This document shows positions 1-64,000 of a DNA stretch of 64,000 nt, piece by piece. Numbering within the stretch: position 1 is the stretch's first letter; the number at the start of each line of letters is the position of its first letter. The DNA comes from Methanoculleus horonobensis (GTDB taxonomy: Archaea; Halobacteriota; Methanomicrobia; Methanomicrobiales; Methanoculleaceae), in contig NZ_BCNY01000015.1 of the NCBI RefSeq assembly GCF_001602375.1, forward strand, positions 62,001 through 126,000. The letters run 5' to 3'. Position numbers and translations under genes: made by a program. The notes beneath the pieces were generated by a model. It was not told the origin of the DNA. It saw only the letters and a program-made list of their open reading frames with translations, and made no database searches.

Positions 1-171
1 AGAATAGTATGCCTTGATGATCGTCCACTTGAAGTCCGAGTCACAGAAAGAGTTCTTCGCCGAATCGAGATCTCGTTTCGCTTCGACTAACTCCTTCTCG
101 ACCATCGCCCTGCTTGCGGGGCGTTTGACCACACCCCGGCGGTTCACGCAGTCCTGAAACCTGTATGACAT
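1..171 (-). CDS. HEPN domain protein, N-terminal part (cut by window edge)
   Basis: Leftward reading frame of 57 codons that runs off the left edge. It starts at an ATG three bases after the stop of the MNT gene, so the two are translationally linked. The visible protein has the segment VEAKRDLDSAKNSF and then WTIIKAYYS, the usual opening helices of HEPN proteins that pair with minimal nucleotidyltransferases. In characterised pairs HEPN is the RNase-like toxin and MNT neutralises it, in some cases by AMPylation. The catalytic RX4-6H motif would lie outside the window, so activity cannot be judged here. The family call rests on this helix pattern and on the neighbour. Confidence 0.7.
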   Translation of the reverse strand, partial: MSYRFQDCVNRRGVVKRPASRAMVEKELVEAKRDLDSAKNSFCDSDFKWTIIKAYYS

Positions 172-174
172 TCT

Positions 175-792
175 TCACCCGCTTAGAACAATCCCCTGTC
201 GGATACTATCGAAGAATGGGGCATCCCCAGTCTTTAATCGATAGGTTTCGTCCGGGGTATGGACGACCGGGGAGAGTTCCCGCGAGAGAGCGGCCCGGTG
301 CCGTTCCAGCACCTCCCGGACGGGTTCTTTTTCGGCGGTCTCGATATAGAGGTCGATATCGCTCGAAGACGTATCCTCCCCTCGTGCACAACTGCCGTAG
401 AGGACGACGCTCGTCGTCACGTCCTGCAGGTCGCGGACGAGGGGCTGCAGTTCCAGGAGTGTGAACCAGATCTTCATCTGCCGGAGGAGAACGCTCTCCA
501 TCCTCGCCTGGTAAAAGGCGAGGTTTCCCACGTCATCACGGGTGACCAGACCCATCGCCTCCAGGTCTTTGAGGTTTCTGCTGACGAGCGAGACGTCGCG
601 CCCCACCATCCGCGAGAGATCCCGGACGTGAAACTGTTTCGTGTATTCCCTTCCGAGGACGACGAGGAGGATCAGCGACGACTTCCGGAGGAGCGAGCCG
701 TAATCGTCCAGGAAGTCCCAGGGGTGGAGGTCCCCGGCCGGGGTGGGCTCCGGGGTCTTGTTGTGCGGGGGTTGCCGGGTGGGGTTATCCAT
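175..792 (-). CDS. MNT-type nucleotidyltransferase with N-terminal winged helix (HEPN partner)
   Basis: A 205-residue protein. Residues about 40-95 form a winged-helix DNA-binding unit (VRDLSRMVGRDVSLVSRNL region). Residues 133-148 carry the nucleotidyltransferase signature GSCARGE followed by SDIDL, with the Gly-Ser and paired Asp expected of the Pol-beta superfamily. The frame is open to an ATG at 894, but the extra 34 residues are encoded by two operator-like repeats (794-854), so the ATG at 792 is preferred. It would act as the antitoxin of the downstream HEPN gene, three bases away, and the fused DNA-binding domain suggests it represses its own operon. The role is inferred from family and context. 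Confidence 0.75.
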   Translation of the reverse strand: MDNPTRQPPHNKTPEPTPAGDLHPWDFLDDYGSLLRKSSLILLVVLGREYTKQFHVRDLSRMVGRDVSLVSRNLKDLEAMGLVTRDDVGNLAFYQARMESVLLRQMKIWFTLLELQPLVRDLQDVTTSVVLYGSCARGEDTSSSDIDLYIETAEKEPVREVLERHRAALSRELSPVVHTPDETYRLKTGDAPFFDSIRQGIVLSG

Positions 793-793
793 T

Positions 794-854
794 TGTTGAG
801 TTACATTCAACACATGTTGATCCCTTGTCATCATTTGTTGAGTATATGTCAACT
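794..854. promoter_or_regulatory. Twin operator-like inverted repeats upstream of the MNT-HEPN operon
   Basis: Two copies of an inverted repeat: TGTTGA at 794-799 facing TCAACA at 807-812, and TGTTGA at 836-841 facing TCAACT at 849-854. Half-site spacing is identical in both (13 bases start to start), and the copies are 42 bases apart, about four helical turns. An additional lone TGTTGA lies at 815-820. They sit directly before the chosen MNT start. Binding by the MNT winged helix is an inference. Confidence 0.55.
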
Positions 855-934
855 GAGATACATAAAGGCATCTGTGGGGAATTGTCATCTGCACAGGCGT
901 ACCCGAGCAACCTCTCTATCCCCTCATCTACAAC

Positions 935-963
935 ATCTATCAATTTGTTACATTTTGATAGAT
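935..963. promoter_or_regulatory. Palindrome upstream of the Fic gene
   Basis: Perfect 9-bp inverted repeat, ATCTATCAA (935-943) and TTGATAGAT (955-963), separated by 11 bases. It lies 39 bases before the Fic start codon, where an archaeal promoter and transcription start would be. It may be an operator for the Fic protein, which has its own C-terminal winged helix. It differs in sequence from the MNT operators. Confidence 0.5.
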
Positions 964-1002
964 AATGATAATAAGGATCGAAGCAATAGATGAAATTAAA
1001 CC

Positions 1003-2283
1003 ATGAAACCCCCTCGCACTCCCGAATACTCTCCGGCAGATGTAAAGAAGGCCTGGGAGCATGCGGATACCAGAGATGTGATCGACGCGGTCTTCAACTA
1101 CAACAAACGGTACCTGCACTGGGAGGAACTCAAATGGCGCGATCTCCCGGTAGACCCCCTTTACGTCTGGATACTGATGAAGGCCTTCAGAGAGAGGGAT
1201 ATGAAATATGTCTCGTTCGACGATCTTCGGCTGAAATATAACCTTCTTGATGATTTTCTCGAAAACCTTCATTTTCTCGACAGATCGGCAGCGGAGATCA
1301 TCTCATCGGGCCTCGATTCGCGGCCCCAGGATCGGAACCGGTTCATCACCAACTCCCTGATGGAAGAGGCGATTGCATCGAGCCAGATTGAAGGAGCCGC
1401 AGTCACGAGGACGATTGCAAAAAAGATGCTCCGTGAACAGAGGAAGCCCGCCACGAAAGACGAGAGGATGATCCTGAATAACTACATCACGATGAAGAGG
1501 ATCACGCAGGTAAAAGACGAAGATCTGACCCCGGAGTTGATCTTAGAGATCCACAAGACCATCACCCGGGATACGCTCGAAGATCCGAACGACGAAGGGA
1601 GATTCAGGGACAACAACGAGATCAGGGTCTTTGATATGCGGGGCAATGTCCTGCACACGCCTCCCGATTTCGCGTTGATCGAAGGACTCATCGAGGAACT
1701 CTGCGCCTTTGCAAACAACGACGACGGGCAGTTCATCCATCCGGTGATCAAAGGCATCATCCTGCACTTCCTGATAGGATACATACATCCGTTCAATGAC
1801 GGAAATGGTCGGACTGCACGGAGTATCTTTTACTGGTATATGCTGCGGAAGGACTACTGGCTGTTCGAATATATGGCGGTATCGAGAGCGATAAAAGACG
1901 CGGAGGGGCAGTACAAACTCGCATACCTCTACACCGAGAGCGACGAAAACGACCTCACGTATTTCATCCGCTACAATCTCGCGGCAGTAAAGACCGCGGT
2001 CGACAATATCCGGAAGTACATCGAGAAGAAGCAGGGAGAGAGCAAACAGACGTTGACCATTCTTCAAAAGAACGAGGGGCTGAGCCTTCGCCAGGCAGAG
2101 ATCATCAAATCCCTTATCAAACATCCGGATAAGCCGATCACGATCAAGGAGATCGTCGAGACATACCGTGTGGCCTATGGAACGGCAAGAAGCGATCTCT
2201 TCCGACTCGAAGAGTTGGGATACCTGGCGAAGCGGAAGTCGGGCAAGGAGTATATCTTCATATTCAGGGGTTTGAAGGAGTGA
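1003..2283 (+). CDS. Fic/DOC family protein with C-terminal winged helix
   Basis: A 426-residue protein. The Fic core motif is HPFNDGNGRTAR at residues 262-273, with catalytic His, the phosphate-binding loop and both Arg intact. An N-terminal S-x-x-x-E-G inhibitory motif (SSQIEG, residues 126-131) makes this a class II Fic, whose Glu normally blocks ATP binding until relieved. Residues about 365-420 form a winged helix (ITIKEIVETYRVAYGTA). Fic proteins AMPylate target hydroxyls. The target here is unknown. The gene is divergent from the MNT-HEPN operon and its base composition is closer to even than that of the core genes further right, consistent with an accessory origin. Confidence 0.85.
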   Translation: MKPPRTPEYSPADVKKAWEHADTRDVIDAVFNYNKRYLHWEELKWRDLPVDPLYVWILMKAFRERDMKYVSFDDLRLKYNLLDDFLENLHFLDRSAAEIISSGLDSRPQDRNRFITNSLMEEAIASSQIEGAAVTRTIAKKMLREQRKPATKDERMILNNYITMKRITQVKDEDLTPELILEIHKTITRDTLEDPNDEGRFRDNNEIRVFDMRGNVLHTPPDFALIEGLIEELCAFANNDDGQFIHPVIKGIILHFLIGYIHPFNDGNGRTARSIFYWYMLRKDYWLFEYMAVSRAIKDAEGQYKLAYLYTESDENDLTYFIRYNLAAVKTAVDNIRKYIEKKQGESKQTLTILQKNEGLSLRQAEIIKSLIKHPDKPITIKEIVETYRVAYGTARSDLFRLEELGYLAKRKSGKEYIFIFRGLKE

Positions 2284-2497
2284 ACTCCTGCAATTGCATG
2301 TATCAGCAGTCGAAGAAGTCGTTCTTGTGTGATTCATGGATTTAGAGCACGATTACTGGAAGTAATCATGAAAAACGCTATATGCAGGTGATAACTGCAG
2401 AATGTGTAATAAATTATTTAGAATAGTTATACTCTCGGAAGTTTGACTTTGCTAGTTATAGCAACGTATTTATTCGAGTACTAGATATTTTGAACAC

Positions 2498-3847
2498 ATG
2501 GACTATGTAAAAATATCTTTAATTTGCAGCCTGCTATTCATTTTCATAATTGTAAATGTCTCTGCTGTACCCGCGATAAAATATAATCGTAACTCGATAC
2601 CCACGCTAGAATTTGGTAATTCTCCTTTGATCGAAAAAATTGAATGGGGATATACAATGGAAAGGGAGGATTACCAATTTCCAATATCTAATTTAGATAC
2701 CCCTGACATCTCTGTTGATTTTGTTCTGCTTGGACGCGCACATTCTAAAAACCCACCATCCATGATAAGTACTACTACGCTCGCTCGCAATGAGAAAACT
2801 GGTGAATGGGAAGTTGTTGGGAAGTCCACCCCCGATATGATTAAAGCTGCATCAAGTAAAGCTGCATCAAGCAACTCATCTGGAACATATTTAGCGGGTA
2901 TAGATGAATATCTGGATCCTCCAATTGCCCAGAGAATATATTTTGAAGTGAATTACTCAATAACAAATCCTGATATCTCGCATTTTTCTCCACTTATTTT
3001 TGAATTAGGTCAATGGCCCAAGAATGTGGGAAATAAAAGAATTGACGATATAATTAATGTACCTATATCAGACCCCACTGTGGTTTATGGTAACGATAAA
3101 GCACTAATAATTTCTGAAACTTCGAATTGGTTTAACTATATTTTTAAAAACATCAATGGTTCCTACTATCTATACGTTGAAAAACCAATAAATGAGCCTG
3201 AGAAGGGTAAATTAAAATTATCCTTGTTTCCTGCGCTTATCACCTTCCACGTTAGGATTGACGAAGTCGATATTGGAAATCTAAGAGATTCCCTTAGTTT
3301 TAAACCGACATTGGCAGTTAACATATCAAACAAGGGAGTTAATCAACTAAAATTTACATATCCATCCAAAAATAGTGCGATTACAGACAACATTGGTTTG
3401 GATGCTAATGGTCAGATAGTTTTCGCTAAATATGTGTACCCTGAAGGGAATAAGATCTGGTATCCCTTTGATAATTATGTAGCAAAAATTGATGTGTATC
3501 CTCCTTTATTGGTCAAGGAAGAGCAAAACGTTGAAATGCCATACGGATCTGATCTCATCGGGAGTGTCCAGATAGAGAATGATGAAATATACATTAAATT
3601 GACCAGACCCCCAGGCGTACTAATTATATATTTTGGGCTCTTACTCATTAGTCTCGTCCCAATGGCCTTAGCCATTTATTTAAAAGATTTTTCTTTCTTA
3701 TTCGGTCTTGGAGTTCTTCTTCAAGTAATAGGGATATATATAACGTCCAATCGCGGCTATGTGAATAGTATTGGCTCTCTTATATCATTAATTGTAATCA
3801 TCGTTACATTTTGGATTATCCTTAACCGAAATTCTTTCATAAACTAA
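2498..3847 (+). CDS. AT-rich membrane-anchored protein of unknown function
   Basis: A 449-residue protein. The first 25 residues form a hydrophobic signal or anchor (ISLICSLLFIFIIVNVSA), followed by an extracytoplasmic domain of about 350 residues. Three membrane segments close the C-terminus (near residues 373-394, 400-415 and 420-443). The F-D-N-Y-V-A-K-I-D motif just before the membrane segments resembles DUF4436-type proteins, but this is only a visual impression. Codons are strongly A/T-ending, unlike the GC-rich genes to the right, which suggests recent transfer. The gene stands alone, with AT-rich spacers on both sides. No function is assigned. Confidence 0.7.
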   Translation: MDYVKISLICSLLFIFIIVNVSAVPAIKYNRNSIPTLEFGNSPLIEKIEWGYTMEREDYQFPISNLDTPDISVDFVLLGRAHSKNPPSMISTTTLARNEKTGEWEVVGKSTPDMIKAASSKAASSNSSGTYLAGIDEYLDPPIAQRIYFEVNYSITNPDISHFSPLIFELGQWPKNVGNKRIDDIINVPISDPTVVYGNDKALIISETSNWFNYIFKNINGSYYLYVEKPINEPEKGKLKLSLFPALITFHVRIDEVDIGNLRDSLSFKPTLAVNISNKGVNQLKFTYPSKNSAITDNIGLDANGQIVFAKYVYPEGNKIWYPFDNYVAKIDVYPPLLVKEEQNVEMPYGSDLIGSVQIENDEIYIKLTRPPGVLIIYFGLLLISLVPMALAIYLKDFSFLFGLGVLLQVIGIYITSNRGYVNSIGSLISLIVIIVTFWIILNRNSFIN

Positions 3848-3895
3848 TCCTTACTGCCAAACAAATTTTAACTGTTTTACCGCAACAATGTCTTG

Positions 3896-3927
3896 TAGCG
3901 CCCCTATTTCAGTCATCCTTGGCGCTA
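3896..3927. terminator. Hairpin between the AT-rich gene and tRNA-Leu
   Basis: Inverted repeat TAGCGCC (3896-3902) and GGCGCTA (3921-3927) with an 18-base loop. It lies 21 bases beyond the 3' end of the leftward tRNA and 48 bases after the stop of the rightward gene. It could end either transcript, or mark an old recombination border. No strong T-run follows on either strand. Confidence 0.35.
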
Positions 3928-3948
3928 TTAAATGAAATACCAAAAAAT

Positions 3949-4030
3949 GCGAGTGGCAGGATTCGAACCTGCGAACTCCTTCGAGAATCGATCTTGAGTC
4001 GATCACCTTTGGCCGCTCGGTAACACTCGC
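3949..4030 (-). tRNA. tRNA-Leu (anticodon CAA)
   Basis: On the minus strand the acceptor stem GCGAGTG pairs with CACTCGC (7 bp). The T arm is GCAGG-TTCGAAT-CCTGC. The anticodon stem ATCGA/TCGAT encloses the loop CTCAAGA, giving anticodon CAA with the expected T33. A long variable arm follows, as in class II tRNAs such as tRNA-Leu. No CCA is encoded. The 3' end points towards the accessory block at 1-3.9 kb. Confidence 0.95.
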
Positions 4031-4131
4031 GCCTGTACCTCTTGAACCTCAAAAGTAATGAGCTTGATGGCGGGCGGCCCCGGCGGGCGGAGACGCGATC
4101 CCGGCACGCCCTCCGGCGCCCTCCGGCCCCT

Positions 4132-7100
4132 CTACATGAAATCCGCGAGCCCCAGTTGCTTCTCCGGGGGCTCGCCGAAGGTCGACTCGATCTGCATGAA
4201 GAGCACCTCCACCCGCTGCTTCGTGTAGTCCGATATCGCGTAGGTCGCACAGATGTTGCGCGACATCTCCAGGTACTTCTTCACCGAGCCCTCGTGGACG
4301 GTCGGGATGACGTTGCCGCCGCAGCGGGTGCACTTCCCCGCGAGCGGCATCCGCCGGTACTTCGCGTTGCACTTCATGCACCGGACTTTCTGTTTGGAGA
4401 ACGCGTTCAGGTTGCCCTGGAGGTCGCGGATGAAGTGGGTGTTCAAGACCCGTTCGGCAACATCGTCCTCGTCAACCGCCCGGATCCTCTTCGCGAGATC
4501 GAGCTCCGCCTCGAGTTTGTCGAGCATCGACCCGAGCCTCGTGTAGGTGGACTCGAGCGGCCCCGCCGAGATGTTCGATGTCTGGTGGGTGAAAGAGAAC
4601 CCCTCACACTGCGCCGGGGTCCCGAGCCGCCGCTCCACCCGGTCGACGAACGCATCGAGGTCTTTGGGGTGGGCGTAGGCGAGACAGCCGTTGTAGACCT
4701 CGATCGGGTAGTGGTCGCAGACGTCGACGTTGTGGCTCTCCTTGTCGACCTCCGCCGGGTCGATCCGGGTCGTCAGGACGAGCGGTGCGTCCATCGTCCC
4801 GCCCCGGGTCTCGGGGAGGTAGGCACGGGAGAAGTTGATCAGGCCGTCGAGGAGGAGCATCACGCAGTCCTCGTCGCCGTCGCACTGCCCGCAGAAGATC
4901 CCGTTCGCGACGAGGGTGTGGTTCTCGGCAACCGTCAGGCAGTAGACCCGGTCGTCGAGCGCCTGCACCGTCTCGCGGGAGACGACCTCGTCCGCCACGA
5001 CGAGCCCGCCCTCCTCCACCGGGACGCGGTCGCCGACCGCGACCTCGAGCGCCTTGACCTTCCGGAGATAATCCGTGTCCCAGACCAGCATCGCGTGGTC
5101 GGGCGTCACCGTGAGGATCTTCCCCCGGCCTGTTACGAACCGGACGAGGTGCGCCGGGGCGCGGTGGACGGAGACGGACGTCACCTTTTTGACGCTAGTC
5201 TTCCCCTGCGAATCGATGCTCCTGACGTAGAACGGCTGCTTCGGATCGGAGTAGAACGTTCCCACGTGGTCAAGCCCCGGCTTCGAGAGATCGAAGCTCT
5301 CCGTCACGAACTGCCGGATCGGCATCGTCGTCCACCCCCGGCCGTCGGAGACGGTGATCTCCGTATCGCCTGCGAAACAGTTCCGCCGTTTCGCCGCGTG
5401 GAAGAACGGGTGGCCGTAGCCGACCGGGGCCTTCGAGAACCCGATCAACCGGACGAGAACCCCGGCGCTCGTGTGCGGGGCAAGCCCCATCAGGAGGTGG
5501 CCGACCAGGTCGAGCGGCTTCTCCGCCTTATAGAACGGTTCGAGCCCGTACAGCCGCACCAGGAGATCGTCGACGAACTTCGCCACCCGGACGAGCCACT
5601 CGCCGCAGTCCTGCGAGACCAGGATGTCCTGGTGGCGAAGTTCCAGCACCTGGTCGTCCGAGACGAGTTCCCGGCCGTAGGTGTCGTGGGTGTAGCCGAG
5701 CTCCCGGAGCCGCTCGATCGGGACACCGACCTCGTCCGGCCGGAAATGGGTCAGGGGAAGGTCGATCATATCGTAGCGGACGGTGCCGTCCTTGAAGACA
5801 TAAAGGTTCTGCAACGCCCGGAGGATCCCCTTCTCGATCGGCTCCACCGGCCGCTCGCGCGAGATCAGCCCTTTCACGCCCTTTAAGAGCGCGACCGAGG
5901 ACTCGCGCACCCCGAGGCTCTCCATCGCCGCCAGATACTCCGCCTTCACGTTGATCGTGACCTTCTGGAGGCAGACCGTCGGCATGTTGCACCGGGGGCA
6001 GATGGCCTGGCCGACGTCCTTGCCGCACTTCGGGCACCGGAAGACCGGGTTCGTGTGCGCCCCGCACTCACAGAGGTTCTTGTAGGTGAAGGCGCCGCAG
6101 GCGGGGCACTGCCGCTCCCCGACCTCCGCCTCGATCACCCCCCCGTCGGTGTTCGACCGGGGCTTCGAGGAGCAGGCCGCCTGGAACGACCGGCGGGCGC
6201 CGCCGTCGTCGCCGATCGGAAAGAGGGAGTGAGGCGGCGGGCGCATCTCCCGCGGCTTCGACTTCCCCGGCCGCCCCATCCGGCCGCCGATCCGGGTTCC
6301 CGCCCGCGAGCGCACCGTAAAGCCCGAGAGGTGCATCACCAGATCGAGCGAGTTCTCCATCGGCGCGTCCTGCCACGCCGGCCGCTTCGTCAGTTGCAGC
6401 GTCAGCCCGAGGCAGGCGAGGAAGACCAGGTGCTCGCGGATCGCCAGCCGGTCACCCGAGAGGTGGTGGGGCACCAGGATCTCCTCGAGGACCGCCTTCG
6501 TCTCGGGGGTGTTTCGGATCATCAGCACCCCGTCCTCGATCGTCCCGCCGGCGCTGACCGCTTCCGCGAGGCGGGCTATATCGGCCGGGGCGACGTCGTC
6601 CCACATGTAGGTGTGGTCGGGATGGAGCGGAGCCCCGTCGAGCGCGAACTCGATCGCTTCGAGTTCGTTCTCCGGGTGGCGGGGGCCGCCCTCGAGCATC
6701 CACCACTCCTCGCAGTAGGCCGGGGGCATCAGCGGGTGGTTGTTCTCCATGAACTCCCCAAAACTGACCAGCATCTCGCCGACGTCCAGGATCTCGTCCA
6801 CCTGCCCCGCGAGCCGCCGGGCCTCCGCCGCGTCGTCCACCCGGCACACCTCCCCGCTCCGGAGTTTGACCGTCGGCCCCTGGATCGAGTCGACCGGCAC
6901 GACCCCCGCAGCCTTCCCCGGCCGCTCGACCTTCATCTGCGTCCCGACCGCGAGGAAGTCACCGAGGATGTGCAGCGTCGCCGGGTTGAAGCCTGCGGCC
7001 GCAAACCCGGTGTTCCGCGCCCGGCCGAGGCGCAGCCGGAACCCGCCCTTCCGCATCGGGTAGGAAAAGACCGGCCGGCCGCCGATCAGGTCGCGGATGT

Positions 7101-7989
7101 ACTTGTCTTTCGGCTTGATCGCAGCGCTCGCATCGTCGTCGTCGCTCTTCGGGCCGCCGCTGATCATCTCCTCGATCCAGTCCCAGCCCTCCATCTTCAT
7201 CTTGCGGACGTTTTTTAAGACTTTCGGGGCCTTCAGCGCCAACCCTTCCGCGACGACGAGCGCCATCCCGCCCCGGACGGTGTTCGTCTCCACCCGCTCC
7301 AGGTTCCGGTAGCCGCTCACCTCCTGCTGCTCCGTCGGCTCGCCGTCGATGCAGACCGGGCAGTTCTCGATGATCGTCCGGAGTTCCTTCTCGCTCGGGA
7401 GATACTGGAGGCTCATGATGTTGTTGTACTGCCGGATCTCCTCGATGTAGCGCTCCACCTCCTCCGGGCGGGGAATGTAGCGGTTGATCCCGAGCGCCTG
7501 GCGCACGTAGTCGCCCACCAGCACCGAGAGTGCCTGCGCCGTCCCGCCCGCGCTCCGGATGGGGCCCGCGTAGTAGATCTTCAGGTACTCCGTCCCGTCG
7601 TCGTTCTTCCCGAGACTGACCTTCCCGATCCCCTCCGTCGGGGCGGCAACCACGCCCTCCGTCAGGAGCGCCATCGCTCCCCTGATGGCGTGGTCGAGGA
7701 TCTCCTCCGGCGTGGTCTCGCCGAACTTCCGGGCCACGAAATCGTCGCCGATCTTGAGCGCCGCCTCTTCGCGGGACATCTCCGCCTCGAGCTCCCGTAT
7801 CCGGGCCGCGATCCCTTTGTAGCCGAGGAGCGCTTCGACACGGTCGGCGAGGTCGCTTGCCACCGGGATCTCGATCTCCGTTCTCGGATCGAGCCCCCGG
7901 GTGCGTGCGGCGGCGGCAAGCCGCATCGCAGCCTCGAGCCCTGCCCCGAGTTCGTCGAAGTACCGGGCGATAGCAGGCGAGACCTCCAT
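4132..7989 (-). CDS. polC: DNA polymerase II (PolD) large subunit DP2, interrupted by an intein
   Basis: A 1285-residue precursor, 1120 residues after splicing, the normal length for euryarchaeal DP2. DP2 is the polymerising subunit of the heterodimeric replicative polymerase D; the small subunit DP1 is not in this window. The conserved aspartates of the polymerase site lie in the motif NCDGDED, where the Asn is the last residue before the intein and the Cys the first after it. Cysteine clusters typical of DP2 zinc modules are visible ([32 protein letters not shown] and, near the end, CMKCNAKY...CTRCGG). The protein cannot work without splicing because the active-site motif is split. The start ATG gives the standard [14 protein letters not shown] opening. 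Confidence 0.97.
4885..5379 (-). mobile_element. Mini-intein in DP2 (165 residues, no homing endonuclease)
   Basis: Begins with Cys1 in block A ([10 protein letters not shown]), has block B with TPDHAML, and ends with block F ([18 protein letters not shown]) and the tail CGQ before the +1 Cys. The terminal residue is Gln rather than the usual Asn, and the penultimate residue is Gly rather than His. A C-terminal Gln is known for inteins at this PolII site. There are only about 45 residues between blocks B and F, so no LAGLIDADG endonuclease fits. It sits inside the polymerase active-site motif, as inteins often do. It is self-excising but cannot home by itself. Confidence 0.93.
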
Positions 7990-8076
7990 GCATGAAGTAT
8001 AGGCCCTTCACGCATTTAGAGCAGTCGTTCGGGCCTCCCGGCCCCGGTCCCGGCAGACTGCAAAAAAGGCTGAATA

Positions 8077-8670
8077 TCAGAGGATTCCGGCGAACCTGAT
8101 GAGATTCTCGCGGATTCCTTCCGGCGGAAGCATCTGATCCACCCGCCCGGTCGCGAACGCGGCGCGGGGCATGTAGTGGATGGCGCATGTCCGGAGAGCC
8201 TGCGCGAATGTGGCCCCTCCGATGGACTTGATGTGGCGGATCCCCTCGGCACCGTCGCTTCCCATCCCCGAGAGGATCACCCCGGCAAACCGGTCGCTGC
8301 CGCGCCGTTCAAGCGACATCATCGCGACGTCGATCGAGGGCCTGACGTACTGCACCTTCGCATCGTCGAAGAGGCTGATCGTCCGGTTTTCGACGAGTTT
8401 TAAGTGGACGTCGCTTGGAGCCACGTAGATCTTGCCGTGCTCGATCTCTTCGCCGTCCTCCGGAATCCTGACCTTCATGAAAGAGATCTCTTCGATATGG
8501 CGGCAAAGCGCGTTGTTCATGGTGTGCGGCATGTGCTGGACGAGGATGACGGCGGCATCGACAAGCGGGAACTGGGAGAAGACGACCTCCAGCGTCCGCG
8601 CCCCTCCGGTCGACGAACCGATGACGACGATCGTCCGCCCATCCCGGGGAAGAGATACGTGATAATCCAT
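8077..8670 (-). CDS. cheB: Stand-alone CheB-type protein-glutamate methylesterase domain
   Basis: A 197-residue protein made only of the CheB catalytic domain; the usual N-terminal receiver is missing. The catalytic triad motifs are present: Ser in GSSTGG, His in VQHMP and Asp in GMGSDG. CheB removes methyl esters from, or deamidates, glutamyl side chains of chemoreceptors. The gene follows a CheY-like receiver after 12 bases, so the receiver may act in trans as the missing regulatory half. A GGGGGAG ribosome site precedes the start. No CheA, CheR, CheW or chemoreceptor gene is in the window, so the substrate is unclear. Confidence 0.88.
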   Translation of the reverse strand: MDYHVSLPRDGRTIVVIGSSTGGARTLEVVFSQFPLVDAAVILVQHMPHTMNNALCRHIEEISFMKVRIPEDGEEIEHGKIYVAPSDVHLKLVENRTISLFDDAKVQYVRPSIDVAMMSLERRGSDRFAGVILSGMGSDGAEGIRHIKSIGGATFAQALRTCAIHYMPRAAFATGRVDQMLPPEGIRENLIRFAGIL

Positions 8671-8682
8671 GCAATCTCCCCC

Positions 8683-9069
8683 TTACGGCAGGTAATTGAG
8701 GTACCCTTTCACGAGGGCCACGATCTCGTCCGCCTCAAACGGTTTCGTGATGTAATCGATGACGTGCTCCTTGAGGGAGTCCAGTTCTGCGTCCGGGACA
8801 TCCTTTGCAGTGAGCATCGCGATGACGTTCCCCTCCATGAGATCGCCGTCGATCATCTCCTGGATCGTCTCCCATCCATCCTTTCGGGGCATCATGATGT
8901 CCATCAGGATGACGCCCCGGAACCCGTTCGCGAGTTCTGCGATACATGCATCGCCGCTCTCCGCGGCGACGACCCCGATCCCCTCCGGTTCGAGGAGTTC
9001 CTCCATCACCTCGAGGATGAAGACGTCGTCGTCGACGACCATTATCCGCCTGCTCGATTCCTCCGCCAT
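8683..9069 (-). CDS. Single-domain response regulator (CheY-like)
   Basis: A 128-residue receiver domain with no output domain. The acidic pocket (VVDDD), the phosphoacceptor Asp (LMDIMMP), the conserved Thr (MLTA) and Lys (TKPF) are all in place. It lies between a histidine kinase gene upstream and the stand-alone CheB gene downstream, so phosphate flow from that kinase to this receiver, and control of CheB by it, is a reasonable inference. A GGGGAGG ribosome site precedes the ATG, and a TATA box lies about 55 bases upstream, so it may also be transcribed separately from the kinase. Confidence 0.9.
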   Translation of the reverse strand: MAEESSRRIMVVDDDVFILEVMEELLEPEGIGVVAAESGDACIAELANGFRGVILMDIMMPRKDGWETIQEMIDGDLMEGNVIAMLTAKDVPDAELDSLKEHVIDYITKPFEADEIVALVKGYLNYLP

Positions 9070-9123
9070 CTGCTGCCTCCCCGGGACCCGCCGGGTTGTT
9101 AAATAAACACTCTCACCCGGAGC

Positions 9124-9133
9124 AGTATATAAC
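9124..9133 (-). promoter_or_regulatory. TATA box upstream of the CheY-like gene
   Basis: On the minus strand the sequence GTTATATACT lies in the 76-base gap between the kinase stop and the receiver start. It matches an archaeal TATA element and would place transcription start near 9100, giving a short leader with a ribosome site. Assigned by eye. Confidence 0.45.
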
Positions 9134-9145
9134 CCTGCGGATTTC

Positions 9146-11011
9146 TCACGCCGCGTCTACCGCCTCGAGGGTGAATATGATCGTCGAACCCCTCCGCTCC
9201 CCGGCGCTCTCGGCCCAGATCCGCCCTCCGTGCCGCTCCACGATCCGCCGGCAGATCGTGAGGCCGAGGCCCGGTGAGTCGAGGTCGTGCCGGGAGGCGT
9301 CGGCCTTGTAGAACTCGGCAAACGCCTTTTCGAGCTGCTCGCGGGTCATGCCGATCCCGGTATCCCTGACCGAGACGACCACGACCTCCTGCTCGCGGGC
9401 GGCATCGATGGTGATCGTCCCCTTCTCACCCTCCAGGTACTTGACGGCGTTGGCGATCAGGTTGTTGAAGACCTCCCCGAGAAGAACCCGGTCGGCCCTG
9501 ACGGTGGTTCCGGGGGGGATGTTGTTGTTGAGGGCGACGGCCTTCGTCTTGAAGAGAACGGCGTAGTTCCGGAGCGTGTTGTCGAGTTCCGTCTTCAGAT
9601 CGAGGGGTTCGAGATCGAGCTCGATGTAGAGGGAGTTCATCCGGGCGAGCTGCAGGGTCTTCTGGACGAGTTCCTTCATGTAGGTGACGTTGTGACCGAC
9701 GATCTCGAGGAGGCGCCGGAGATCCGGGTTCTGCTCCCGCTCTATGACCCTCGGCATGAGCGCGACCAGCGGGGTTAAGGGCGTCTTCAAGTCGTGCCCG
9801 AGCTGCGATATGAACTCGTCCTTCTGGGCGAGGAGTTTCTCCACGTCGGCGGTCCGCTCCCTGACCAGCGCATCGAGTTCCTGGTTGACGACGGAGAGCT
9901 GGCTCCGGAGCATCTCCAGTTCCCGGTTCTTCGCCTGGAGGTTCCCGGCAAACCCTTTGAGCGCCTCTTCCGCCTGCACCCGCTGGGTGATGTCGATCCC
10001 GAGCTGCAGCATCAGGGGCGCCCCGTCCGTATCGGTGAACGGGTAGGCGTGAACCTCGTAGGTCTTCCCGTTCGTATGATCCCACTCCCACTGCTGCGGG
10101 CTTCGGAGGGTGAAGACCATTCCCCCCTTGCAGGGGTTGCAGGGTCTCCGGGAGCCGCGCTGCACCTCGTAGCAGCGTCCTCCCTCCGGGTCGCCGAAGG
10201 TCTCCCGGAACGCCCTGTTGGCGAACCGGATGGTGTGATCCTCCCCCTGCAGGGTGACGTACGCAGGCAGGGTATCCAGGATCGAGAAGAGGCGGCGGCG
10301 TTCGGCGTTCAGGGCGGATTCCGCTTCCTTGTACCGGGTGATCTCCGAGACGCGGCAGGTGACGACGACGTCTTCGAGGCAGCGCCCCCAGAGGACGAGC
10401 CAGCGTATTCTGCCGTCCCTGCCGAGGAACCGCGTCTCGATGACTACGTTGCCCGCCCCCGGCTGCGCCTGCGCGAAGAACCGCTCGCGGTCGTCGGCAT
10501 ACGGCCAGATCTTCGATAGCGGCAGATTCTGGAGATCTCTCCTCGCGTAGCCGAGAAGTTCCGCGAAGTCCCGGTTCACGTCCACTATCGTTCCGTCCTC
10601 CCGGCTGAGAAGAAACGCGCCGCCGGGAGCCCGTTCCATGGTCTCCCGGTAGTGGATCAGTTCCCGGGTCGAGTAGCCCACGGTCGAGGCGAGCGACGCA
10701 AGGGCGACCATGGCGACGAAGGGGAGGAATATGCTCGGGTTGAGCGGGTAGGCGCGCCCTGCCGTGACACCGAGATAGGCGATCCCGAGCACGGTGGCGG
10801 CAACGATCCCTTTCTCGCGGTAGAGGTAGCCGACCGCGATTGCGGGGACGAAGAGAAGGGCCCAGAGGATGAGGTTGGTGCCGGGCGGCTCCACGAGAAG
10901 CGCGGCAAGGATTGCCGTCCCGAAAGCGCCGGCTACCAGGACTTTGCCGGGTTCACGGAGGTCGCCCTCCTGCAGGAACCGGAGGGGGCCCTCCGTCGTA
11001 CGAGATGCCAT
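9146..11011 (-). CDS. Membrane sensor histidine kinase with two PAS domains
   Basis: A 621-residue protein. Residues about 22-115 hold several membrane segments. PAS domains lie near 125-230 and 240-350; the second carries Cys at 280 and the pair C291/C294 (RPCNPC), a pattern seen in some archaeal PAS domains that could bind metal or act in redox sensing. The phosphoacceptor is His406 in SQLGHDLKTPL. The ATPase domain has the N box NNLIANAVKYL, the DTGIG box and the GLGLTICRRIVERHGG box. It is 29 bases downstream of a HEAT-protein gene and 76 bases upstream of the CheY-like gene. The signal is unknown. Confidence 0.92.
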   Translation of the reverse strand: MASRTTEGPLRFLQEGDLREPGKVLVAGAFGTAILAALLVEPPGTNLILWALLFVPAIAVGYLYREKGIVAATVLGIAYLGVTAGRAYPLNPSIFLPFVAMVALASLASTVGYSTRELIHYRETMERAPGGAFLLSREDGTIVDVNRDFAELLGYARRDLQNLPLSKIWPYADDRERFFAQAQPGAGNVVIETRFLGRDGRIRWLVLWGRCLEDVVVTCRVSEITRYKEAESALNAERRRLFSILDTLPAYVTLQGEDHTIRFANRAFRETFGDPEGGRCYEVQRGSRRPCNPCKGGMVFTLRSPQQWEWDHTNGKTYEVHAYPFTDTDGAPLMLQLGIDITQRVQAEEALKGFAGNLQAKNRELEMLRSQLSVVNQELDALVRERTADVEKLLAQKDEFISQLGHDLKTPLTPLVALMPRVIEREQNPDLRRLLEIVGHNVTYMKELVQKTLQLARMNSLYIELDLEPLDLKTELDNTLRNYAVLFKTKAVALNNNIPPGTTVRADRVLLGEVFNNLIANAVKYLEGEKGTITIDAAREQEVVVVSVRDTGIGMTREQLEKAFAEFYKADASRHDLDSPGLGLTICRRIVERHGGRIWAESAGERRGSTIIFTLEAVDAA

Positions 11012-11040
11012 CAGACCCTAGAGATCTGAAGGCGTCTCGA

Positions 11041-11568
11041 TCATTTATTGTTCGCGGATTGGCTTCTCGCTTCCAGCGCCTCGGTGAGCGGGCCGGCACC
11101 CGTCTCCCCCATCTTCCAGAGGAGGAGCGCGGCGCGCTCCTGTGTCTTCGCATCAGGGCTCTCCATCAGGCGGAGGAGCGGTCCGACCGCCGCCTCACCG
11201 ATCTTCGCCAGGGCCAGCGCGGCGAACGGCTGGAGGTCGGCATCGGCGTTCTCGATGACGGCGACAAGGGGTTCGACGGCGGGATCGCCGATCTCCGCGA
11301 GGGCCGCCGTGGCGTAGCGCCGGAAGTCGCGGTCGTCTACGGCACGCATCGCCATGAGGAGGGGATCGATCGCCGGCTCCCCGATCCACATCAGCGCACG
11401 GGCGGCATACCACCGAACGTCGTTGTTTTCGGCCTTCATCGTGCCGATAAGCGGTTCTACAGCCTCTTCCCCGCTCTCACCGAGCTCGGCGGCCGCCGCC
11501 CGGCGCGCCGCGAGAGGGCCGTCCCGGAGATCGGCGATCAGTTCCTCGATCCGGGTTCTGTCAGTCAT
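11041..11568 (-). CDS. HEAT-repeat (PBS-lyase type) protein
   Basis: A 175-residue protein made almost entirely of about five repeats of roughly 31 residues of the pattern DxxVRxxAAxALGxIGDPAVEPL. Such alpha-solenoids are protein-binding scaffolds and usually have no enzyme activity of their own. The ATG at 11568 was chosen; a GTG at 11583 is also in frame. It lies 26 bases after a membrane-anchored HEAT gene and 29 bases before a histidine kinase, all on the minus strand, so co-transcription is likely. Its partner is unknown. Confidence 0.8.
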   Translation of the reverse strand: MTDRTRIEELIADLRDGPLAARRAAAAELGESGEEAVEPLIGTMKAENNDVRWYAARALMWIGEPAIDPLLMAMRAVDDRDFRRYATAALAEIGDPAVEPLVAVIENADADLQPFAALALAKIGEAAVGPLLRLMESPDAKTQERAALLLWKMGETGAGPLTEALEARSQSANNK

Positions 11569-11594
11569 AGCGTTCAGGTGCACACTTGCTGTTG

Positions 11595-12797
11595 TTATGT
11601 CTTCCTGATGTTGCCGAGCGCCTCCCGGGCAGCCTCGCGCACCTCAGCCCGTTCGTCTTCGAGCGTCCGGATCAGGATGTCGGCCGAACTGCGATCCCCG
11701 ATCTCCCCGAGGGCGCGTACGGCTCCCGTCCGGACACGCAGGTTGTCGCCGTTCCGGAGCACGATGGCGAGCGCGGGGACGGCGGGCTTCCCGATGAGGC
11801 CGAGAGCGGCGACCGCTCCCCGCCGGAGGAGTTCGCTCTCTGTTCCGAGCGCCTCGATGAGGGAAGGGACGGCAGGCTCGCCGATATCCCCGAGAGCAGC
11901 GCAGGCCCGCTGCCGCACCTCCCCGTCCGGGTCGCGGAGCGCTTCGACGAGGATCGCAGTACTGCCCTCCCCGCCGATGCTCCCGAGCGCAATCGCCGCT
12001 CCCCGCCTGACGCGCTCGTTCCCGTCAGAGAGGCCGGCGACGACCTCCTCCCGGGCGGGCTCGCCGATCGCGCCGAGTGCGAGAGCCGCCCGGCTCCGGA
12101 CGTAGGAGTCCTCGTCGTCGAGCGCGCTCATCAGCGCCGGAATCGCCGCGGGATCGCCGATCTCCCCGAGAGCGACAGCGGCCATCCAGCGGACATCGAC
12201 GTTCTCGCTCTTGAGGCTCGCCGTGAGCGGCCCGACGGCCGGAGACCCCAGTCTTCCGAGTGCCTCCGCCGCCTTCCACCGGACGCCGACCTCCGGATCC
12301 GCGAGGAGTGCGGCGAGCGGTTCGACCGCTGCGGGGTCGCCCCCGTTGCCGAGGCACCCGGCCGCCTGGTAACGGGTGTCGGGGTCGCGGCTCGATAGCC
12401 GGGAGATCAGCCGTCTCGTGTTCCGGTCGCACGCGGTTCCGCCGGTCTCATCGATACGGAAGTGGAGACCGCCGGCACGCCTGCCCGCCATCTCGAAGAG
12501 GTAGCCGAGGAGGTATGCGGCGACGACGAAGGCGGCCGCATTCACCAGGATGCCGGTGCCCGGGGTTCCGTAGAGGATGCTCCCGACGGTGACGTGAACC
12601 ATGGCGAGCAGAACCCCGACGATGATCGCACGCCGCCGGTACCAGAACGCAGCGAGGATGAGCACCAGGTAGAAGAGGTGGGTATACGCGATCGTGCCGA
12701 AGGCGAGATCCAGGAGAACGGCAAGTGCCGTGACGAGGACGATGACTGCAGGCCTGCCCCATGCCTCTGCACTCTTCGACGAACCTGCAGGACTCAT
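11595..12797 (-). CDS. Membrane-anchored HEAT-repeat protein
   Basis: A 400-residue protein. Residues about 15-105 form three or four membrane segments. The rest is about eight HEAT repeats of the DxxVRxxAAxALGxIGxPA type. The membrane part aligns without gaps with the N-terminus of the histidine kinase at 60.8 kb: His40 followed by LFY, a Trp near 52 and an Arg near 55-56 recur in the same order. It therefore looks like a kinase-type membrane sensor fused to a solenoid in place of a kinase core. It is first in the HEAT/HEAT/kinase run. The function is inferred from architecture only. Confidence 0.8.
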   Translation of the reverse strand: MSPAGSSKSAEAWGRPAVIVLVTALAVLLDLAFGTIAYTHLFYLVLILAAFWYRRRAIIVGVLLAMVHVTVGSILYGTPGTGILVNAAAFVVAAYLLGYLFEMAGRRAGGLHFRIDETGGTACDRNTRRLISRLSSRDPDTRYQAAGCLGNGGDPAAVEPLAALLADPEVGVRWKAAEALGRLGSPAVGPLTASLKSENVDVRWMAAVALGEIGDPAAIPALMSALDDEDSYVRSRAALALGAIGEPAREEVVAGLSDGNERVRRGAAIALGSIGGEGSTAILVEALRDPDGEVRQRACAALGDIGEPAVPSLIEALGTESELLRRGAVAALGLIGKPAVPALAIVLRNGDNLRVRTGAVRALGEIGDRSSADILIRTLEDERAEVREAAREALGNIRKT

Positions 12798-12854
12798 CTT
12801 TAAGAGGTGGTGCGGGCCGCACCCATAAAGAGTTTATGCGGTGCGGCTTCCGCC

Positions 12855-13409
12855 TCACCGCTGCCCTGCAGCCGCAGCCCGGGTCTCCTGGCCCGGGGCC
12901 TCCTTGAGTTTCGCGAGCGATGCTTTGATGAACGCGGGAATGTCGTCCGGCTGCCTGCTCGAGACGATGTTGCCGTCGACGACCACCTCCCGGTCGACGT
13001 ACTCCGCACCGGCGTTCCTGATATCCTGCGCGACGGACTTCCAGCCGGCAATCTTCCGGCCGCGGAGCACCTGCGCGGTGATCATGAGCTGGGGCGCGTG
13101 GCATATGGAGAGAACCGGTTTCCCGCTCTCGACGAAGCGGCGCACGAACTCGACGGGCACATCGTGGGCCCGGAGTTTGTCGGGCGAGTAGCCGCCCGGT
13201 ATGAAGAGCGCGTCGAAGTCGTCCGGTGACGCGTCCGATACGCTCCGGTCGATCGTGACCGGTGTTTTATCCGCCTTCCCGTGCACGGTCTCCCCCGCGG
13301 AGAGGCCGACGTGGACGATATCGTGGCCAGCCTCCCGGAACGCCCCGGCAGGCTCCGTGTACTCGACATCCTCGAACATATCCGTGATCAGGACTGCTAT
13401 TCTGCTCAT
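12855..13409 (-). CDS. DJ-1/PfpI family protein
   Basis: A 184-residue protein of the DJ-1/PfpI superfamily. The nucleophile elbow is ICHAPQ, with the reactive Cys followed by His, and an upstream acidic residue is in the FEDVEYTEP segment. GRKIAGWKSVAQDI and the GNIVSSRQPDDIPAF closing motif are typical of the PfpI branch. Members act as deglycases, chaperones or proteases under stress; which applies cannot be read from the sequence. A GGGGAGAA ribosome site precedes the ATG, and a TATA box (GATTATAACC) lies about 60 bases upstream. It is 57 bases before the membrane HEAT gene on the same strand. Confidence 0.88.
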   Translation of the reverse strand: MSRIAVLITDMFEDVEYTEPAGAFREAGHDIVHVGLSAGETVHGKADKTPVTIDRSVSDASPDDFDALFIPGGYSPDKLRAHDVPVEFVRRFVESGKPVLSICHAPQLMITAQVLRGRKIAGWKSVAQDIRNAGAEYVDREVVVDGNIVSSRQPDDIPAFIKASLAKLKEAPGQETRAAAAGQR

Positions 13410-13527
13410 CGTCGTTTCTCCCCGGACCGGTCGCCCGGCCCGGCACCGGATCGGTTCGGCCGAAGGTTATAATCCTGCCGGAGGTCCGGCAGACCCGGGG
13501 ATATCCGGCCGCCGGGGTGACCTCTAT

Positions 13528-13538
13528 ACTATTTATAG
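13528..13538 (+). promoter_or_regulatory. TATA box of the P-type ATPase gene
   Basis: ACTATTTATAG lies 48 bases before the chosen GTG start. Because it falls inside the longer open frame that begins at 13517, it argues that translation begins downstream of it. Confidence 0.5.
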
Positions 13539-13585
13539 CCCGGCGCAGAACCGGGAAGATATGCCCGTGCCGACAGGAGAACCCG

Positions 13586-16297
<2,712 letters not shown>

Positions 16298-16512
16298 ACC
16301 CGGCGTGGCAGATCGCCGCCGCCCCGTTTCCCGGGTGCAGGAGACTGCACCGGCGTTCTCCCCACAGCAGTGTTGACCGGCACGATTATGGGAGGAGCAT
16401 GCACACCTGAATCCTGAAGTTCGTTCTTTTCGGAGAGTCCCATGGCATATCGTCAATCTCTCGTTGCATACCCCGCCGTCCGCAGCCCCAACCCTCGCCG
16501 GGGTGGGAACGC

Positions 16513-17793
16513 GTGATCGGCCCGGAACTGATCGCCGTCGCGGTCTTCCTCTTCACCTACGCGCTGATCATCGACGAGCGGATCCACCGTGCTGTGGCGG
16601 CGATGTTCGGCGCTTCCGTCATCGTCTTCCTCCACATCGTCCCGTGGGAGAAGATCCCGGAGTACATCGACCTCGGCACCATCTTCCTCCTGATGGGGAT
16701 GATGATCATCGTCAACACCGCCCGCGGCAGCGGCCTCTTCGAGTTCATCGCCATCAAGACGGCGAAACTCGCGAACGGGAGCCCGATGCGGGTGCTGCTT
16801 CTCTTCTCGCTCGTGACGGCCGTGACGAGCGCGTTTCTCGACAACGTCACCACGGTCCTCCTCCTCACTCCGATGCTCCTCTACATCGCGAACGTGATGC
16901 GGATAACCCCCCTGCCCTTCCTCATCGCCGAGATATTCGCCTCCAACATCGGCGGGGCGGCGACGCTCATCGGCGACCCCCCGAACATCATGATCGGCTC
17001 GGCCGCCGGCCTGACGTTCAACGAGTTCATCATCAACCTCGGCCCGATCATGGTCGTCGACCTCGTCGTCGTCCTGGGGATGCTCGCCCTCATCTACAGA
17101 AAAGTCCTCCACGTCTCGCCCGATGAGCGAGCGGGGATCGAGAAGACGTTTGCGGACTTGAACGAGCGGGAGGCTATCCGTGACGTCTCGCTCTTCAAAA
17201 AATCGGTCGCCGTCATCGCGCTCGTCATCGGGATGTTCTTCGTCCACGACCTGCTCGGGCTGGAACCCGCTCTCGTCGCCCTGATCGGCGCATCGATCCT
17301 CCTCTTCTGGAGCAGGCAGCCGCCGGAGGAGATCTTCGAGAAGATCGAGTGGCCGGCGCTCTTCTTCTTCGGCGGGCTCTTCGTCGTCGTCGGCGCCCTC
17401 GTCGAGACCGGGACGATCGCGACCGTCGCGGAGTTCGTCGTCGAGAACGTCCACTCGGAGGGAGAGGCCATCATGATCATCGCCTGGTTCGCGGCGATCG
17501 CTTCGGCGGTCGTGGACAACATCCCGCTCACCGCCACCCTGATCCCCCTGATCCAGGATATGGGCCTCTCGATGGACACTTACCCGCTCTGGTGGGCGCT
17601 CTCGCTCGGCGCGTGTCTCGGCGGGAACGGCACGGCTATCGGGGCTTCGGCGAACGTCGTCGTGCTCGGGATCGCGGCACGGAACAACCTCTCCATCTCG
17701 TTTCTGGAGTTCCTGAAGGTAGGGATGCTCGTGCTCTTCGTCACGGTCGGGATCGGCAGCGCCATCCTCTATCTCAACTTCGCCGTCCTGTAG
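16513..17793 (+). CDS. ArsB/NhaD-type ion transporter permease
   Basis: A 426-residue protein with 10-12 hydrophobic segments over its whole length. The duplicated motifs DNVTTVLLLTP and DNIPLTATLIP, and the glycine-rich GGAATLIGDPPNIMIG and GGNGTAIGASANVVV segments, are hallmarks of the IT superfamily (ArsB/NhaD/CitMHS). NhaD-like sodium/proton antiport or oxyanion transport are both possible; no arsR or arsC neighbour favours arsenite export. It starts with GTG and lies 215 bases after the P-type ATPase on the same strand. That spacer shows nothing I can call. Confidence 0.87.
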   Translation: MIGPELIAVAVFLFTYALIIDERIHRAVAAMFGASVIVFLHIVPWEKIPEYIDLGTIFLLMGMMIIVNTARGSGLFEFIAIKTAKLANGSPMRVLLLFSLVTAVTSAFLDNVTTVLLLTPMLLYIANVMRITPLPFLIAEIFASNIGGAATLIGDPPNIMIGSAAGLTFNEFIINLGPIMVVDLVVVLGMLALIYRKVLHVSPDERAGIEKTFADLNEREAIRDVSLFKKSVAVIALVIGMFFVHDLLGLEPALVALIGASILLFWSRQPPEEIFEKIEWPALFFFGGLFVVVGALVETGTIATVAEFVVENVHSEGEAIMIIAWFAAIASAVVDNIPLTATLIPLIQDMGLSMDTYPLWWALSLGACLGGNGTAIGASANVVVLGIAARNNLSISFLEFLKVGMLVLFVTVGIGSAILYLNFAVL

Positions 17794-17800
17794 GCCGGTG

Positions 17801-18055
17801 CTACCGGGCGGCCTCGATCTCCCGGAGCCGGCCGACCACCCACCGGTGCGCGGTCGCGGCCGCCTCCCTGACCGAGGCGCTCGGGTCCTCGTCCCTCACC
17901 TTCGCGAGCGGTTCCTGCGCCTTCGGGTCGGCGAGAGTCCCGAGCGAGAGGGCTGCCTGCGACCGGACGAACTCGTCCGGGTCGGCGAGCGCCCGGATCA
18001 ACCCGTCGACGTCCCGGGCATCCCGCATGGTATCGACCTCATCGATTGTCGGCAT
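17801..18055 (-). CDS. Small HEAT-repeat protein
   Basis: An 84-residue protein with about two HEAT repeats (DPDEFVRSQAALSLGTLADP and a degenerate second). It opens with the segment VDTMRDARDVDGLIRAL, which recurs in the next gene as IDTMRRHRDIDGLVAAL, so the two are tandem paralogs. Its end converges on the permease gene with a 7-base gap. Too short to form a complete solenoid, it may oligomerise or cap a partner. Function unknown. Confidence 0.7.
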   Translation of the reverse strand: MPTIDEVDTMRDARDVDGLIRALADPDEFVRSQAALSLGTLADPKAQEPLAKVRDEDPSASVREAAATAHRWVVGRLREIEAAR

Positions 18056-18116
18056 AGCAGTCTCCTGGTCGTTTCGCGTAGACGTCGCGGGGATATATAT
18101 GCCTTACCGGGTGCGG

Positions 18117-18389
18117 CTACGACTCGCGGGGCATCCGCTCCGCCGACTTCCTGTCCGCGAGCCTCCCCACCACCCGGGCGTGCGCGAACGAAGCGGCCCG
18201 CCGGACGCCCGCATCGGAGTCCGAGAACTTCAATCGCTCGAGCGGCTCAAGCGCCCGTTCGTCGCCGACGGAGCCGAGGGCATCGACGGCGGTCAGCCGC
18301 ACGATCTCTTCGGGCTCGAAAAGTGCTGCAACCAGGCCGTCGATGTCCCGGTGCCTTCGCATGGTGTCGATATCAATTCTCTGTCTCAT
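18117..18389 (-). CDS. Small HEAT-repeat protein, paralog of the preceding gene
   Basis: A 90-residue protein using the ATG at 18389, which follows GGGGA. An upstream in-frame ATG at 18419 has no such site. It has the same layout as the neighbour: a DTMRRHRDIDGLVAAL opening, one clear HEAT repeat (EEIVRLTAVDALGSVGDERA), one weak repeat and a shared VVGRL segment near the end. The spacer of about 60 bases between the two genes includes a possible TATA element, so they may be transcribed separately. Function unknown. Confidence 0.68.
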   Translation of the reverse strand: MRQRIDIDTMRRHRDIDGLVAALFEPEEIVRLTAVDALGSVGDERALEPLERLKFSDSDAGVRRAASFAHARVVGRLADRKSAERMPRES

Positions 18390-18558
18390 GTGGCTTCCCC
18401 GTTCGGCCGATAAGCGCATCTATGCTTTTTGGGGGATATGAACGTTCCTGCGACGGCACGGTTTGGGTGAGCGGTAACGGCGGGATGAGGATAGAGCGTT
18501 ACCCGGGTTTTCGGCGAACGGAGGTGCCGGGTGCTCCCGCCGCATAAGAAAAAAGAGT

Positions 18559-19887
18559 TCAGTAGGTCGCCAGGTACCGGTCGATCTCCCAGGGGTGAAC
18601 CGTCGTCCGGTAGGCGTCCCACTCGGCTTCGGCAACGCTCGTGAGCGCATCGACGACGTGGGGGCCGAGCGCGTTGCAGATGAGGTCGTCGGCAAGCAGC
18701 GCCCGGTGGGCCTCGTGGAGGTCTCCGGGCAGGGTCGCGATCCCGTTCTGGCCGCGCTCGGTGGACGTCATGTGGAAGATATTCTTGTGAACATCGGTCG
18801 GGGGCTCGATCTCGCTCCGGACTCCGTCCATCCCGGCGGCGAGCATCGCCGTGAAGGCGAGGTAGGGGTTGCAGGTCGGGTCGGGGCTGCGGAACTCGAC
18901 CCGGGTGCTGTTGCCGCGGGGCGCCGGAACCCGCACCAGCGCCGAGCGGTTGCTCGCGCTCCAGCTGATGTAGCAGGGCGCCTCGTAGCCGGGGACGAGC
19001 CGTTTGTAGGAGTTGATCGTCGGGTTCGCGATCCGGGTGATGGCCGGCGCGTGTTTGAGCAGCCCGCCGATGAAGTGCATGCAGGTCTTCGAGAGCTGCA
19101 GCGGCGCATCCGGGTCGTAGAAGGCGTTCACCCCGTCCTTTGCGAGCGAACAGTTCACGTGCATCCCGCTCCCGTTGATGCCGTGGATCGGCTTCGCCAT
19201 GAAGGACGCGTGCAGCCCGCGCATCAGCGCCATCGTCTTGACCGCGAACTTGAAGGTGATGACGTTATCCGCGGTATGGAGCGCGTCGCTGTACTTGAAG
19301 TCGATCTCGTGCTGGCTCTCGGCGACCTCGTGATGGGAGGCCTCGATATCGAACCCCATCTCGGTGAGCGTGAGGATCGCCTCGCGCCGGAGGTCCTCCG
19401 CGAGATCGGTCGGCGCCAGGTCGAAGTAGCCACCGGCGTCCTGGAACTCGGTGGTCGGCCGGCCGTCGAGCATCTTGAAGAGGAAGAACTCCAGTTCCGG
19501 GCCGGTGTTGAAGACGTAGCCGTCCTTCACCGCGTCCTCCATCGCCCGCCGGAGCACGGAGCGCGGGTCGCCCTCGAACGGCGTGCCGTCCGGCTTACAG
19601 ACGTCGCAGATGAACCGGGCGACGCTCTTATCCCGGGGGCGCCATGGGAGGAGGGTGTAGGTCGAGAGGTCGGGCTTGAGCACCATATCGGACTCTTCGA
19701 TCCGGACGAAACCCTCGATTGACGACCCGTCGAACCCGATGCCGTCGGTCAGCGCCTTCCCGACCTGCTTCGCCGGGATGGAGACGTTCTTGGGCATGCC
19801 CAGGAGATCGGTGAACTGCAGCCGGAGGAACCGGACGTTGTCCTGTTCAATGCGCTCGAGCATCGCTGAGATGTTGTCGGCACTCAT
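18559..19887 (-). CDS. glnA: Glutamine synthetase, type I
   Basis: A 442-residue GSI subunit, which would form a dodecamer converting glutamate, ammonia and ATP to glutamine. Visible signatures are DGSSIEGF near the N-terminus, the metal and substrate segments GPELEFFLF and NGSGMHVNCSL, and the RVPAPRGNSTRVEFRSPDPTCNPY block. The NLYDLP adenylylation segment of bacterial GSI-beta is absent, so the enzyme is the GSI-alpha type, not controlled by adenylylation. A double NrpR-type operator starts two bases before the start codon, so repression under nitrogen sufficiency is likely. Confidence 0.96.
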   Translation of the reverse strand: MSADNISAMLERIEQDNVRFLRLQFTDLLGMPKNVSIPAKQVGKALTDGIGFDGSSIEGFVRIEESDMVLKPDLSTYTLLPWRPRDKSVARFICDVCKPDGTPFEGDPRSVLRRAMEDAVKDGYVFNTGPELEFFLFKMLDGRPTTEFQDAGGYFDLAPTDLAEDLRREAILTLTEMGFDIEASHHEVAESQHEIDFKYSDALHTADNVITFKFAVKTMALMRGLHASFMAKPIHGINGSGMHVNCSLAKDGVNAFYDPDAPLQLSKTCMHFIGGLLKHAPAITRIANPTINSYKRLVPGYEAPCYISWSASNRSALVRVPAPRGNSTRVEFRSPDPTCNPYLAFTAMLAAGMDGVRSEIEPPTDVHKNIFHMTSTERGQNGIATLPGDLHEAHRALLADDLICNALGPHVVDALTSVAEAEWDAYRTTVHPWEIDRYLATY

Positions 19888-19889
19888 AT

Positions 19890-19907
19890 GGAAGGAAACT
19901 TCCTTCC
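19890..19907. promoter_or_regulatory. Two overlapping NrpR-type operators (GGAA-N6-TTCC)
   Basis: GGAAGGAAACTTCCTTCC contains two overlapping matches to the methanogen nitrogen operator GGAA-N6-TTCC: 19890-19903 and 19894-19907, offset by four bases. It lies between the TATA element and the glnA start codon, the position used for NrpR repression in Methanococcus. It could also affect the divergent glutamate synthase genes. Confidence 0.75.
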
Positions 19908-19910
19908 GAT

Positions 19911-19921
19911 ATTATATATAC
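19911..19921. promoter_or_regulatory. Near-symmetric TATA element between glnA and glutamate synthase
   Basis: ATTATATATAC reads as a TATA box on both strands. On the minus strand it would place the glnA start site at the NrpR operators. On the plus strand it would start the glutamate synthase transcript near 19945, giving a leader of about 50 bases. Confidence 0.5.
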
Positions 19922-19995
19922 TTGACGGATCTAGATCTATCAGAGCGTTCCCCGACCACCCGGCGGTGGAGGGGGGCGGGTCGACCGTGATGATT

Positions 19996-21051
19996 ATGTG
20001 CGGCATAATTGGTGTAATGGACAGATCTCGCCGGACGATGGACGGTTCCGGCATCCGACAGGCCCTCTCCATGATGAACGAGCGCGGCAGCGGCGAGGGG
20101 GCGGGGTACGCGGCCTACGGCATCTACCCCGACTTCCGGGACTGCTACGCCCTCCACGTCTTCTTCGACAACATCCGCGAGAACAAGCCGCTCCTCGACT
20201 CGACGCTCGCGCAGTGGGGGACGATCGAGCACGACGAGGCGATCCCCACCTGCGACCGGCCGGGCCTCCGGGCGGTTCACACCCCCTGGCGCTACTTCTT
20301 CAAGCCCGACCCCTCCCTCGCGCCGCCGGGGAGCGCGACGCCGGAGGACGAGATCGTCAGCGCCCTCGTGATGCAGGTCAATGCCGCCCGCCGCGGCGCG
20401 CTCATCTTCTCCTCCGGCAAGGACCTCGGCGTCTTTAAAGCGAGCGGCTGGCCGGAGGACGTCGCGGACTTCTACCGGATCGAGGACTACGAAGGCTACA
20501 CCTGGCTCGCGCACAACCGCTACCCGACGAACACCCCCGGGTGGTGGGGCGGCGCGCACCCGTTCAACCTCCTCGACTGGAGCATCGTGCATAACGGCGA
20601 GATCACCTCCTACGGGACGAACCGGCGCTACATCGAGAGTCTTGGCTACACCTGCACGATGTATACCGACACCGAGGTCGTCGCCTACCTGATCGACCTC
20701 CTGGTGCGGCGGCACGGCCTCGACGTCGACCTCGCCGTCCGGGCGCTCGCCCCGCCCTTCTGGGAGGAGATCGACAGGATGCCCGCGGCGGAGCGGGAGT
20801 GGAACGGAGCCCTCCGGCTCGCCTACGCTTCCGCGATGATGAACGGGCCGTTCGCCATCGTGGCCGCGAACCGCGACATGATGGTCGGGTTCACCGACCG
20901 GGGCAAGCTCCGGCCGATGGTCGTCGGCGAGTGCGGCGACCGGCTCTACATCTCGAGCGAAGAGGCTGCAATCCGGGCGATGGAGCCGCGGATCGAGTCG
21001 ATCCGGATGCCGGCCGCGGGCGAGCCGGTGATCGGGAGGGTTGTCTCATGA
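19996..21051 (+). CDS. Glutamate synthase, glutamine amidotransferase subunit (archaeal GltB1)
   Basis: A 351-residue protein starting MCGIIG. Cys2 is the N-terminal nucleophile of class II glutamine amidotransferases once Met is removed. AHNRYPTNTPGWWGGAHPF and IVHNGEI are the glutaminase and oxyanion motifs seen in glutamate synthases. The frame is open from 19888, but that part contains the promoter and only the ATG at 19996 exposes Cys2. It releases ammonia from glutamine for the FMN subunit encoded next, with which it overlaps by ATGA. Together with glnA this gives the GS/GOGAT route. Confidence 0.9.
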   Translation: MCGIIGVMDRSRRTMDGSGIRQALSMMNERGSGEGAGYAAYGIYPDFRDCYALHVFFDNIRENKPLLDSTLAQWGTIEHDEAIPTCDRPGLRAVHTPWRYFFKPDPSLAPPGSATPEDEIVSALVMQVNAARRGALIFSSGKDLGVFKASGWPEDVADFYRIEDYEGYTWLAHNRYPTNTPGWWGGAHPFNLLDWSIVHNGEITSYGTNRRYIESLGYTCTMYTDTEVVAYLIDLLVRRHGLDVDLAVRALAPPFWEEIDRMPAAEREWNGALRLAYASAMMNGPFAIVAANRDMMVGFTDRGKLRPMVVGECGDRLYISSEEAAIRAMEPRIESIRMPAAGEPVIGRVVS

Positions 21052-22556
21052 TCGGGAGCCTCCCTCCCCGCTACCGGATCAGTATCGACCCCGTCCGGTG
21101 CATGGAGTGCGGGCGGTGCATCGAGAACTGCTCTTACGGCGTCTTCTCCCGGGACGGCGACAGGATCCAGGTCAACTCCCGGAACTGCACCGCCTGCCAC
21201 CGCTGCGTCGCCTGCTGCCCCCGGGACGCGATCGGCATCGAGGAGCACCCCTGCGACTACCGCAGCCACCCGCTCTGGACGAGGGAGGCCCGGGAGGCGA
21301 TCTACAACCAGGCCCGGACGGGCAAGATCATCCTCGCGGGGATGGGCAACGCCCTCGACTACCCGGTCATCTTCGACCGCCTGGTGCTGGACGCCTGCCA
21401 GGTCACGAACCCGAGCCTCGACCCGCTCCGCGAGCCGATCGAACTGGTGACCCACCTCGGGAAGAGGCCGGCGCGGCTCGACCTTCGGCGGCGGGAGGGC
21501 GGCGACGTCGAACTTTCGACCCGCCTCACCCCGAACCTCCGGATCGAGACGCCGGTGATGATCGGGCACATGAGTTACGGGGCGATCAGCCTCAACGCCC
21601 AGGTAGCCATGGCCCGGGCGGCAAAAGAGACCGGAACCTATATGGGCACCGGGGAAGGCGGGCTGCACGCCGCCCTCCACCCCTACCAGGACCGGATGAT
21701 CGTTCAGGTTGCGTCCGGGCGGTTCGGGGTGAACATCGACTACCTGGAGCGGGGCGCCGGGATCGAGATCAAGATCGGCCAGGGGGCGAAGCCCGGCATC
21801 GGCGGCCACCTCCCGGGGGAGAAGGTCTGTGCGGATATCTCCAGGACACGGATGATCCCGGAAGGGAGCGACGCGATCAGCCCCGCGCCGCACCACGACA
21901 TCTACAGCATCGAGGACCTCGCGCAGCTCGTCCGCGGCCTCAAGGAGGCGACGGAATGGAAGAAACCGGTCTTCGTGAAGATCGCCGCCGTCCACAACGT
22001 CGCCGCCATCGCCGCGGGCATCGCCCGCTCGCCGGCCGATGCGGTCGTCGTCGACGGGTTCCGCGGCGGAACCGGGGCGGCGCCGATGGTCTTTCGCGAC
22101 CACGTCGGGATCCCGATCGAGGCGGCGGTCGCGAGCGTGGATCAGAAACTCCGCGACCAGGGGATCAGAAACGAGATATCAGTCATCGCGAGCGGGGGTA
22201 TCCGGGGAAGCGCCGACGTCGCGAAAGCGATCGCCCTCGGAGCGGACGCGGTCTACATCGGCACCGCGGCGCTCGCGGCGATGGGCTGCCGGGTCTGCGG
22301 GAACTGTTACCGCGGCCTCTGCCCCTGGGGGATCGCCACCCAGCGGCCCGACCTCGTGGCGCGCCTCGACCCCGACGAGGCCTCAATACAGGTGGCGAAC
22401 CTTATCCGGGCGTGGACGCTCGAACTCGCCGAACTCCTGGGTGCGGCCGGGATCAACAGCATCGAGAGCCTGCGGGGCAACCGCGACCGGCTCCGGGGCT
22501 ACATGCTCGACGAGGGCCTGATGCAGGTGCTCGACGTGAAGACGGTTGGGGCGTGA
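21048..22556 (+). CDS. Glutamate synthase FMN subunit with N-terminal ferredoxin domain (archaeal GltB2)
   Basis: A 502-residue protein. Residues about 10-65 hold two [4Fe-4S] motifs (CMECGRCIENC and CTACHRCVACCP). The rest is the FMN-binding glutamate synthase domain with PVMIGHMSYGAIS, GTGEGGLH, the GQGAKPGIGGHLPG loop and GFRGGTGAAP. A cysteine set CRVCGNCYRGLCPWG near residue 410-425 would bind the 3Fe-4S cluster. It reduces 2-oxoglutarate plus ammonia to glutamate, probably with electrons from its own ferredoxin domain. The third archaeal piece (GXGXG-repeat GltB3) is not in this window. Confidence 0.92.
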   Translation: MIGSLPPRYRISIDPVRCMECGRCIENCSYGVFSRDGDRIQVNSRNCTACHRCVACCPRDAIGIEEHPCDYRSHPLWTREAREAIYNQARTGKIILAGMGNALDYPVIFDRLVLDACQVTNPSLDPLREPIELVTHLGKRPARLDLRRREGGDVELSTRLTPNLRIETPVMIGHMSYGAISLNAQVAMARAAKETGTYMGTGEGGLHAALHPYQDRMIVQVASGRFGVNIDYLERGAGIEIKIGQGAKPGIGGHLPGEKVCADISRTRMIPEGSDAISPAPHHDIYSIEDLAQLVRGLKEATEWKKPVFVKIAAVHNVAAIAAGIARSPADAVVVDGFRGGTGAAPMVFRDHVGIPIEAAVASVDQKLRDQGIRNEISVIASGGIRGSADVAKAIALGADAVYIGTAALAAMGCRVCGNCYRGLCPWGIATQRPDLVARLDPDEASIQVANLIRAWTLELAELLGAAGINSIESLRGNRDRLRGYMLDEGLMQVLDVKTVGA

Positions 22557-22562
22557 ACGCCC

Positions 22563-23723
22563 TCACGACGTCGCGACCTCGACGCACTCTTTCCTCGTCC
22601 CGATCCGGGCGAGCGCGCCGCACATCCCGGGAACGTAGGCGAGAGCCTTGCCCGAGTCGACCATGATCGAAGCGAACTCGTCCATCCGGGGCGAGACGAC
22701 CATGCAGGTGTCCGTGATCACCCGGGCACCGCTCCGCTCGATGACGCTCACGAGGTCGGGGTTGTGCTTCGCGACCCCTTTTGCGGCGAAGATGTAGAAG
22801 GGTTTCGTCGTCGTCTTCCCCCGGAGGAGTTCCGCGAGTTCACGGAGTTCGTCGGCGGAGCAGTGCGGGCACCCGACCGCGACCGCCTCGACCTCGGTCT
22901 CCGTAAAGAGGGCCTCGATCTCGTCCGCCGTCACCGTCACCCGTTCGAGATCGCCGGTGTCGAACGTGAAGACCCGGGCTTCCGGGGTGATCTTCTCGAC
23001 GTGGAAGAGGGCGACCGCCCCGGTTGCCGCCATCGCGGCGCCGAGGGCTTTGAGCTGGTCGCGGTTCGGCCGGATCCCCTGGAAGAGCGGGATCCGGTTC
23101 CCCACCTTCTTTCCGGCGACGTGGCCGATGGCGCCCCAGTGGGCGGCGTGCGGGCCCGTCCCGCTCTCGACCTCGACGACGACCTGCGGCCGGCGGTTCT
23201 CGACGATGTGGAGACCGTAATAGGGGGTCTTTCCGATGATCGCCGCCGCAAGGGCGCTCGGCCCGCCTTCCCGGTTCGTCCGGGCGCCGAGAACCGAGTT
23301 TGCGTAGGCGACCGCCGAGGACTCCGACCAGGCAAGGTGCTCCCCGTACTCCGTGATCCGGAGGTAGTAGGGCGTGCAGGTGCACTCGACCCGGATCCCG
23401 AGCTTCCGGTAGGCCTCGACGACCTCCGCCTGACGGCGGGCGAACTCCTCGTCGATCCCGAACTCCTGCCATCCCTCCCGCGGCATCCCGATGGGGTTCA
23501 AGACCGCCGGGACCGCCGCCCGGGCGTTGAGGCTCTGCAGCCAGGAGAGCCCCCATCTTCCGATGGTCTTGTAGGACGCACCGCTCACCTGGGCGCTCGT
23601 GATCGGGACGAGTTTCTCCGCCCCGTAAACGTCCCCGAGCGCGACCAGGATCTCCATCATCTTCTGCCGGGTCTCGCCGAACTCGCCGGCGAGCACCCGC
23701 TCGTCATCGTTGTCAAGATACAT
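22563..23723 (-). CDS. Aconitase X catalytic subunit, probable phosphomevalonate dehydratase large subunit
   Basis: A 386-residue member of the DUF521/AcnX family. Conserved cysteines occur in VECTCTPYY, GCPHCS and PGMCGAL and would bind the iron-sulfur cluster; SSAVAYANSVLGARTNREGG is a family signature. In archaea with the modified mevalonate pathway AcnX dehydrates mevalonate 5-phosphate. The small subunit (DUF126) needed for activity is not adjacent. The gene follows directly on the UbiD stop (TAG then ATG), and UbiD and UbiX supply the next step, which supports the mevalonate role. cis-3-hydroxyproline dehydration is an alternative for this family but not in this context. Confidence 0.85.
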   Translation of the reverse strand: MYLDNDDERVLAGEFGETRQKMMEILVALGDVYGAEKLVPITSAQVSGASYKTIGRWGLSWLQSLNARAAVPAVLNPIGMPREGWQEFGIDEEFARRQAEVVEAYRKLGIRVECTCTPYYLRITEYGEHLAWSESSAVAYANSVLGARTNREGGPSALAAAIIGKTPYYGLHIVENRRPQVVVEVESGTGPHAAHWGAIGHVAGKKVGNRIPLFQGIRPNRDQLKALGAAMAATGAVALFHVEKITPEARVFTFDTGDLERVTVTADEIEALFTETEVEAVAVGCPHCSADELRELAELLRGKTTTKPFYIFAAKGVAKHNPDLVSVIERSGARVITDTCMVVSPRMDEFASIMVDSGKALAYVPGMCGALARIGTRKECVEVATS

Positions 23724-24965
23724 CTACACCCACTCCGCTCTTCTGAATTCGTCTTCTCTGCCCATGACCATCGTGGCGTCGACCCCGACCTTCACGTTCG
23801 TCCCGTCACCCAGCCGTGTCGGGTCGAGCGACGAGCCCCGGACGCCGGGGATGACCATGATGTCGGTGTCGCCCCGCACCCTCGTCGCGATCGCGTATTC
23901 GACGTCATTGGGGTCGTGGATATCGATATCCTCGTCCACCACCACGACATGTTTGAGGGACGTATGGGCGGCAAACGCCGCCATGATGGCGTTCTTCGCG
24001 TCGCCCTGCGTGTTCTTCCGGATCTTCACCACTGCATGGAGGTAGCCGGCGCCGCCCTTCGTGAGGAGGACGTCACGCACCGTCGTCACCTCCCCGACCG
24101 CACGGTAGATCTTCGGCTCGTACGGCGCTCCCATCAGGAGTTTGTGCTCGTCGCCGGCCGGGAGGATGCCGTGGTAGATGGGGTCCTCCTTACAGTACAT
24201 CTTCGTGAACTCGATCACGTGCTGTTGCCGCACGGGATCGTATGTCCCGGTAATATCGACGAACGGGCCTTCCGCCGCCATTTCAGCACTGATGTAGCCC
24301 TCGAGGACGAACTCGGCGTCGGGAACCCGGACGCCGTTCTCGCACTCCCGGATAGAGAGTTCCCCGCCCATCAGTTCCGCAGCGTAGGCGAGTTCCTTAC
24401 CCTCAGGCACGCGGGTGCAGGCGGCGAACGTCACCAGCGGATGGGTGCCGACGGTGACGGCGACCGGGAGTTTCTCCCCTCTGGCGAGCGCCGCTTTGAG
24501 GAGGGTATGGGTGTGCCTTCCTTCCACCAGGCGGGCGACGACCCTGTGATCGTCGAGGACCATCATCCGGTGGATGGAGGCGTTCTCGACGCCGTCGTAG
24601 CGCGAGAAGACGATCCCAGAGGTGAAGTAGCGCCCGGCGTCGCCGGGGAAGTGCTTCATGACCGGGAGGCGGGAGAGGTCGGCAGGAATACCGCCTTCAA
24701 GCCGTCCGGCACCGAGGACGCGGCCGCTGTAGGTCATGCCCGCGAGGTGTCCGACGAGGTCCCGCTCCTCGACGCCGAGCGCCGCTGCAAGCGATCGGCG
24801 GTCTGAGAGGAGGTTCATCACCCCCCGGCGGCCGTCGAGGTCGTGGAAGAAGAGGATCTTATCCGTCCGGCTCGCCATACGGGGAGCCTCGTAGACGGTC
24901 GAGCAGGGGCTCTCGATCTCCTCGACCCGGCCCTGCTCCCGCATCAGTTCGATAAAGTTACGCAT
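23724..24965 (-). CDS. UbiD-family decarboxylase, probable anhydromevalonate phosphate decarboxylase
   Basis: A 413-residue UbiD homolog. The Arg of IHRMMV and the two Glu of FVLEGYI and EGPFVDITG match the R-E-E catalytic set of prenylated-FMN decarboxylases. Context points to trans-anhydromevalonate 5-phosphate decarboxylation to isopentenyl phosphate in the archaeal mevalonate pathway, with AcnX encoded immediately downstream. Its start overlaps the end of the ubiX frame by eight bases, so cofactor synthesis and enzyme are made together. UbiD proteins for aromatic acids also exist, so the substrate is an inference. Confidence 0.87.
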   Translation of the reverse strand: MRNFIELMREQGRVEEIESPCSTVYEAPRMASRTDKILFFHDLDGRRGVMNLLSDRRSLAAALGVEERDLVGHLAGMTYSGRVLGAGRLEGGIPADLSRLPVMKHFPGDAGRYFTSGIVFSRYDGVENASIHRMMVLDDHRVVARLVEGRHTHTLLKAALARGEKLPVAVTVGTHPLVTFAACTRVPEGKELAYAAELMGGELSIRECENGVRVPDAEFVLEGYISAEMAAEGPFVDITGTYDPVRQQHVIEFTKMYCKEDPIYHGILPAGDEHKLLMGAPYEPKIYRAVGEVTTVRDVLLTKGGAGYLHAVVKIRKNTQGDAKNAIMAAFAAHTSLKHVVVVDEDIDIHDPNDVEYAIATRVRGDTDIMVIPGVRGSSLDPTRLGDGTNVKVGVDATMVMGREDEFRRAEWV

Positions 24966-25512
24966 CGTATCCGCTCCATCGGGTTCCGAGGTCGTGTTCG
25001 ACCCCCATGTGGTCGAGCACCCGGGCCACCACCATATCGACGAGGTCGTCGATGGTCTCCGGGCGCTGGTAGAAGGGAGGGCTTGCGACCATCACGGTCG
25101 CACCGGCATCGTCGGCGGCAAGCATGTTCTTCAAGTGGATCCGGGAGAGCGGCATCTCCCGCAGCAGGAGGAGGAGTGGGCGCTTCTCCTTGAGGCAGAC
25201 GTCCGCCGCCCGGGTGATCAGGTTGTCGGCGAACCCGTTGCTGACGGCGGCAAGCGTCTTCATGCTGCAGGGCACGATCGCCATCCCGTCGTAGCGAAAC
25301 GATCCGCTCGCGATATCGGCCGCGAGGTCGCTGTTCTCGGCATATATGGCATCGAACCCCTCGAGGTCGACGCCTTCGATCCCGGCGATCTGCCGGGCGG
25401 TATCGGAGATGACGATATGCACCGTTGCGTTATCGCAGAGCACTTCGAGGAGGCGGCGGGCGTAAACAACCCCGCTTGCCCCGGTGACCCCGACGACGAA
25501 TTCCTTCTTCAT
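24958..25512 (-). CDS. ubiX: UbiX flavin prenyltransferase
   Basis: A 184-residue protein. It has the GVTGASGVVYARRLLE nucleotide-binding start, the PCSMKTLAAVSNGFADNLITRAADVCLKE block and the REMPLSRIHLKNML segment of flavin prenyltransferases. It attaches a dimethylallyl group to reduced FMN, making the prenylated FMN needed by UbiD enzymes. It lies 12 bases after the HD-domain gene and overlaps the ubiD frame by eight bases, so the cofactor maker and user are co-expressed. Confidence 0.94.
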   Translation of the reverse strand: MKKEFVVGVTGASGVVYARRLLEVLCDNATVHIVISDTARQIAGIEGVDLEGFDAIYAENSDLAADIASGSFRYDGMAIVPCSMKTLAAVSNGFADNLITRAADVCLKEKRPLLLLLREMPLSRIHLKNMLAADDAGATVMVASPPFYQRPETIDDLVDMVVARVLDHMGVEHDLGTRWSGYDA

Positions 25513-25524
25513 GCGCTCTCCATA

Positions 25525-26733
25525 CTATGTCACTACGAGTTTATCCTGTTTTGTCGCCCGCTTCACCCGGAGGATCTCCATCGCCGCCGCTTCCACCGCG
25601 TTCCGGTGCTCCTCTACGGTATAGACGCCGAGACGCCACTGCTGCCGCCGGGTGTCGTTCAAGGTGTTGATGAGGGGGGAGACCTCCTCGATATCGACCA
25701 TCGCGTGGCTGTTCCTGACCCGGACCTCCATCGAGAGCGCCCGGGGGAGCCGGGGGATGTCGACGAGGACGCAGTCTTCCGTGACGCCGGCTGTCTCGGC
25801 GATCTCGCGGGCGATCTCCCGTTCCCGGGCGGGCCCGAGCGCCTGGCGGAGGGCTGCGGCGTTCACCCGGTCTTCGCCGATATACAGCGCCCGCTTGTAG
25901 AGATCCCGGGCGTAGACCCGGCGGGCGAGGTCGCGGGCGATCGGGGAGGGGGAGTGCTTCAGCCGCTCCATGCAGGCGGCGTCGTCCATCCGCATCAGTT
26001 CGCGTGCGTCCGTGCCCGGGACGTTTCGCACCTCCTCGCGGAGGGCGTGGACGAACATGCTCGTCGCGATCCGGCTCACATGGTGGAAGTAGACCGCCGG
26101 GCGCATCAAGGTGCGGGCGATGAGGAGCGACTCGGCGGCGTTGATCCCGCCTTCGGAGAGGGCGATGCCCGACTCGGTGAAGATGGTGCTCCGGATCAGC
26201 CGGTGGGCGTCGACCGTCCCGTAGGGGACGCCGGTGTAGTGGGCGTCCCGCATCAGGTAGTCCATCCGGTCGACGTCCAGGCTCCCGTGGATGATGCTCG
26301 CGAGGCGGTGCTTCCCTGCAACGACGGCGCAGACTTCGGCGGGGTCGAGCCCTTCGCCTTCGAGGATCCCGGCGGTCGTCCCCTCGCGGACGAGGTGATC
26401 GATCTGGTGGTGGCTCCTCCCCGTGAACTCCTCCATCACCGGCTCGGTGACGTGGGAGAAGGGGCCGTGGCCGATGTCGTGGAGGAGGGCGGCCGTGGTG
26501 ACGAGTTTCGTCTCATCCTCGCCGAGCCCGAGCTGGCCCGACAGGAGGGCCGCGAGATGCATCGTCCCGAGCGAGTGCTCGAACCGGGTATGGTTTGCCC
26601 CGGGGTAGACGAGGTTTGCAAACCCGAGCTGGGTGACGTGGCGGAGCCGCTGGACAACCTCCGAGTCGAGCAGCCGGAGCGCGAGCGGTTCCGCCTCGAC
26701 GTAGCCGTGCACCGGATCTTTGATGATCTTCAT
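25525..26733 (-). CDS. HD-domain phosphohydrolase (COG1078/SAMHD1-like)
   Basis: A 402-residue protein. Metal-binding motifs are HTRFEHSLG, HDIGHGPFSH and a later DVDRMDYLMRDA, the H...HD...D set of HD phosphohydrolases related to dNTP triphosphohydrolases. The ATG at 26733 (MKIIKDPVHGYVE, the usual opening of this family) is used; the frame is open much further upstream but that part is non-coding. It is the first gene of a leftward operon with ubiX, ubiD and AcnX. Whether it hydrolyses dNTPs or an isoprenoid-linked phosphate is not known. Confidence 0.88.
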   Translation of the reverse strand: MKIIKDPVHGYVEAEPLALRLLDSEVVQRLRHVTQLGFANLVYPGANHTRFEHSLGTMHLAALLSGQLGLGEDETKLVTTAALLHDIGHGPFSHVTEPVMEEFTGRSHHQIDHLVREGTTAGILEGEGLDPAEVCAVVAGKHRLASIIHGSLDVDRMDYLMRDAHYTGVPYGTVDAHRLIRSTIFTESGIALSEGGINAAESLLIARTLMRPAVYFHHVSRIATSMFVHALREEVRNVPGTDARELMRMDDAACMERLKHSPSPIARDLARRVYARDLYKRALYIGEDRVNAAALRQALGPAREREIAREIAETAGVTEDCVLVDIPRLPRALSMEVRVRNSHAMVDIEEVSPLINTLNDTRRQQWRLGVYTVEEHRNAVEAAAMEILRVKRATKQDKLVVT

Positions 26734-26817
26734 CGGTTCAGTTAAGAATCTTGGGAGATGGAAGATAAAGGTATTCAAGAACGCGCGGATTGTGAGATTG
26801 TTCTGCTCGCACGGCGC

Positions 26818-26856
26818 GCCGGCCCGGCCGGAACCCAAAAAGAGGGTTGGGCCGGC
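26818..26856 (-). terminator. Two-part hairpin between the beta-propeller gene and the HD operon
   Basis: Outer stem GCCGGCCC (26818-26825) pairs with GGGCCGGC (26849-26856); inner stem AACCC (26832-26836) pairs with GGGTT (26844-26848). It lies just after the stop of the leftward beta-propeller gene. No T-run follows on the minus strand, so it may be a processing or weak termination structure. Confidence 0.4.
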
Positions 26857-26860
26857 CCGA

Positions 26861-28198
26861 TCACGGTTGTGGGGCTCCCGGTACCTCCCACATATAGATC
26901 TCCCACTGCCCGGTGTTGTTGCCCATCCAGACGGCCACCTCATCGGAGATATCCGGGAGAGACTGGGCATACGGGTCCTCGGTGACCGGCGTCTCCACTC
27001 CGGTGCTGATGTTGTAGAGGAAGATGTCGAGGTTTCCGTTCCGCCAGTCCGAGTAGACCAGATAGTTCCCGTCGACCGCGACCGCATCGGGTTGTGCGGA
27101 TTCACCGGTCACCTGCGTTAGGTTCCCGGTCGAGGCGTCGTAGAGGTAGACAGCGGTCCGGTTCTCGTTGGCGTTGATCCAGGCGATGCGGTTGCCGTCA
27201 CCCGACAGATCGGGGTAACTGTCGTCGCCGGCATCCCCGAGCAGCATCACCCTCGACTCATTCCGGGAGGCCACCGCGATGTCGAGGTCTCCCCCCTCGG
27301 TCTCATTATCCGCCCAGACGAATGTGTCTCCACCGGCGTCGGGCAGAATCTGCTCGTAGGGATCGTCCGTCACCTGCGTGGTGTTCCCGCTCGCAATCTC
27401 GTAGAGGTAGAGATCGCCCAGTTCGTCCCCGTCAATCCAGACGACGAAGTCCTGCGAGACACCCGGGTATCCGGGGACTCCCGAGCCGTTCGTCACCTGT
27501 CCCAGCCTGCCTGATGCGATGTCGTAGAGGAACACGATATCTCTCCCGGTCTGCGGGTCTCCTCCCGTCCAGACGACGTTCTTCCCGTCGATGGCCAGTT
27601 CGTGCGGCAGGCCGATAGGAGTCGATGCTGCAGTGGATATGGTCGATAGGTTCCCCGATGCAATCTCATAGAGCTGGATCGAGGCTGAATCGTTGTCGTA
27701 CCAGACGATGTTGTCTTCGGATATCGCCGGGAAGAGGTTATCCCCCGGGCTGCTTGAGATCTGCGTCCCGGAACCTCCCGGGGTGGTGCTCTGCGGAGCC
27801 GGGGTGGGCTGCACCCCCGGCTGCAGGGGCGTGACGGACGGCGGCAGCGCCCACGTGACCGTCTGCATCGGCGTGGGCATCGTGGTCGCCGGGACGGTCG
27901 GCAGTTCCGGTATCGTACCTGTCGGGGCGGTTGTCGGGGTCGTTGGCGATTGTGTCGGCGGCTGCACGGGCGTGGCCGTTGGAGCGATCGGCGGCTGGAT
28001 AACCGGATCCAGGGGTCCGACCACCGGCGGTCGGATGGGCGTTGGCGTCGGTGTCGGCGTATCCGTGGGTGGTGCAATCACCAGCGTTCGATCCGGCTGC
28101 ACGGGGCTGATGATCTGTGCCGAAACAAGCCCTGTGGCACAAATTACAGCGATGACGACGATGGTGACGGCCATCGCCCGGGGAAATGCATCTCTCAT
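26861..28198 (-). CDS. Secreted TolB-like beta-propeller protein with Pro/Thr-rich stalk
   Basis: A 445-residue protein. A signal peptide (about residues 8-27, MAVTIVVIAVICATGLVSA) is followed by about 110 residues rich in Pro and Thr (TDTPTPTPTPIRPP style), a flexible and probably glycosylated stalk. The rest contains about five or six repeats of the form DxxVVWxDxxxGxxDIYLYDIASGxxTQVT, the blades of a TolB-type beta-propeller. It would stand on the cell surface, binding proteins or polysaccharide. The ATG at 28198 has a GGTGAG ribosome site. The open frame extends upstream without a signal. Confidence 0.85.
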   Translation of the reverse strand: MRDAFPRAMAVTIVVIAVICATGLVSAQIISPVQPDRTLVIAPPTDTPTPTPTPIRPPVVGPLDPVIQPPIAPTATPVQPPTQSPTTPTTAPTGTIPELPTVPATTMPTPMQTVTWALPPSVTPLQPGVQPTPAPQSTTPGGSGTQISSSPGDNLFPAISEDNIVWYDNDSASIQLYEIASGNLSTISTAASTPIGLPHELAIDGKNVVWTGGDPQTGRDIVFLYDIASGRLGQVTNGSGVPGYPGVSQDFVVWIDGDELGDLYLYEIASGNTTQVTDDPYEQILPDAGGDTFVWADNETEGGDLDIAVASRNESRVMLLGDAGDDSYPDLSGDGNRIAWINANENRTAVYLYDASTGNLTQVTGESAQPDAVAVDGNYLVYSDWRNGNLDIFLYNISTGVETPVTEDPYAQSLPDISDEVAVWMGNNTGQWEIYMWEVPGAPQP

Positions 28199-28470
28199 CG
28201 ATCTCACCTTCTTTCTTGCAGGCTCCCGTCTCTCAACGGGAGAGCCCATCGCATGCGATCCCGGCCCCGCGGGCGGTCTCTGGCGAGGCACCGTTGTATC
28301 GATGATCGCATGGCGCGGCGTGATGGAGAAGAGGACATATATACATGACTGCATCGGGGATCCCGTATGGCCGGGCAGGAGAGAACGGTCTCCGATATCC
28401 CGAGAGGCGGCTCTCTGCAGAAATGAAACTGTTAACCCCCCGGACACTCCACCTACAATAACATTCAGCC

Positions 28471-29373
28471 ATGATCACCTTCCTCTCCGGCGGAGCCGGA
28501 ACCCTCTCGCTCATCCGGGGCGTCCGGCAGATCCTCTACGACAGCGAGATCACCGTCGTCGCGAATACCGCCGAGGATCTCTGGATATCGGGCGGCCACT
28601 GTGCGCCGGACATCGACACCGCCGTCTTCCTCTTTGCCGGCATCCTCGATACCGGGCGGTGGTGGGGGATCAAGGGCGACACCTACGCCACCCATAACTA
28701 CCTCCCGAAGGTGGCGGGCGGCGAACCCTTCCCGGTCGGCGACCGTGCCCGGGCCATCCAGATCGCCCGGGCGGCGCTCCTTGATGAGGGCCTGACCCTG
28801 ACAGACGCCGTCCGGGCGCAGTGCCGCTCGCTCAGGATAGGGGCGACCGTCCTCCCGATGACCGACGGCGACGCCGCCCTCTTCGTCGATACCGGCACCG
28901 AACGCATTCCGCTCCTCGAGTACCGGATGGCCGCCGATGCCGGGACGGAGGTCCGGGAACTCGTCCGGCCGGAACCCCCCGCGGTCACGGACAGGGTGCG
29001 GGCGGCGATCGAGGCAAGCGACGCCGTGGTGATCGGCCCCGCGAACCCGGCGGCGAGCATCCTCCCCATCCTCGACTGCGCCGGGATGCGGGACCTCCTC
29101 CGTGAAAAGTTCGTCGTCGCGGTCTCGCCGTTTCGGGGCGGCGTCGCGCCCGACCAAAAAGACGCCGCCCTCATGTATGCCGTCGGCGAGCCCCCCACGT
29201 CACCGGCGGTCGCCCGGCTGTACGGGGATATCGTCGACGTCTTCGTCCAGGACATCCACGACAGAGACGACGTCCCCGGATCGCTCCGCCTCGAGACCCG
29301 TCTTTTACACGAGCGGCAGGCCGAATCGCTCGCCTGGGACATCACGGCGGTCATACGCCACGCCGTTTCGTGA
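28471..29373 (+). CDS. Divergent CofD-family protein (first of a tandem pair)
   Basis: A 300-residue protein alignable end to end with the CofD encoded 73 bases downstream, but changed at ligand sites. The opening [10 protein letters not shown] becomes [19 protein letters not shown] becomes GPANPAASI, and the C-terminal GPAAALM becomes QKDAALM. CofD transfers the activated lactyl-phosphate unit to Fo in F420 synthesis. This copy probably keeps the fold but may use another substrate, regulate CofD, or be inactive. NTAEDLW, RWWGI and LPMTDGD remain. An ATG start is clear. No frameshift is visible. Confidence 0.82.
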   Translation: MITFLSGGAGTLSLIRGVRQILYDSEITVVANTAEDLWISGGHCAPDIDTAVFLFAGILDTGRWWGIKGDTYATHNYLPKVAGGEPFPVGDRARAIQIARAALLDEGLTLTDAVRAQCRSLRIGATVLPMTDGDAALFVDTGTERIPLLEYRMAADAGTEVRELVRPEPPAVTDRVRAAIEASDAVVIGPANPAASILPILDCAGMRDLLREKFVVAVSPFRGGVAPDQKDAALMYAVGEPPTSPAVARLYGDIVDVFVQDIHDRDDVPGSLRLETRLLHERQAESLAWDITAVIRHAVS

Positions 29374-29446
29374 ATTCGGGGTGTTTACCTCCCGGCATAG
29401 TTTGGGAAAATTCATATACGCATGCGCTTGATACGCTAATTATCCA

Positions 29447-30349
29447 ATGATAACCTTCCTCTCGGGCGGGACCGGAACCCCGAAACTCCTCCGCGGGATG
29501 CGGGAACTGCTGGACGAGCGGGATATCACGGTCGTCGTCAACACGGCCGAGGACACCTGGCTCTCCGGCAACCACCTCTCGCCCGACATCGATACGGTCA
29601 TGTACCTCTTTGCGGGCATCCTCGACACCAACCGGTGGTGGGGGATTCGCAATGACTCCTACATCACCCACGACCTCCTCGCCCGGCTCGGCATCGAGGA
29701 GTACATCGCCGTCGGCGACCAGGACAGGGCGGTTCACGCAGCACGGGGCGAGATGCTCCGGAGCGGCATGCGACTGACGGAGATCACCCGCACACTCTGC
29801 CACACGCTGGATATCCGGGCAACCGTCCTCCCGATGACCGACTCCGTCGTGACGACCTACGTCCGGACGCCCCGCGGCGAGATACACTTCCAGGAGTACT
29901 GGGTGAAGCACCGCGGAGAGGTGGCGATCGACGGCGTCGTCCGGAGATTCGAAGAACCGCCCGCAGCGACCGACGAAGTCATCAAGGCGATCGAGGAAAG
30001 CGACGCCGTCGTGATCGGGCCGAGCAACCCGGTCACGAGCATATCCCCGATCCTCGAATGCACCGGGGTGCGGGAGGCGCTCCGCCGGCAGCACGTCATC
30101 GCCGTCAGCCCGTTCATCGGCGATGCGCCGATCAGCGGCCCGGCGGCCGCCCTGATGCAGGCGTTTGGAAAAGAGCCCTCGTCCGCCGGAACCTACGGTC
30201 TCTACGAGGATTTCGTGGACGTCTTCATCCAGGACACCCGCGACCCGGTCGAACTCGAAGGGGCGCTGCGCCAGGACACCCTGATGGTCAACCGGGGCAA
30301 GAGCCTCGACCTCGCAAAGAGTATCCTGACCCTGGTCTACGGGTGCTGA
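29447..30349 (+). CDS. cofD: 2-phospho-L-lactate (or PEP) transferase CofD
   Basis: A 300-residue canonical CofD. The motifs [39 protein letters not shown] and GPSNPVTSI are intact. It joins the activated 2-phospholactate (or phosphoenolpyruvate) unit from the GTP-dependent CofC step to Fo, giving F420-0. F420 is the electron acceptor of the Frh hydrogenase encoded at 51.8-55.5 kb. CofE, CofC and Fo synthase genes are not in the window. A TATA-like TTCATATACG precedes the start, so it may have its own promoter. Confidence 0.95.
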
Positions 30350-30359
30350 GAAGACCCCT

Positions 30360-30758
30360 TCACTCGTTCTTCTGCTTCCCCCGGTAATCCTCGATCGCCG
30401 CGTGGAGCGCGTCCGCCGCAAGGTTCGAGCAGTGCATCTTCTTCGGGGGCAGCCCCTCGAGCTCGGTCGCGACGTCGTCGCGGGTGATCTTCAGCGCCTC
30501 ATCGAGCGTCTTCCCCCTGGCCATGTCGGTCACCATGCTGCTCGTCGCGATCGCCGACCCGCACCCGAACGTCCGGAACCTGATATCCTCGATGACGTCG
30601 TCCTTGACCTTGATGAAGATCTCCATGATATCCCCGCAGACAGGGTTGCCGACCTTGCCGTAACCGTCCGGGTTCTCGATCACCCCGACGTTATGCGGGT
30701 TCATGAAGTGCTCCATCACCTTCTGGCTGTATCCGATCTGATCCGCCAAATCTTTCAC
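30360..30758 (-). CDS. Iron-sulfur cluster scaffold IscU/NifU-type
   Basis: A 132-residue IscU. The three ligand cysteines are present: C41 in GNPVCGD, C66 in FGCGSAIA and C110 in KMHCSNLAA. It builds Fe-S clusters and passes them on, and this genome region encodes many Fe-S proteins (Frh, glutamate synthase, AcnX). It starts with GTG in the overlap GTGA with a small frame upstream. The cysteine desulfurase IscS/NifS that usually accompanies it is absent here; methanogens often have alternative sulfur donors. Confidence 0.93.
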   Translation of the reverse strand: MKDLADQIGYSQKVMEHFMNPHNVGVIENPDGYGKVGNPVCGDIMEIFIKVKDDVIEDIRFRTFGCGSAIATSSMVTDMARGKTLDEALKITRDDVATELEGLPPKKMHCSNLAADALHAAIEDYRGKQKNE

Positions 30759-30991
30759 CTACACCGGTGTAATAGCCCCCAGGCGTTTAACTGTTTCTTC
30801 GACCGTCCCGGCGATCCGGAGTCGCCGCTAAAGAAGCAAAGACCGGCCGGGCGGGTCTCTCCCCCGTAACCCGGCGGGATGACCGCGAGAACGTTGAGGG
30901 CGACCACCCCTTCCCCGATGAAACCCGCTGGTTCCATGCCGAGGAGCCGGGCGCTCTGCTCGCAGATGGAGATCTTCACCCCCCGGATCAT
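30755..30991 (-). CDS. Small hypothetical protein upstream of IscU
   Basis: A possible 78-residue frame whose stop overlaps the IscU start codon. The first 45 residues (VKISICEQSARLLGMEP and the following hydrophobic stretch) use the GC-ending codons typical of the neighbourhood. The last 30 residues look less protein-like. I do not recognise it. It may be real and translationally coupled to IscU, or chance. Confidence 0.35.
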   Translation of the reverse strand: MIRGVKISICEQSARLLGMEPAGFIGEGVVALNVLAVIPPGYGGETRPAGLCFFSGDSGSPGRSKKQLNAWGLLHRCR

Positions 30992-31043
30992 CAAATGGAC
31001 ATCGGCGCCGCGGGTCTAAAGATACGCCACCCCTGCCGATCGA

Positions 31044-31292
31044 TCACGTCGCTTCTACCGCCGGTGCCGCTCCCTTGCGCACGATGAGGGTCGTAACGCC
31101 GCTCGCGACGTGCTCCTCCTCGACCTTATGCCCGCTCTTATCGGCCCACGACCTGACCATCTCGACCAGGTCGGGCCTGTCGGCCGTCACCTGCAGAACC
31201 TGCCCTTTCTCGAGCACCTCCATCTCCTCCTCGATCAGGAGCAGGGGAGACTGGCAGGATCCAACACAATTTACCGTCCTATCCGCGTACAT
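31044..31292 (-). CDS. TusA/SirA-like sulfur carrier protein
   Basis: An 82-residue protein with the size and beta-alpha-beta layout of TusA: VLEKGQVLQVTADRPDLVEMVRSWADKSGH is the typical helix-strand-helix. The usual CPxP motif is changed to CQSP (SCQSPLLLIEE), keeping the sulfur-accepting Cys and the last Pro. TusA relays persulfide sulfur. The gene stands between a lone IscU and a HEAT protein, so a link to Fe-S assembly is possible. A GAGGTGAG ribosome site precedes the start. Confidence 0.7.
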   Translation of the reverse strand: MYADRTVNCVGSCQSPLLLIEEEMEVLEKGQVLQVTADRPDLVEMVRSWADKSGHKVEEEHVASGVTTLIVRKGAAPAVEAT

Positions 31293-31656
31293 TCATCTCA
31301 CCTCATTTCATCTTCCGGATAGAGAGCCGCATGGCCCCATAATCCGCCTCGAACCACACAAACTCTCGTGCCCCACACGGTGCAGGCCATGACCGGCCGC
31401 AGGTTCTCTCCCCGGCTCCGTCTCCGCACCATCCATTGCGGGCGCGCGTGGGAGCCCGGGCCCCGTGACCCATCCGCGGCACACCCCCGGGAGCACCGGA
31501 TGCTGTCCCATCCCATATAAGCGTTCCTCCGGGGGTGGCGGCGGTAGAGAGCGGCAACGGGTGGTTCCCGTGCCTCCGGGAGAAGATCAGAAAGGTTATA
31601 CTCCATCTTCTGCCACCTACCATCATCGGAGAAGACCGATCGTAAGGAGAATACCG
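31293..31656. other. Intergenic region with the HEAT gene promoter
   Basis: 364 bases between divergent genes. A TATA-like GGTTATAC (31595-31602) and the ribosome site AAGGAGA (31644-31650) serve the rightward HEAT gene. Short frames on the minus strand show no recognisable protein. Nothing else is seen. Confidence 0.5.
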
Positions 31657-32829
31657 ATGGGGCTGTGGAACCGGTTCGGACGCAGGAAGGGGGAGGAAAC
31701 GAACGCATCAGTCGATGCGGAGGAGGAAGCCCGGGTAGCGGGACTCGCTCTCTCGCTTGAGAGCGAGGATATCGTAACCCGGTGGAGAGCGGTTCGAGCG
31801 CTCGGGGAGATCGGGGAAGCCGCAGTGCTCCCGCTGATGAAAGGGCTCGACGACGAGGACTGGTGTGTCCGCAGGGAGGCGGCGGCCGCCCTCGGCCGGG
31901 TGGGGCCGGCGACAATCCCCCACCTCATCGGGACATTCCTGCACGCGGACGACGCCATGCGGCAGGACGTCGTCCGGGCGCTCCGGGCTCTCGGGAGCCC
32001 GGCGGTGGATGCCCTGAAGGACGCGGCGCACTACGGGGACGCGGCCGTCCGCTGCGGGGCGCTGGAGGCGCTCGAAGGATTCCCCGCCAGGGACACCTTC
32101 CTGGAGGCGCTCGCCGACGACGACCCCCGGGTGAGGCGGTGTGCGATCGCCGGGGTGCGGCAAACCCATGACGAACGCGGCATCGAGGGGCTTGTCGCTC
32201 TCCTTCGCGACCCGGACGAACAGGCCAGGGCTCTCGCCGCCGAGACGCTCACCGCCTTCGGCAAGGCTGCGGTCAAGCCCTGCATCGAGGCGCTTGGCGA
32301 CGAGGACGAGGACTTCCGGCGGCGAAACGCAGCGGTTCTCGCCCGTATCAGCGCTCCGGCGGTCGGCCCCCTCTCGGCTGCTCTCCAGGACGAACGGCCG
32401 TCCGTCCGCCGGTGGGCAGCCCGGGTGCTCGGGGAGGTCAAGGCCGGCGAAGCGATTACGCCGCTCATCGAGGCGCTTGCCGACCCCGACCGTGAGGTGA
32501 GGTGGCACGTCGGCGGTGCGCTCGCAGGCATCGGCACGCCGGCCGTCGGCCCGCTCATCGAGGCTCTCGGGAACGGCGACGAGGCCGCCCGGCACCGGGC
32601 AATGGAGGCGCTCTGGCGGGTCGGAGAGTCGGCGGCACCGGCCCTGATCGACCTCACCGGTGCCGGCGACGCCGAGACCCGGCGCAGGTCCGCCATCGTT
32701 CTCGGGGAGATCGGTGCTCCCGGCGCTTCCGAAGCGCTCCAGCCCCTTCTCCAGGACTCTGATCGGGATGTCCGACGGGAGGCGTTCGAGGCGCTGGAGG
32801 CGATCAAGGCGCGGGGAGACCTCGCCTGA
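31657..32829 (+). CDS. Large soluble HEAT-repeat protein
   Basis: A 390-residue protein. After a basic, amphipathic N-terminus (MGLWNRFGRRKGEE) and an acidic linker, about eleven HEAT repeats of the WRAVRALGEIGEAAVLPLMKGLDDED type fill the rest. Such PBS-lyase-type solenoids serve as scaffolds. The N-terminal amphipathic stretch may touch the membrane. The ATG at 31657 follows AAGGAGA. It is the fifth HEAT protein of the window and stands alone, so its partner cannot be inferred. Confidence 0.83.
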   Translation: MGLWNRFGRRKGEETNASVDAEEEARVAGLALSLESEDIVTRWRAVRALGEIGEAAVLPLMKGLDDEDWCVRREAAAALGRVGPATIPHLIGTFLHADDAMRQDVVRALRALGSPAVDALKDAAHYGDAAVRCGALEALEGFPARDTFLEALADDDPRVRRCAIAGVRQTHDERGIEGLVALLRDPDEQARALAAETLTAFGKAAVKPCIEALGDEDEDFRRRNAAVLARISAPAVGPLSAALQDERPSVRRWAARVLGEVKAGEAITPLIEALADPDREVRWHVGGALAGIGTPAVGPLIEALGNGDEAARHRAMEALWRVGESAAPALIDLTGAGDAETRRRSAIVLGEIGAPGASEALQPLLQDSDRDVRREAFEALEAIKARGDLA

Positions 32830-33064
32830 CAGATGCGCTCTGCCCCTTCACCAGGAGGCGTCCGGGACAAATATTACGGCAATTCCGGTTCGGATCGCGC
32901 TGAAGGGAAGGAGAGACACGATCCGGCGTGGCCGCAGTCCCTCAGGGGCATATGAACCACCCGCTTTTTTCCGGCTGATTTCCGGTTTGTCGGAACTTCA
33001 TCGACCTAATGCCAAAAAGGGGAGAAATTTTATTCCTTTTTCAATTTGTGACTGTTATAACCGA

Positions 33065-33074
33065 AAATATTAAA
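33065..33074 (+). promoter_or_regulatory. TATA box of the arginine decarboxylase gene
   Basis: AAATATTAAA lies 27 bases before the ATG, in an AT-rich stretch (33000-33100). The spacing suggests a leaderless or very short-leader transcript. The remaining spacer from 32830 shows nothing recognisable. Confidence 0.45.
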
Positions 33075-33100
33075 GAATCCAAACGATAAGAAGATCCCTA

Positions 33101-33643
33101 ATGTTCGTTCCGACCAAGTGTTTCTTTACGAAAGGTGTGGGGATCCACAAAGACAAACTGGCATCGTTTGAACTGGCTCTCAGGCAGGCGGGCATCGAGA
33201 AGTACAATCTGGTCTACGTCTCGAGTATCTTCCCCCCGAACTGCCAGCTGGTCTCGAAGGAAGAGGGTTTGAAAGAACTCTCGCCGGGCAGCATCGTCTA
33301 CGTCGTCATGGCCCGGAACGAGACCAACGAACCGAGCAGGCTTGCTTCCGCCGCAATCGGCCACGCGATGCCCAAGGAGAGCAACGCCTACGGCTACCTC
33401 TCCGAGCACCACGCCTTCGGGGAGACGGAGGAGATCTCGGGCGAATACGCAGAAGACCTTGCGGCAACCATGCTCGCGACGACGCTCGGGATCGAGTTCG
33501 ACCCCGACCAGGCATGGCAGGAGCGGGAGCAGATCTACAAAGCGAGCGGCCGAATCATAAATACGACCCACACCTGCCAGGCGGCGGAAGGGGTAATGGA
33601 CGGCCGCTGGACGACGGTCATCTCCGCAGCGGTCTTCCTCTAA
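33101..33643 (+). CDS. pdaD: Pyruvoyl-dependent arginine decarboxylase
   Basis: A 180-residue PvlArgDC proenzyme. The self-cleavage site is the Ser41-Ser42 pair in YVSSIFPPN; cleavage turns the second Ser into the pyruvoyl cofactor. Other family marks are [16 protein letters not shown] and the [11 protein letters not shown] segment. It makes agmatine from arginine, the first step of archaeal polyamine synthesis and also a precursor of the modified base agmatidine. A SpeD-like pyruvoyl enzyme is encoded at 56.2 kb, though the two are not linked. Confidence 0.95.
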
Positions 33644-33764
33644 GACCCGCACCTCCCGGGGCGGCCCTCCTCTTTTCCCGCGGCCGCCCCGCAGAAGTTT
33701 TCTCCCGGCCCGGAGCGCAAAACAAAATACCTTCCGGGGTCCACACTGTATCCAGGTTTTTCAC

Positions 33765-35054
33765 ATGCGTCAACCAATACGGGCCGTAACCCCGGAAACG
33801 GAATCTGCCGAGATCGTCGGCTGGGTGCACGAGGTTCGCGACCTCGGAGGACTCGCGTTCTTCCTGATCCGCGACCGGACCGGGATCATCCAGGTGACCA
33901 TCCCGAAGAAGAAAGTCACGGCAGAGATCCTTGAAGTCGCCCGGAGCGTCTCGAGAGAGTCCGTGGTCAGGGTCCAGGGCACGGTCAAAGCAATCGAGAA
34001 GGCGCCCGGCGGGCGCGAGATCGTCCCCGAGGAACTCGAGATCATCAGCACCGCAGAGAGCCCGCTCCCCCTCGACGTCGCCGAGAAGGTTCCCGCCGAG
34101 ATGGACACCCGGCTCGATTCCCGGTTCCTGGACGCGAGGAAACCGCGTGTCCGCGCCATCTTCTTCGTCCGGTCGGCGGTGACCTCCTCCGCGATCGCGT
34201 TCCTCGCCTCCCGCGGCTGCATCAACATCACCACCCCGAAAGTTGTCGCGGCGGCGACAGAGGGCGGCACCGAACTCTTCCCGATCGCCTACTTCGAGAA
34301 AGAGGCGTTCATGAACCAGAGCCCGCAGCTCTATAAACAGATGATGATGGCTGCCGGGTTCGAGGCGGTCTTCGAGCTCGGCCCCATCTTCCGCGCCGAG
34401 GAGCACAATACCGTCCGGCACCTCAACGAGGCGACGAGCCTCGACGTCGAGGTCTCGTTTGCCGACCACAACGACGTCATGGAACTCCTCGAAGACCTGA
34501 TCGTCCACGTCTACGACCACGTCGCGAAGAACTGCGCCGACGCGCTCGAGGAACTCGGGGTCGACCTCAAGATCCCGGCAAAACCGTTCCCCCGGATCCC
34601 GTACACCGAGGCGATCGAGATCGCGAACAAGACCATCGAGGAGAAACTCGCCTTCGGCGACGACCTCTCTCCGGCGGCCGAGCGGGCGATCGGGGATACC
34701 GTCGGGCAGCACTACTTCATCGTCGACTGGCCGACCGATATCAGGCCCTACTACGCGATGCCGTATCCCGACCGTCCCGAGTTCTGCAAGGCGTTCGATA
34801 TGATGCATCCCCGGATGGAACTCTCCTCCGGCGCCCAGCGTATCCACGATCACGACCTTCTGGTGGAGCGGATTCGCGCAAAGGGCCTCTCTCCCGAGAG
34901 TTTCGAGTTCTATTTAAAGCCGTTCCGCTACGGGATGCCCCCGCATGCCGGATGGGGTCTCGGTATCGAGCGGCTGGTGATGACGATGCTCGACCTCGCT
35001 AACATCCGCGAAGCGGTACTCTTCCCGCGCGACCGGCACAGACTGACGCCATGA
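33765..35054 (+). CDS. aspS: Aspartyl-tRNA synthetase, archaeal type
   Basis: A 429-residue class IIb synthetase. An N-terminal OB-fold (residues 1-100, GWVHEVRDLGGLAFFLIRDR) binds the anticodon. Motif 2 is FRAEEHNTVRHLNE and motif 3 is GWGLGIERLVM. The length and the absence of the bacterial GAD insertion are archaeal. Many archaeal AspRS enzymes are non-discriminating and also charge tRNA-Asn for GatCAB; whether this one is cannot be decided by eye. Confidence 0.96.
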   Translation: MRQPIRAVTPETESAEIVGWVHEVRDLGGLAFFLIRDRTGIIQVTIPKKKVTAEILEVARSVSRESVVRVQGTVKAIEKAPGGREIVPEELEIISTAESPLPLDVAEKVPAEMDTRLDSRFLDARKPRVRAIFFVRSAVTSSAIAFLASRGCINITTPKVVAAATEGGTELFPIAYFEKEAFMNQSPQLYKQMMMAAGFEAVFELGPIFRAEEHNTVRHLNEATSLDVEVSFADHNDVMELLEDLIVHVYDHVAKNCADALEELGVDLKIPAKPFPRIPYTEAIEIANKTIEEKLAFGDDLSPAAERAIGDTVGQHYFIVDWPTDIRPYYAMPYPDRPEFCKAFDMMHPRMELSSGAQRIHDHDLLVERIRAKGLSPESFEFYLKPFRYGMPPHAGWGLGIERLVMTMLDLANIREAVLFPRDRHRLTP

Positions 35055-35115
35055 GATTAAATACACCGGCGACCTACGGATCGTTGTGCTTGCGTAGCGG
35101 GCAGAGGAGATTCCG

Positions 35116-36018
35116 ATGACCCTGACGAGCGTGCTCCTCCCGACCACCGTGGTCGGGAGCTACCCGGTGGTGAAAGGATCGGGGGTTCGCGCCCTCATGG
35201 ATCCGCTGAAACATGCGGTGGAGGTAGCGGTCGCCGACCAGATCGGCGCCGGGATCGATATCATCTCCGACGGCCAGGTCCGGGGCGACATGATCCGGGC
35301 CTTCACCTCCCATCTCCCCGGGATCCGGGGGTCGTCGGTCGTCGGGAAGGTTCAGCCGGCCGCCCGGCCGATCACCCTTGCGGACACGAAGTACGCCCTC
35401 TCCAGGCACCCGAAGGTGAAGGGCATCCTCACCGGGCCGAGCACGCTCGCCCACGGCCTCTCGATCGAGACGCCGTTCTACAGGAACAAAGACGAACTGG
35501 TTCTCGATATCGCGCAGGCGCTCGCGGTCGAGGCGAACTACCTCCAGGAGGCCGGGGTCACGCTCATCCAGGTAGACGAACCCATCTTCTCGACGGGGGC
35601 GGCGAACCTCGCCGTCGGCCGCGAGGCGGTGAACGCGATCGCCGGCATGCTCCGGGTGCCCGTCTGCCTCCACGTCTGCGGAAACCTCGGGGACGTCATC
35701 GACGACGTCCTCAAAATAAACGTCGCAGCATTCGATTTTGAGTTCGCAAACAACCCCAAAAACCTCGAGGTGCTCTCGGCAAAAGACCTGCGCGGCAGGA
35801 TGATCGGTTACGGGTGCGTGGACTCGGCCGATCCGGGCGTCGAGAGCATCGAGACGATCAAAAAGAGGATCGAGGCCGGCATCGATCTCTTCTCCCCCGA
35901 CGCCATGCTCCTCGACCCCGACTGCGGTCTAAGGATGCAGACGCGTGACGCGGCGCTCGGAAAACTGAAGAATATGGTTGTTGCGGCGGGCGATGTCCGG
36001 GCCGAGTATACCGGCTAG
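35116..36018 (+). CDS. Archaeal methionine synthase (MetE C-terminal core)
   Basis: A 300-residue protein matching only the catalytic half of cobalamin-independent MetE. Zinc ligands are His186 and Cys188 in LHVCGN and a later Cys in LDPDCGLR. VDEPIFS and the FEFANNPKN segment are also conserved. Archaeal core MetE proteins methylate homocysteine using a corrinoid protein as donor rather than methyl-folate. A GAGGAGA ribosome site precedes the ATG. It converges on the KaiC-like gene with a four-base overlap. Confidence 0.9.
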   Translation: MTLTSVLLPTTVVGSYPVVKGSGVRALMDPLKHAVEVAVADQIGAGIDIISDGQVRGDMIRAFTSHLPGIRGSSVVGKVQPAARPITLADTKYALSRHPKVKGILTGPSTLAHGLSIETPFYRNKDELVLDIAQALAVEANYLQEAGVTLIQVDEPIFSTGAANLAVGREAVNAIAGMLRVPVCLHVCGNLGDVIDDVLKINVAAFDFEFANNPKNLEVLSAKDLRGRMIGYGCVDSADPGVESIETIKKRIEAGIDLFSPDAMLLDPDCGLRMQTRDAALGKLKNMVVAAGDVRAEYTG

Positions 36019-36599
36019 ACCACCCTGCTCGTCGTCGAGAGCTCGATACCGTCCGCCATGATGTTGTAGGGGATGACACGCTGCGGCACGTCCGAACCTT
36101 TGAACTTCTCGACGGCGAGCGTCCGCTCGAACTCGTTGCCGTTGACCTCCTGCCTGAGGGTGATGAAGACGTCGGTCGCCCGCATGATCCGCGCCTCTTC
36201 GGTGGGGCTGTGGGCTCCCGTGTAGAGGAGATAGACGATGTTTGCACCGCCCTCGATGATCGGGCGGGTATCTTCGAGGACGAACCTGGCGGCCGTATCG
36301 ATCCCCCAGGCGGCGATCAGCGTGGAGAGAGAGTCCACGATGATCTTCTCGCCCTCCATCGCCGCCGCCGTCGCCGCAGGATCCATGCCCCGTGCATCGA
36401 TCATATTCTCCCCCGGCACGGTATCGAGCATCAGGTAGGCTCCCGCCCCTTCCCCTTCCTGCCAGAACTGCTGTGCCAGGAGTTCAAGGCCGCTCAGCGG
36501 AGATCCGGAGATGACGATACGGGTGCCCGGAGAGAATCCTCCGTCGAGCGCCAGATCCAGGCCCGCGATTCCTGTCGAACGTTTGGTGGTGTCTGCCAC
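36015..36599 (-). CDS. KaiC/RecA-like protein with degenerate Walker A
   Basis: A 194-residue single KaiC domain. STGIAGLDLALDGGFSPGTRIVISG is the usual KaiC opening split over strands, but the P-loop reads GSPLSGLE, where GKT/S should be, so the ATP-binding Lys is lost. The Walker B region (KIIVDSLSTL) is weakly kept. Similar degenerate KaiC-like proteins occur in methanogens. It may bind a partner KaiC or act as a non-catalytic regulator. The GTG at 36599 with a GAGGT site is chosen; an in-frame start at 36626 lacks one. Confidence 0.72.
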   Translation of the reverse strand: MADTTKRSTGIAGLDLALDGGFSPGTRIVISGSPLSGLELLAQQFWQEGEGAGAYLMLDTVPGENMIDARGMDPAATAAAMEGEKIIVDSLSTLIAAWGIDTAARFVLEDTRPIIEGGANIVYLLYTGAHSPTEEARIMRATDVFITLRQEVNGNEFERTLAVEKFKGSDVPQRVIPYNIMADGIELSTTSRVV

Positions 36600-36622
36600 G
36601 TCTGTACCTCGGGTAAGTGTCC

Positions 36623-38203
36623 TCAAACAGGACCTTTGCCGCCCTTTCCTAAATAATTACCCTCGTCACTGCCGGCGCCGCAGTACTCCTCACGAAGCCG
36701 CTTTCTGAGAAGTTTCCACCCGTTCACCCGGGGGATCTCTTCCGCGATGATGACCCGGCGGGGAACCTTGTAGCCTGCGAGGCGTTCGCGAGCGAAGGCG
36801 ACGATCTCGTCAGGCGAGATGCCGTTACCTACCGGAACCACCACGGCCACCGGAACCTCGCCCCGGTGCTCGTCGGTGCACCCGAAGACCGCCGCGTCGC
36901 GGACGCCCGGGTGCTGGACGAGGACATCCTCGACCTCGGTCGGGTAGACCTTCCAGCCCGACATCACGATCATGTCCTTCTTGCGGTCGGTGATGTAGAG
37001 CATCCCGTCCTCGTCCAGGTGGCCGATGTCCCCGGTCAGGAACCAGCCGTCGGGGAGAAAGACGGCGGCGGTCTCCTCGGGCATCTGCCAGTAGCCAAGC
37101 GCCACCCCCGGCCCCCGGAGGGCGATCTCGCCGTCAACACCCGGCCTGAGTTCCTGCGCAGGATCGTTCGCATCGACGATCTTCACCTCCGAGAACCCGA
37201 CCGGGGTGCCGACGCTCCGGAACTCGTCGGCGGTCGCGTAGTGTTCGGGCCGGATGGCGGTTCCGGTCCCGACGACGACCGTCTCGGAGAGGCCGTAGGC
37301 GTTGACGATGGGAATACCGAACCGTTCGTGGAAGGGTTTCCAGACACCGGGCGTCAGGGGGCCGCCGCCGCTGATCATCGCCCGGGCGGTGGCGAGCGCC
37401 GTCTCGGTTCCCGGCGGGGTCTGGATGAGGGAGTGGATCACCGGCGGCATCCCGGCGACGATCGTCGCCCGGTAATCGCGGGCGAGGTCGAGGTAGCGGT
37501 CGAGCTCGAACCGCTCCATGACGACGTAGGTTCCGCCGGCCCGGAGCGTCGCGATCCCCCAGCTGAGGCCGACGTGCCCCATGGGATAAATCCCGAGGTA
37601 GACGTCCGCATCGGTGATCCGGAGAACGTCCCGCTCGGCATCCATCGCGGCGATCCAGTTCCCGTGGGTGAGCATGGCGCCCTTGGGTTTTCCGGTGGTG
37701 CCGCTCGTGTACTGGATCTGGCAGAGGTCGTCGAACCGGCAGTGGACGGCCCGACAGTCCGGCGGTGCACGGAGGAGATCCGCCCACGGCATTGCGCCCG
37801 CAGCCTCCCCGCCGACGGCGACGACGTGCCGGAGGGTCGATGCCTGGTCCCGGATACGGCCGACGAGCGCCGCACCCTCCGCGTCGGTGATGACGGCGAC
37901 AGCCCCTGCGTCGCGGACGGCGTAGAGAACCTCGCTCTCCCGGTAGACCCGGTTCGTCGGGACGGCGACGGCGCCGATACGCCAGAGAGCGAAGTAACTG
38001 ACGAGGTATTCCGTCGAACTGTCGAGGTAGATGCAGACGCGGTCCCCGCGCCCGACCCCGAGATCGAGGAGGCCGCGCCCGACCCGGCAGACCCGATCGA
38101 GGAGTTCGGCGCGGGTGTATGACTCTCCGGTCGAGGGAACGATGAGCGCAGTCTTTTCAGGGTTACAGGCGTTGGCGTCGAGAAACGTGGTGCAGTTCGG
38201 CAT
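36623..38203 (-). CDS. AMP-forming acyl-CoA synthetase/ligase
   Basis: A 526-residue ANL-superfamily enzyme. The AMP-binding motif YTSGTTGKPKGAML, YGLSE, GDIGHLDEDGML and the catalytic Lys near the C-terminus in RVNGWKLLRKRL are present. It activates a carboxylic acid as acyl-AMP and transfers it to CoA; a medium- or long-chain fatty acid or an aryl acid are possible substrates. The ATG at 38203 has an upstream GGAG; the frame is open further upstream without a site. It ends 23 bases before the KaiC-like gene, on the same strand. Confidence 0.92.
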   Translation of the reverse strand: MPNCTTFLDANACNPEKTALIVPSTGESYTRAELLDRVCRVGRGLLDLGVGRGDRVCIYLDSSTEYLVSYFALWRIGAVAVPTNRVYRESEVLYAVRDAGAVAVITDAEGAALVGRIRDQASTLRHVVAVGGEAAGAMPWADLLRAPPDCRAVHCRFDDLCQIQYTSGTTGKPKGAMLTHGNWIAAMDAERDVLRITDADVYLGIYPMGHVGLSWGIATLRAGGTYVVMERFELDRYLDLARDYRATIVAGMPPVIHSLIQTPPGTETALATARAMISGGGPLTPGVWKPFHERFGIPIVNAYGLSETVVVGTGTAIRPEHYATADEFRSVGTPVGFSEVKIVDANDPAQELRPGVDGEIALRGPGVALGYWQMPEETAAVFLPDGWFLTGDIGHLDEDGMLYITDRKKDMIVMSGWKVYPTEVEDVLVQHPGVRDAAVFGCTDEHRGEVPVAVVVPVGNGISPDEIVAFARERLAGYKVPRRVIIAEEIPRVNGWKLLRKRLREEYCGAGSDEGNYLGKGGKGPV

Positions 38204-38346
38204 GGATTGGCTCCGGGCGGCAGGTATGCGCTTTGATGTATATGCTTGTGCATGGAGCGGTAAATAGGTTGCCCCGGGAGGCCACACCATGGGCGATCTC
38301 CGCTCCGGAGCCAAAAGCAGATTACCGAAGAGGCAGACTGAGATAT

Positions 38347-38805
38347 ATGGAACGCGACACGCTGCTCGTCCGGGAGGCCGCCGAGAACGACCTCGCCGCC
38401 GTCCTCTCCCTCTATACGCACCTGCACGACGCCGACGAGAAGGCCGACGGCCGTGCGCTGGAAAGAGCCTGGCAGGAGATCCTCGCCGACCCGCGAACCC
38501 ATCTCTTCCTCCTCGAGTGCGGGGGCGTGCCCGTCTCGACGTGCGTCCTCTATATCCTCCAAAACCTCACCCGGGGCGCACGACCCTACGGGCTCATCGA
38601 GAATGTCGTGACCCGTCGCGAGTTCCGGAACCGGGGGTTCGGCACGGCCCTCCTCAACCGTGTGCTCGAGTGCGCGTGGAACGAGGACTGTTACAAGGTG
38701 ATGCTTCTGTCCGGCCGTCGCGAACAAAACGTCTTCCGGCTCTACGAGAAGGCAGGGTTCGTCCGGGGCGCCAAGGAAGGGCTGATCGCGTATCCACCGG
38801 AATGA
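38347..38805 (+). CDS. GNAT-family N-acetyltransferase
   Basis: A 152-residue GNAT. The acetyl-CoA-binding loop is RNRGFGTALLNRVLE (Q/RxxGxG/A pattern) and the C-terminal FRLYEKAGFV motif is typical. The substrate may be a small molecule or a protein N-terminus. The ATG at 38347 sits right behind the TATA-like AGATATATGG, so the transcript may be leaderless or start further upstream. Confidence 0.88.
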   Translation: MERDTLLVREAAENDLAAVLSLYTHLHDADEKADGRALERAWQEILADPRTHLFLLECGGVPVSTCVLYILQNLTRGARPYGLIENVVTRREFRNRGFGTALLNRVLECAWNEDCYKVMLLSGRREQNVFRLYEKAGFVRGAKEGLIAYPPE

Positions 38806-38893
38806 TCTCCGGCGGCTCGCCGGTCCGAATATGCCGGAAGAAAACGCAAACTCCAAATCCCCGGCAAAAGATGGATGGTAAAGGTAGATAGTC

Positions 38894-40549
38894 GTGCAAT
38901 CAAAGCGTTCACAGACCGCGAGGGCCGGATCGATCCTGTTCACCCTGCTCCTCACTCTCGTCTCTCCGGCATCCGCCGGCCTCTACACCGACTCGTGCGG
39001 GATGGTATGGACGGACGCCTCCGTCCCGTTCGAGCACAACAACGAGACAGCCTACAACGAGGAACTGATGGCATCATATGCACCCATCATGGCGAACCTG
39101 ACGGAGCCCCCTGATCTCGGCAACATCTCCTGGAGCGCTGCCTTCCGCGAGACCTGCGCCTACATGGAGGAGCGCTATGCCTTCACGGAGTGGCGCGGCG
39201 TCGACTGGGACGCGCTGCATGCGGGGTATGCGCCGAAGATTGCGGAGGCCGAGGAGAACGAGGACAGCGCCGCATACTACCGGACGCTCCGCGAGTTCGT
39301 CTATGCCATCCCCGACGGGCACGTCCTGGTTCTCTCCCCCGACGACTTCGGGGCGAAGCATGCCGACATCGGCGGGGGCTACGGGCTCGGTGTCGCACGG
39401 CTCGATTCGGGCGAGGTGATCGTGACCTACGTCGCGAACGGAAGCGATGCCGAGCGGGCGGGCATCCGGTTCGGCGACGAGGTGGTCTCCTGGAACGGCC
39501 GGCCGGTCGGGGAGGCGATCGACGCGACCTCGATCATCTGGACGCCGATCAAGCCCTCGACGGCGGAAGGCATCCTCCTCCACAAACTGCGATTCCTGAC
39601 CCGGGCGCCGGTCGGCACCCCGGTGGAGATCGGCATTGCCGGCCCGGCGGATTCCGTTCCCCGCACGGTCAACCTGACCGCAACGGACGACGGCTACGAG
39701 ACCCTCGCCCGGACGAGCATCTTCCTCGGCCGCGAGGTGAACGACGGAGCGGCCGGGTCGTCGGCGGAACTCAAGGCAATGATCACGAACGAGACCGTGA
39801 CCACCCGGACACTCCCGGGAGGGATCGCCTACATCGCGGTCTACGAAGAGTTTTATGATGTCTACCAGCCTTTCAAGGCGGCGATGAAGGACGCGATCGC
39901 CGACGGTGCGCCCGGCATCGTCATCGACCTCCGGTTCAACCGGGGCGGGGACGACAACCTGGCCGCCGCCTACGCCGGGTGGTTCGTGGATCGGCCGGTC
40001 TTCTACGAGTACGGCACCACCTACGACCCCGGCACCGGGGAGCCCGCGGTCCTCTGGGAGTCATGGACACGGCCCCGGCCCGACCGCTACGAGGGCCCGG
40101 TCGCTCTCCTCGTCAGCCCCTACACCATCAGTTCGGGCGAGGGCCTCCCGAAGGTCTTTGCAGAGTCCGGGACAGGCGCGATCGTCTCGTGGTACGGGAC
40201 GAACGGGGCGTTCGGGATGGAGTCGATGGGGCCGGTGCTCCCCCTCGGGGTCATGACCGCCTTCCCGCAGGGTGCCTCACTCGACGAGAACGGCCGGATC
40301 CAGGTCGACAGCAACGCGTCCCTGGTCGGCGGGGTCGCCCCGACGGTGCGGGTGCCGCTCGACCGGGATACCCTGGCGCGGGCGATGGCCGGGGAGGACG
40401 TCCAGCTCTCGTATGCGGTCGACTGGATCCGGGCTCAGGCGGAGGAGACGACCGCGGAGCCTTCCGCGGAGCCGACACAGGCAGCGCCCGGGTGGGCGGC
40501 CGTGCTCGCGGCACTTGCGGTTGTCGCTGTCTGGTACGGCCGGCGGTGA
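38894..40549 (+). CDS. Secreted S41-family protease with PDZ domain and C-terminal anchor
   Basis: A 551-residue protein starting with GTG. A signal peptide covers residues about 11-28. A PDZ-like domain lies near 150-230 (GYGLGVARL...RAGIRFGDEVVSWNG). The S41 catalytic region holds VIDLRFNRGGDDN and YTISSGEGLPK near 410-420, where one of the paired Ser is the nucleophile. An acidic/Thr-rich linker ends in PGWAAVLAALAVVAVWYGRR, a transmembrane tail like the archaeal PGF-CTERM sorting signals. It probably trims or degrades surface proteins. Confidence 0.87.
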   Translation: MQSKRSQTARAGSILFTLLLTLVSPASAGLYTDSCGMVWTDASVPFEHNNETAYNEELMASYAPIMANLTEPPDLGNISWSAAFRETCAYMEERYAFTEWRGVDWDALHAGYAPKIAEAEENEDSAAYYRTLREFVYAIPDGHVLVLSPDDFGAKHADIGGGYGLGVARLDSGEVIVTYVANGSDAERAGIRFGDEVVSWNGRPVGEAIDATSIIWTPIKPSTAEGILLHKLRFLTRAPVGTPVEIGIAGPADSVPRTVNLTATDDGYETLARTSIFLGREVNDGAAGSSAELKAMITNETVTTRTLPGGIAYIAVYEEFYDVYQPFKAAMKDAIADGAPGIVIDLRFNRGGDDNLAAAYAGWFVDRPVFYEYGTTYDPGTGEPAVLWESWTRPRPDRYEGPVALLVSPYTISSGEGLPKVFAESGTGAIVSWYGTNGAFGMESMGPVLPLGVMTAFPQGASLDENGRIQVDSNASLVGGVAPTVRVPLDRDTLARAMAGEDVQLSYAVDWIRAQAEETTAEPSAEPTQAAPGWAAVLAALAVVAVWYGRR

Positions 40550-40563
40550 GGGTTAGGAGAGAT

Positions 40564-40645
40564 CCTCACGCGAAGCCGCAAAACCGCGAAAGGGGGTTAC
40601 ACCTCCCGAACTTCGCGCACTTCGCGTTCTCGCACCTAAAGGTGC
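40564..40645. repeat. Intergenic dispersed-repeat fragment with hairpin
   Basis: CCTCACGCGAAG (40564-40575) shares an 11-mer with 49355-49365. A perfect short hairpin GCACCTAAAGGTGC (40632-40645), followed by TCATG, resembles the reverse complement of part of the 39-bp unit at 55.5 kb. It lies in the 241-base spacer between the convergent S41 and CDC48 genes. Confidence 0.45.
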
Positions 40646-40790
40646 TCATGCTCCGGACGTTCCGTCCGTCGCACTTTACGGGAACTTTTCCGTGAGATTA
40701 CCCCAGGCCGAAGAGACGAGGATCTTCCCGGATGGGGACGGTAAGTTGTAAAAAAAGAGTGCTCCGGGGGCATTCCCCCGGAAGATCCGC

Positions 40791-43208
40791 TTACTGGTAT
40801 TCCGGGGGCTGGATATCTTTCGGCAGCCCGCCCTTGAAGTGCTGCTGCACCTTCCCGTAGTACTGCCGCAGCCGCTCGTTCATCGTCGCGTGCACCTTCT
40901 CCCGTGCCCGCTCGAAGTGCGAAGGGCTCACGACGGCAGCACTCTCCCGCATGGCGAGCATGGCCGCCTCCCGGGCGAGCGCCTCGAGATCCGAGCCGAC
41001 GAACCCCTCGGTGTCGGTTGCTATCTTCTTGAGGAGGAGGGCCCGTGCGGGATCGTCGAAAGTCACCTTCTGCTGCGCGAAGAGATCGACGAGTTTCTTC
41101 CGCCGGACGTGGTTTGCAAGCCCCTCGTCTTCGGTCGGTGCAATCGCAGCGCGGTGCTCCTTCAGCTCTTCGGCGCTCACCTGGCGGTTCGCTCCCACGG
41201 CGAGAACCAGGTCTTCGAGATCGTTCTCGGTGAGCCCCTCCGTCATCGCCACGAGGTCTTCCATCTTCGAGCCCTCGATCGGTATATAGCGGGTGTGGAT
41301 GGAGAGGATCTTCTGCCGGTCTTCCCGCCCGGGCTCGCCGATGTAGACGAGCCGGTCGAACCGTCCGGGCCGGAGAAGCGCCGGATCGACCATGTCGGGA
41401 CGGTTGGTCGCACCCATCACCACCACGCCCCGGAGTTCCTCGAGGCCGTCGATCTCGGTCAGGATCTGGTTTAGGACGCTCTCGACCACGTGCGACTCTG
41501 TGCCGCCGCCCCGGGCGGGGGCGAGGGCGTCGAGTTCGTCGAAGAAGATGATCGACGGCGCCACCTGCCGGGCCTTCTTGAAGATCTCCCGGACCGCCCG
41601 CTCGCTCTCCCCGACCCACTTCGAGAGGAGCTGGGGGCCTTTGACCGGGACGAAGTTCGCCCCGCTCTCGCTCGCGACCGCCTTCGCGATCAGGGTCTTA
41701 CCCGTCCCCGGCGGGCCGTAGAGGAGGACACCCTTCGGCGGCTCGATACCGAGGTTCTCGAACCGCTCGCGCTCGGTGAGCGGATACTCCACCGCCTCGC
41801 GGATATCCTGCTTCGCCTCTTCGAGGCCTCCGACATCCGCCCAGGTGGTGTGGGGGACTTCGAGGAGGATCTCCCGCATGGCGCTCGGGCCCACGTCGCG
41901 GAGAGCATCGCGGAAGTCCCTGCCCTGCACCTCCATCTTCTCGAGGATCTCCGGCGGAATCTCGTCGGCTTCGAGATCGATCTCGGGGAGGTAGCGCCGC
42001 AGTGCCTTGATCGCCGCCTCACGGGCGAGTGCGGCGAGATCCGCCCCGACGAACCCGTGGGTCTGCTGGGCGACGTCGGCGATCGTCACGTCGTCCGCAA
42101 GCGGCATGCCCCGGGTGTGGATCTGGAGAACCTGGATCCGGTCATCCTCTGCCGGTACCCCGATCTCGATCTCCCGGTCGAATCGCCCGGGACGGCGCAG
42201 CGCAGGGTCGATGGCGTCGAGCCGGTTCGTGGCCCCGATCACCACGACCTGACCGCGCTCCTCGAGGCCGTCCATCATCGTCAGGAGCTGGGCGACCACC
42301 CGGCGCTCGACCTCCCCGGTCACCTCCTCGCGCCGTGGTGCGATCGAGTCGAGCTCGTCGATGAAGATGATCGCAGGAGCGTGCTGCCGTGCATCCTCAA
42401 AGACCTCACGGAGCCGCTGCTCGCTCTCGCCGTAGTACTTCGAGATCACCTCCGGCCCCGCGATCGAGATGAAGTGGGCGCCGCTCTCGCTCGCGACCGC
42501 CTTTGCGATCAGGGTCTTACCCGTTCCCGGCGGGCCGTAGAGGAGGACGCCCTTCGGCGGCTCGATGCCGAGCTTCCGAAAGATCTCCGGGTGGCGCATC
42601 GGCAGTTCGATCGTCTCGCGGACCCGCTGCAGCTCGCCCTTGAGGCCGCCGATATCCTCGTAGCTGATCCTCTTGACCCCCTCGAATCCAGCCGCAGGCT
42701 TCTCGGAGAACTCTATCTTCGTGTTCTTGGTGATGATCACGGCGTTCTCCGGCTCGACCACCACGGCCTTGAACGCGACGAGCTGGGGCTGCATGAACGG
42801 GAGCCCGGCCTGGATCGGAACGGAGTCGTTCTTGACGACCGGAAAGTCGATCAGCTTGTTGACGACGCTGCCGTAGTTGATGGGGAGCTGTTTGGGGAGG
42901 TCCTCGGGCGGCGCGAGCACGACCCGTTTCGCCTCGGCCTCCTCATCGAGCGTTCGTATCTTGACCCGGTCGCCTATGCTCGCACCGGTATTGAGCCGGG
43001 TGAAGTTATCGATCCGAACTTTGCCCTGGTGCCAGTCGTTCACCATGGCGCGCCAGACCTTCGCTACGGTGCGACGCTTTCCTTCGATGGCGACGAGGTC
43101 TCCCGGGTTGAGCCGAAGCTGCAACATGGTGTCAGGGTCAAGCCGTGCCTTGCCTGCCCCCTGATCCTCCGGATAAGCGCTATCTACCTTCAAGTATATC
43201 TCGGGCAT
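40791..43208 (-). CDS. CDC48/VCP-type AAA+ ATPase
   Basis: An 805-residue archaeal CDC48 (VAT-like). An N-terminal substrate-binding domain (residues 1-185) is followed by two AAA modules. Each has GPPGTGKT and a Walker B ([12 protein letters not shown] in D1, [12 protein letters not shown] in D2) with arginine-finger regions. As a hexamer it unfolds proteins for the proteasome. The start gives the typical [11 protein letters not shown] opening. It is divergent from larC, with TATA elements for both in the 45-base gap. It converges on the S41 protease. Confidence 0.96.
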
Positions 43209-43253
43209 TACCTCTAGTTCTTATATTTCGGGGATTTATAAGTACTGGAGAGC

Positions 43254-44447
43254 ATGAACGTACTTCTCTTCGACCCGTTCAACGGAGCCGCAGGCGACAT
43301 GATCATCGGAACCCTTCTCGATCTCGGGGCCGACGAAGGACTTGTCCGGGCAGCCATGCGTTCCGTCGTCGGGGAACCGACGATCGAGCGGGTAGACCGT
43401 TCCGGGATCCGTGCCGTCCAGGTGAGAACGCACGCCCCGGTCGATCACCGCACCCTTGAGGAGGTGCTCGACCGGGTGGCCGGAAGCGACGCTCCCGCAC
43501 CCGCAAGGGAGATGGCGCGGCGGGTCTTCCTCCGGATACACCGGGCCGAGGAGAGTATCCATGGAGAGGGAGCGCACTTCCACGAGGTGGGTGCGGACGA
43601 CGCGATCGCCGACGTGGTTGGTGCCTGCACCGCCCTCTCCTCCCTCGCCCCCGACGGTGTCGCCGTCCGCCCGGTCGCACTCGGCCGGGGGTTTGCGGTC
43701 GGCGCCCACGGCACCTTCCCTGTCCCGGCCCCCGCGACGGTCGCAATCCTCGCCGGATCGGATCTCGCGACCATTCCCGGGGATGAGGAGCGGGAACTCT
43801 GCACCCCGACGGGAGCCGCGCTCCTCGCCGAGTTCTCGACCGTCCGGCCCGAAGACCTCGGCCCGGCGGGGATCCGGGCGGTCGGCTACGGGGCGGGGAG
43901 CAGGAACCCCCCGGGAAGGCCGAACGTCCTCCGGTCGATGCTCCTCTCTACTAAAGATGCCCCGGGAGGCGACCGGGTGGACATCCTCGAGACGAACGTC
44001 GACGACGTCACCGGGGAAGCCCTCGCCTACACCATCGCCTGCCTGATGGAAGAAGGGGCACGGGACGCAAGCGTTACTCCCGTGGTGATGAAGAAGGGGC
44101 GGAGCGGCCACCTCGTCCGGGTGATCTGCCGCCCCGACGCGACCGACCATCTCATGGGAGTGATGGCGCGGGAACTCGGGACGCTCGGGATCCGGTGCAT
44201 CCCGATGGTGCACCGGGCCGTCGCGGAACGGACGATCGAACCGGTCACGGTGACCGTCCGGGGGAAGGAGGCGACGATCGACGTGAAGTGCGGCTGGTGT
44301 GAGGGGAAGATCGTCTCGTTCAAGGCGGAGTACGAACAGGCGGCGGCGTGCGCACGGGAGACCGGACTCCCGTTCCGGGAGGTCGCCGGAACGGTCGAGG
44401 CGGCAGCACGCCGGATCTTCGTCGAACGGGGTGTGCTCGAACCATGA
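43254..44447 (+). CDS. larC: LarC nickel-pincer cofactor cyclometallase
   Basis: A 397-residue DUF111 protein. The FDPFNGAAGDM opening, the HFHEVGADDAIAD motif and the ETNVDDVTGEAL, MKKGRSGHL and CGWCEGKI segments are family marks. LarC inserts nickel into the pincer cofactor in a CTP-dependent step. Unlike Lactobacillus plantarum, where larC needs a frameshift, here it is a single open frame. LarB and LarE are not in the window. TTTATAAG lies 17 bases before the ATG. It overlaps radB by ATGA. Confidence 0.93.
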   Translation: MNVLLFDPFNGAAGDMIIGTLLDLGADEGLVRAAMRSVVGEPTIERVDRSGIRAVQVRTHAPVDHRTLEEVLDRVAGSDAPAPAREMARRVFLRIHRAEESIHGEGAHFHEVGADDAIADVVGACTALSSLAPDGVAVRPVALGRGFAVGAHGTFPVPAPATVAILAGSDLATIPGDEERELCTPTGAALLAEFSTVRPEDLGPAGIRAVGYGAGSRNPPGRPNVLRSMLLSTKDAPGGDRVDILETNVDDVTGEALAYTIACLMEEGARDASVTPVVMKKGRSGHLVRVICRPDATDHLMGVMARELGTLGIRCIPMVHRAVAERTIEPVTVTVRGKEATIDVKCGWCEGKIVSFKAEYEQAAACARETGLPFREVAGTVEAAARRIFVERGVLEP

Positions 44448-45118
44448 AGACCGACCGGATCAGCACGGGAAGCACGGCGTTCGACGACCTCCTCGGCGGC
44501 GGGCTCGAGCGGCGGGCGATCACCCAGATCTACGGCGAGCCCGCGAGCGGCAAGAGCACCCTCTGCCTGATGGCGGCGGTGGCCTGCCTCCGGGCCGGGA
44601 ACTCGGTCGTCTACATCGACACCGAAGGGTTCTCGGTAGAGCGCTTTACGCAGATCGCCGGGGAGAACGCCGGAACGCTCGCCGACCGGCTCTACCTCTT
44701 CGAGCCGCTCGATTTCTCCCAGCAGGGAACGATGATCGCCGATACCGAAGGGTTGCTCAAGAACGGCCACGCCCCCGTGGGGCTGCTGGTGATGGACTCG
44801 GCCACCGCCCTCTACCGGACGGAACTCGATCTCGGGCGGGAGGCGATACGGAAACTCTCGCACCACATGATAAAACTCCTCGGGCTCGCAAAGAAGTACG
44901 ACATTCCCGTCCTGATCACCAATCAGATCTATATGGATGTGGAGCGCGACCGGGTGGCGGGGCTCGGGGGGACGGCGCTCGAACACCTCTCGAAGGCCAT
45001 CGTACGGCTTGAAAAGAAGGATAGCGTCCGGCGGGCGATGCTCCGGAAGCACCGGTCCCGGCCGGAAGGGCTCTCGTTCGACTTCGTCATCACCGAAGAC
45101 GGGATCAGAACGGTATAA
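44444..45118 (+). CDS. radB: RadB recombinase paralog
   Basis: A 224-residue RecA/RadA-like protein without the N-terminal HhH domain, as in RadB. Walker A is GEPASGKST and the Walker B region is GLLVMDSATALYRTE. STGSTAFDDLLGGGLERRAITQIYGE is the usual opening. RadB helps RadA in homologous recombination. It overlaps larC by four bases (ATGA) and converges with dapF with a 14-base overlap. Coupling with larC is probably only transcriptional. Confidence 0.94.
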   Translation: MKTDRISTGSTAFDDLLGGGLERRAITQIYGEPASGKSTLCLMAAVACLRAGNSVVYIDTEGFSVERFTQIAGENAGTLADRLYLFEPLDFSQQGTMIADTEGLLKNGHAPVGLLVMDSATALYRTELDLGREAIRKLSHHMIKLLGLAKKYDIPVLITNQIYMDVERDRVAGLGGTALEHLSKAIVRLEKKDSVRRAMLRKHRSRPEGLSFDFVITEDGIRTV

Positions 45119-45923
45119 CGCCGGAAAAGACCGTCTCGGCGGGACCTTCCATCGTGACGGTCTCGCCGAACCGGATCACGAGCGGGCCGCCTTTTGTCTC
45201 GACCCTGACCGTATTCCCGACTTTGCCGAGGTGATGGGCGACCGCGGCGGACGCCGTCGCGCCGGTGCCGCAGCTCTCGGTCTCGCCCTCGACGCCGCGC
45301 TCGAACGTCCGGATCCGGATCGTGTCGTTGCCGGCCTCTTCGACGAAGTTGACGTTCGCGCCCTCTACGAAGGAGGGGTGGTTCCTGATGGCCGGACCGA
45401 CGGCGGCGATATCGACTGCGCCTATTTCTTTCACGAAGGCAACCGCGTGGGGAACGCCGGTGTTCGCGGCATACACGGTGAAACCCCGGATCTCCTCTCT
45501 GTATTCGCCGTTCCCGGTGGCCGGGATGGCGCTCCGCTCGAACGCGGGCTCAGGCATCGTGATCGTTGCGGTGAACGCGTCATCGGCATAGCCTGCCGAG
45601 ACCTGGACGACCCCCACCCCGGTCTCGACCGAGCAGGACTCTTTCACGTATCCGGCGTCGTAGGCGTACTTCGCGAGGCACCTGATACCGTTCCCGCACA
45701 TCGCGGCCTCGCTCTCGTCGGGCTGGAAGAGCCGCATCCGGATCTCGGCCGCCTCGGACGCCTGGAGGAAGAGGATCCCGTCGGCGCCGATGCCGAACCT
45801 GCGGTCGCAGAAGAGCGCCGCAAACGCCCCCTTCATATCCCCGGGAATGACCTCGCCGTTATGCTCGTCGATCAGAACGAAGTCGTTGCCGTTTCCCTGC
45901 AGTTTGGTGAACGCGATCTCCAT
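45105..45923 (-). CDS. dapF: Diaminopimelate epimerase
   Basis: A 272-residue DapF. Both catalytic cysteines are visible: Cys76 in AMCGNGIRC and the later one near 216 in ESCGTGATAS. It interconverts LL- and meso-diaminopimelate for lysine synthesis. The start ATG gives MEIAFTKLQGNGNDF, the usual opening. No other lysine genes are adjacent. Its 3' end overlaps the convergent radB by 14 bases. Confidence 0.96.
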   Translation of the reverse strand: MEIAFTKLQGNGNDFVLIDEHNGEVIPGDMKGAFAALFCDRRFGIGADGILFLQASEAAEIRMRLFQPDESEAAMCGNGIRCLAKYAYDAGYVKESCSVETGVGVVQVSAGYADDAFTATITMPEPAFERSAIPATGNGEYREEIRGFTVYAANTGVPHAVAFVKEIGAVDIAAVGPAIRNHPSFVEGANVNFVEEAGNDTIRIRTFERGVEGETESCGTGATASAAVAHHLGKVGNTVRVETKGGPLVIRFGETVTMEGPAETVFSGVIPF

Positions 45924-46007
45924 GGTATAGCCTCTCCTGTAGGTATGGGAGCGGCGGGTGATAAACCGTGTGGGGGTTGGGTTCCAGCCCCGGCGATCAG
46001 GGCTTCC

Positions 46008-46844
46008 TCACGCCGCACCGCAGAGACGCGTCCACCCCGACGAATCCATTTCAGGACCCATGACCGGCTCCGGCGGGGAGATGAATACCGTGAACTTCAC
46101 CGGAATACTCTCGATTCCCATCTCCCTTGCCCGCGTATCGAGCATCGCATACACCGCGTCTATCGAGAATACGTTCTCCGGCGGAGGCGGGCCGTTCCAG
46201 ACGTTCACCCGGAGATACCCGTCGATGTCGTAGCCGTACCCGATGAGGGACCCGTTGGGGTAGAGGTAGCGTTCCCGTATCAGACTCTCTGTGGCGGCGG
46301 TGAAGACTGAGAACGATATTCCGCTCCCACCCTTCGAGAAGGGAAGCCCTCCGAGCGTGACGGTGACGGGCTCCTGTCTGTTCAGGGCGGCTTTGAGGTC
46401 TTCTACCCCCGGTCCGGTGAAGACCCGTTGGGATGACTGGAGTTTCGCGGTAGATGTTCCCGACCCCTGACCCGGGAAATCTTCCGGATGATCCTCGTTG
46501 CTCTCGTCATAGCGGTGCCGAGCAACAGAGCGATAGTTATGCAACTCTCTAAGCCTTTCTGCAAGTTCTCTGCTCTCACTCTCATTCATGCCGTCAAGAT
46601 ACGATACCCCTGGCATCTCTTCGATCATTTGAGAGACTTCCTTATCGCTCAATCTGTTTCCGGCATCATCAAAGAGATGAGGACTTCTCTCCAGCACTAC
46701 GTCCCGGTCTACCGGATCCCCTCCGAACGGACGGATATTCTCCGGAGTATCCTCATTCGCGCTCACCGCCGCCACGAAGAATGTGCCGACGATCAGCAAC
46801 ACCGCAAGCAGGGCGCTGATCCCGGAGAGGAATTTCGTATTCAT
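46008..46844 (-). CDS. Secreted protein of unknown function
   Basis: A 278-residue protein. The signal peptide is MNTKFLSGISALLAVLLIVG followed by FFVAAVSA. An acidic, charged middle (SDKEVSQMIEEMP, SESRELAERLREL) and a beta-rich C-terminal half (QEPVTVTLGGLPF, SGISFSVFTAATES, LIGYGYDIDGYLRVNVW) follow. The C-terminal half may be a small binding domain exposed outside the cell. A strong AAGGAGGA ribosome site decides the start. I do not recognise a family. Confidence 0.7.
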   Translation of the reverse strand: MNTKFLSGISALLAVLLIVGTFFVAAVSANEDTPENIRPFGGDPVDRDVVLERSPHLFDDAGNRLSDKEVSQMIEEMPGVSYLDGMNESESRELAERLRELHNYRSVARHRYDESNEDHPEDFPGQGSGTSTAKLQSSQRVFTGPGVEDLKAALNRQEPVTVTLGGLPFSKGGSGISFSVFTAATESLIRERYLYPNGSLIGYGYDIDGYLRVNVWNGPPPPENVFSIDAVYAMLDTRAREMGIESIPVKFTVFISPPEPVMGPEMDSSGWTRLCGAA

Positions 46845-47162
46845 GGTTCCTGTCCTCCTTTTCACGCGCATCCCAAAGGCCACGGAACCGCAACGGCTAT
46901 CCACGATGTGCAGCCAGCACGACCATGAGCCTCCGCACCGGTGCAGGCGCCGCCTGCGAAACCCATGATTGAAAACTCAACGTTCATCTATATCCCTTTT
47001 CTGTCACGATCATCTACACGTCGAGGCGTTTCGATCGAGAAGCATGCCGCAACCGGCCGGAGGCCACGCCCGGCCGATACGAGGGCCGGCACGATAGAAA
47101 AAGCCGGCCCTGTGCCCCACCCATACGTATATACCCCTCCCGGAACCAAAACATAGGTGCGT
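46845..47162. other. Intergenic region between the secreted protein and rpoL
   Basis: 318 bases between divergent genes. GCACCGGTGC (46935-46944) and the overlapping odd palindrome GCAGGCG-C-CGCCTGC (46943-46957) lie on the side of the secreted-protein gene. A GC hairpin GGGCCGGC (47083-47090) with GCCGGCCC (47103-47110) and a TATA-like CGTATATA (47126-47133) precede rpoL, whose ATG is about 30 bases after the TATA box. Confidence 0.45.
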
Positions 47163-47447
47163 ATGGCCATGAAACTCAAACTCCTGGAGCTGACTGACGA
47201 CAAGGCCCGGATCCTCTTTGAAGGCGAAGGCAACACCTACATCGACGCGCTCGCCGCCGAACTCATCCACGATCCGCAGGTGGACGTAGCGCAGCGCAAA
47301 CAGGCATTCCGGTTCACGGATCCCGAACTGGTCGTCACCACGGTCGGCGACCGGCCACCTCTTCTTGCAGTTACGGACGCGGCAAAGCGGCTCTCCGGCT
47401 ACGCCGGCGAACTCCTCAGCCAGATGGAAGCGCTCGAGACCGCGTAG
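47163..47447 (+). CDS. rpoL: RNA polymerase subunit L (Rpo11)
   Basis: A 94-residue protein of the RpoL/Rpb11 family. ILFEGEGNTYIDALAAELIHDPQVD matches the core of this family, where GEGHT is usual; here the His is Asn. VTTVGDRPPLLAVTDAAKRLSG follows. RpoL pairs with RpoD in the assembly platform of archaeal RNA polymerase. The ATG at 47163 is preferred; GTG at 47157 and ATG at 47169 are in frame. Seven bases separate it from the methyltransferase gene. Confidence 0.8.
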   Translation: MAMKLKLLELTDDKARILFEGEGNTYIDALAAELIHDPQVDVAQRKQAFRFTDPELVVTTVGDRPPLLAVTDAAKRLSGYAGELLSQMEALETA

Positions 47448-47454
47448 GCGTCCC

Positions 47455-48087
47455 ATGAAGAAGAGCGCCGAAGGCTTCGCCCGGGTTGCCCGGGAAGTCT
47501 TTGCTCCCATCTACCCCGTCATCGCGGAGCAGGCGCTCGCGTGGTCGGGGATACGGGACGGGATCGCGCTCGATATCGGGAGCGGCCCCGGCCTCCTCTC
47601 CGTAGCGCTCGCACAGAGAAGCGATCTCGTTGTCGTCGCGCTTGATGCCGACCCGGCGATGTCCCGGATTGCCCGGACGGCCGCCGCCGGGAGTGCCGGC
47701 CGGGTGATCCCGGTCACCGGCGACGTCCACTGCATGCCGGTTCGGGACAATACCGTCTCGCTCATCGTCAGCCGCGGCTCGATCTACTTCTGGGAGAACC
47801 GGCCGCGGGCATTTTTAGAGATCGAGCGCATACTCCGGCCCGGCGGCGTCGCGTACGTCGGCGGGAGTTTCGGGACGCCCGAACTCCGGGAAACGATCTT
47901 TCATGAGATGCGGCGGCGAAACCCGAACTGGGACAGCGACGTCGCCCGGCGAAGCGGGCAGGCGACCCCCGAGATCCTCCGCCGCGAACTTGCAGAGAGC
48001 GGTGTCGCCCACGCCCGTATCAGGGACGAAGAAGAGGGGATGTGGGTGGAGATCAGAAAAGACGCGATCAGTCCGCGCGCTCGGTGA
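47455..48087 (+). CDS. Class I SAM-dependent methyltransferase
   Basis: A 210-residue methyltransferase. Motif I is [11 protein letters not shown] and motif II is VALDAD; motif post-II has GDVHCMPV and [10 protein letters not shown], and the final strand region is [12 protein letters not shown]. It would transfer a methyl group from SAM to a small molecule; Methanomicrobiales have many such enzymes next to metal or metalloid genes, but no such gene is near. It follows rpoL after seven bases and overlaps the convergent aIF2 beta gene by 20 bases. Confidence 0.87.
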
Positions 48088-48685
48088 AGATGATCGTCCC
48101 GGCGATCCGGGTGATCTTAATCTTTACCGTCTGACCCGGTTTTGCATTTGCAACGTACATCGTGTAGCGATCGATCTTCACCACACCGTCGCCGCGCTTC
48201 GAGAGGAACTGCGGGGTGACGTCCATGATCGCGCCCTCGGTCGGTTTCGAGGCTGCAGAGGGATCGATCGTCGTTTTTCGCTTCCGGACCGGCCGGTGGC
48301 CGCCGCAGGCGTCGCACCGGAGCGTCAGGATACGTTCGGTCTTGACGAGGCGGGTGTCGGGCTTCCCGCACTCCGAGCAGATGACGTAGTCGTCGACGTA
48401 GCCCTTGATGATCATGTTGATCTGCTCCTGCTCGAACTTCCCGGAGAAGACCGCACGTGTGCCCTCCACCTTGCCGGCGGTGCCGAGCTCGCCGAGGAGG
48501 TGCTTCATCAGGTGATCCTGGTCGCGCCGGAGGGTGCTCGCGATCTCGGCGAAGTTCTCGAGAACCGTGGTCTTCCCCTCGATGAAGACGCGGGCGACAG
48601 GAACCGTGAACCGGTCCTCGAACTCCGTCGGCTCCGTGATATTGGTATACGCCTTCTTCAGAAGGTCTTCGTATGACGGGCTCAT
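48068..48685 (-). CDS. Translation initiation factor 2 beta subunit with C-terminal TRAM domain
   Basis: A 205-residue protein. Residues 1-140 are aIF2 beta, with the LGELGTAG and [19 protein letters not shown] segments and a zinc ribbon made of CSECG and CDACG. Residues about 145-205 ([22 protein letters not shown]...KITRI) are a TRAM domain, an RNA-binding fold. aIF2 delivers initiator tRNA to the small ribosomal subunit. The extra TRAM domain is known in some methanogen aIF2 beta proteins. A GAGGT site precedes the ATG. Confidence 0.9.
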
Positions 48686-48792
48686 ACCTCACTATTGATC
48701 GCGCGACGTCAAAAAGTGGTCACCTCACACGTATGCAGGTGGGCGGCCCACCGGTTCCACAGTATGCTGCCGGCACATGACCGTGCGGTGCG

Positions 48793-49287
48793 TTACTGAA
48801 CGGCCATCTCTCTTCGCGACTGCCGGACGAGGTCGACCAGGGGCTTCACCGCCTCCGGTCTCTTCGCGTCGCGTGCAGTGAGCGGGACCGCACCGCGGAC
48901 GTCGGCACCCTTCTTCGCGAGCATCGCCGTCAGCGTATCAAGCGTCTTTCTCGGTGACCCGCCCGATGTGCAGAAGACGACCGTGGGTTTCCCCTCGATG
49001 CCCCGGAGAGCGTCGACCGCGGCGTTGATCGCAGGGGTAGGGTTCCCTGCCCATACAGGGGTTCCGACGACGACCGTCTCGTAGCCGGAGACGTCGATAG
49101 CCGCGGGTTCGATATCGGCAGAATCTCCCCTCATGGCTCGGGGAGCGCCCTTCAGGTACATCCCCACCTTCGAGTAGTTCGCAAGGTCTCTGACCCCGAC
49201 GAGATCGCCGCCGGCGGTAGCGGCGACCTGCTCGGCGACCACCCGGGTGTTGCCGGTCTCCGAGTGATAGATGATGCAGACGGACAT
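48793..49287 (-). CDS. Flavodoxin family protein
   Basis: A 164-residue flavodoxin. The FMN phosphate loop is YHSETGNTRVVAE (T/S-x-T-G-x-T pattern), and VVVGTPVWAGNPTPAINA and FCTSGGSP are the two isoalloxazine loops. It is a low-potential electron carrier, perhaps standing in for ferredoxin. The ATG at 49287 matches family length; the frame is open to 49344 but includes the TATA box (ACGTATATAAACG on the minus strand at about 49300-49320). Confidence 0.88.
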   Translation of the reverse strand: MSVCIIYHSETGNTRVVAEQVAATAGGDLVGVRDLANYSKVGMYLKGAPRAMRGDSADIEPAAIDVSGYETVVVGTPVWAGNPTPAINAAVDALRGIEGKPTVVFCTSGGSPRKTLDTLTAMLAKKGADVRGAVPLTARDAKRPEAVKPLVDLVRQSRREMAVQ

Positions 49288-49354
49288 ACCGGAGGGTATG
49301 GCAGACGTATATAAACGGGTATCGGGTGGGGCCACTTGGAGCAATGCTCGCAGG

Positions 49355-49448
49355 CCTCACGCGAACTCCGGCGCAGGTATCGGCAACTCCCCTTCGCGTC
49401 TTCGCGTGAGGTTACCGGTTCAAGAACGGCGATATAGTTTCACGCGAA
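49355..49448. repeat. Dispersed intergenic inverted repeat
   Basis: Perfect 11-bp inverted repeat CCTCACGCGAA (49355-49365) and TTCGCGTGAGG (49401-49411), and a further TCACGCGAA at 49440-49448. The same 11-mer occurs at 40564-40574. It lies in the 183-base gap between the flavodoxin promoter and the end of ilvC. Confidence 0.5.
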
Positions 49449-49470
49449 GGACGGAAAAAAGAGAAGGGCC

Positions 49471-50460
49471 TTACTTCCTGAACTGCGGCATGAACGAGCG
49501 GATCTCCGCACCGACCTCTTCGATCAGGTGCTCCTCGTCCGCTCTCGTCAGTGCGTTAAAGACCGGGCGGTTCACCATGTTCTCGAGCATCCACTCCTTC
49601 GCGAACTCGCCGTTCTGGATCTCCTCGAGGATCTCCTGCATCGCCACGTAGGTCTCGGGCCCGATGACGCGGGGGCCGCGAGTCAGGTCGCCGTACTGGG
49701 CGGTGTTGCTGATCGAGTCGCGCATCTTCGTGAACCCGCCCTCGTAGATCAGGTCGACGATGAGCTTCGTCTCGTGCAGGACCTCGAGGTAGGCCATCTC
49801 GGGCGCATACCCGGCATCCACCAGGGTCTCGAACCCGGCCTTGATGAGCGAGGTGATCCCGCCGCAGAGAACCGCCTGCTCGCCGAAGAGGTCGGTTTCG
49901 GTCTCCTCGGCAAACGTCGTCTCGAACACGACCGCGCGGGTCGCGCCGATCCCCCGTGCGTAGGCGAGCGCGATGGCCCGTGCCTCTCCCGTGGCGTCCT
50001 GGTGGACGGCGATGAGAGCCGGCACACCCTTCCCTTCCTCGTAAGTCCGGCGGACCATGTGACCGGGACCCTTCGGGGCGACCATGACCACATCGACGGT
50101 GGGCGGGGGAACAATCTGGCCGTAGTGAATATTGAAGCCGTGGGAGAACATCAGGCAGGTGTTCTCTCTGATGTAGGGGCTGATCTCGGTGCGGTAGATA
50201 GCACCCTGGTTCTCGTCGGGAAGGAGAATCTGGATGATGTCGGCACGCTTGACCGCTTCGGCCACGGAGTAGACTTCTAAACCGTCTTCAGACGCCTTCT
50301 GCCAACTCCTGCCGGGCCGCAGGCCGATGATGACCTGACAACCGGAATCACGCAGGTTCAGTGCCTGTCCGCGGCCCTGGGAACCATAGCCGATGACGGC
50401 GATGGTCTTGCCCTCCAGGGTGCGAGGGTCTGCATCGGACTCATAGTATTTCTGCACCAT
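49471..50460 (-). CDS. ilvC: Ketol-acid reductoisomerase
   Basis: A 329-residue class [22 protein letters not shown] is the dinucleotide-binding start; [11 protein letters not shown] is the cofactor-specificity loop, with Arg and Ser favouring NADPH. The metal and substrate residues appear in [24 protein letters not shown] and [16 protein letters not shown]. It makes 2,3-dihydroxy-isovalerate in the valine and isoleucine pathways. ilvB/N and ilvD are not in the window. It is divergent from mptA, with a 129-base gap. Confidence 0.97.
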
Positions 50461-50589
50461 AGGTTCTCACTCCCCGTTAGACAGCAAACCAGATAAATAT
50501 TATATAAAAGAATCTCGGTGGTGCACTGAGGGTCATTTTAAGGTTGATGAAGAGAAACCTTACTCTCAACACGCTATTGAGGATTTGTA

Positions 50590-51531
50590 ATGGAACTGCC
50601 AGATGTCCAGTCCAGCCTGCCGGAAGTCCGTATCAACCTGACCCGGGTGGGTGTTAAGAACGTACAAAAACTCGTTGAAGTCGCTCGACCAGGTAAGCGG
50701 CCGGTCATCTTCATCTCCAAATTCGACGTCTTCGTCGATCTCCCCGGAAGCCTCAAAGGGGCGAACCTCTCCCGGAACTTCGAGGTGATCGACGACGTGC
50801 TGCAGCAGGCCATCGACGGGGATGTAAGCGAGATAGAAGAACTCTGCAGCGCAGTGGCGAGGAAACTCCTCGACCGGCACGAATACGCGGAACGAACCGA
50901 GGTTCGGATGCGGAGCAAGTTCATGGTTCGACGGGAGACGCCGGTCAGCGAGACGAGTTGCCATGAGGTCGTGAACGTCCACGCGAAAGCAATAGCCCAG
51001 AGGAACGAAGGGAACCCGATCATCCGAAAGAGTATCGGCGCCGAAGTGACCGGAATGACCGCCTGTCCCTGCGCCCAGAACATCATGAAGGATCATGCCC
51101 TGCATGTCCTCGAGAACCTCGGCGTGGCGGAGGACAAGATCGAGGCGTTCTTCAACGAGGTGCCGATGGCCACGCACAACCAGCGTGGGCGGGGTTTCCT
51201 CTGCATCGAGATCGACGACGATCAGCACATCAGCCTCGAGAAGATCATCAAGATCCTGAAGGACTCCATGAGCGCACGTATCTACGAGCTCCTCAAGCGG
51301 GGCGACGAGAGTTACGTGGTGATGGAAGCTCACAAGAATCCGCGGTTCGTCGAAGACTGCGTACGCGAGATGGCCCGCAAGGTGATCGCGCAGTTCCACG
51401 ATCTGCCCGGAGACTCAGTAGTCACGATCAAGCAGACGAACGAGGAGAGCATCCACCAGCACAATGCATACGCAGAGCGAAAGGCAACGATAGCCGAACT
51501 CGTCTCGGAGATGGACAAAGGCACACTGTAA
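50590..51531 (+). CDS. mptA: GTP cyclohydrolase MptA
   Basis: A 313-residue member of the MptA/FolE2 family. The metal-binding Cys and signature GMTACPCAQ are intact, followed by EVPMATHNQRGRG. MptA is an Fe(II)-dependent enzyme making 7,8-dihydroneopterin 2',3'-cyclic phosphate, the first step of methanopterin synthesis, the one-carbon carrier of methanogenesis. A TTGAGG site lies about eight bases before the ATG. It is followed after 224 bases by the frh operon on the same strand. Confidence 0.95.
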   Translation: MELPDVQSSLPEVRINLTRVGVKNVQKLVEVARPGKRPVIFISKFDVFVDLPGSLKGANLSRNFEVIDDVLQQAIDGDVSEIEELCSAVARKLLDRHEYAERTEVRMRSKFMVRRETPVSETSCHEVVNVHAKAIAQRNEGNPIIRKSIGAEVTGMTACPCAQNIMKDHALHVLENLGVAEDKIEAFFNEVPMATHNQRGRGFLCIEIDDDQHISLEKIIKILKDSMSARIYELLKRGDESYVVMEAHKNPRFVEDCVREMARKVIAQFHDLPGDSVVTIKQTNEESIHQHNAYAERKATIAELVSEMDKGTL

Positions 51532-51631
51532 ATCCGGCATAATTCCACATTTTTATACGGAGCCCGGAAATTCTGACATTACGTAATACTATTTTGAGAC
51601 ATTGTAATATTTGGGTATGTCCCGAAGCGAA

Positions 51632-51641
51632 AGATATAAAC
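51632..51641 (+). promoter_or_regulatory. TATA box of the frh operon
   Basis: AGATATAAAC in the AT-rich spacer upstream of frhA. Transcription would start near 51660, leaving a leader of about 95 bases. Confidence 0.55.
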
Positions 51642-51666
51642 TCTGTTTTCTTCATAATCCTTGTTG

Positions 51667-51729
51667 ACGTACTCGCGTACGTTTTCAGTACAGAATTGTG
51701 TGGTAACACCAGTATAGTGTTCAGAACAC
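51667..51729. promoter_or_regulatory. Two palindromes in the frhA leader
   Basis: ACGTAC (51667-51672) and GTACGT (51677-51682) with a four-base spacer, then the perfect odd palindrome GTGTTCAGAACAC (51717-51729), centred on one A. Both lie between the TATA box and the frhA start, in or next to the leader. They may bind a repressor or shape the mRNA. Confidence 0.45.
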
Positions 51730-51755
51730 CATAATATCGGAATGAGGCGATATAT

Positions 51756-53123
51756 TTGTCGAAAGTTGTAGAAATTTCCCCAACTACGAGACATGAAGGC
51801 CATTCTAAGCTCGTTCTGAAGGTCAACGATGAAGGCATCGTCGAGCGCGGAGACTGGCTTAGCATCACCCCGGTGAGGGGTGTCGAGAAACTCGCCATCG
51901 GCAAGACGATGGAGCAGGTTCCAAAGATCGCATCGCGCGTCTGCGGCATCTGTCCCATCGCGCACACCCTGGCGGGTATTGAGGCGATGGAAGCATCCAT
52001 CGGGTGCGAGATCCCCGAGGACGCGAAACTGCTGCGGTACATCCTGCAGTGTGCCAACAGGATGCACAGCCACGCCATCCACAACATCCTGTCCCTCCCG
52101 GACATGTACATCCCCGGAACCGACGTAAAGATCAACCCGTTCACCAAGGAAGAACCGGTCAGGAGCGTTGCTCTTCGGATCCAGCGGCTCCGTGAGATCG
52201 GCCAGACCATCGGCGAGATCGTCGGCGGAGAGGCCATCCACCCGAGCAACCCCCGTGTCGGCGGTATGTACAAGAACATCACCCCGCGGGCGAAGGCGAA
52301 ACTCTACGATCTCGCCAAGGAATCTCGTGTCCTTGCCCAGGAACAGATGGAGTTCATGATCGCGGTCTTCCGGAACTACCAGAACCGCGACTGGTCTGAA
52401 GTCGGCGGCGTCGAAGTCCCGATCACGAAGGACCTCGGCTACCACAACCAGGGCTACATGGCTACCGCGCCGGTCTACGGCAGCTCGAGCCTCGACGAGA
52501 CCCCGATGTGGTTCCCCGATCGGTTCACCGAAGTCCGCCCCTGGGACTGGTACATGGGCGAAGTCGAGATCGACGAAGCCGACCCGAACTACCCGATCGG
52601 CGGCACGACCCCCGTAGGGAACAAGGCCTGGCCCCAGATGGAGGCCTGCACCGGCGTCCCGCTCTACGACGGCCAGCCCGTCGAGGTAGGACCGCGTGCA
52701 CGTCTCGTCCAGTTCAAGAACTACGACGAGAAGGGCGCCATGGGCCTGCAGATCGCTCGCCAGATGGAATTCCCCGAGACTGCCTACGGCATCATCGACG
52801 CGCTCGACGCGCTCGACACCTCCGGATCGGTCCTCGCGGACGAGATCCCGCAGGGTGACGGATCCTTCGGATGGGCCGCAAACGAGGCTCCCCGTGGAAC
52901 CGACGTCCACATGGCCAAGGTCAAGGACGGCCGGGTGGAGTACTTCGGGATGCTCGTCCCGACGACCTGGAACTTCCCCACCTGCAGCCGTGCACTGACC
53001 GGTGCACCCTGGCGGCTTGCGGAAGTCATCATGCGTGCATACGACCCCTGTGTCTCCTGTGCGACGCACATGCTGGTGATCGACGAAGACAAGAGACTGG
53101 TGGCCCAGAAACTCATTCAGTGA
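51756..53123 (+). CDS. frhA: F420-reducing [NiFe]-hydrogenase, large (alpha) subunit
   Basis: A 455-residue large subunit. The active-site NiFe ligands are C63 and C66 (RVCGICPIAH) and C432 and C435 (DPCVSCATH). FrhD-type maturation would cut after the His of the last motif, removing the final 17 residues. The enzyme oxidises H2 and reduces F420. It starts with a TTG preceded by GAGG, a rare start for an abundant protein. It is first in frhADGB and has its own promoter. Confidence 0.97.
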   Translation: MSKVVEISPTTRHEGHSKLVLKVNDEGIVERGDWLSITPVRGVEKLAIGKTMEQVPKIASRVCGICPIAHTLAGIEAMEASIGCEIPEDAKLLRYILQCANRMHSHAIHNILSLPDMYIPGTDVKINPFTKEEPVRSVALRIQRLREIGQTIGEIVGGEAIHPSNPRVGGMYKNITPRAKAKLYDLAKESRVLAQEQMEFMIAVFRNYQNRDWSEVGGVEVPITKDLGYHNQGYMATAPVYGSSSLDETPMWFPDRFTEVRPWDWYMGEVEIDEADPNYPIGGTTPVGNKAWPQMEACTGVPLYDGQPVEVGPRARLVQFKNYDEKGAMGLQIARQMEFPETAYGIIDALDALDTSGSVLADEIPQGDGSFGWAANEAPRGTDVHMAKVKDGRVEYFGMLVPTTWNFPTCSRALTGAPWRLAEVIMRAYDPCVSCATHMLVIDEDKRLVAQKLIQ

Positions 53124-53133
53124 GCGTACACGC

Positions 53134-53694
53134 ATGCTATTCCGTGAGATCGTGATCGCAGGATGCGGCAACCCCCTCTTTGCAGATGACGGGTTCGGTC
53201 CTGCAGTCGTCGAGGAACTCCAGAAACTACAACTGCCCGACAACGTCAAGGTAATCGATGCCGGCCTTGGCGCCCCTCACTTCCTCTTTACCCTGATGGA
53301 AGATGCAGAGGTGCCGGTCAAGAAACTGATCATCATCGATATCGCCGACTTCGGCGCCAACCCCGGTGATGTGACGAAACTCCGGCCCGAAGACCTGCCG
53401 CCGGGCTCCTACCGGGATGCCCATTCATGGGATCTCTCAGAACCGCTACAGCGATTGAAAGACGTCATCGATATCACGATCATCGGGTGTCAGCCCAAGC
53501 GTGTCGCGAGCCATGAGTATGAACTAGGGCTCACTGAGGAGGTTGAGGGTGCCATTCCCAAAACAGTGCGTATCGTACTGGAGGAAATTGGGGTAGAATA
53601 TGGGGCTACTATCAACCATCAAGGAACGCATCTTTGGGCGTCGCCGGGAGAAACCACCGGAGATGCCGGGGACAACCCCGGGGAGAAGGCCTGA
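53134..53694 (+). CDS. frhD: F420-hydrogenase maturation protease FrhD
   Basis: A 186-residue HycI/HyaD-type endopeptidase. The nickel-sensing residues are in GCGNPLFADDGFGPAV (Glu/Asp) and DIADFG, with a His in the DAHSWDLSE region. It removes the C-terminal tail of FrhA after nickel insertion. It follows frhA after 10 bases. The final 30 residues, after GVEYGAT, lie in DNA that also encodes the predicted N-terminus of FrhG in another frame, so the end is probably non-conserved. Confidence 0.94.
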   Translation: MLFREIVIAGCGNPLFADDGFGPAVVEELQKLQLPDNVKVIDAGLGAPHFLFTLMEDAEVPVKKLIIIDIADFGANPGDVTKLRPEDLPPGSYRDAHSWDLSEPLQRLKDVIDITIIGCQPKRVASHEYELGLTEEVEGAIPKTVRIVLEEIGVEYGATINHQGTHLWASPGETTGDAGDNPGEKA

Positions 53695-54559
53695 GGCAAA
53701 GCCGGCGGCTACCACGTCGCACGGGAAGCCCGCGGTGAAGCCCTCTGATGTGATTGTAAAAGAAAAGGTGGAAGTTGTACAAAAGGAGGAAAAGCCTGTG
53801 GCAGAAAAGATTACGATAGGTGAATTACACCTGAGCGGATGTACGGGATGCCTCGTTACGCTTGCGGATAACTACGAGGGTCTCTTCAAGCTGCTCGATG
53901 ATTACGCGGACCTGGTCTACGCGTTGACTCTGGTCGACGTGCGCCACGTCCCCGAGATGGACGTGTGCCTGGTCGAGGGTTCGTGCTGTCTGAACGACAA
54001 GATCTCGGTAGAGGAACTGAAGGAAGCAAGGGAGAAGTCGAAGGTGCTCGTCGCTTACGGCGGCTGCGCGGCCTACGGCAACATCACCCGGTTCTGCCGT
54101 GGCGGTCAGTGGAACCAGCCCGGCCACGAGGCATTCGTGCCGATCAGCGAGGTCGTCGATGTCGATCTCTACATCCCGTCGTGTCCCCCGTGCCCCCAGC
54201 AGGTCAGGAACGTCGCCGTCATGGCCTTCCTGCTCCTGAGAGGAAACGAGGAACAGAAGAACCTCGCGACCGCCTACCTGACGCCGCTGATGCAGCTTGC
54301 ACAGCGCGGCAACGAGGCATGCGGCTGCGACCTGATGTATGATGTCATCAACCAGGGTCTCTGCATGGGATGCGGAACCTGCGCCGGCACCTGCCCGGTC
54401 CGTGCCATCACCATGGAGTACGGCAAGCCGAACGTGAACCGCGACCTCTGCATCAAGTGCGGTGCCTGCTACTCGCAGTGCCCCAGGAGCTGGTTCAACT
54501 TCGACGTCATGAACAACTATGAGGGCATCATGGATGCCATCAAGGGAGCCATGCAGTGA
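53600..54559 (+). CDS. frhG: F420-reducing hydrogenase, small (gamma) Fe-S subunit
   Basis: A 319-residue frame. From about residue 70 it is FrhG: the proximal cluster site ELHLSGCTGC, then PSCPPCPQQV, then a two-cluster ferredoxin domain (CMGCGTCAGTCPV and CIKCGACYSQCP). These clusters carry electrons from the NiFe site to FrhB. The first 66 residues are an amphipathic basic start (MGLLSTIKERIFGRRR) and a Pro/Lys/Glu linker, overlapping frhD by 95 bases. A strong AAGGAGG site followed by GTG at 53798 offers an alternative start giving 253 residues, near the usual length. Both are possible. Confidence 0.92.
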   Translation: MGLLSTIKERIFGRRREKPPEMPGTTPGRRPEAKPAATTSHGKPAVKPSDVIVKEKVEVVQKEEKPVAEKITIGELHLSGCTGCLVTLADNYEGLFKLLDDYADLVYALTLVDVRHVPEMDVCLVEGSCCLNDKISVEELKEAREKSKVLVAYGGCAAYGNITRFCRGGQWNQPGHEAFVPISEVVDVDLYIPSCPPCPQQVRNVAVMAFLLLRGNEEQKNLATAYLTPLMQLAQRGNEACGCDLMYDVINQGLCMGCGTCAGTCPVRAITMEYGKPNVNRDLCIKCGACYSQCPRSWFNFDVMNNYEGIMDAIKGAMQ

Positions 54560-54569
54560 GGTGAGAAAG

Positions 54570-55457
54570 ATGGACGTACTCGGTAACTACAAGTCCGCAA
54601 TCTCGGCGCGCTCGACCGACAAGGACATCACAAAGAAGTCCCAGGACGGCGGCATCATCACGACGCTCTTCGCGTATGCGCTCGAAGAGGGTATCATCGA
54701 CGGTGCCATCGTCGCAGGTCCGGGCGACGAGCCCTGGAAGCCGGAGCCCGTGGTCGCGACCACGAAGGCCGAACTTCTGGCCGCTGCCGGAACGCGCTAC
54801 ACCATCAGCCCGAACCTCTACCTGATCAAGGAGGCGACCCGCAGCTACGGTCTCGACCGCGTCGGTATCGTCGGCACGCCCTGCCAGATGCAGGCCGTCC
54901 GGAAGGCTCAGCTCTATCCGATCGGCATGCGCGACGTCGACGACAAGATCGCCCTCGCACTCGGCATCTACTGCATGGAGAACCTCTCCTACCAGGCGCT
55001 CGAGGCAATCGTCGAGGACCACTGCAACCAGAAGATGGAGTCCGTCAAGAAGATGGACATCGGCAAGGGCAAGTTCACGGTCTACACCGAACGCGGTGCA
55101 GTCAGCCAGATGCCCCTGAAGCTGATCCACAAGTATGTGCAGCCCGGCTGCAACGTCTGTCTGGACTACGTCGCGAACCTTGCCGATATCTCCAGCGGCT
55201 CCGTGGGCAGCCCCGACGGCTGGAGCACGGTCTTCGTGCGGAGCATGAAGGGTAACGCCGTCTGGGACGGCGCGATCGCCGCCGGTCTCTTCGAGACCAA
55301 GCCGATGGACCAGGTCAAGCCCGGCCTCGACCTCGTGACGAAACTCGCCACGGAGAAGATCACGAAGAACCAGAAGAACGTGGACGCTCGTAAGACGTTC
55401 GGTCTCAAGGCGGACGGAACCGCCAAAGGTCTCCGGAACCCCTACGAGTCTCCCTGA
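54570..55457 (+). CDS. frhB: F420-reducing hydrogenase beta subunit
   Basis: A 295-residue FrhB, carrying FAD, one [4Fe-4S] cluster and the F420 site. Conserved elements include SQDGGIITTLFAYALEEG, GTPCQMQAVRKAQLYP, LGIYCMENLSY and the later CNVCLDYVANLADISSGSVG. It transfers electrons from the FrhG clusters to F420. The ATG at 54570 follows GAGGTGAG, ten bases after the frhG stop. It is the last gene of the operon and is followed by a T9 run. Confidence 0.96.
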   Translation: MDVLGNYKSAISARSTDKDITKKSQDGGIITTLFAYALEEGIIDGAIVAGPGDEPWKPEPVVATTKAELLAAAGTRYTISPNLYLIKEATRSYGLDRVGIVGTPCQMQAVRKAQLYPIGMRDVDDKIALALGIYCMENLSYQALEAIVEDHCNQKMESVKKMDIGKGKFTVYTERGAVSQMPLKLIHKYVQPGCNVCLDYVANLADISSGSVGSPDGWSTVFVRSMKGNAVWDGAIAAGLFETKPMDQVKPGLDLVTKLATEKITKNQKNVDARKTFGLKADGTAKGLRNPYESP

Positions 55458-55463
55458 AAACAC

Positions 55464-55472
55464 TTTTTTTTT
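55464..55472 (+). terminator. T-run terminator of the frh operon
   Basis: Nine consecutive T residues starting seven bases after the frhB stop, without a clear hairpin. Poly-T is the standard archaeal termination signal. Confidence 0.75.
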
Positions 55473-55524
55473 GGTCGGTTCGACTTTGTTCCAAGCATCA
55501 CCGGAGAGTCGTTTCCGGGTATTC

Positions 55525-55906
55525 AAGCGTGAGCGTCAGCGAACGTGAGCACCGGAGGTGGAGAAGCGTGAGCGTCAGCGAACGTGAGCACCGGAGGTGG
55601 AGAAGCGTGAGCGTCAGCGAACGTGAGCACCGGAGGTGGAGAAGCGTGAGCGTCAGCGAACGTGAGCACCGGAGGTGGAGAAGCGTGAGCGTCAGCGAAC
55701 GTGAGCACCGGAGGTGGAGAAGCGTGAGCGTCAGCGAACGTGAGCACCGGAGGTGGAGAAGCGTGAGCGTCAGCGAACGTGAGCACCGGAGGTGGAGAAG
55801 CGTGAGCGTCAGCGAACGTGAGCACCGGAGGTGGAGAAGCGTGAGCGTCAGCGAACGTGAGCACCGGAGGTGGAGAAGCGTGAGCGTCAGCGAACGTGAG
55901 CACCGG
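55525..55906. repeat. 39-bp tandem repeat array (nine full copies and one partial)
   Basis: Copies begin at 55525, 55564, 55603, 55642, 55681, 55720, 55759, 55798, 55837 and 55876; the last is cut after 31 bases. All full copies are identical by eye. Each unit contains CGTGAGC twice and the small hairpin CACC-GGA-GGTG. The period is divisible by three and stop-free in several frames on both strands, so it creates false reading frames. There are no spacers, so it is not CRISPR. It lies just after the frh terminator. Confidence 0.97.
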
Positions 55907-56196
55907 GTATCCCCACAATCCACCGTGTCGGAACAGACTCTCGAGTGCTCAATCCCCCGATAGCCGCTCGTCCCTCAATTCCGATCTCCACGACCAGAAC
56001 AGGGTTTCCAATAGAGGCGATCGCCGCTATCCGGCCAGAGACGCCCTTACCCGGAGGTAGGGGCCGTCATCGTTGAAAAAAATCGGGAGGGGATCTCCCC
56101 ACGGGGGGGGTTCCTGTTTAATCGGCGAGAGATGGCAGGTGCTCTCTGCCGTCATACGTTACGCTGAAGTTATCTTTCCGGGTAGCGTGTTCGTAT
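55907..56196. other. Spacer after the tandem array
   Basis: 290 bases with no supported gene. The short inverted repeat GGGGA-TC-TCCCC (56089-56100) and a G8 run shortly after it are the only features seen. It lies downstream of the 3' end of the leftward SpeD-like gene. Confidence 0.3.
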
Positions 56197-56643
56197 TTAG
56201 TCCCTGAACAGTACCTGGTATGTTACCGATTCTGCTCCAAAAAAGTCCCTGCAGAACTCCGCTGCTTTCGCGGGCTCGTACTCTTTGCAGCTGAAGATGT
56301 CGAGGTAGGCCGCGTTGGTCTCGTTCGCGAAGTGACCGGAGACGAGCGATGTCTCGATGAGCTGGGTCATGGAAAACCCTGCAACCCTCTCGCAAGGGCC
56401 GAAGTGGATGATCTGTGGTTCGCCGAACCTCTTCATCTCGATGAGGTCGCATAGTTCGATGATGAACCGGTGAATCTTCTCACCGTCTCGTATCGATGCC
56501 GGGTCACACCCCTTCAGATCCACGCTCGTATACAGTCCCCAGCACCCGCGCTGCTTGAACTGTGCAACGATCTCTGCGTCGCTTAACGTCTCTGCCATAA
56601 CGTTGCTTGCTACAACGTTGTTTGTCATTGCCTTACTTACCAT
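56197..56643 (-). CDS. SpeD-like pyruvoyl decarboxylase (S-adenosylmethionine decarboxylase family)
   Basis: A 148-residue protein matching prokaryotic SpeD. GCWGLYTSVDLKGCDPAS, HFGPCERVAGF and YLDIFSC follow the family order. In the cleavage region (IETSLVSGH) the Ser that becomes pyruvoyl, the proton-source His five residues later and the catalytic Cys of DIFSC keep their spacing. However, the residue before the Ser is Thr instead of Glu and the next is Leu instead of His. The substrate may therefore not be SAM; relatives decarboxylate arginine or ornithine. The ATG at 56643 with a GGTGAG site is preferred over 56718. Confidence 0.78.
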   Translation of the reverse strand: MVSKAMTNNVVASNVMAETLSDAEIVAQFKQRGCWGLYTSVDLKGCDPASIRDGEKIHRFIIELCDLIEMKRFGEPQIIHFGPCERVAGFSMTQLIETSLVSGHFANETNAAYLDIFSCKEYEPAKAAEFCRDFFGAESVTYQVLFRD

Positions 56644-57199
56644 GATCTCACCTTCGAGACAAACTCTGATCGATTGATCACTGTAGTTTTTGATAGTTCT
56701 GATTTTAAACTTATCCATGCTACTAATGGGAAATAACCGTTATTTCTCGGTTAGGCGTGAGCAATCCCGAGGTATCCACAATTCTAAGGCACATTTTTGC
56801 CAGATTTTTGAATCGGTGACTTTGCGTTGCCTATTTGCGTTTTAGTAGTCATAATGCTATAGATAAATCACACTACGTATGAATAACCCCGGACACCAAA
56901 TTTTTTCCACGGACTTTGCTCCGGGGGTTTTCGGGCAGAAGAGGTCTTAAAAGACAGGTCTTTTTTCGACACGGTTTCCGGACACCATTTCGGATGGGAG
57001 AAACCAATAAGGCGGAGATAGGAAATATTCGCCCCCGCACCGGTCTCGATCCCGACCAAAAAGCAGCCGGGCCGCGACTACGGAACCCCTCTGCCGGCCC
57101 CTGAAATCAGTGTATCTCTGCCGGGCAACGCGCACCCCCGGCCTCCCGTCACCCACCCAACCGGGGTCTTCGGGCATGACCCGCCGCAGCCGGGTTCCT
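56644..57199. other. Regulatory and AT-rich spacer before the SpeD-like gene
   Basis: 556 bases. Palindrome TGATC-GATT-GATCA (56667-56680) lies 24 bases upstream of the SpeD-like start, and GAAATAA-CCG-TTATTTC (56730-56746) lies further up. A direct repeat CCGGACACCA occurs at 56889-56898 and 56978-56987, each near a T6 run. No coding region is convincing here. Confidence 0.45.
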
Positions 57200-57352
57200 T
57201 CACCGGACCTCCGGTGGGCACCGGTGGGTGCGCCGGACGTGGGCGTGAAGGGCTTCGAGCGCGGGGTATTGCCTGCCGCAGAACGGACAGATGAACTCGC
57301 CCATCTCCACCAGATCGGGGGGTCTTCTCCTCCGCGGCGGTTCGCCCGTCAT
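57200..57352 (-). CDS. Small C2H2 zinc-finger protein
   Basis: A 50-residue protein. One classic finger is visible: ICPFCGRQYPALEALHAHV then RRTH, i.e. C-x2-C-x12-H-x4-H by position, preceded by an Arg/Pro-rich basic start. The start overlaps the stop of the phosphoesterase gene by ATGA, so the two are translationally coupled. C2H2 fingers in small archaeal proteins bind DNA, RNA or partner proteins. Coupling to a DNA-end-processing enzyme suggests a DNA-related role. It is a very short gene easily missed. Confidence 0.72.
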   Translation of the reverse strand: MTGEPPRRRRPPDLVEMGEFICPFCGRQYPALEALHAHVRRTHRCPPEVR

Positions 57353-57945
57353 TCGATCCTCCCCTCCGCGATCTCATTGAGCGATCGCCCGGAGACGACC
57401 GAACGGGGTTCCGTCACGACCGGGTTTCTCCCGGGGTCGGCCTCGGCATCATCCATCTTCACAAGCAGCCAGGCCTCGCCTTTCCCGGTTCTGAAACGGG
57501 TGAGGGCGTAGCCGCCCCGGAGTTTCTCCCCCTCCAGCCGGAAGGATACGTGGCCCCGCCGGATGGCCTCGGCGACCTCGATCCTCTTCCCCACCTTCTC
57601 TGTCAGGTTCTGGTAGGTTCCCCGGTCCCAGACGAGAACCGTCCCGGCCCCGTAACTCCCCTCCGGGATGACGCCCTCGAAGCCGGCATAGTCGAGCGGA
57701 TGATCCTCCGTCGGCACGGCGAGGCGCTTCTCCTTCGGGCTCATTGACGGCCCTTTCGGAACCGCCCAGGACTTCAGCACCCCGTCGGCCTCCAGGCGGA
57801 AGTCGTAGTGGAGCGTGGTCGCATCGTGCTTCTGGATGACGAAACGCGGACGGGCACCTACCGCGTCCTGCTCACCTCGCGGCTCCGGCGTCCGGGAAAA
57901 GTCCCTTCTGTCGTGATACTCCTCAAGCGTGTCGGGATCGGCCAT
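57349..57945 (-). CDS. LigD-type DNA 3'-phosphoesterase
   Basis: A 198-residue stand-alone PE domain. The metal-binding motif is QKHDATTLHYDFRLE, then SWAVPKGPS; HPLDYAGFEGVIPEGSYGAG and the C-terminal TRFRTGKGEAWLLVK segment complete the fold. PE domains remove 3'-terminal ribonucleotides or phosphates at breaks, preparing ends for ligation. In bacteria PE is fused to ligase D; in several archaea it stands alone, as here, with a zinc-finger gene next to it (ATGA overlap). Ku and a ligase are not in the window. Confidence 0.92.
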   Translation of the reverse strand: MADPDTLEEYHDRRDFSRTPEPRGEQDAVGARPRFVIQKHDATTLHYDFRLEADGVLKSWAVPKGPSMSPKEKRLAVPTEDHPLDYAGFEGVIPEGSYGAGTVLVWDRGTYQNLTEKVGKRIEVAEAIRRGHVSFRLEGEKLRGGYALTRFRTGKGEAWLLVKMDDAEADPGRNPVVTEPRSVVSGRSLNEIAEGRIE

Positions 57946-58049
57946 ACCAGAACTCCGGCACGGCCCGGGATAAGGGTTTTCCCGATCACGATGCTTCGCT
58001 ACGTCGTTGAGAGAGCCCGCCGGCAGTCAGGCAGGCGAAATGCCCGGGT

Positions 58050-60455
58050 CTATCGGTTCCGCTCCGACGCCGGGACGATCCGGATGTTCATCTTCTCCGA
58101 GCCGATGATCAGGATCCCCTCCCCCGGCTGGAAGTTGAGGAGATCCTTCTCGCTCACCTCGAAGAACTTGGCGTTCTCCTGGGCCTGCTTCTTGTTCTCG
58201 GAACGCATGCAGAACTTCACGGCGATGTTTGCGAGGATCTCCTCGTTGAAGTGGGCGATCAGTTGCGACGCGAGGATCAGCGAGACCCCGAACTTCCGCA
58301 TCTCGGTCGCGTACTTGTTCAAGACCGCCTTGATCGAGGACTTCGAACCGCTCTTCTGGCTCACCAGGAGTTTCGCCTCGTCGACGATGACAAAGAGCCG
58401 GAACTTCGCCCGCTCGTCCTCCGTTCCGCGCGGGATCTCGCCCGTCGCCTGGAGGGTGTAGTAGATGCGCCGGAGGAAGAGGTCCGCAAAGAGATAGCGC
58501 AGGTTCTCCGGGAGGGCGTTTAAGTTGATATGGGTGATCCCGCCGGAGAGGATCGTGGGGATCGAGATCTTCTCCTCGCCGGAGAAGAGTTTGTAATCGA
58601 AGATGTCCTCGAGGTAGGCCGGGATCGCCTCGTCCTCGCAGTTCATGATCTCCCCCTCGATGTCGTCGAAGTCGAGCACCCGCGTCCAGGTCTCGGTCTT
58701 CCCCGTGATCCCGGACATCCGGTAGCAGTCCTTGATGATGTTCTTGATCTTCCGGCGCTGCTGGATACCGAGCGTGGGAAAATTGATCGAGATGGCGTCG
58801 ACGAAGTCCGAGGTCGCCCGGAGCGGGGTGATCTCGTCGATATCGGGGTCGAGTTCCAGCGGGTTGAAGTAGTACTCACCGCCCTCGCGGATCTTATAGG
58901 ATCGGATATCGCCATTGCTCGCGGCCATGTCCCCGTGGAAGTCGATCAGGACGACCGGCATCGCCTGCGCCGCGAGTTCCGAGGCGATACACCGGATCGT
59001 CTCGGTCTTGCCGGCGCCCGAACCGCCGAGGATGATCATGTGGCCGTTGTTGAGCTGCCCGGGCGACCAGTTGACCCGCGGCCCGTCCTGCGCATGCCCG
59101 AGGAAGATGTCGAACCCCCCGGCGCGGGGAATCCCCGCCGGGACGGGTGCAGGTTCGGCGGAACGGCGTTCCGCAACGACGGCATTTGAGGGGGTTCCGC
59201 GGGACGGGGCGGCACGCCGGCGTGCGGGCGGCGGCACGATCGGGAGCGGCTCCTCCACCTCCTCGTCCTCTTCTTCCGCCTCATCGTCCTCTTCTTCCGC
59301 CTCATCGGGGAAGACGGGTTCCTCCCACTCGTCCTCCTCAGCCGCGGGTGCGGGCGTCAGGACCGGGATCTCCTCCATAACGGGAGACGGCTCCTCGAGG
59401 ATGGGGGAGGAAGGCTCCTCCTCCGGAGCGGAGCGGTCGATGACGATCTTCTCGGCAACCTCGACCATCAGCGCCCGCCCGAGATCGCGCAGGCGCATAT
59501 CGTAGAGGTTCCGGTCCTTGACGATGAACCGGGCAAGGTCGACCCCGTCATCCTCACGCACCCCTTCGAGGACGTAGATCGCGTCGTCGAGTTCCGCGAG
59601 CACCTTCGCGAGTTCGCGGCGGTGAGCAGGCGACGCGCGGATACGGTCGTAGTCCTCCCCGCAGGCAAGGTAGCGCAGGACGGTGAACGTCGAGTAGAAC
59701 GACTCGAGGAGCATGTCGTAGTGCTCCCTGATCGCCGGATCGATCCGCTCGAGCACCCCCTTGAGGATGTACGCGAACTCCGGCGGGAAGGTGTAGACGA
59801 CGCCGTCGGCCTTTGCGCCGTCGAGATCGTATGCGTAGGCGAGAACCGCGCACCCGGCGCCCCTGAGCCGGGAGGCGAACCGTTCGCACTCGGTAAAGAG
59901 GCCCGGACAGTTGTTGAGGAGGAAACTGATGAACATCTCCTCGGTGCGGGGGAGCGTGGACGGGAAGGTCTTGTTGACGAACGACCCCTTCACCGTCCCT
60001 GCGAGAAGGGCCGGGACGACCTCGTGGATCTCACGGGCGAGGCTCTCGATGTCCAGCGCCCGGAGCCGTGCCTCCATCAGCGGCCGGGCTATCGCTTCGC
60101 CGGTAGGGGTCGCCGTTAACACCGTCGTGCCGTGCCAGGAGGCGGACTCGATGAGGCCGACCTGCCTGAGCGCAAAGAGCGGCCCGGACGTGTAGGCATA
60201 ACAGCTCTGTTCGACCACGCCCGCCCCTTCTCCCCGGGACGACGCGCTGTTCTGGGCGATGTAGATGTAGAGGAGCGTCTCGATGACGTCGCGAACCTCC
60301 TGCAGCCGGAAATCCCGCAGGTACTCGGTGACGGCGGAAGGAAACGACTCCGTCAGGGCCGGAATCTCGGCATCTGCATAGCCTGTGGCTTTGAGTGCTT
60401 TGGCAAGGTCTGTTGACACGGATTCACCAGCAGGTGGGTTCTTCTCGTGGTGCAC
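58050..60455 (-). CDS. HerA/FtsK-type DNA translocase-like ATPase with N-terminal domain
   Basis: An 801-residue protein starting with GTG. Residues 1-340 form an unrecognised helical domain. Residues about 345-440 are acidic and Pro-rich (runs of EEEDDEAEEEDEE), probably a flexible hinge. The ATPase core follows: Walker A GGSGAGKTETIR near 475, LIDFHGD, Walker B LFVIVDEAKLL and the conserved ILASQL. This matches the HerA/DUF87 branch of FtsK-like DNA pumps. HerA normally works with NurA, which is not next to it. It could act in end resection, plasmid transfer or defence. Its start is divergent from a histidine kinase. Confidence 0.85.
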   Translation of the reverse strand: MHHEKNPPAGESVSTDLAKALKATGYADAEIPALTESFPSAVTEYLRDFRLQEVRDVIETLLYIYIAQNSASSRGEGAGVVEQSCYAYTSGPLFALRQVGLIESASWHGTTVLTATPTGEAIARPLMEARLRALDIESLAREIHEVVPALLAGTVKGSFVNKTFPSTLPRTEEMFISFLLNNCPGLFTECERFASRLRGAGCAVLAYAYDLDGAKADGVVYTFPPEFAYILKGVLERIDPAIREHYDMLLESFYSTFTVLRYLACGEDYDRIRASPAHRRELAKVLAELDDAIYVLEGVREDDGVDLARFIVKDRNLYDMRLRDLGRALMVEVAEKIVIDRSAPEEEPSSPILEEPSPVMEEIPVLTPAPAAEEDEWEEPVFPDEAEEEDDEAEEEDEEVEEPLPIVPPPARRRAAPSRGTPSNAVVAERRSAEPAPVPAGIPRAGGFDIFLGHAQDGPRVNWSPGQLNNGHMIILGGSGAGKTETIRCIASELAAQAMPVVLIDFHGDMAASNGDIRSYKIREGGEYYFNPLELDPDIDEITPLRATSDFVDAISINFPTLGIQQRRKIKNIIKDCYRMSGITGKTETWTRVLDFDDIEGEIMNCEDEAIPAYLEDIFDYKLFSGEEKISIPTILSGGITHINLNALPENLRYLFADLFLRRIYYTLQATGEIPRGTEDERAKFRLFVIVDEAKLLVSQKSGSKSSIKAVLNKYATEMRKFGVSLILASQLIAHFNEEILANIAVKFCMRSENKKQAQENAKFFEVSEKDLLNFQPGEGILIIGSEKMNIRIVPASERNR

Positions 60456-60794
60456 GGTGCGCTACACGATGCCGCATCACGCAACGCTGCCCTGCAGGCA
60501 GGTGCATCAGTGAAGCGGGCAGTTGGAATAGTTTCGCTCTACGACCTATTAAACATAGGCAGTTTGCAGAAAACCGGCCGCATCCGGCAGAATGCTCCCA
60601 TATCGGGGAGACACTCCTCTGCATCGCTCCAGGAGAGGCTGCCGTCAGATCCCCTGGATCTCCTGTGCCCGATATCGCCCGAGACCACCCGTCTGACCCC
60701 GATATCCTCCAACAGAAAGGAATCACGGGGGATTTTCATGCCAACAATATTATATTATTGCCACCATATATTGACCTGCCGAGGTGGGCACCCC
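60456..60794. promoter_or_regulatory. Divergent promoter region between HerA-like and kinase genes
   Basis: 339 bases. A TATA-rich stretch AATATTATATTATTG (around 60745-60760) lies about 40 bases before the kinase GTG, which itself follows GAGGTG. On the other strand a weaker TTTAATA lies near 60545-60555 for the HerA-like gene. The open frame that extends over this region shows no recognisable protein. Confidence 0.45.
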
Positions 60795-62216
60795 GTGACT
60801 ACCCTTACCGAACACCAGCGAGCGGCCATCGTCATGGCACTCCTCGTAATATCGGTCTTCCTGACCTACTACTTCCACGCGGTCCTGATGCTCGGAACCG
60901 TCTTTTCGCACTTCTTCTACATCCCGATCATCCTGACCGCGCTCTGGTGGGAGAAGCGGAGCATACTGGTCGCTATCTTTCTCGGCGGGCTCGTCGTCGT
61001 CAGCAGCCTCCTTTACCGGCCCGATCTCCTGACCCTGAACGACTACGGACGCGCACTGATGTTCATCGTCATCGCCTTCGTCGTCGCATCCCTCTCCGAG
61101 CAGCTCAAAGGGCGGGAACAGGAGGTGAAGAGGCAGAGGGATCTCATGCAGCGTTACCTGGACGTGGCGGGCGTCCTCTTCGCCGTCATCGGCACCGACC
61201 ACACCATCCGGCTCGTCAATCGCCACGGGTGCGAGCTGCTCGGTTACCGGGAAGAGGAACTGCTCGGGAAGGACTGGTTCGACACAGTCGTCCCCGGAGG
61301 GCTCCGGGAGGCGCGACGGCAGGCTTTCGACGAGGCGATTGCCCGGAAAGCCGCCCTCCCGGGGCAGCGGGAGAACCCTGTCGTCACGCGGAGCGGCGAC
61401 GAACTGATCCTCGCGTGGCAGGACACCGTGTTCACCGGCGACGACGGCCGACCGCTCGGGGTAATCGGGTCGGGGGCCGACATCACCGACCGTATCCGGG
61501 CCGAAAAGGAGCTGCGGGAGGCTCACGACGAGGCGAACCTCTACCTCGACATCATGACGCACGATATCAACAACGCGAACGCCGTCGCTCTCGGGTATGC
61601 CGACCTGCTCGAGACGACGCTCGGCGCGGGGGAGCGGGAGATGGTTCGGAAACTCAGGGCCGGCGTCGACCGGAGCATCGAGATCATCCAGAACGTCACG
61701 ACGATAAGAAGGCTGCACTCCCATGAGACGGCGACGAAGCCCGTCGACCTCGACGCGATCGTCAGGGCCGAGATCGCCCACCATCCCGGCGCCCGGATCG
61801 CGTATCGGGGAGAAACGGTCGGGGTCATGGCCGACGACCTTCTCTCCGAGGTCTTTGCAAACCTCATCGGCAACAGTATCAAGTTCGGGGACCCGGAGAT
61901 CGAGATCACCGTCAGGGTCGAGGAGAGCGGCGATCAGGTCGAGGTCTCGGTCGAGGATACCGGGCCCGGGGTGCCCGATGCAGTCAAACCAATCCTCTTC
62001 ACCCGTTTTGCGCGGGGGAAGAGCAGCAGGAGCGGGAAAGGGCTCGGGCTCTACATCACCCGCACCCTGATCGAACGCTACGGCGGCCGGGTATGGGTCG
62101 ATGACCGGGTTCCGGGGCGTCCGGAATGCGGCGCGGCGTTCCGGTTCACCCTCCTCCGGTCGGGCTGGAGACGGAAGCCGCCGGCGGCCTGCCCGTTGGT
62201 CACTGCCAGATCTTGA
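60795..62216 (+). CDS. Membrane sensor histidine kinase with one PAS domain
   Basis: A 473-residue protein starting with GTG behind GAGGTG. Residues about 10-105 form four membrane segments; His39 followed by FFY, Trp51-Trp52 and Arg55 align with the membrane HEAT protein at 11.6-12.8 kb. A PAS domain lies near 120-235. The phosphoacceptor His is in DIMTHDINNANAV, followed by the ATPase boxes NLIGNSIKFG, DTGPGVPD and GKGLGLYITRTLIERYGG. No response regulator is adjacent, so it may be an orphan. It overlaps the next, convergent gene by 17 bases. Confidence 0.92.
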   Translation: MTTLTEHQRAAIVMALLVISVFLTYYFHAVLMLGTVFSHFFYIPIILTALWWEKRSILVAIFLGGLVVVSSLLYRPDLLTLNDYGRALMFIVIAFVVASLSEQLKGREQEVKRQRDLMQRYLDVAGVLFAVIGTDHTIRLVNRHGCELLGYREEELLGKDWFDTVVPGGLREARRQAFDEAIARKAALPGQRENPVVTRSGDELILAWQDTVFTGDDGRPLGVIGSGADITDRIRAEKELREAHDEANLYLDIMTHDINNANAVALGYADLLETTLGAGEREMVRKLRAGVDRSIEIIQNVTTIRRLHSHETATKPVDLDAIVRAEIAHHPGARIAYRGETVGVMADDLLSEVFANLIGNSIKFGDPEIEITVRVEESGDQVEVSVEDTGPGVPDAVKPILFTRFARGKSSRSGKGLGLYITRTLIERYGGRVWVDDRVPGRPECGAAFRFTLLRSGWRRKPPAACPLVTARS

Positions 62217-62682
62217 CCGGATCGATCGCAGCGTCGATGATCAGGTCGAAGTCGAAGACTTCGAGCCAGCCCATCTTCTGAAACATCCGCATGAAACAGA
62301 TGCCCACGACCTTCGCCCCGGGATGGGCCGCGACGACCGCCTGCACCGCTTCTTTCTCGACCGGGACGCCCGGCATCGAGAGACCGCCCATCAGGACGAT
62401 CACCTTCGGGTCGAGGCTGGCCGCGTCGCCGGATATCTGCATCCCGACACCCTCGACGGGGCGAACCGCCTTCGCCGCCGCCTCGTCCACGTACGGCACG
62501 TAGACCTGCTCGATGGGGAGATCCCGGACGGCGAACCCCAGGAGTTCGATGAAGGGGGTGCAGGTTCCGGGACAGCCGTAGTAGACGACCTGGTCGCCCT
62601 CGTTGAGCCCTGCCTCCTTGAGGTACGCCTTGAACGGCCGGAGCATCCCCGGAACGCCGGAAAGTTGCTCTTTTAATTCCAT
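62200..62682 (-). CDS. DUF2124-like conserved methanogen protein
   Basis: A 160-residue protein. It has a Rossmann-like pattern (GDQVVYYGCPGTCTPFIELLGF, KVIVLMGGLSMPGV, KVVGICFMRMFQKMGW). The Cys pair in YGCPGTCTPF may bind metal or be redox-active. This matches, by memory, DUF2124 proteins of methanogens, for which no function is known. The ATG at 62682 is preferred over 62730 because the protein starts MELKEQLSGVPGM there, as an amphipathic helix. It is first of four leftward small genes. Confidence 0.72.
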   Translation of the reverse strand: MELKEQLSGVPGMLRPFKAYLKEAGLNEGDQVVYYGCPGTCTPFIELLGFAVRDLPIEQVYVPYVDEAAAKAVRPVEGVGMQISGDAASLDPKVIVLMGGLSMPGVPVEKEAVQAVVAAHPGAKVVGICFMRMFQKMGWLEVFDFDLIIDAAIDPVKIWQ

Positions 62683-62733
62683 GAAGGTCTGGTTGTCGCC
62701 GGGGAATATACCGTTTCCGGATGCGGCCAATAT

Positions 62734-63081
62734 CTAGAGTAACCCGCATCCGGAGAGGTGGTAGAGCCTTCGGACGCGCTCGGCCGCCTCCTCTGATACC
62801 GCGCCCTGGATGCGGACGAGGATGGTCTCGATATCCTCTTCGGGCATGCACCCGAGATCTTCCCGGCCGGCGAGGATCTGGTCGGCGAGGTATCCCCAGT
62901 CCTCGTCCGAGAGCCGGGCGACCCGTTCTGCAAAATCCTCCTCGTCCGCTGCGATGTGGTTTGAGACCGGCGGGAGGATCGAGTGGAACTCGTGGCCCGA
63001 CTCCGGGCAGAGGACGCCGCTGTACTCGGGGGCCAGTTTTCGGAGGATGGCAAAGTCCTTCTCGTCAAGTTCGCGTGCCAT
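62734..63081 (-). CDS. Small conserved-looking protein of unknown function
   Basis: A 115-residue acidic, mostly helical protein (DEKDFAILRKLAPEYSG, DEEDFAERVARLSDEDWGYLADQIL, EEAAERVRRLYHLSGCGLL). The ATG at 63081 has a GGAGAG site; another in-frame ATG is at 63093. Single Cys residues at LCPESGHEF, LGCMPEED and SGCGLL might bind metal. It is 51 bases upstream of the DUF2124-like gene. I do not recognise a family. Confidence 0.6.
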   Translation of the reverse strand: MARELDEKDFAILRKLAPEYSGVLCPESGHEFHSILPPVSNHIAADEEDFAERVARLSDEDWGYLADQILAGREDLGCMPEEDIETILVRIQGAVSEEAAERVRRLYHLSGCGLL

Positions 63082-63130
63082 GGTTCTCTCCATTCATGGG
63101 AGCACGTTCCGGCAAAAAAGTGTTCGGCAG

Positions 63131-63316
63131 CTACGACTCCGAGAGGAGTTTTCCCGCCCGGGCGATGTTCTCCGTGTCGAGCTCCTCAAAGAAGATGGTG
63201 ACCACCTGTGGGTCGACCCCGAACGTCTTCGTGACCGCGGCGGTGATCTCGTCTGCGAGTATCCGTTTCTGCTCAAGCGACCGTCCTTTGGCCATACGAA
63301 TGGTTATTACCGGCAT
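63131..63316 (-). CDS. 4-oxalocrotonate tautomerase family protein
   Basis: A 61-residue protein. Pro2 (MPVITIRM), which becomes the N-terminal catalytic proline, and the GRSLEQKRILADEITAAV helix are characteristic; the length is that of the small tautomerase subunit, which forms hexamers. The Arg near position 12-13 is kept. Methanogen members have no assigned substrate. It lies 49 bases upstream of the previous gene and 51 bases after the polyprenyl synthase on the same strand. Confidence 0.87.
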   Translation of the reverse strand: MPVITIRMAKGRSLEQKRILADEITAAVTKTFGVDPQVVTIFFEELDTENIARAGKLLSES

Positions 63317-63367
63317 GATCTCTCAAAAGAGTGTTGGGCGGGAGGGTATTTATCGTTGCGCAGGCCG

Positions 63368-64000
63368 TCATCCGACCGGCACTTCCTCCCCCATCGTGAG
63401 CCCCACGATCTCCCGGACCGCCTGCCCGAACGGTTCCCACGCTTCCGGCGGCACCCGGCACCGGCCGGCGGCGGCTATCCGGGCGGCCGCACCGCTCACC
63501 TCCCGCTCGAGTATCCGTCCCAGCGCCTGCCGGGTTCCGTTGTTCTCCGGAACGCACCGGAGAAGGAGCGCCTCCGACCCCGGCCGGGAGCCCCGGACCC
63601 CAGCACCGGCTGCGCTGAGATCCGCGATGTCGTCGGCGACCTGCATCGCCTTCCCGGCGGCGAGACCGAACTCGCCGAACGCGGTGACGACCGCACCCTC
63701 CTCCCCCGTCGCCATCGCCCCCCAGGCGGCCGCGAGCGAGAAGAGACACCCGGTCTTTCTGGCGACGATCGTATCGTAGAGTTCGGCCGGCGGGAGATCC
63801 GGCCCCCCGAGCATCTCCCAGGTCACGCCCCGGGCCATCTTCCGCTGGGCCGACGCGAGCATCGTTACGTATCCGGCACCGTACGGGGCAGCGAGCGAGT
63901 AGGGGAGGGCGAGGATGCCGACGGCGTCGAGAACCGCCCGTCCCTGCCCCCTGGTGAGGTGGAGGGACGGGGCTCCCCGCCGGGCGGTATCCCCGTCCAG
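63368..64000 (-). CDS. Polyprenyl diphosphate synthase-like protein, C-terminal part (cut by window edge)
   Basis: The last 210 residues of a leftward gene that continues beyond the right edge. The visible part begins within the first Asp-rich region (LDGDTARRGAPSLHLTRG, resembling DxxxxRRGxPxxH). It continues with ARKTGCLFSLAAAWGAM and the second Asp motif QVADDIAD, typical of trans-prenyltransferases. The second motif has D-D-I-A-D instead of D-D-I-L-D. It would add isopentenyl units for archaeal lipids or quinone-type tails. The first DDxxD is not visible, so activity is not certain. Confidence 0.83.
   Translation of the reverse strand: MDGDTARRGAPSLHLTRGQGRAVLDAVGILALPYSLAAPYGAGYVTMLASAQRKMARGVTWEMLGGPDLPPAELYDTIVARKTGCLFSLAAAWGAMATGEEGAVVTAFGEFGLAAGKAMQVADDIADLSAAGAGVRGSRPGSEALLLRCVPENNGTRQALGRILEREVSGAAARIAAAGRCRVPPEAWEPFGQAVREIVGLTMGEEVPVG

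Follow-up and report, generated by a model that had tools for sequence, protein, structure and literature searches.

A conserved kinase-receiver-CheB gene module in Methanoculleus horonobensis and its relatives

In a 64-kb stretch of the Methanoculleus horonobensis genome (64,000 nucleotides, positions 62,001 to 126,000 of contig NZ_BCNY01000015.1; hereafter the window), five genes on the minus strand encode two HEAT-repeat proteins, a histidine kinase, a single-domain receiver and a CheB methylesterase. The conserved unit among these is the set of kinase, receiver and stand-alone CheB, and the HEAT pair is an older, separable neighbour of that set. We propose that the three genes constitute a two-component system in which the receiver would control CheB in trans, probably adjusting chemoreceptors; for this statement as a whole, including the standing of the HEAT pair, we consider confidence and doubt to be evenly balanced.

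The five-gene locus

The five minus-strand open reading frames were found where a first, sequence-only reading had placed them, and are separated by gaps of exactly 26, 29, 76 and 12 bases. Together with the gene bordering them they are as follows.

11595..12797, minus strand: membrane-anchored HEAT-repeat protein, 400 aa (Pfam HEAT_2, 1.5e-61)
11041..11568, minus strand: soluble HEAT-repeat protein, 175 aa (Pfam HEAT_2, 1.3e-20)
9146..11011, minus strand: membrane PAS histidine kinase, 621 aa (Pfam PAS, 1.1e-13; HisKA, 1.8e-8; HATPase_c, 4e-26)
8683..9069, minus strand: single-domain receiver of a module-specific lineage, 128 aa (Response_reg, 6.8e-21)
8077..8670, minus strand: stand-alone CheB methylesterase/deamidase catalytic domain without receiver, 197 aa (CheB_methylest, 4e-51, residues 15-189)
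4132..7989, minus strand: DNA polymerase D large subunit (DP2) gene, with Pfam PolC_DP2 domains, border of the putatively inserted block

Upstream of the locus lies a DJ-1/PfpI gene, and downstream the gene for the large subunit of DNA polymerase D (polD). The latter (4132-7989) carries an apparent short intein, with a Pfam Intein_splicing score of 23.8 bits, below the family cut-off of 35.8. The membrane HEAT protein has its hydrophobic stretches inside residues 18-105, and the N-terminus of the histidine kinase is hydrophobic within residues 22-112; a membrane sensor domain common to these two proteins is not claimed, as the hhalign probability was only 24.6%. At the threshold used, Pfam placed a single PAS domain in the kinase, and a second one is plausible. 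Among close relatives, pN/pS was about 0.10-0.23 for kinase, receiver and CheB and about 0.40-0.46 for the HEAT genes. With such low values all five genes are thus maintained, and the three module genes are more constrained than the HEAT genes.

Distribution of the module and ancestry of its receiver

Of 35 Methanoculleus genomes, 20 have stand-alone CheB of the window type, which was also identified in three other genera of the home family. A Methanoculleus CheB 76% identical to that of the window lies in an identical gene order. At the complete CheB loci of this family the order kinase, receiver, CheB is constant, with the soluble HEAT gene on one side of the three and polD on the other; at one locus (L052) the contig ends just past CheB. 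The same order was observed in most loci of a second Methanomicrobiales family, in three more archaeal families and in the Geobacteraceae, with CheB identities of 38-50% at these loci beyond the home family. A cluster of 28 archaeal module CheBs was obtained, at 94/88. One locus type of the second family has a receiver-CheB pair without an adjacent kinase, and at the archaeal locus L193, the sole module locus without receiver-CheB adjacency, CheB has neither kinase nor receiver beside it. The linkage of kinase, receiver and receiver-less CheB in the sequence-only reading is thus upheld by an order kept across Methanomicrobiales, other archaea and Geobacteraceae. The gene-order check it had called for within Methanomicrobiales gave a divided answer: the kinase-receiver-CheB linkage was kept, but no HEAT gene was found at module loci outside the home family. 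In genus g79, CheB is followed by NuoE/NuoF-like, ferredoxin-domain and glutamate-synthase-like genes in a conserved series (L194:6155-11926 and the matching L193:100-7412), which is a possible functional neighbour.

The window kinase has both HisKA and HATPase_c domains, and the receiver has a phospho-acceptor Asp, as expected of a HisKA two-component pair; the VDDD, MDIMMP, T and KPF positions are visible in the receiver sequence. All 33 module receivers, from archaea and bacteria alike, group in a single clade (100/100) to the exclusion of CheB receiver domains and two CheYs, which alone made up the narrow outgroup of this tree. Such a separate clade speaks against descent of the receiver from CheB's own domain, and an origin of the window receiver as a CheB receiver cut loose was rejected on this ground. 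Its best solved relative is PDB 3cg4, a CheY-like receiver solved in isolation, the PDB name of which gives no function. The module receiver of L058, from another genus, differs from 3cg4 only in the first of 132 matched residues.

The H-box of the window kinase reads QLGHDLKTPL, and GHDLKTPL or a close variant occurs in most module kinases; a conserved helical linker before the H-box is common to module kinases. Sensor inputs vary, from membrane and PAS in the window kinase to HAMP (L194), many PAS domains (L196) and Cache plus PAS (Geomonas). The kinases of L196 and L197 do not have the common H-box, and the CheBs of these two loci fall outside the main CheB cluster; this pair may therefore represent an independent assembly.

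A CheB without its own receiver

Against PF01339, the window CheB scored 173.6 bits (cut-off 24) and covered profile positions 1-173 of 174. Its motifs GSSTGG, QHMP and GMGxDG are intact, and the GSSTGG, QH and GMGxDG positions, which hold the Ser-His-Asp catalytic residues, are invariant across 20 aligned module CheBs and align to CheB structures; PDB matches of the window protein were 3sft, 1chd and 1a2o. CheB is normally under CheA control via its own fused receiver. Catalytic domain and active-site motifs are the same in canonical receiver-CheB proteins and in module CheB, and methylesterase/deamidase chemistry is expected, but the canonical protein has an N-terminal receiver fused through a linker, whereas the window CheB begins at the catalytic domain. 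Module CheB is without both receiver and linker, and its partner receiver is separate and of another lineage. Furthermore, canonical CheB is paired with CheA, while the module kinase is of the HisKA type with a sensor of its own. In its proposed working the module resembles the CheB branch of chemotaxis, but its CheB is not a canonical receiver-CheB.

Among the best 80 matches of the genome collection, 75 other proteins have at least 120 residues preceding the CheB domain, as in receiver-CheB fusions, a count that leaves out the module member L094; one further short CheB (L117) was found among the same 80. Among plasmids, no match reached 60% identity, and most of those found were rhizobial. 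Within a che cluster containing CheA, CheW, MCP and CheD genes (L198:9220-10170), a receiver-less CheB lies beside a separate CheY-like gene; a free CheB thus occurs in a second arrangement, unlike that of the module. Open frames of about 1000 aa matching both CheB and CheR were observed in five Methanoculleus genomes (G063:C3, G046:C2, G088:C181, G096:C5 and G052:C8), and fused methylesterase-methyltransferase proteins therefore also occur in this genus.

Predicted transcripts

Two TATA-like boxes were located at the locus.

12823..12830, minus strand: TATA-like box CTTTATGG, predicted promoter of the HEAT-HEAT-kinase transcript, found in most Methanoculleus genomes compared
9126..9133, minus strand: TATA-like box GTTATATA in the kinase-receiver gap, predicted promoter of the receiver-CheB transcript

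The first lies upstream of the membrane HEAT gene. In the kinase-receiver gap, T[AT]TAT[AT] occurs 53-67 nt ahead of the start codon, a nearly constant distance, in 18 of 20 genomes, against a mean of 0.4 and a maximum of 4 in the shuffled control. No TATA-like box was found in the two upstream gaps (HEAT-HEAT and HEAT-kinase), and a bacterial promoter scan gave no match, as expected for an archaeon. The arrangement suggests two transcripts, HEAT-HEAT-kinase and receiver-CheB; since the gaps between the first three genes are short and without a TATA-like box, these genes may have a common transcript, and the prediction thereby leaves room for a HEAT-kinase link inside the home family.

A separate box ahead of receiver and CheB would also suit genes that are merely neighbours, the kinase-receiver pair having its own output and CheB being a spare methylesterase for ordinary chemotaxis. 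A precedent for the latter is Campylobacter jejuni, in which CheB consists of the catalytic domain without a response-regulator domain and serves the chemotaxis pathway without a receiver (PMC3879368). However, the receiver adjoins CheB at all module loci except L193, in archaea as well as Geobacteraceae, and the module receivers are a lineage of their own; we regard mere neighbourhood as decidedly unlikely. That kinase, receiver and CheB work together is, in our judgement, highly probable.

The HEAT pair and the history of the block

The HEAT genes follow a course separate from that of the module. An ortholog of the membrane HEAT gene is present in 33 of 35 Methanoculleus genomes, including CheB-free ones, and in all 11 readable loci without the kinase-receiver-CheB block the HEAT pair still lies beside polD. 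In G063 the frame of the membrane HEAT gene is broken in two (L047:6563-7767). HEAT-polD adjacency without the block was also observed in another genus of the home family and in the second Methanomicrobiales family. Two of the 11 block-free loci (in G022 and G080) retain HEAT-HEAT-kinase with a full-length kinase, receiver and CheB being gone, and remnants of the block were found in two others.

L073:8688-8930 and L074:4046-4105: scars where the kinase-receiver-CheB block was deleted, lying between polD and the soluble HEAT gene

In G028 the scar is a fusion of kinase residues 2-75 with CheB residues 169-197, and in G120 it retains the CheB tail, residues 177-196; the absence of the block in these genomes is therefore due to secondary deletion. 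Mapped by a quick method on the PolD and HEAT tree, presence and absence of the block require 8 changes, at least 6 of which are forced by supported branches. From the HEAT pair kept at polD without the block, the scars and the repeated changes, it follows as the most likely history that HEAT genes and polD were neighbours first, that the block entered between polD and the soluble HEAT gene, and that it was then lost in at least six independent events.

These observations bear directly on the earlier suggestion that the five genes are one HEAT-centred system with the HEAT proteins as scaffolds or CheB substrates. The gene order is indeed kept in four genera of the home family, a common HEAT-HEAT-kinase transcript may follow from the short gaps without a TATA-like box, the kinase stays with the HEAT pair in G022 and G080 after loss of receiver and CheB, and a HEAT_PBS protein of Halobacterium binds Che proteins and is required for motor switching (PMC2666748). 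Against this stand the retention of the HEAT pair in every readable block-free locus, the number of presence/absence changes together with the scars, the HEAT-polD linkage without the block in other genera, the HEAT-free module loci outside the family and the weaker constraint on the HEAT genes. We consider a single HEAT-centred system very unlikely: the HEAT pair stays at polD after block loss, and the block elsewhere is HEAT-free. The HEAT proteins were likewise set aside as the favoured targets of CheB, since they are separable from the block and have no match to the receptor-methylation consensus.

Chemoreceptors and the likely target of CheB

The sequence-only reading had noted that the window has no chemoreceptor, CheA, CheR or CheW, and that no receptor is visible for this CheB. 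This holds for the 64-kb window, in which none of the genes that canonical receiver-CheB is encoded with (CheA, CheR, CheW or MCP) was found, but not for the genome, and some relatives have the module adjoining MCP or che genes. Outside the window, the genome contains two MCPs (contigs C13 and C15), with CheR and CheW adjoining the first; on C14 a CheA gene neighbours a full receiver-CheB, and C15 has a further CheA/CheW/MCP group. The cell thus has a pool of receptors available to CheB.

The closest association with receptors was observed in the second Methanomicrobiales family, where five of ten locus types have a convergent MCP gene about 13-73 bp beyond the end of CheB. These types are groupings by common neighbour genes, and for one of the five (L070) the MCP was recognised from a short match at the edge of a contig. 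In a simple binomial calculation such adjacency has a probability of 1e-7 or less. The adjoining MCPs are mostly poly-HAMP proteins, usually with several to 15 HAMP_2 repeats. Four giant MCPs of 1335-1787 aa (L062:10449-14453, L057:4603-9417, L064:10581-15941 and L069:4964-9481) have 10 to 15 HAMP_2 in series and are convergent with receiver-CheB pairs; no Cache or PAS matches were found in these four. In the Geobacteraceae, one receiver-CheB pair has a Cache-HAMP-MCP gene 31 bp further on, and the Geomonas paludis module comes after CheA-CheW-MCP-CheR-CheD-CheB. No MCP was found near the module in the home family, and co-occurrence of the module with the second MCP in Methanoculleus was rejected (Fisher p 0.19). 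In a weak test, the receptor-methylation consensus was matched at least once by the first MCP of the M. horonobensis genome and by each module-adjacent MCP tested, and gave no match in its second MCP, the HEAT proteins or the kinase.

Some module carriers may do without receptors. In three home-family genomes with the module (G155, G136 and G139), all incomplete, no MCP, CheR or CheW was found, and in a fourth incomplete one (G104) CheA and CheB are present, with MCP and CheR not found. Completeness of the four is 81-89%, and che genes are missing in 2 of 11 Methanoculleus genomes of 80-88% completeness, as incompleteness would predict. G155 was for this reason rejected as proof of a receptor-free system; the absence of MCPs in all three module carriers from other home-family genera is suggestive.

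If the module works without chemoreceptors, CheB would demethylate or deamidate another protein, possibly the kinase's own helix, as feedback. The genomes just described are in keeping with this, as are the conserved helical linker ahead of the H-box in module kinases and the methylation of a signalling helix of the kinase RsbK by CheR-like RsbM in Bacillus cereus (PMC4574943). On the other hand, the genomes without MCPs are incomplete, the kinase has no match to the receptor-methylation consensus, and the module lies at receptor genes in half of the second-family locus types and in the Geobacteraceae loci. We regard receptor-free working as unlikely; its more specific form, a receptor-independent switch in which CheB controlled by kinase and receiver modifies a non-chemoreceptor such as the kinase in archaea having lost chemotaxis, appears slightly less likely again. 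A chemoreceptor is the target of the stand-alone CheB that we favour, by a modest preference.

Proposed mechanism and relation to known systems

Gene content and conserved order, common ancestry of the receivers, intact catalytic motifs, purifying selection and the MCP adjacency in relatives are observed, and phosphotransfer, control in trans and the substrate of CheB are inferred. The membrane PAS kinase would sense a signal and autophosphorylate, and the phosphate would pass to the single-domain receiver, which in its phosphorylated form would bind or release the stand-alone CheB and so change its activity. Control of CheB in trans by the receiver, already raised as an option in the sequence-only reading, is the best reading of such a gene set. 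The likeliest substrates would be glutamates or glutamines in the methylation region of chemoreceptors, and a kinase other than CheA would thereby gain a second input into receptor adaptation.

Stand-alone CheB in archaea and receiver-less CheB in C. jejuni are already known. The C. jejuni protein belongs to a CheA chemotaxis pathway, for which no dedicated kinase-receiver pair is described in the available part of that report (PMC3879368), whereas the module has such a pair. Galperin et al. (2018) list 'CheB' without REC among archaeal architectures (PMC5847659, Table 2); in the section consulted, neither a kinase-receiver-CheB module nor a phylogeny or receptor neighbourhood is described. 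The RsbK/RsbM system of B. cereus (PMC4574943) is like the module in tying CheR/CheB-type modification to a HisKA sensor kinase instead of CheA, but RsbM is a methyltransferase with no cognate methylesterase reported, while the module enzyme is a CheB. In the open-licence literature searched, we found no description of a dedicated kinase-receiver-CheB module, its spread over two domains of life or its receptor neighbours.

As the module occurs in archaea as well as in Geobacteraceae, and a crystal structure of one of its receivers is available (3cg4, with no stated role), the proposal is directly testable. If it is true, signals that bypass the chemoreceptors could reset receptor sensitivity via a free CheB with a dedicated kinase and receiver; alternatively, glutamate demethylation or deamidation may be used by these organisms outside chemotaxis.

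Follow-up and report, generated by a model that had tools for sequence, protein, structure and literature searches.

Recurrent potential G-quadruplex sequences (rPQS) have been reported in 12 of 20 Methanomicrobiaceae genomes, where they are intergenic and largely tail-to-tail; their core is composed of four G-runs, a central loop that reads CTGAC in Methanoculleus, and a C-rich tail (PMC8044849, 2021). In Methanoculleus marisnigri, two satellite families, Fam_48_45_4 and Fam_102_51_3, have been described as tandem arrays of 45 and 51 nt (PMC6749651, 2019). Bacteria carry the REP and BIME elements, which are high-copy extragenic short palindromes arranged in mosaics (PMC3733652, PMC2817692). 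Finally, DNA mini-hairpins in which a GNA or GNNA loop caps a G-C stem show exceptional stability and resist nucleases (PMC4686876).

The locus considered here is a 39-bp tandem array of Methanoculleus horonobensis, located in a window of 64,000 nucleotides (the whole stretch of DNA that was analysed, positions 62,001 to 126,000 of contig NZ_BCNY01000015.1, assembly GCF_001602375.1). Judged from its sequence, the unit belongs, as one "word", to a mosaic family of hairpin repeats that is dispersed through the intergenic regions of Methanoculleus. This family shares with the rPQS the genus, the intergenic location and the largely tail-to-tail arrangement, and 10 of the 22 mosaic loci on contig C14 of the same genome contain the rPQS core, the G-rich core of the family being what PMC8044849 has already published. 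However, the core (G-runs plus C-rich tail) has no match in the array or in the window, and the available text of that report describes neither hairpin words nor ends nor arrays. By these matches, the array is not an rPQS: it is made of a word from the mosaics in which an rPQS core is often embedded. With regard to the M. marisnigri satellites, 45-bp word arrays also occur here, although the comparison with the published families is by length only and their identity with these words is a guess. As in REP and BIME elements, many extragenic palindromes are found in mosaics: a generalised word (GAGCACCGNAGGTGCGA, up to two mismatches) has 98 matches in the M. horonobensis genome against one for a reversed control. 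The family also has recurrent inverted ends (A and B), which might correspond to the terminal inverted repeats of MITEs; at the array the right (A) end alone was found. Most triloop words carry GNA loops, as do the mini-hairpins of PMC4686876, and the array unit itself has GC(GTCA)GC and CACC(GGA)GGTG, but that report deals with synthetic oligonucleotides and aptamers and here they belong to a genomic repeat. In the accessible literature on Methanoculleus repeats and archaeal REP-like mosaics (most subscription journals lying outside the search), there was no account of the hairpin words, of the A and B ends or of how the arrays arose, and mini-hairpin words enriched in GNA triloops, together with their repeated growth into arrays, are apparently undescribed.

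The array and its gene setting

The array (55525-55906, + strand) lies between two convergent genes. Upstream of it is frhB, which codes for the beta subunit of the F420-reducing hydrogenase (54519-55457, + strand; PF04432 and PF04422; the start is that of the listed open reading frame and the true one may be further in), whose stop at 55457 is followed by a run of nine T residues (55464-55472, + strand) that is likely to be the end of frhB transcripts. Downstream, a convergent S-adenosylmethionine (AdoMet) decarboxylase-like gene (56197-56718, − strand; PF02675) has its 3' end 290 bases from the right edge of the array, which confirms the position given by the sequence-only reading, between the T run and the 3' end of a convergent gene. 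The stretch just 3' of the decarboxylase stop (56100-56196) is conserved in most relatives, contains the motif GAGAGC..CTGCCATCTC (in the sense of the gene), and is perhaps a 3'-end or RNA element.

Tandem Repeats Finder assigns to the array a period of 39, 9.8 copies, 100% matches and no indels, and a direct check found the period to hold throughout its 382 bases (9.79 units). Runs of period 39 reach 343 bases in the window, against 11 or fewer in 20 mononucleotide shuffles of the window. The nine full copies and one partial copy that had been counted by eye are thus identical, without a mismatch, in a draft assembly that might misstate their number. Head-to-tail units of 39 bp fall within the range of about 10-100 bp that characterizes minisatellites or variable number tandem repeats (VNTR). 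No base differs between copies, and unique spacers of the CRISPR type are absent from the array.

Each unit contains CGTGAGC twice and two mini-hairpins, identified from the sequence and from folds, which in unit 1 are located at 55533-55540 (GC(GTCA)GC, + strand) and 55550-55560 (CACC(GGA)GGTG, + strand). The second mini-hairpin and the two CGTGAGC had been noticed before; their sequence stands, but the "hairpin" in the array is just a short 4-bp stem, since the folding energy of the single-stranded unit does not stand out from that of its dinucleotide shuffles (z of −0.46 on the + strand and −0.49 on the − strand, using DNA parameters), and an unusual folding energy of the unit is therefore ruled out. 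An Rfam search of 55000-56700 gave no match at the gathering score (two matches far below it fall within frhB), ruling out a known structured RNA of that collection as the identity of the array.

A dispersed family of hairpin words

A search of the M. horonobensis genome for single copies of the unit, proposed in the sequence-only reading, returned one array place and five weaker places beyond it, one of them a word 95% identical over 37 bases. The exact 24-base core of the unit had no match in a set of genome contigs from which the records of this genome were possibly excluded. Among 232 genomes of the class, 47 have the word pattern with at most one mismatch: 32 of them are from the genus, which has 35 genomes in the set, and carry as many as 126 copies, and the remaining 15 come from the 197 genomes outside it and carry 6 copies at most. 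A longer word was matched by 63 stretches when each species was represented by one genome, and every stretch came from a record named Methanoculleus, Methanomicrobiales archaeon or Euryarchaeota archaeon.

The elements of this family are intergenic mosaics of short hairpin words and linkers, such as GGAGCATGAG and GTGCGA, often with a G-rich/C-rich core at the centre. They are often bounded by recurrent ends, named A (CAGTGGACCGTGGGGATATCGCC) and B (CACGGATTTCC..GGATATCGCC), which are inverted relative to each other and have an inner motif in common. A single dispersed word of the family is found in the window at 40630-40656 (− strand; CCGGAGCATGAGCACC..GGTGCGA on that strand, by sequence), which bears out the resemblance, noticed earlier, between pieces of the unit and a hairpin at 40632. 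At the right border of the array there is an A-type end (55906-55933, − strand), which scores 22.0 bits in the end model, the top of 127,946 window positions (the runner-up reaches 9.1), a score that none of 2000 shuffles of the flank attained; at the left border the search gave no family end. Members of the family, or word arrays, are also located at or near contig ends of this genome (C14:1-165, C14:520156-520193, C15:7-43 and C13:149-184), and they seem to break assemblies.

Origin of the array and alternative readings

The spacer between frhB and the AdoMet decarboxylase gene was compared in 29 relatives. A word array was found in none of the 29 loci, although arrays could have been missed in G026 and G031, whose spacers are cut by contig ends, and in G016 (L087), whose spacer contains a run of N. 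Where both genes were located the spacer measures 217 to 1225 bases, and in several relatives it is short (217-350 bases) and has no array at the same junction; many of the other spacers hold full mosaic elements and others lack any. In G032 one degenerate unit is present where the array sits, between alignable left and right flanks (its right junction is supported by the alignment, the A-end score of −3.1 bits not corresponding to a whole A end). G026 and G031 have one unit in the spacer followed by other words, their contigs stopping soon after, and G014 has a single unit in inverted orientation. The presence of one unit in relatives, together with the lack of arrays, points to a single copy as the likely ancestral state of this place, the ten copies probably being specific to this lineage. 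There is, therefore, variation in copy number between related genomes, as expected of a VNTR, with about 10 copies here against one unit-like copy in G032, G026 and G031.

Two other observations concern the same spacer. In L075 (G014) the single unit and the words beside it run in the opposite direction to those of L069 (G026), which suggests an inversion of the element. Furthermore, at L079 and L081, where the full element is present in other relatives, a collapsed remnant fuses portions of the A and B ends (CATGCAGCGGACCGTGCAGGG); the remnant could mark an empty site or could have arisen by deletion between short repeats.

Word arrays are also present elsewhere. In the M. horonobensis genome seven of them (four from the C14 sample and three chosen because they were already known) have units of 87, 79, 63, 45, 45, 45 and 38 bp in 2.2 to 10.7 copies. 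In 320 kb of G006, a finished relative in a single contig, the arrays are 78 bp × 2.4, 49 bp × 6.0, 68 bp × 7.9, 47 bp × 21.7, 46 bp × 6.3 and 49 bp × 2.0, so that over both genomes units range from 38 to 87 bp and copies reach 21.7 (arrays of 273 bp on C14 and 84 bp in G006, judged intragenic, were excluded, as were overlapping rows of one array). A hairpin with a loop of the GN(N)A class and a stem of at least 4 was found in 13 of 14 array units examined, the exception being a 49-bp unit of G006. A 46-bp array is orthologous in three species, with 3, 3 and 4 units and flanks 94.4% and 90.7% identical to those of G006, indicating that such arrays change by whole units. The 63-bp array (C14:355,962-356,634, L114; 10.7 copies, 96%) contains the hairpin GAAAATGC-GCA-GCATTTTC, begins at the stop codon of one gene and ends near a convergent gene, and the 47-bp array of G006 (C1:222,437-223,453, L209) extends over more than 1 kb with 99% identity. 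Long open frames overlie some arrays (on C13 of M. horonobensis, and at 153 k, 161 k and 490 k in G006), which were taken as spurious because the units are stop-free.

The dispersed family, its end at the right border, the single unit in relatives, the recurrence of arrays and their change by whole units at an orthologous place make it probable that this is a minisatellite, in which one 39-bp mosaic word settled in the frhB/AdoMet-decarboxylase spacer expanded in tandem in this lineage. The last three of these observations also support the simple satellite, with recent expansion or homogenisation, that was among the options of the sequence-only reading. A family word, composed of two short hairpins and linkers (39 bp), would have settled in the spacer, and replication slippage or unequal exchange between its short direct repeats (the two CGTGAGC of each unit) would have multiplied the copies. 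Mini-hairpins on single-stranded DNA might perhaps aid this copying, a contribution that is a guess because the folding energy of the unit is ordinary. Recency or conversion would keep the copies identical, and the location between convergent genes may reflect the tolerance of insertions there. The array would be a product of repeat growth and not a switch for the hydrogenase gene, and no selected function for frh need be invoked.

The sequence-only reading had also considered functions for the array, among them that of a transcription barrier. A bidirectional barrier, or a 3'-end element, that acts through DNA or RNA hairpins between frh and its convergent neighbour would fit the position of the array, which follows the T run and precedes a convergent 3' end. 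Mosaic loci are overrepresented in convergent gaps (10 of 22 compared with 21 of 154; p 0.001) and underrepresented in divergent ones (2 of 22 compared with 49 of 154; p 0.04), counts that come from crude gene calls based on codon-position G+C only, with 22 of 23 loci placed and the convergent 63-bp array added by hand. In addition, word arrays of M. horonobensis are convergent in 5 of 7 placeable cases, and about half of the rPQS cores are tail-to-tail (PMC8044849). The convergent preference is, however, predicted equally by tolerance near gene ends and by a 3'-end function, only one of the six array places of G006 is convergent, and the folding of the unit is ordinary. The lack of an array in the 29 relatives, several of which manage with spacers of 217-350 bases, leaves a barrier at this place unsupported, and we consider this reading improbable.

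The other function proposed was a protein-binding array, in which the units would be repeated sites for a DNA-binding or nucleoid protein and selection would have favoured their even 39-bp spacing. The perfect identity of the copies and their regularity would agree with it, but the other word arrays have units of dissimilar sequence, 38 to 87 bp long, a 39-bp period does not amount to an integral number of 10.5-bp turns, and the array is not conserved among relatives, the same spacers giving no support to a binding array specific to this place. Such a site is, therefore, very unlikely.

Insertion or spread by a REP-associated mobile-element enzyme (RAYT, a Y1 transposase) is more unlikely still. 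It is brought to mind by the REP-like dispersed palindromic mosaics and by their recurrent ends, but the family differs from REP elements in its hairpin-foot tags (GTAG at 0 of 143 and CGTC at 4 of 143 feet) and the M. horonobensis genome has no Y1 transposase match. Matches over the cut-off were found in 6 of the 35 genomes of the genus, which have 0 to 27 word copies each, and in none of the 18 genomes with at least 28 copies (a match in G032 is below the cut-off). A Y1 transposase as mobiliser in present genomes is thus ruled out by its absence from this genome and by the lack of matches over the cut-off in the word-rich ones. In G033, a genus member that lacks the word pattern, 19 matches to Y1 transposases were counted, and many of these are fragments.

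That the array is a translated repeat protein can be practically dismissed: open reading frames of 131, 141 and 144 amino acids span it, but they are mechanical products of a stop-free unit, almost wholly repeat, and the periods of other word arrays are often not multiples of 3 (38, 46, 47, 49, 68 and 79).

GNA triloops and the biology of the genus

The loops of the words were analyzed in perfect hairpins with a stem of 5 or more, each distinct hairpin being counted once; CACC stems were dropped from the GNA count because the seed words themselves contained GNA. The 22 mosaic loci of C14 contain 42 such triloop hairpins, of which 24 carry GNA on one strand; elsewhere on the contig the count is 135 of 854 (Fisher, 4e-9). 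In orthologous spacers picked independently of the words (27 of 30, leaving out the array's own spacer L067, L087 with its N run, and L094, which lacks a second gene), GNA triloops are 13 of 37 (p 0.005). GNNA tetraloops outside CACC stems are not enriched (1 of 20 in the C14 loci and 8 of 42 in the spacers, against 105 of 909 in the rest), which rules them out as a second signature and sets the family apart from the mini-hairpins of PMC4686876, where both loops are described.

The stability of mini-hairpins may matter for these words. A more speculative proposal, which we regard as doubtful, is that the words are a repeat class set by DNA shape, in which stems vary freely and triloops converge on GNA closed by C-G; GNA mini-hairpins on single-stranded DNA would provoke tandem growth and would be spread by an unknown hairpin-acting host factor, giving Methanoculleus self-renewing arrays near gene ends. 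If this were true, the words would be defined by GNA closed by C-G as the most compact, nuclease-resistant turn of a DNA hairpin.

The array at this place has an ordinary cause, and it is the genus-wide occurrence of hairpin-word arrays, with triloops that converge on GNA, that merits specialist attention. Long open frames across such arrays are probably not genes, a warning for annotation, and the arrays themselves are possible markers for strain typing. An isolated array becomes one case of a genus-wide process, with Methanoculleus carrying many hairpin-word minisatellites. Related species with one or about ten copies at one place, and three or four at another, constitute a natural series in which the role of very small DNA hairpins in archaeal repeat growth can be tested.
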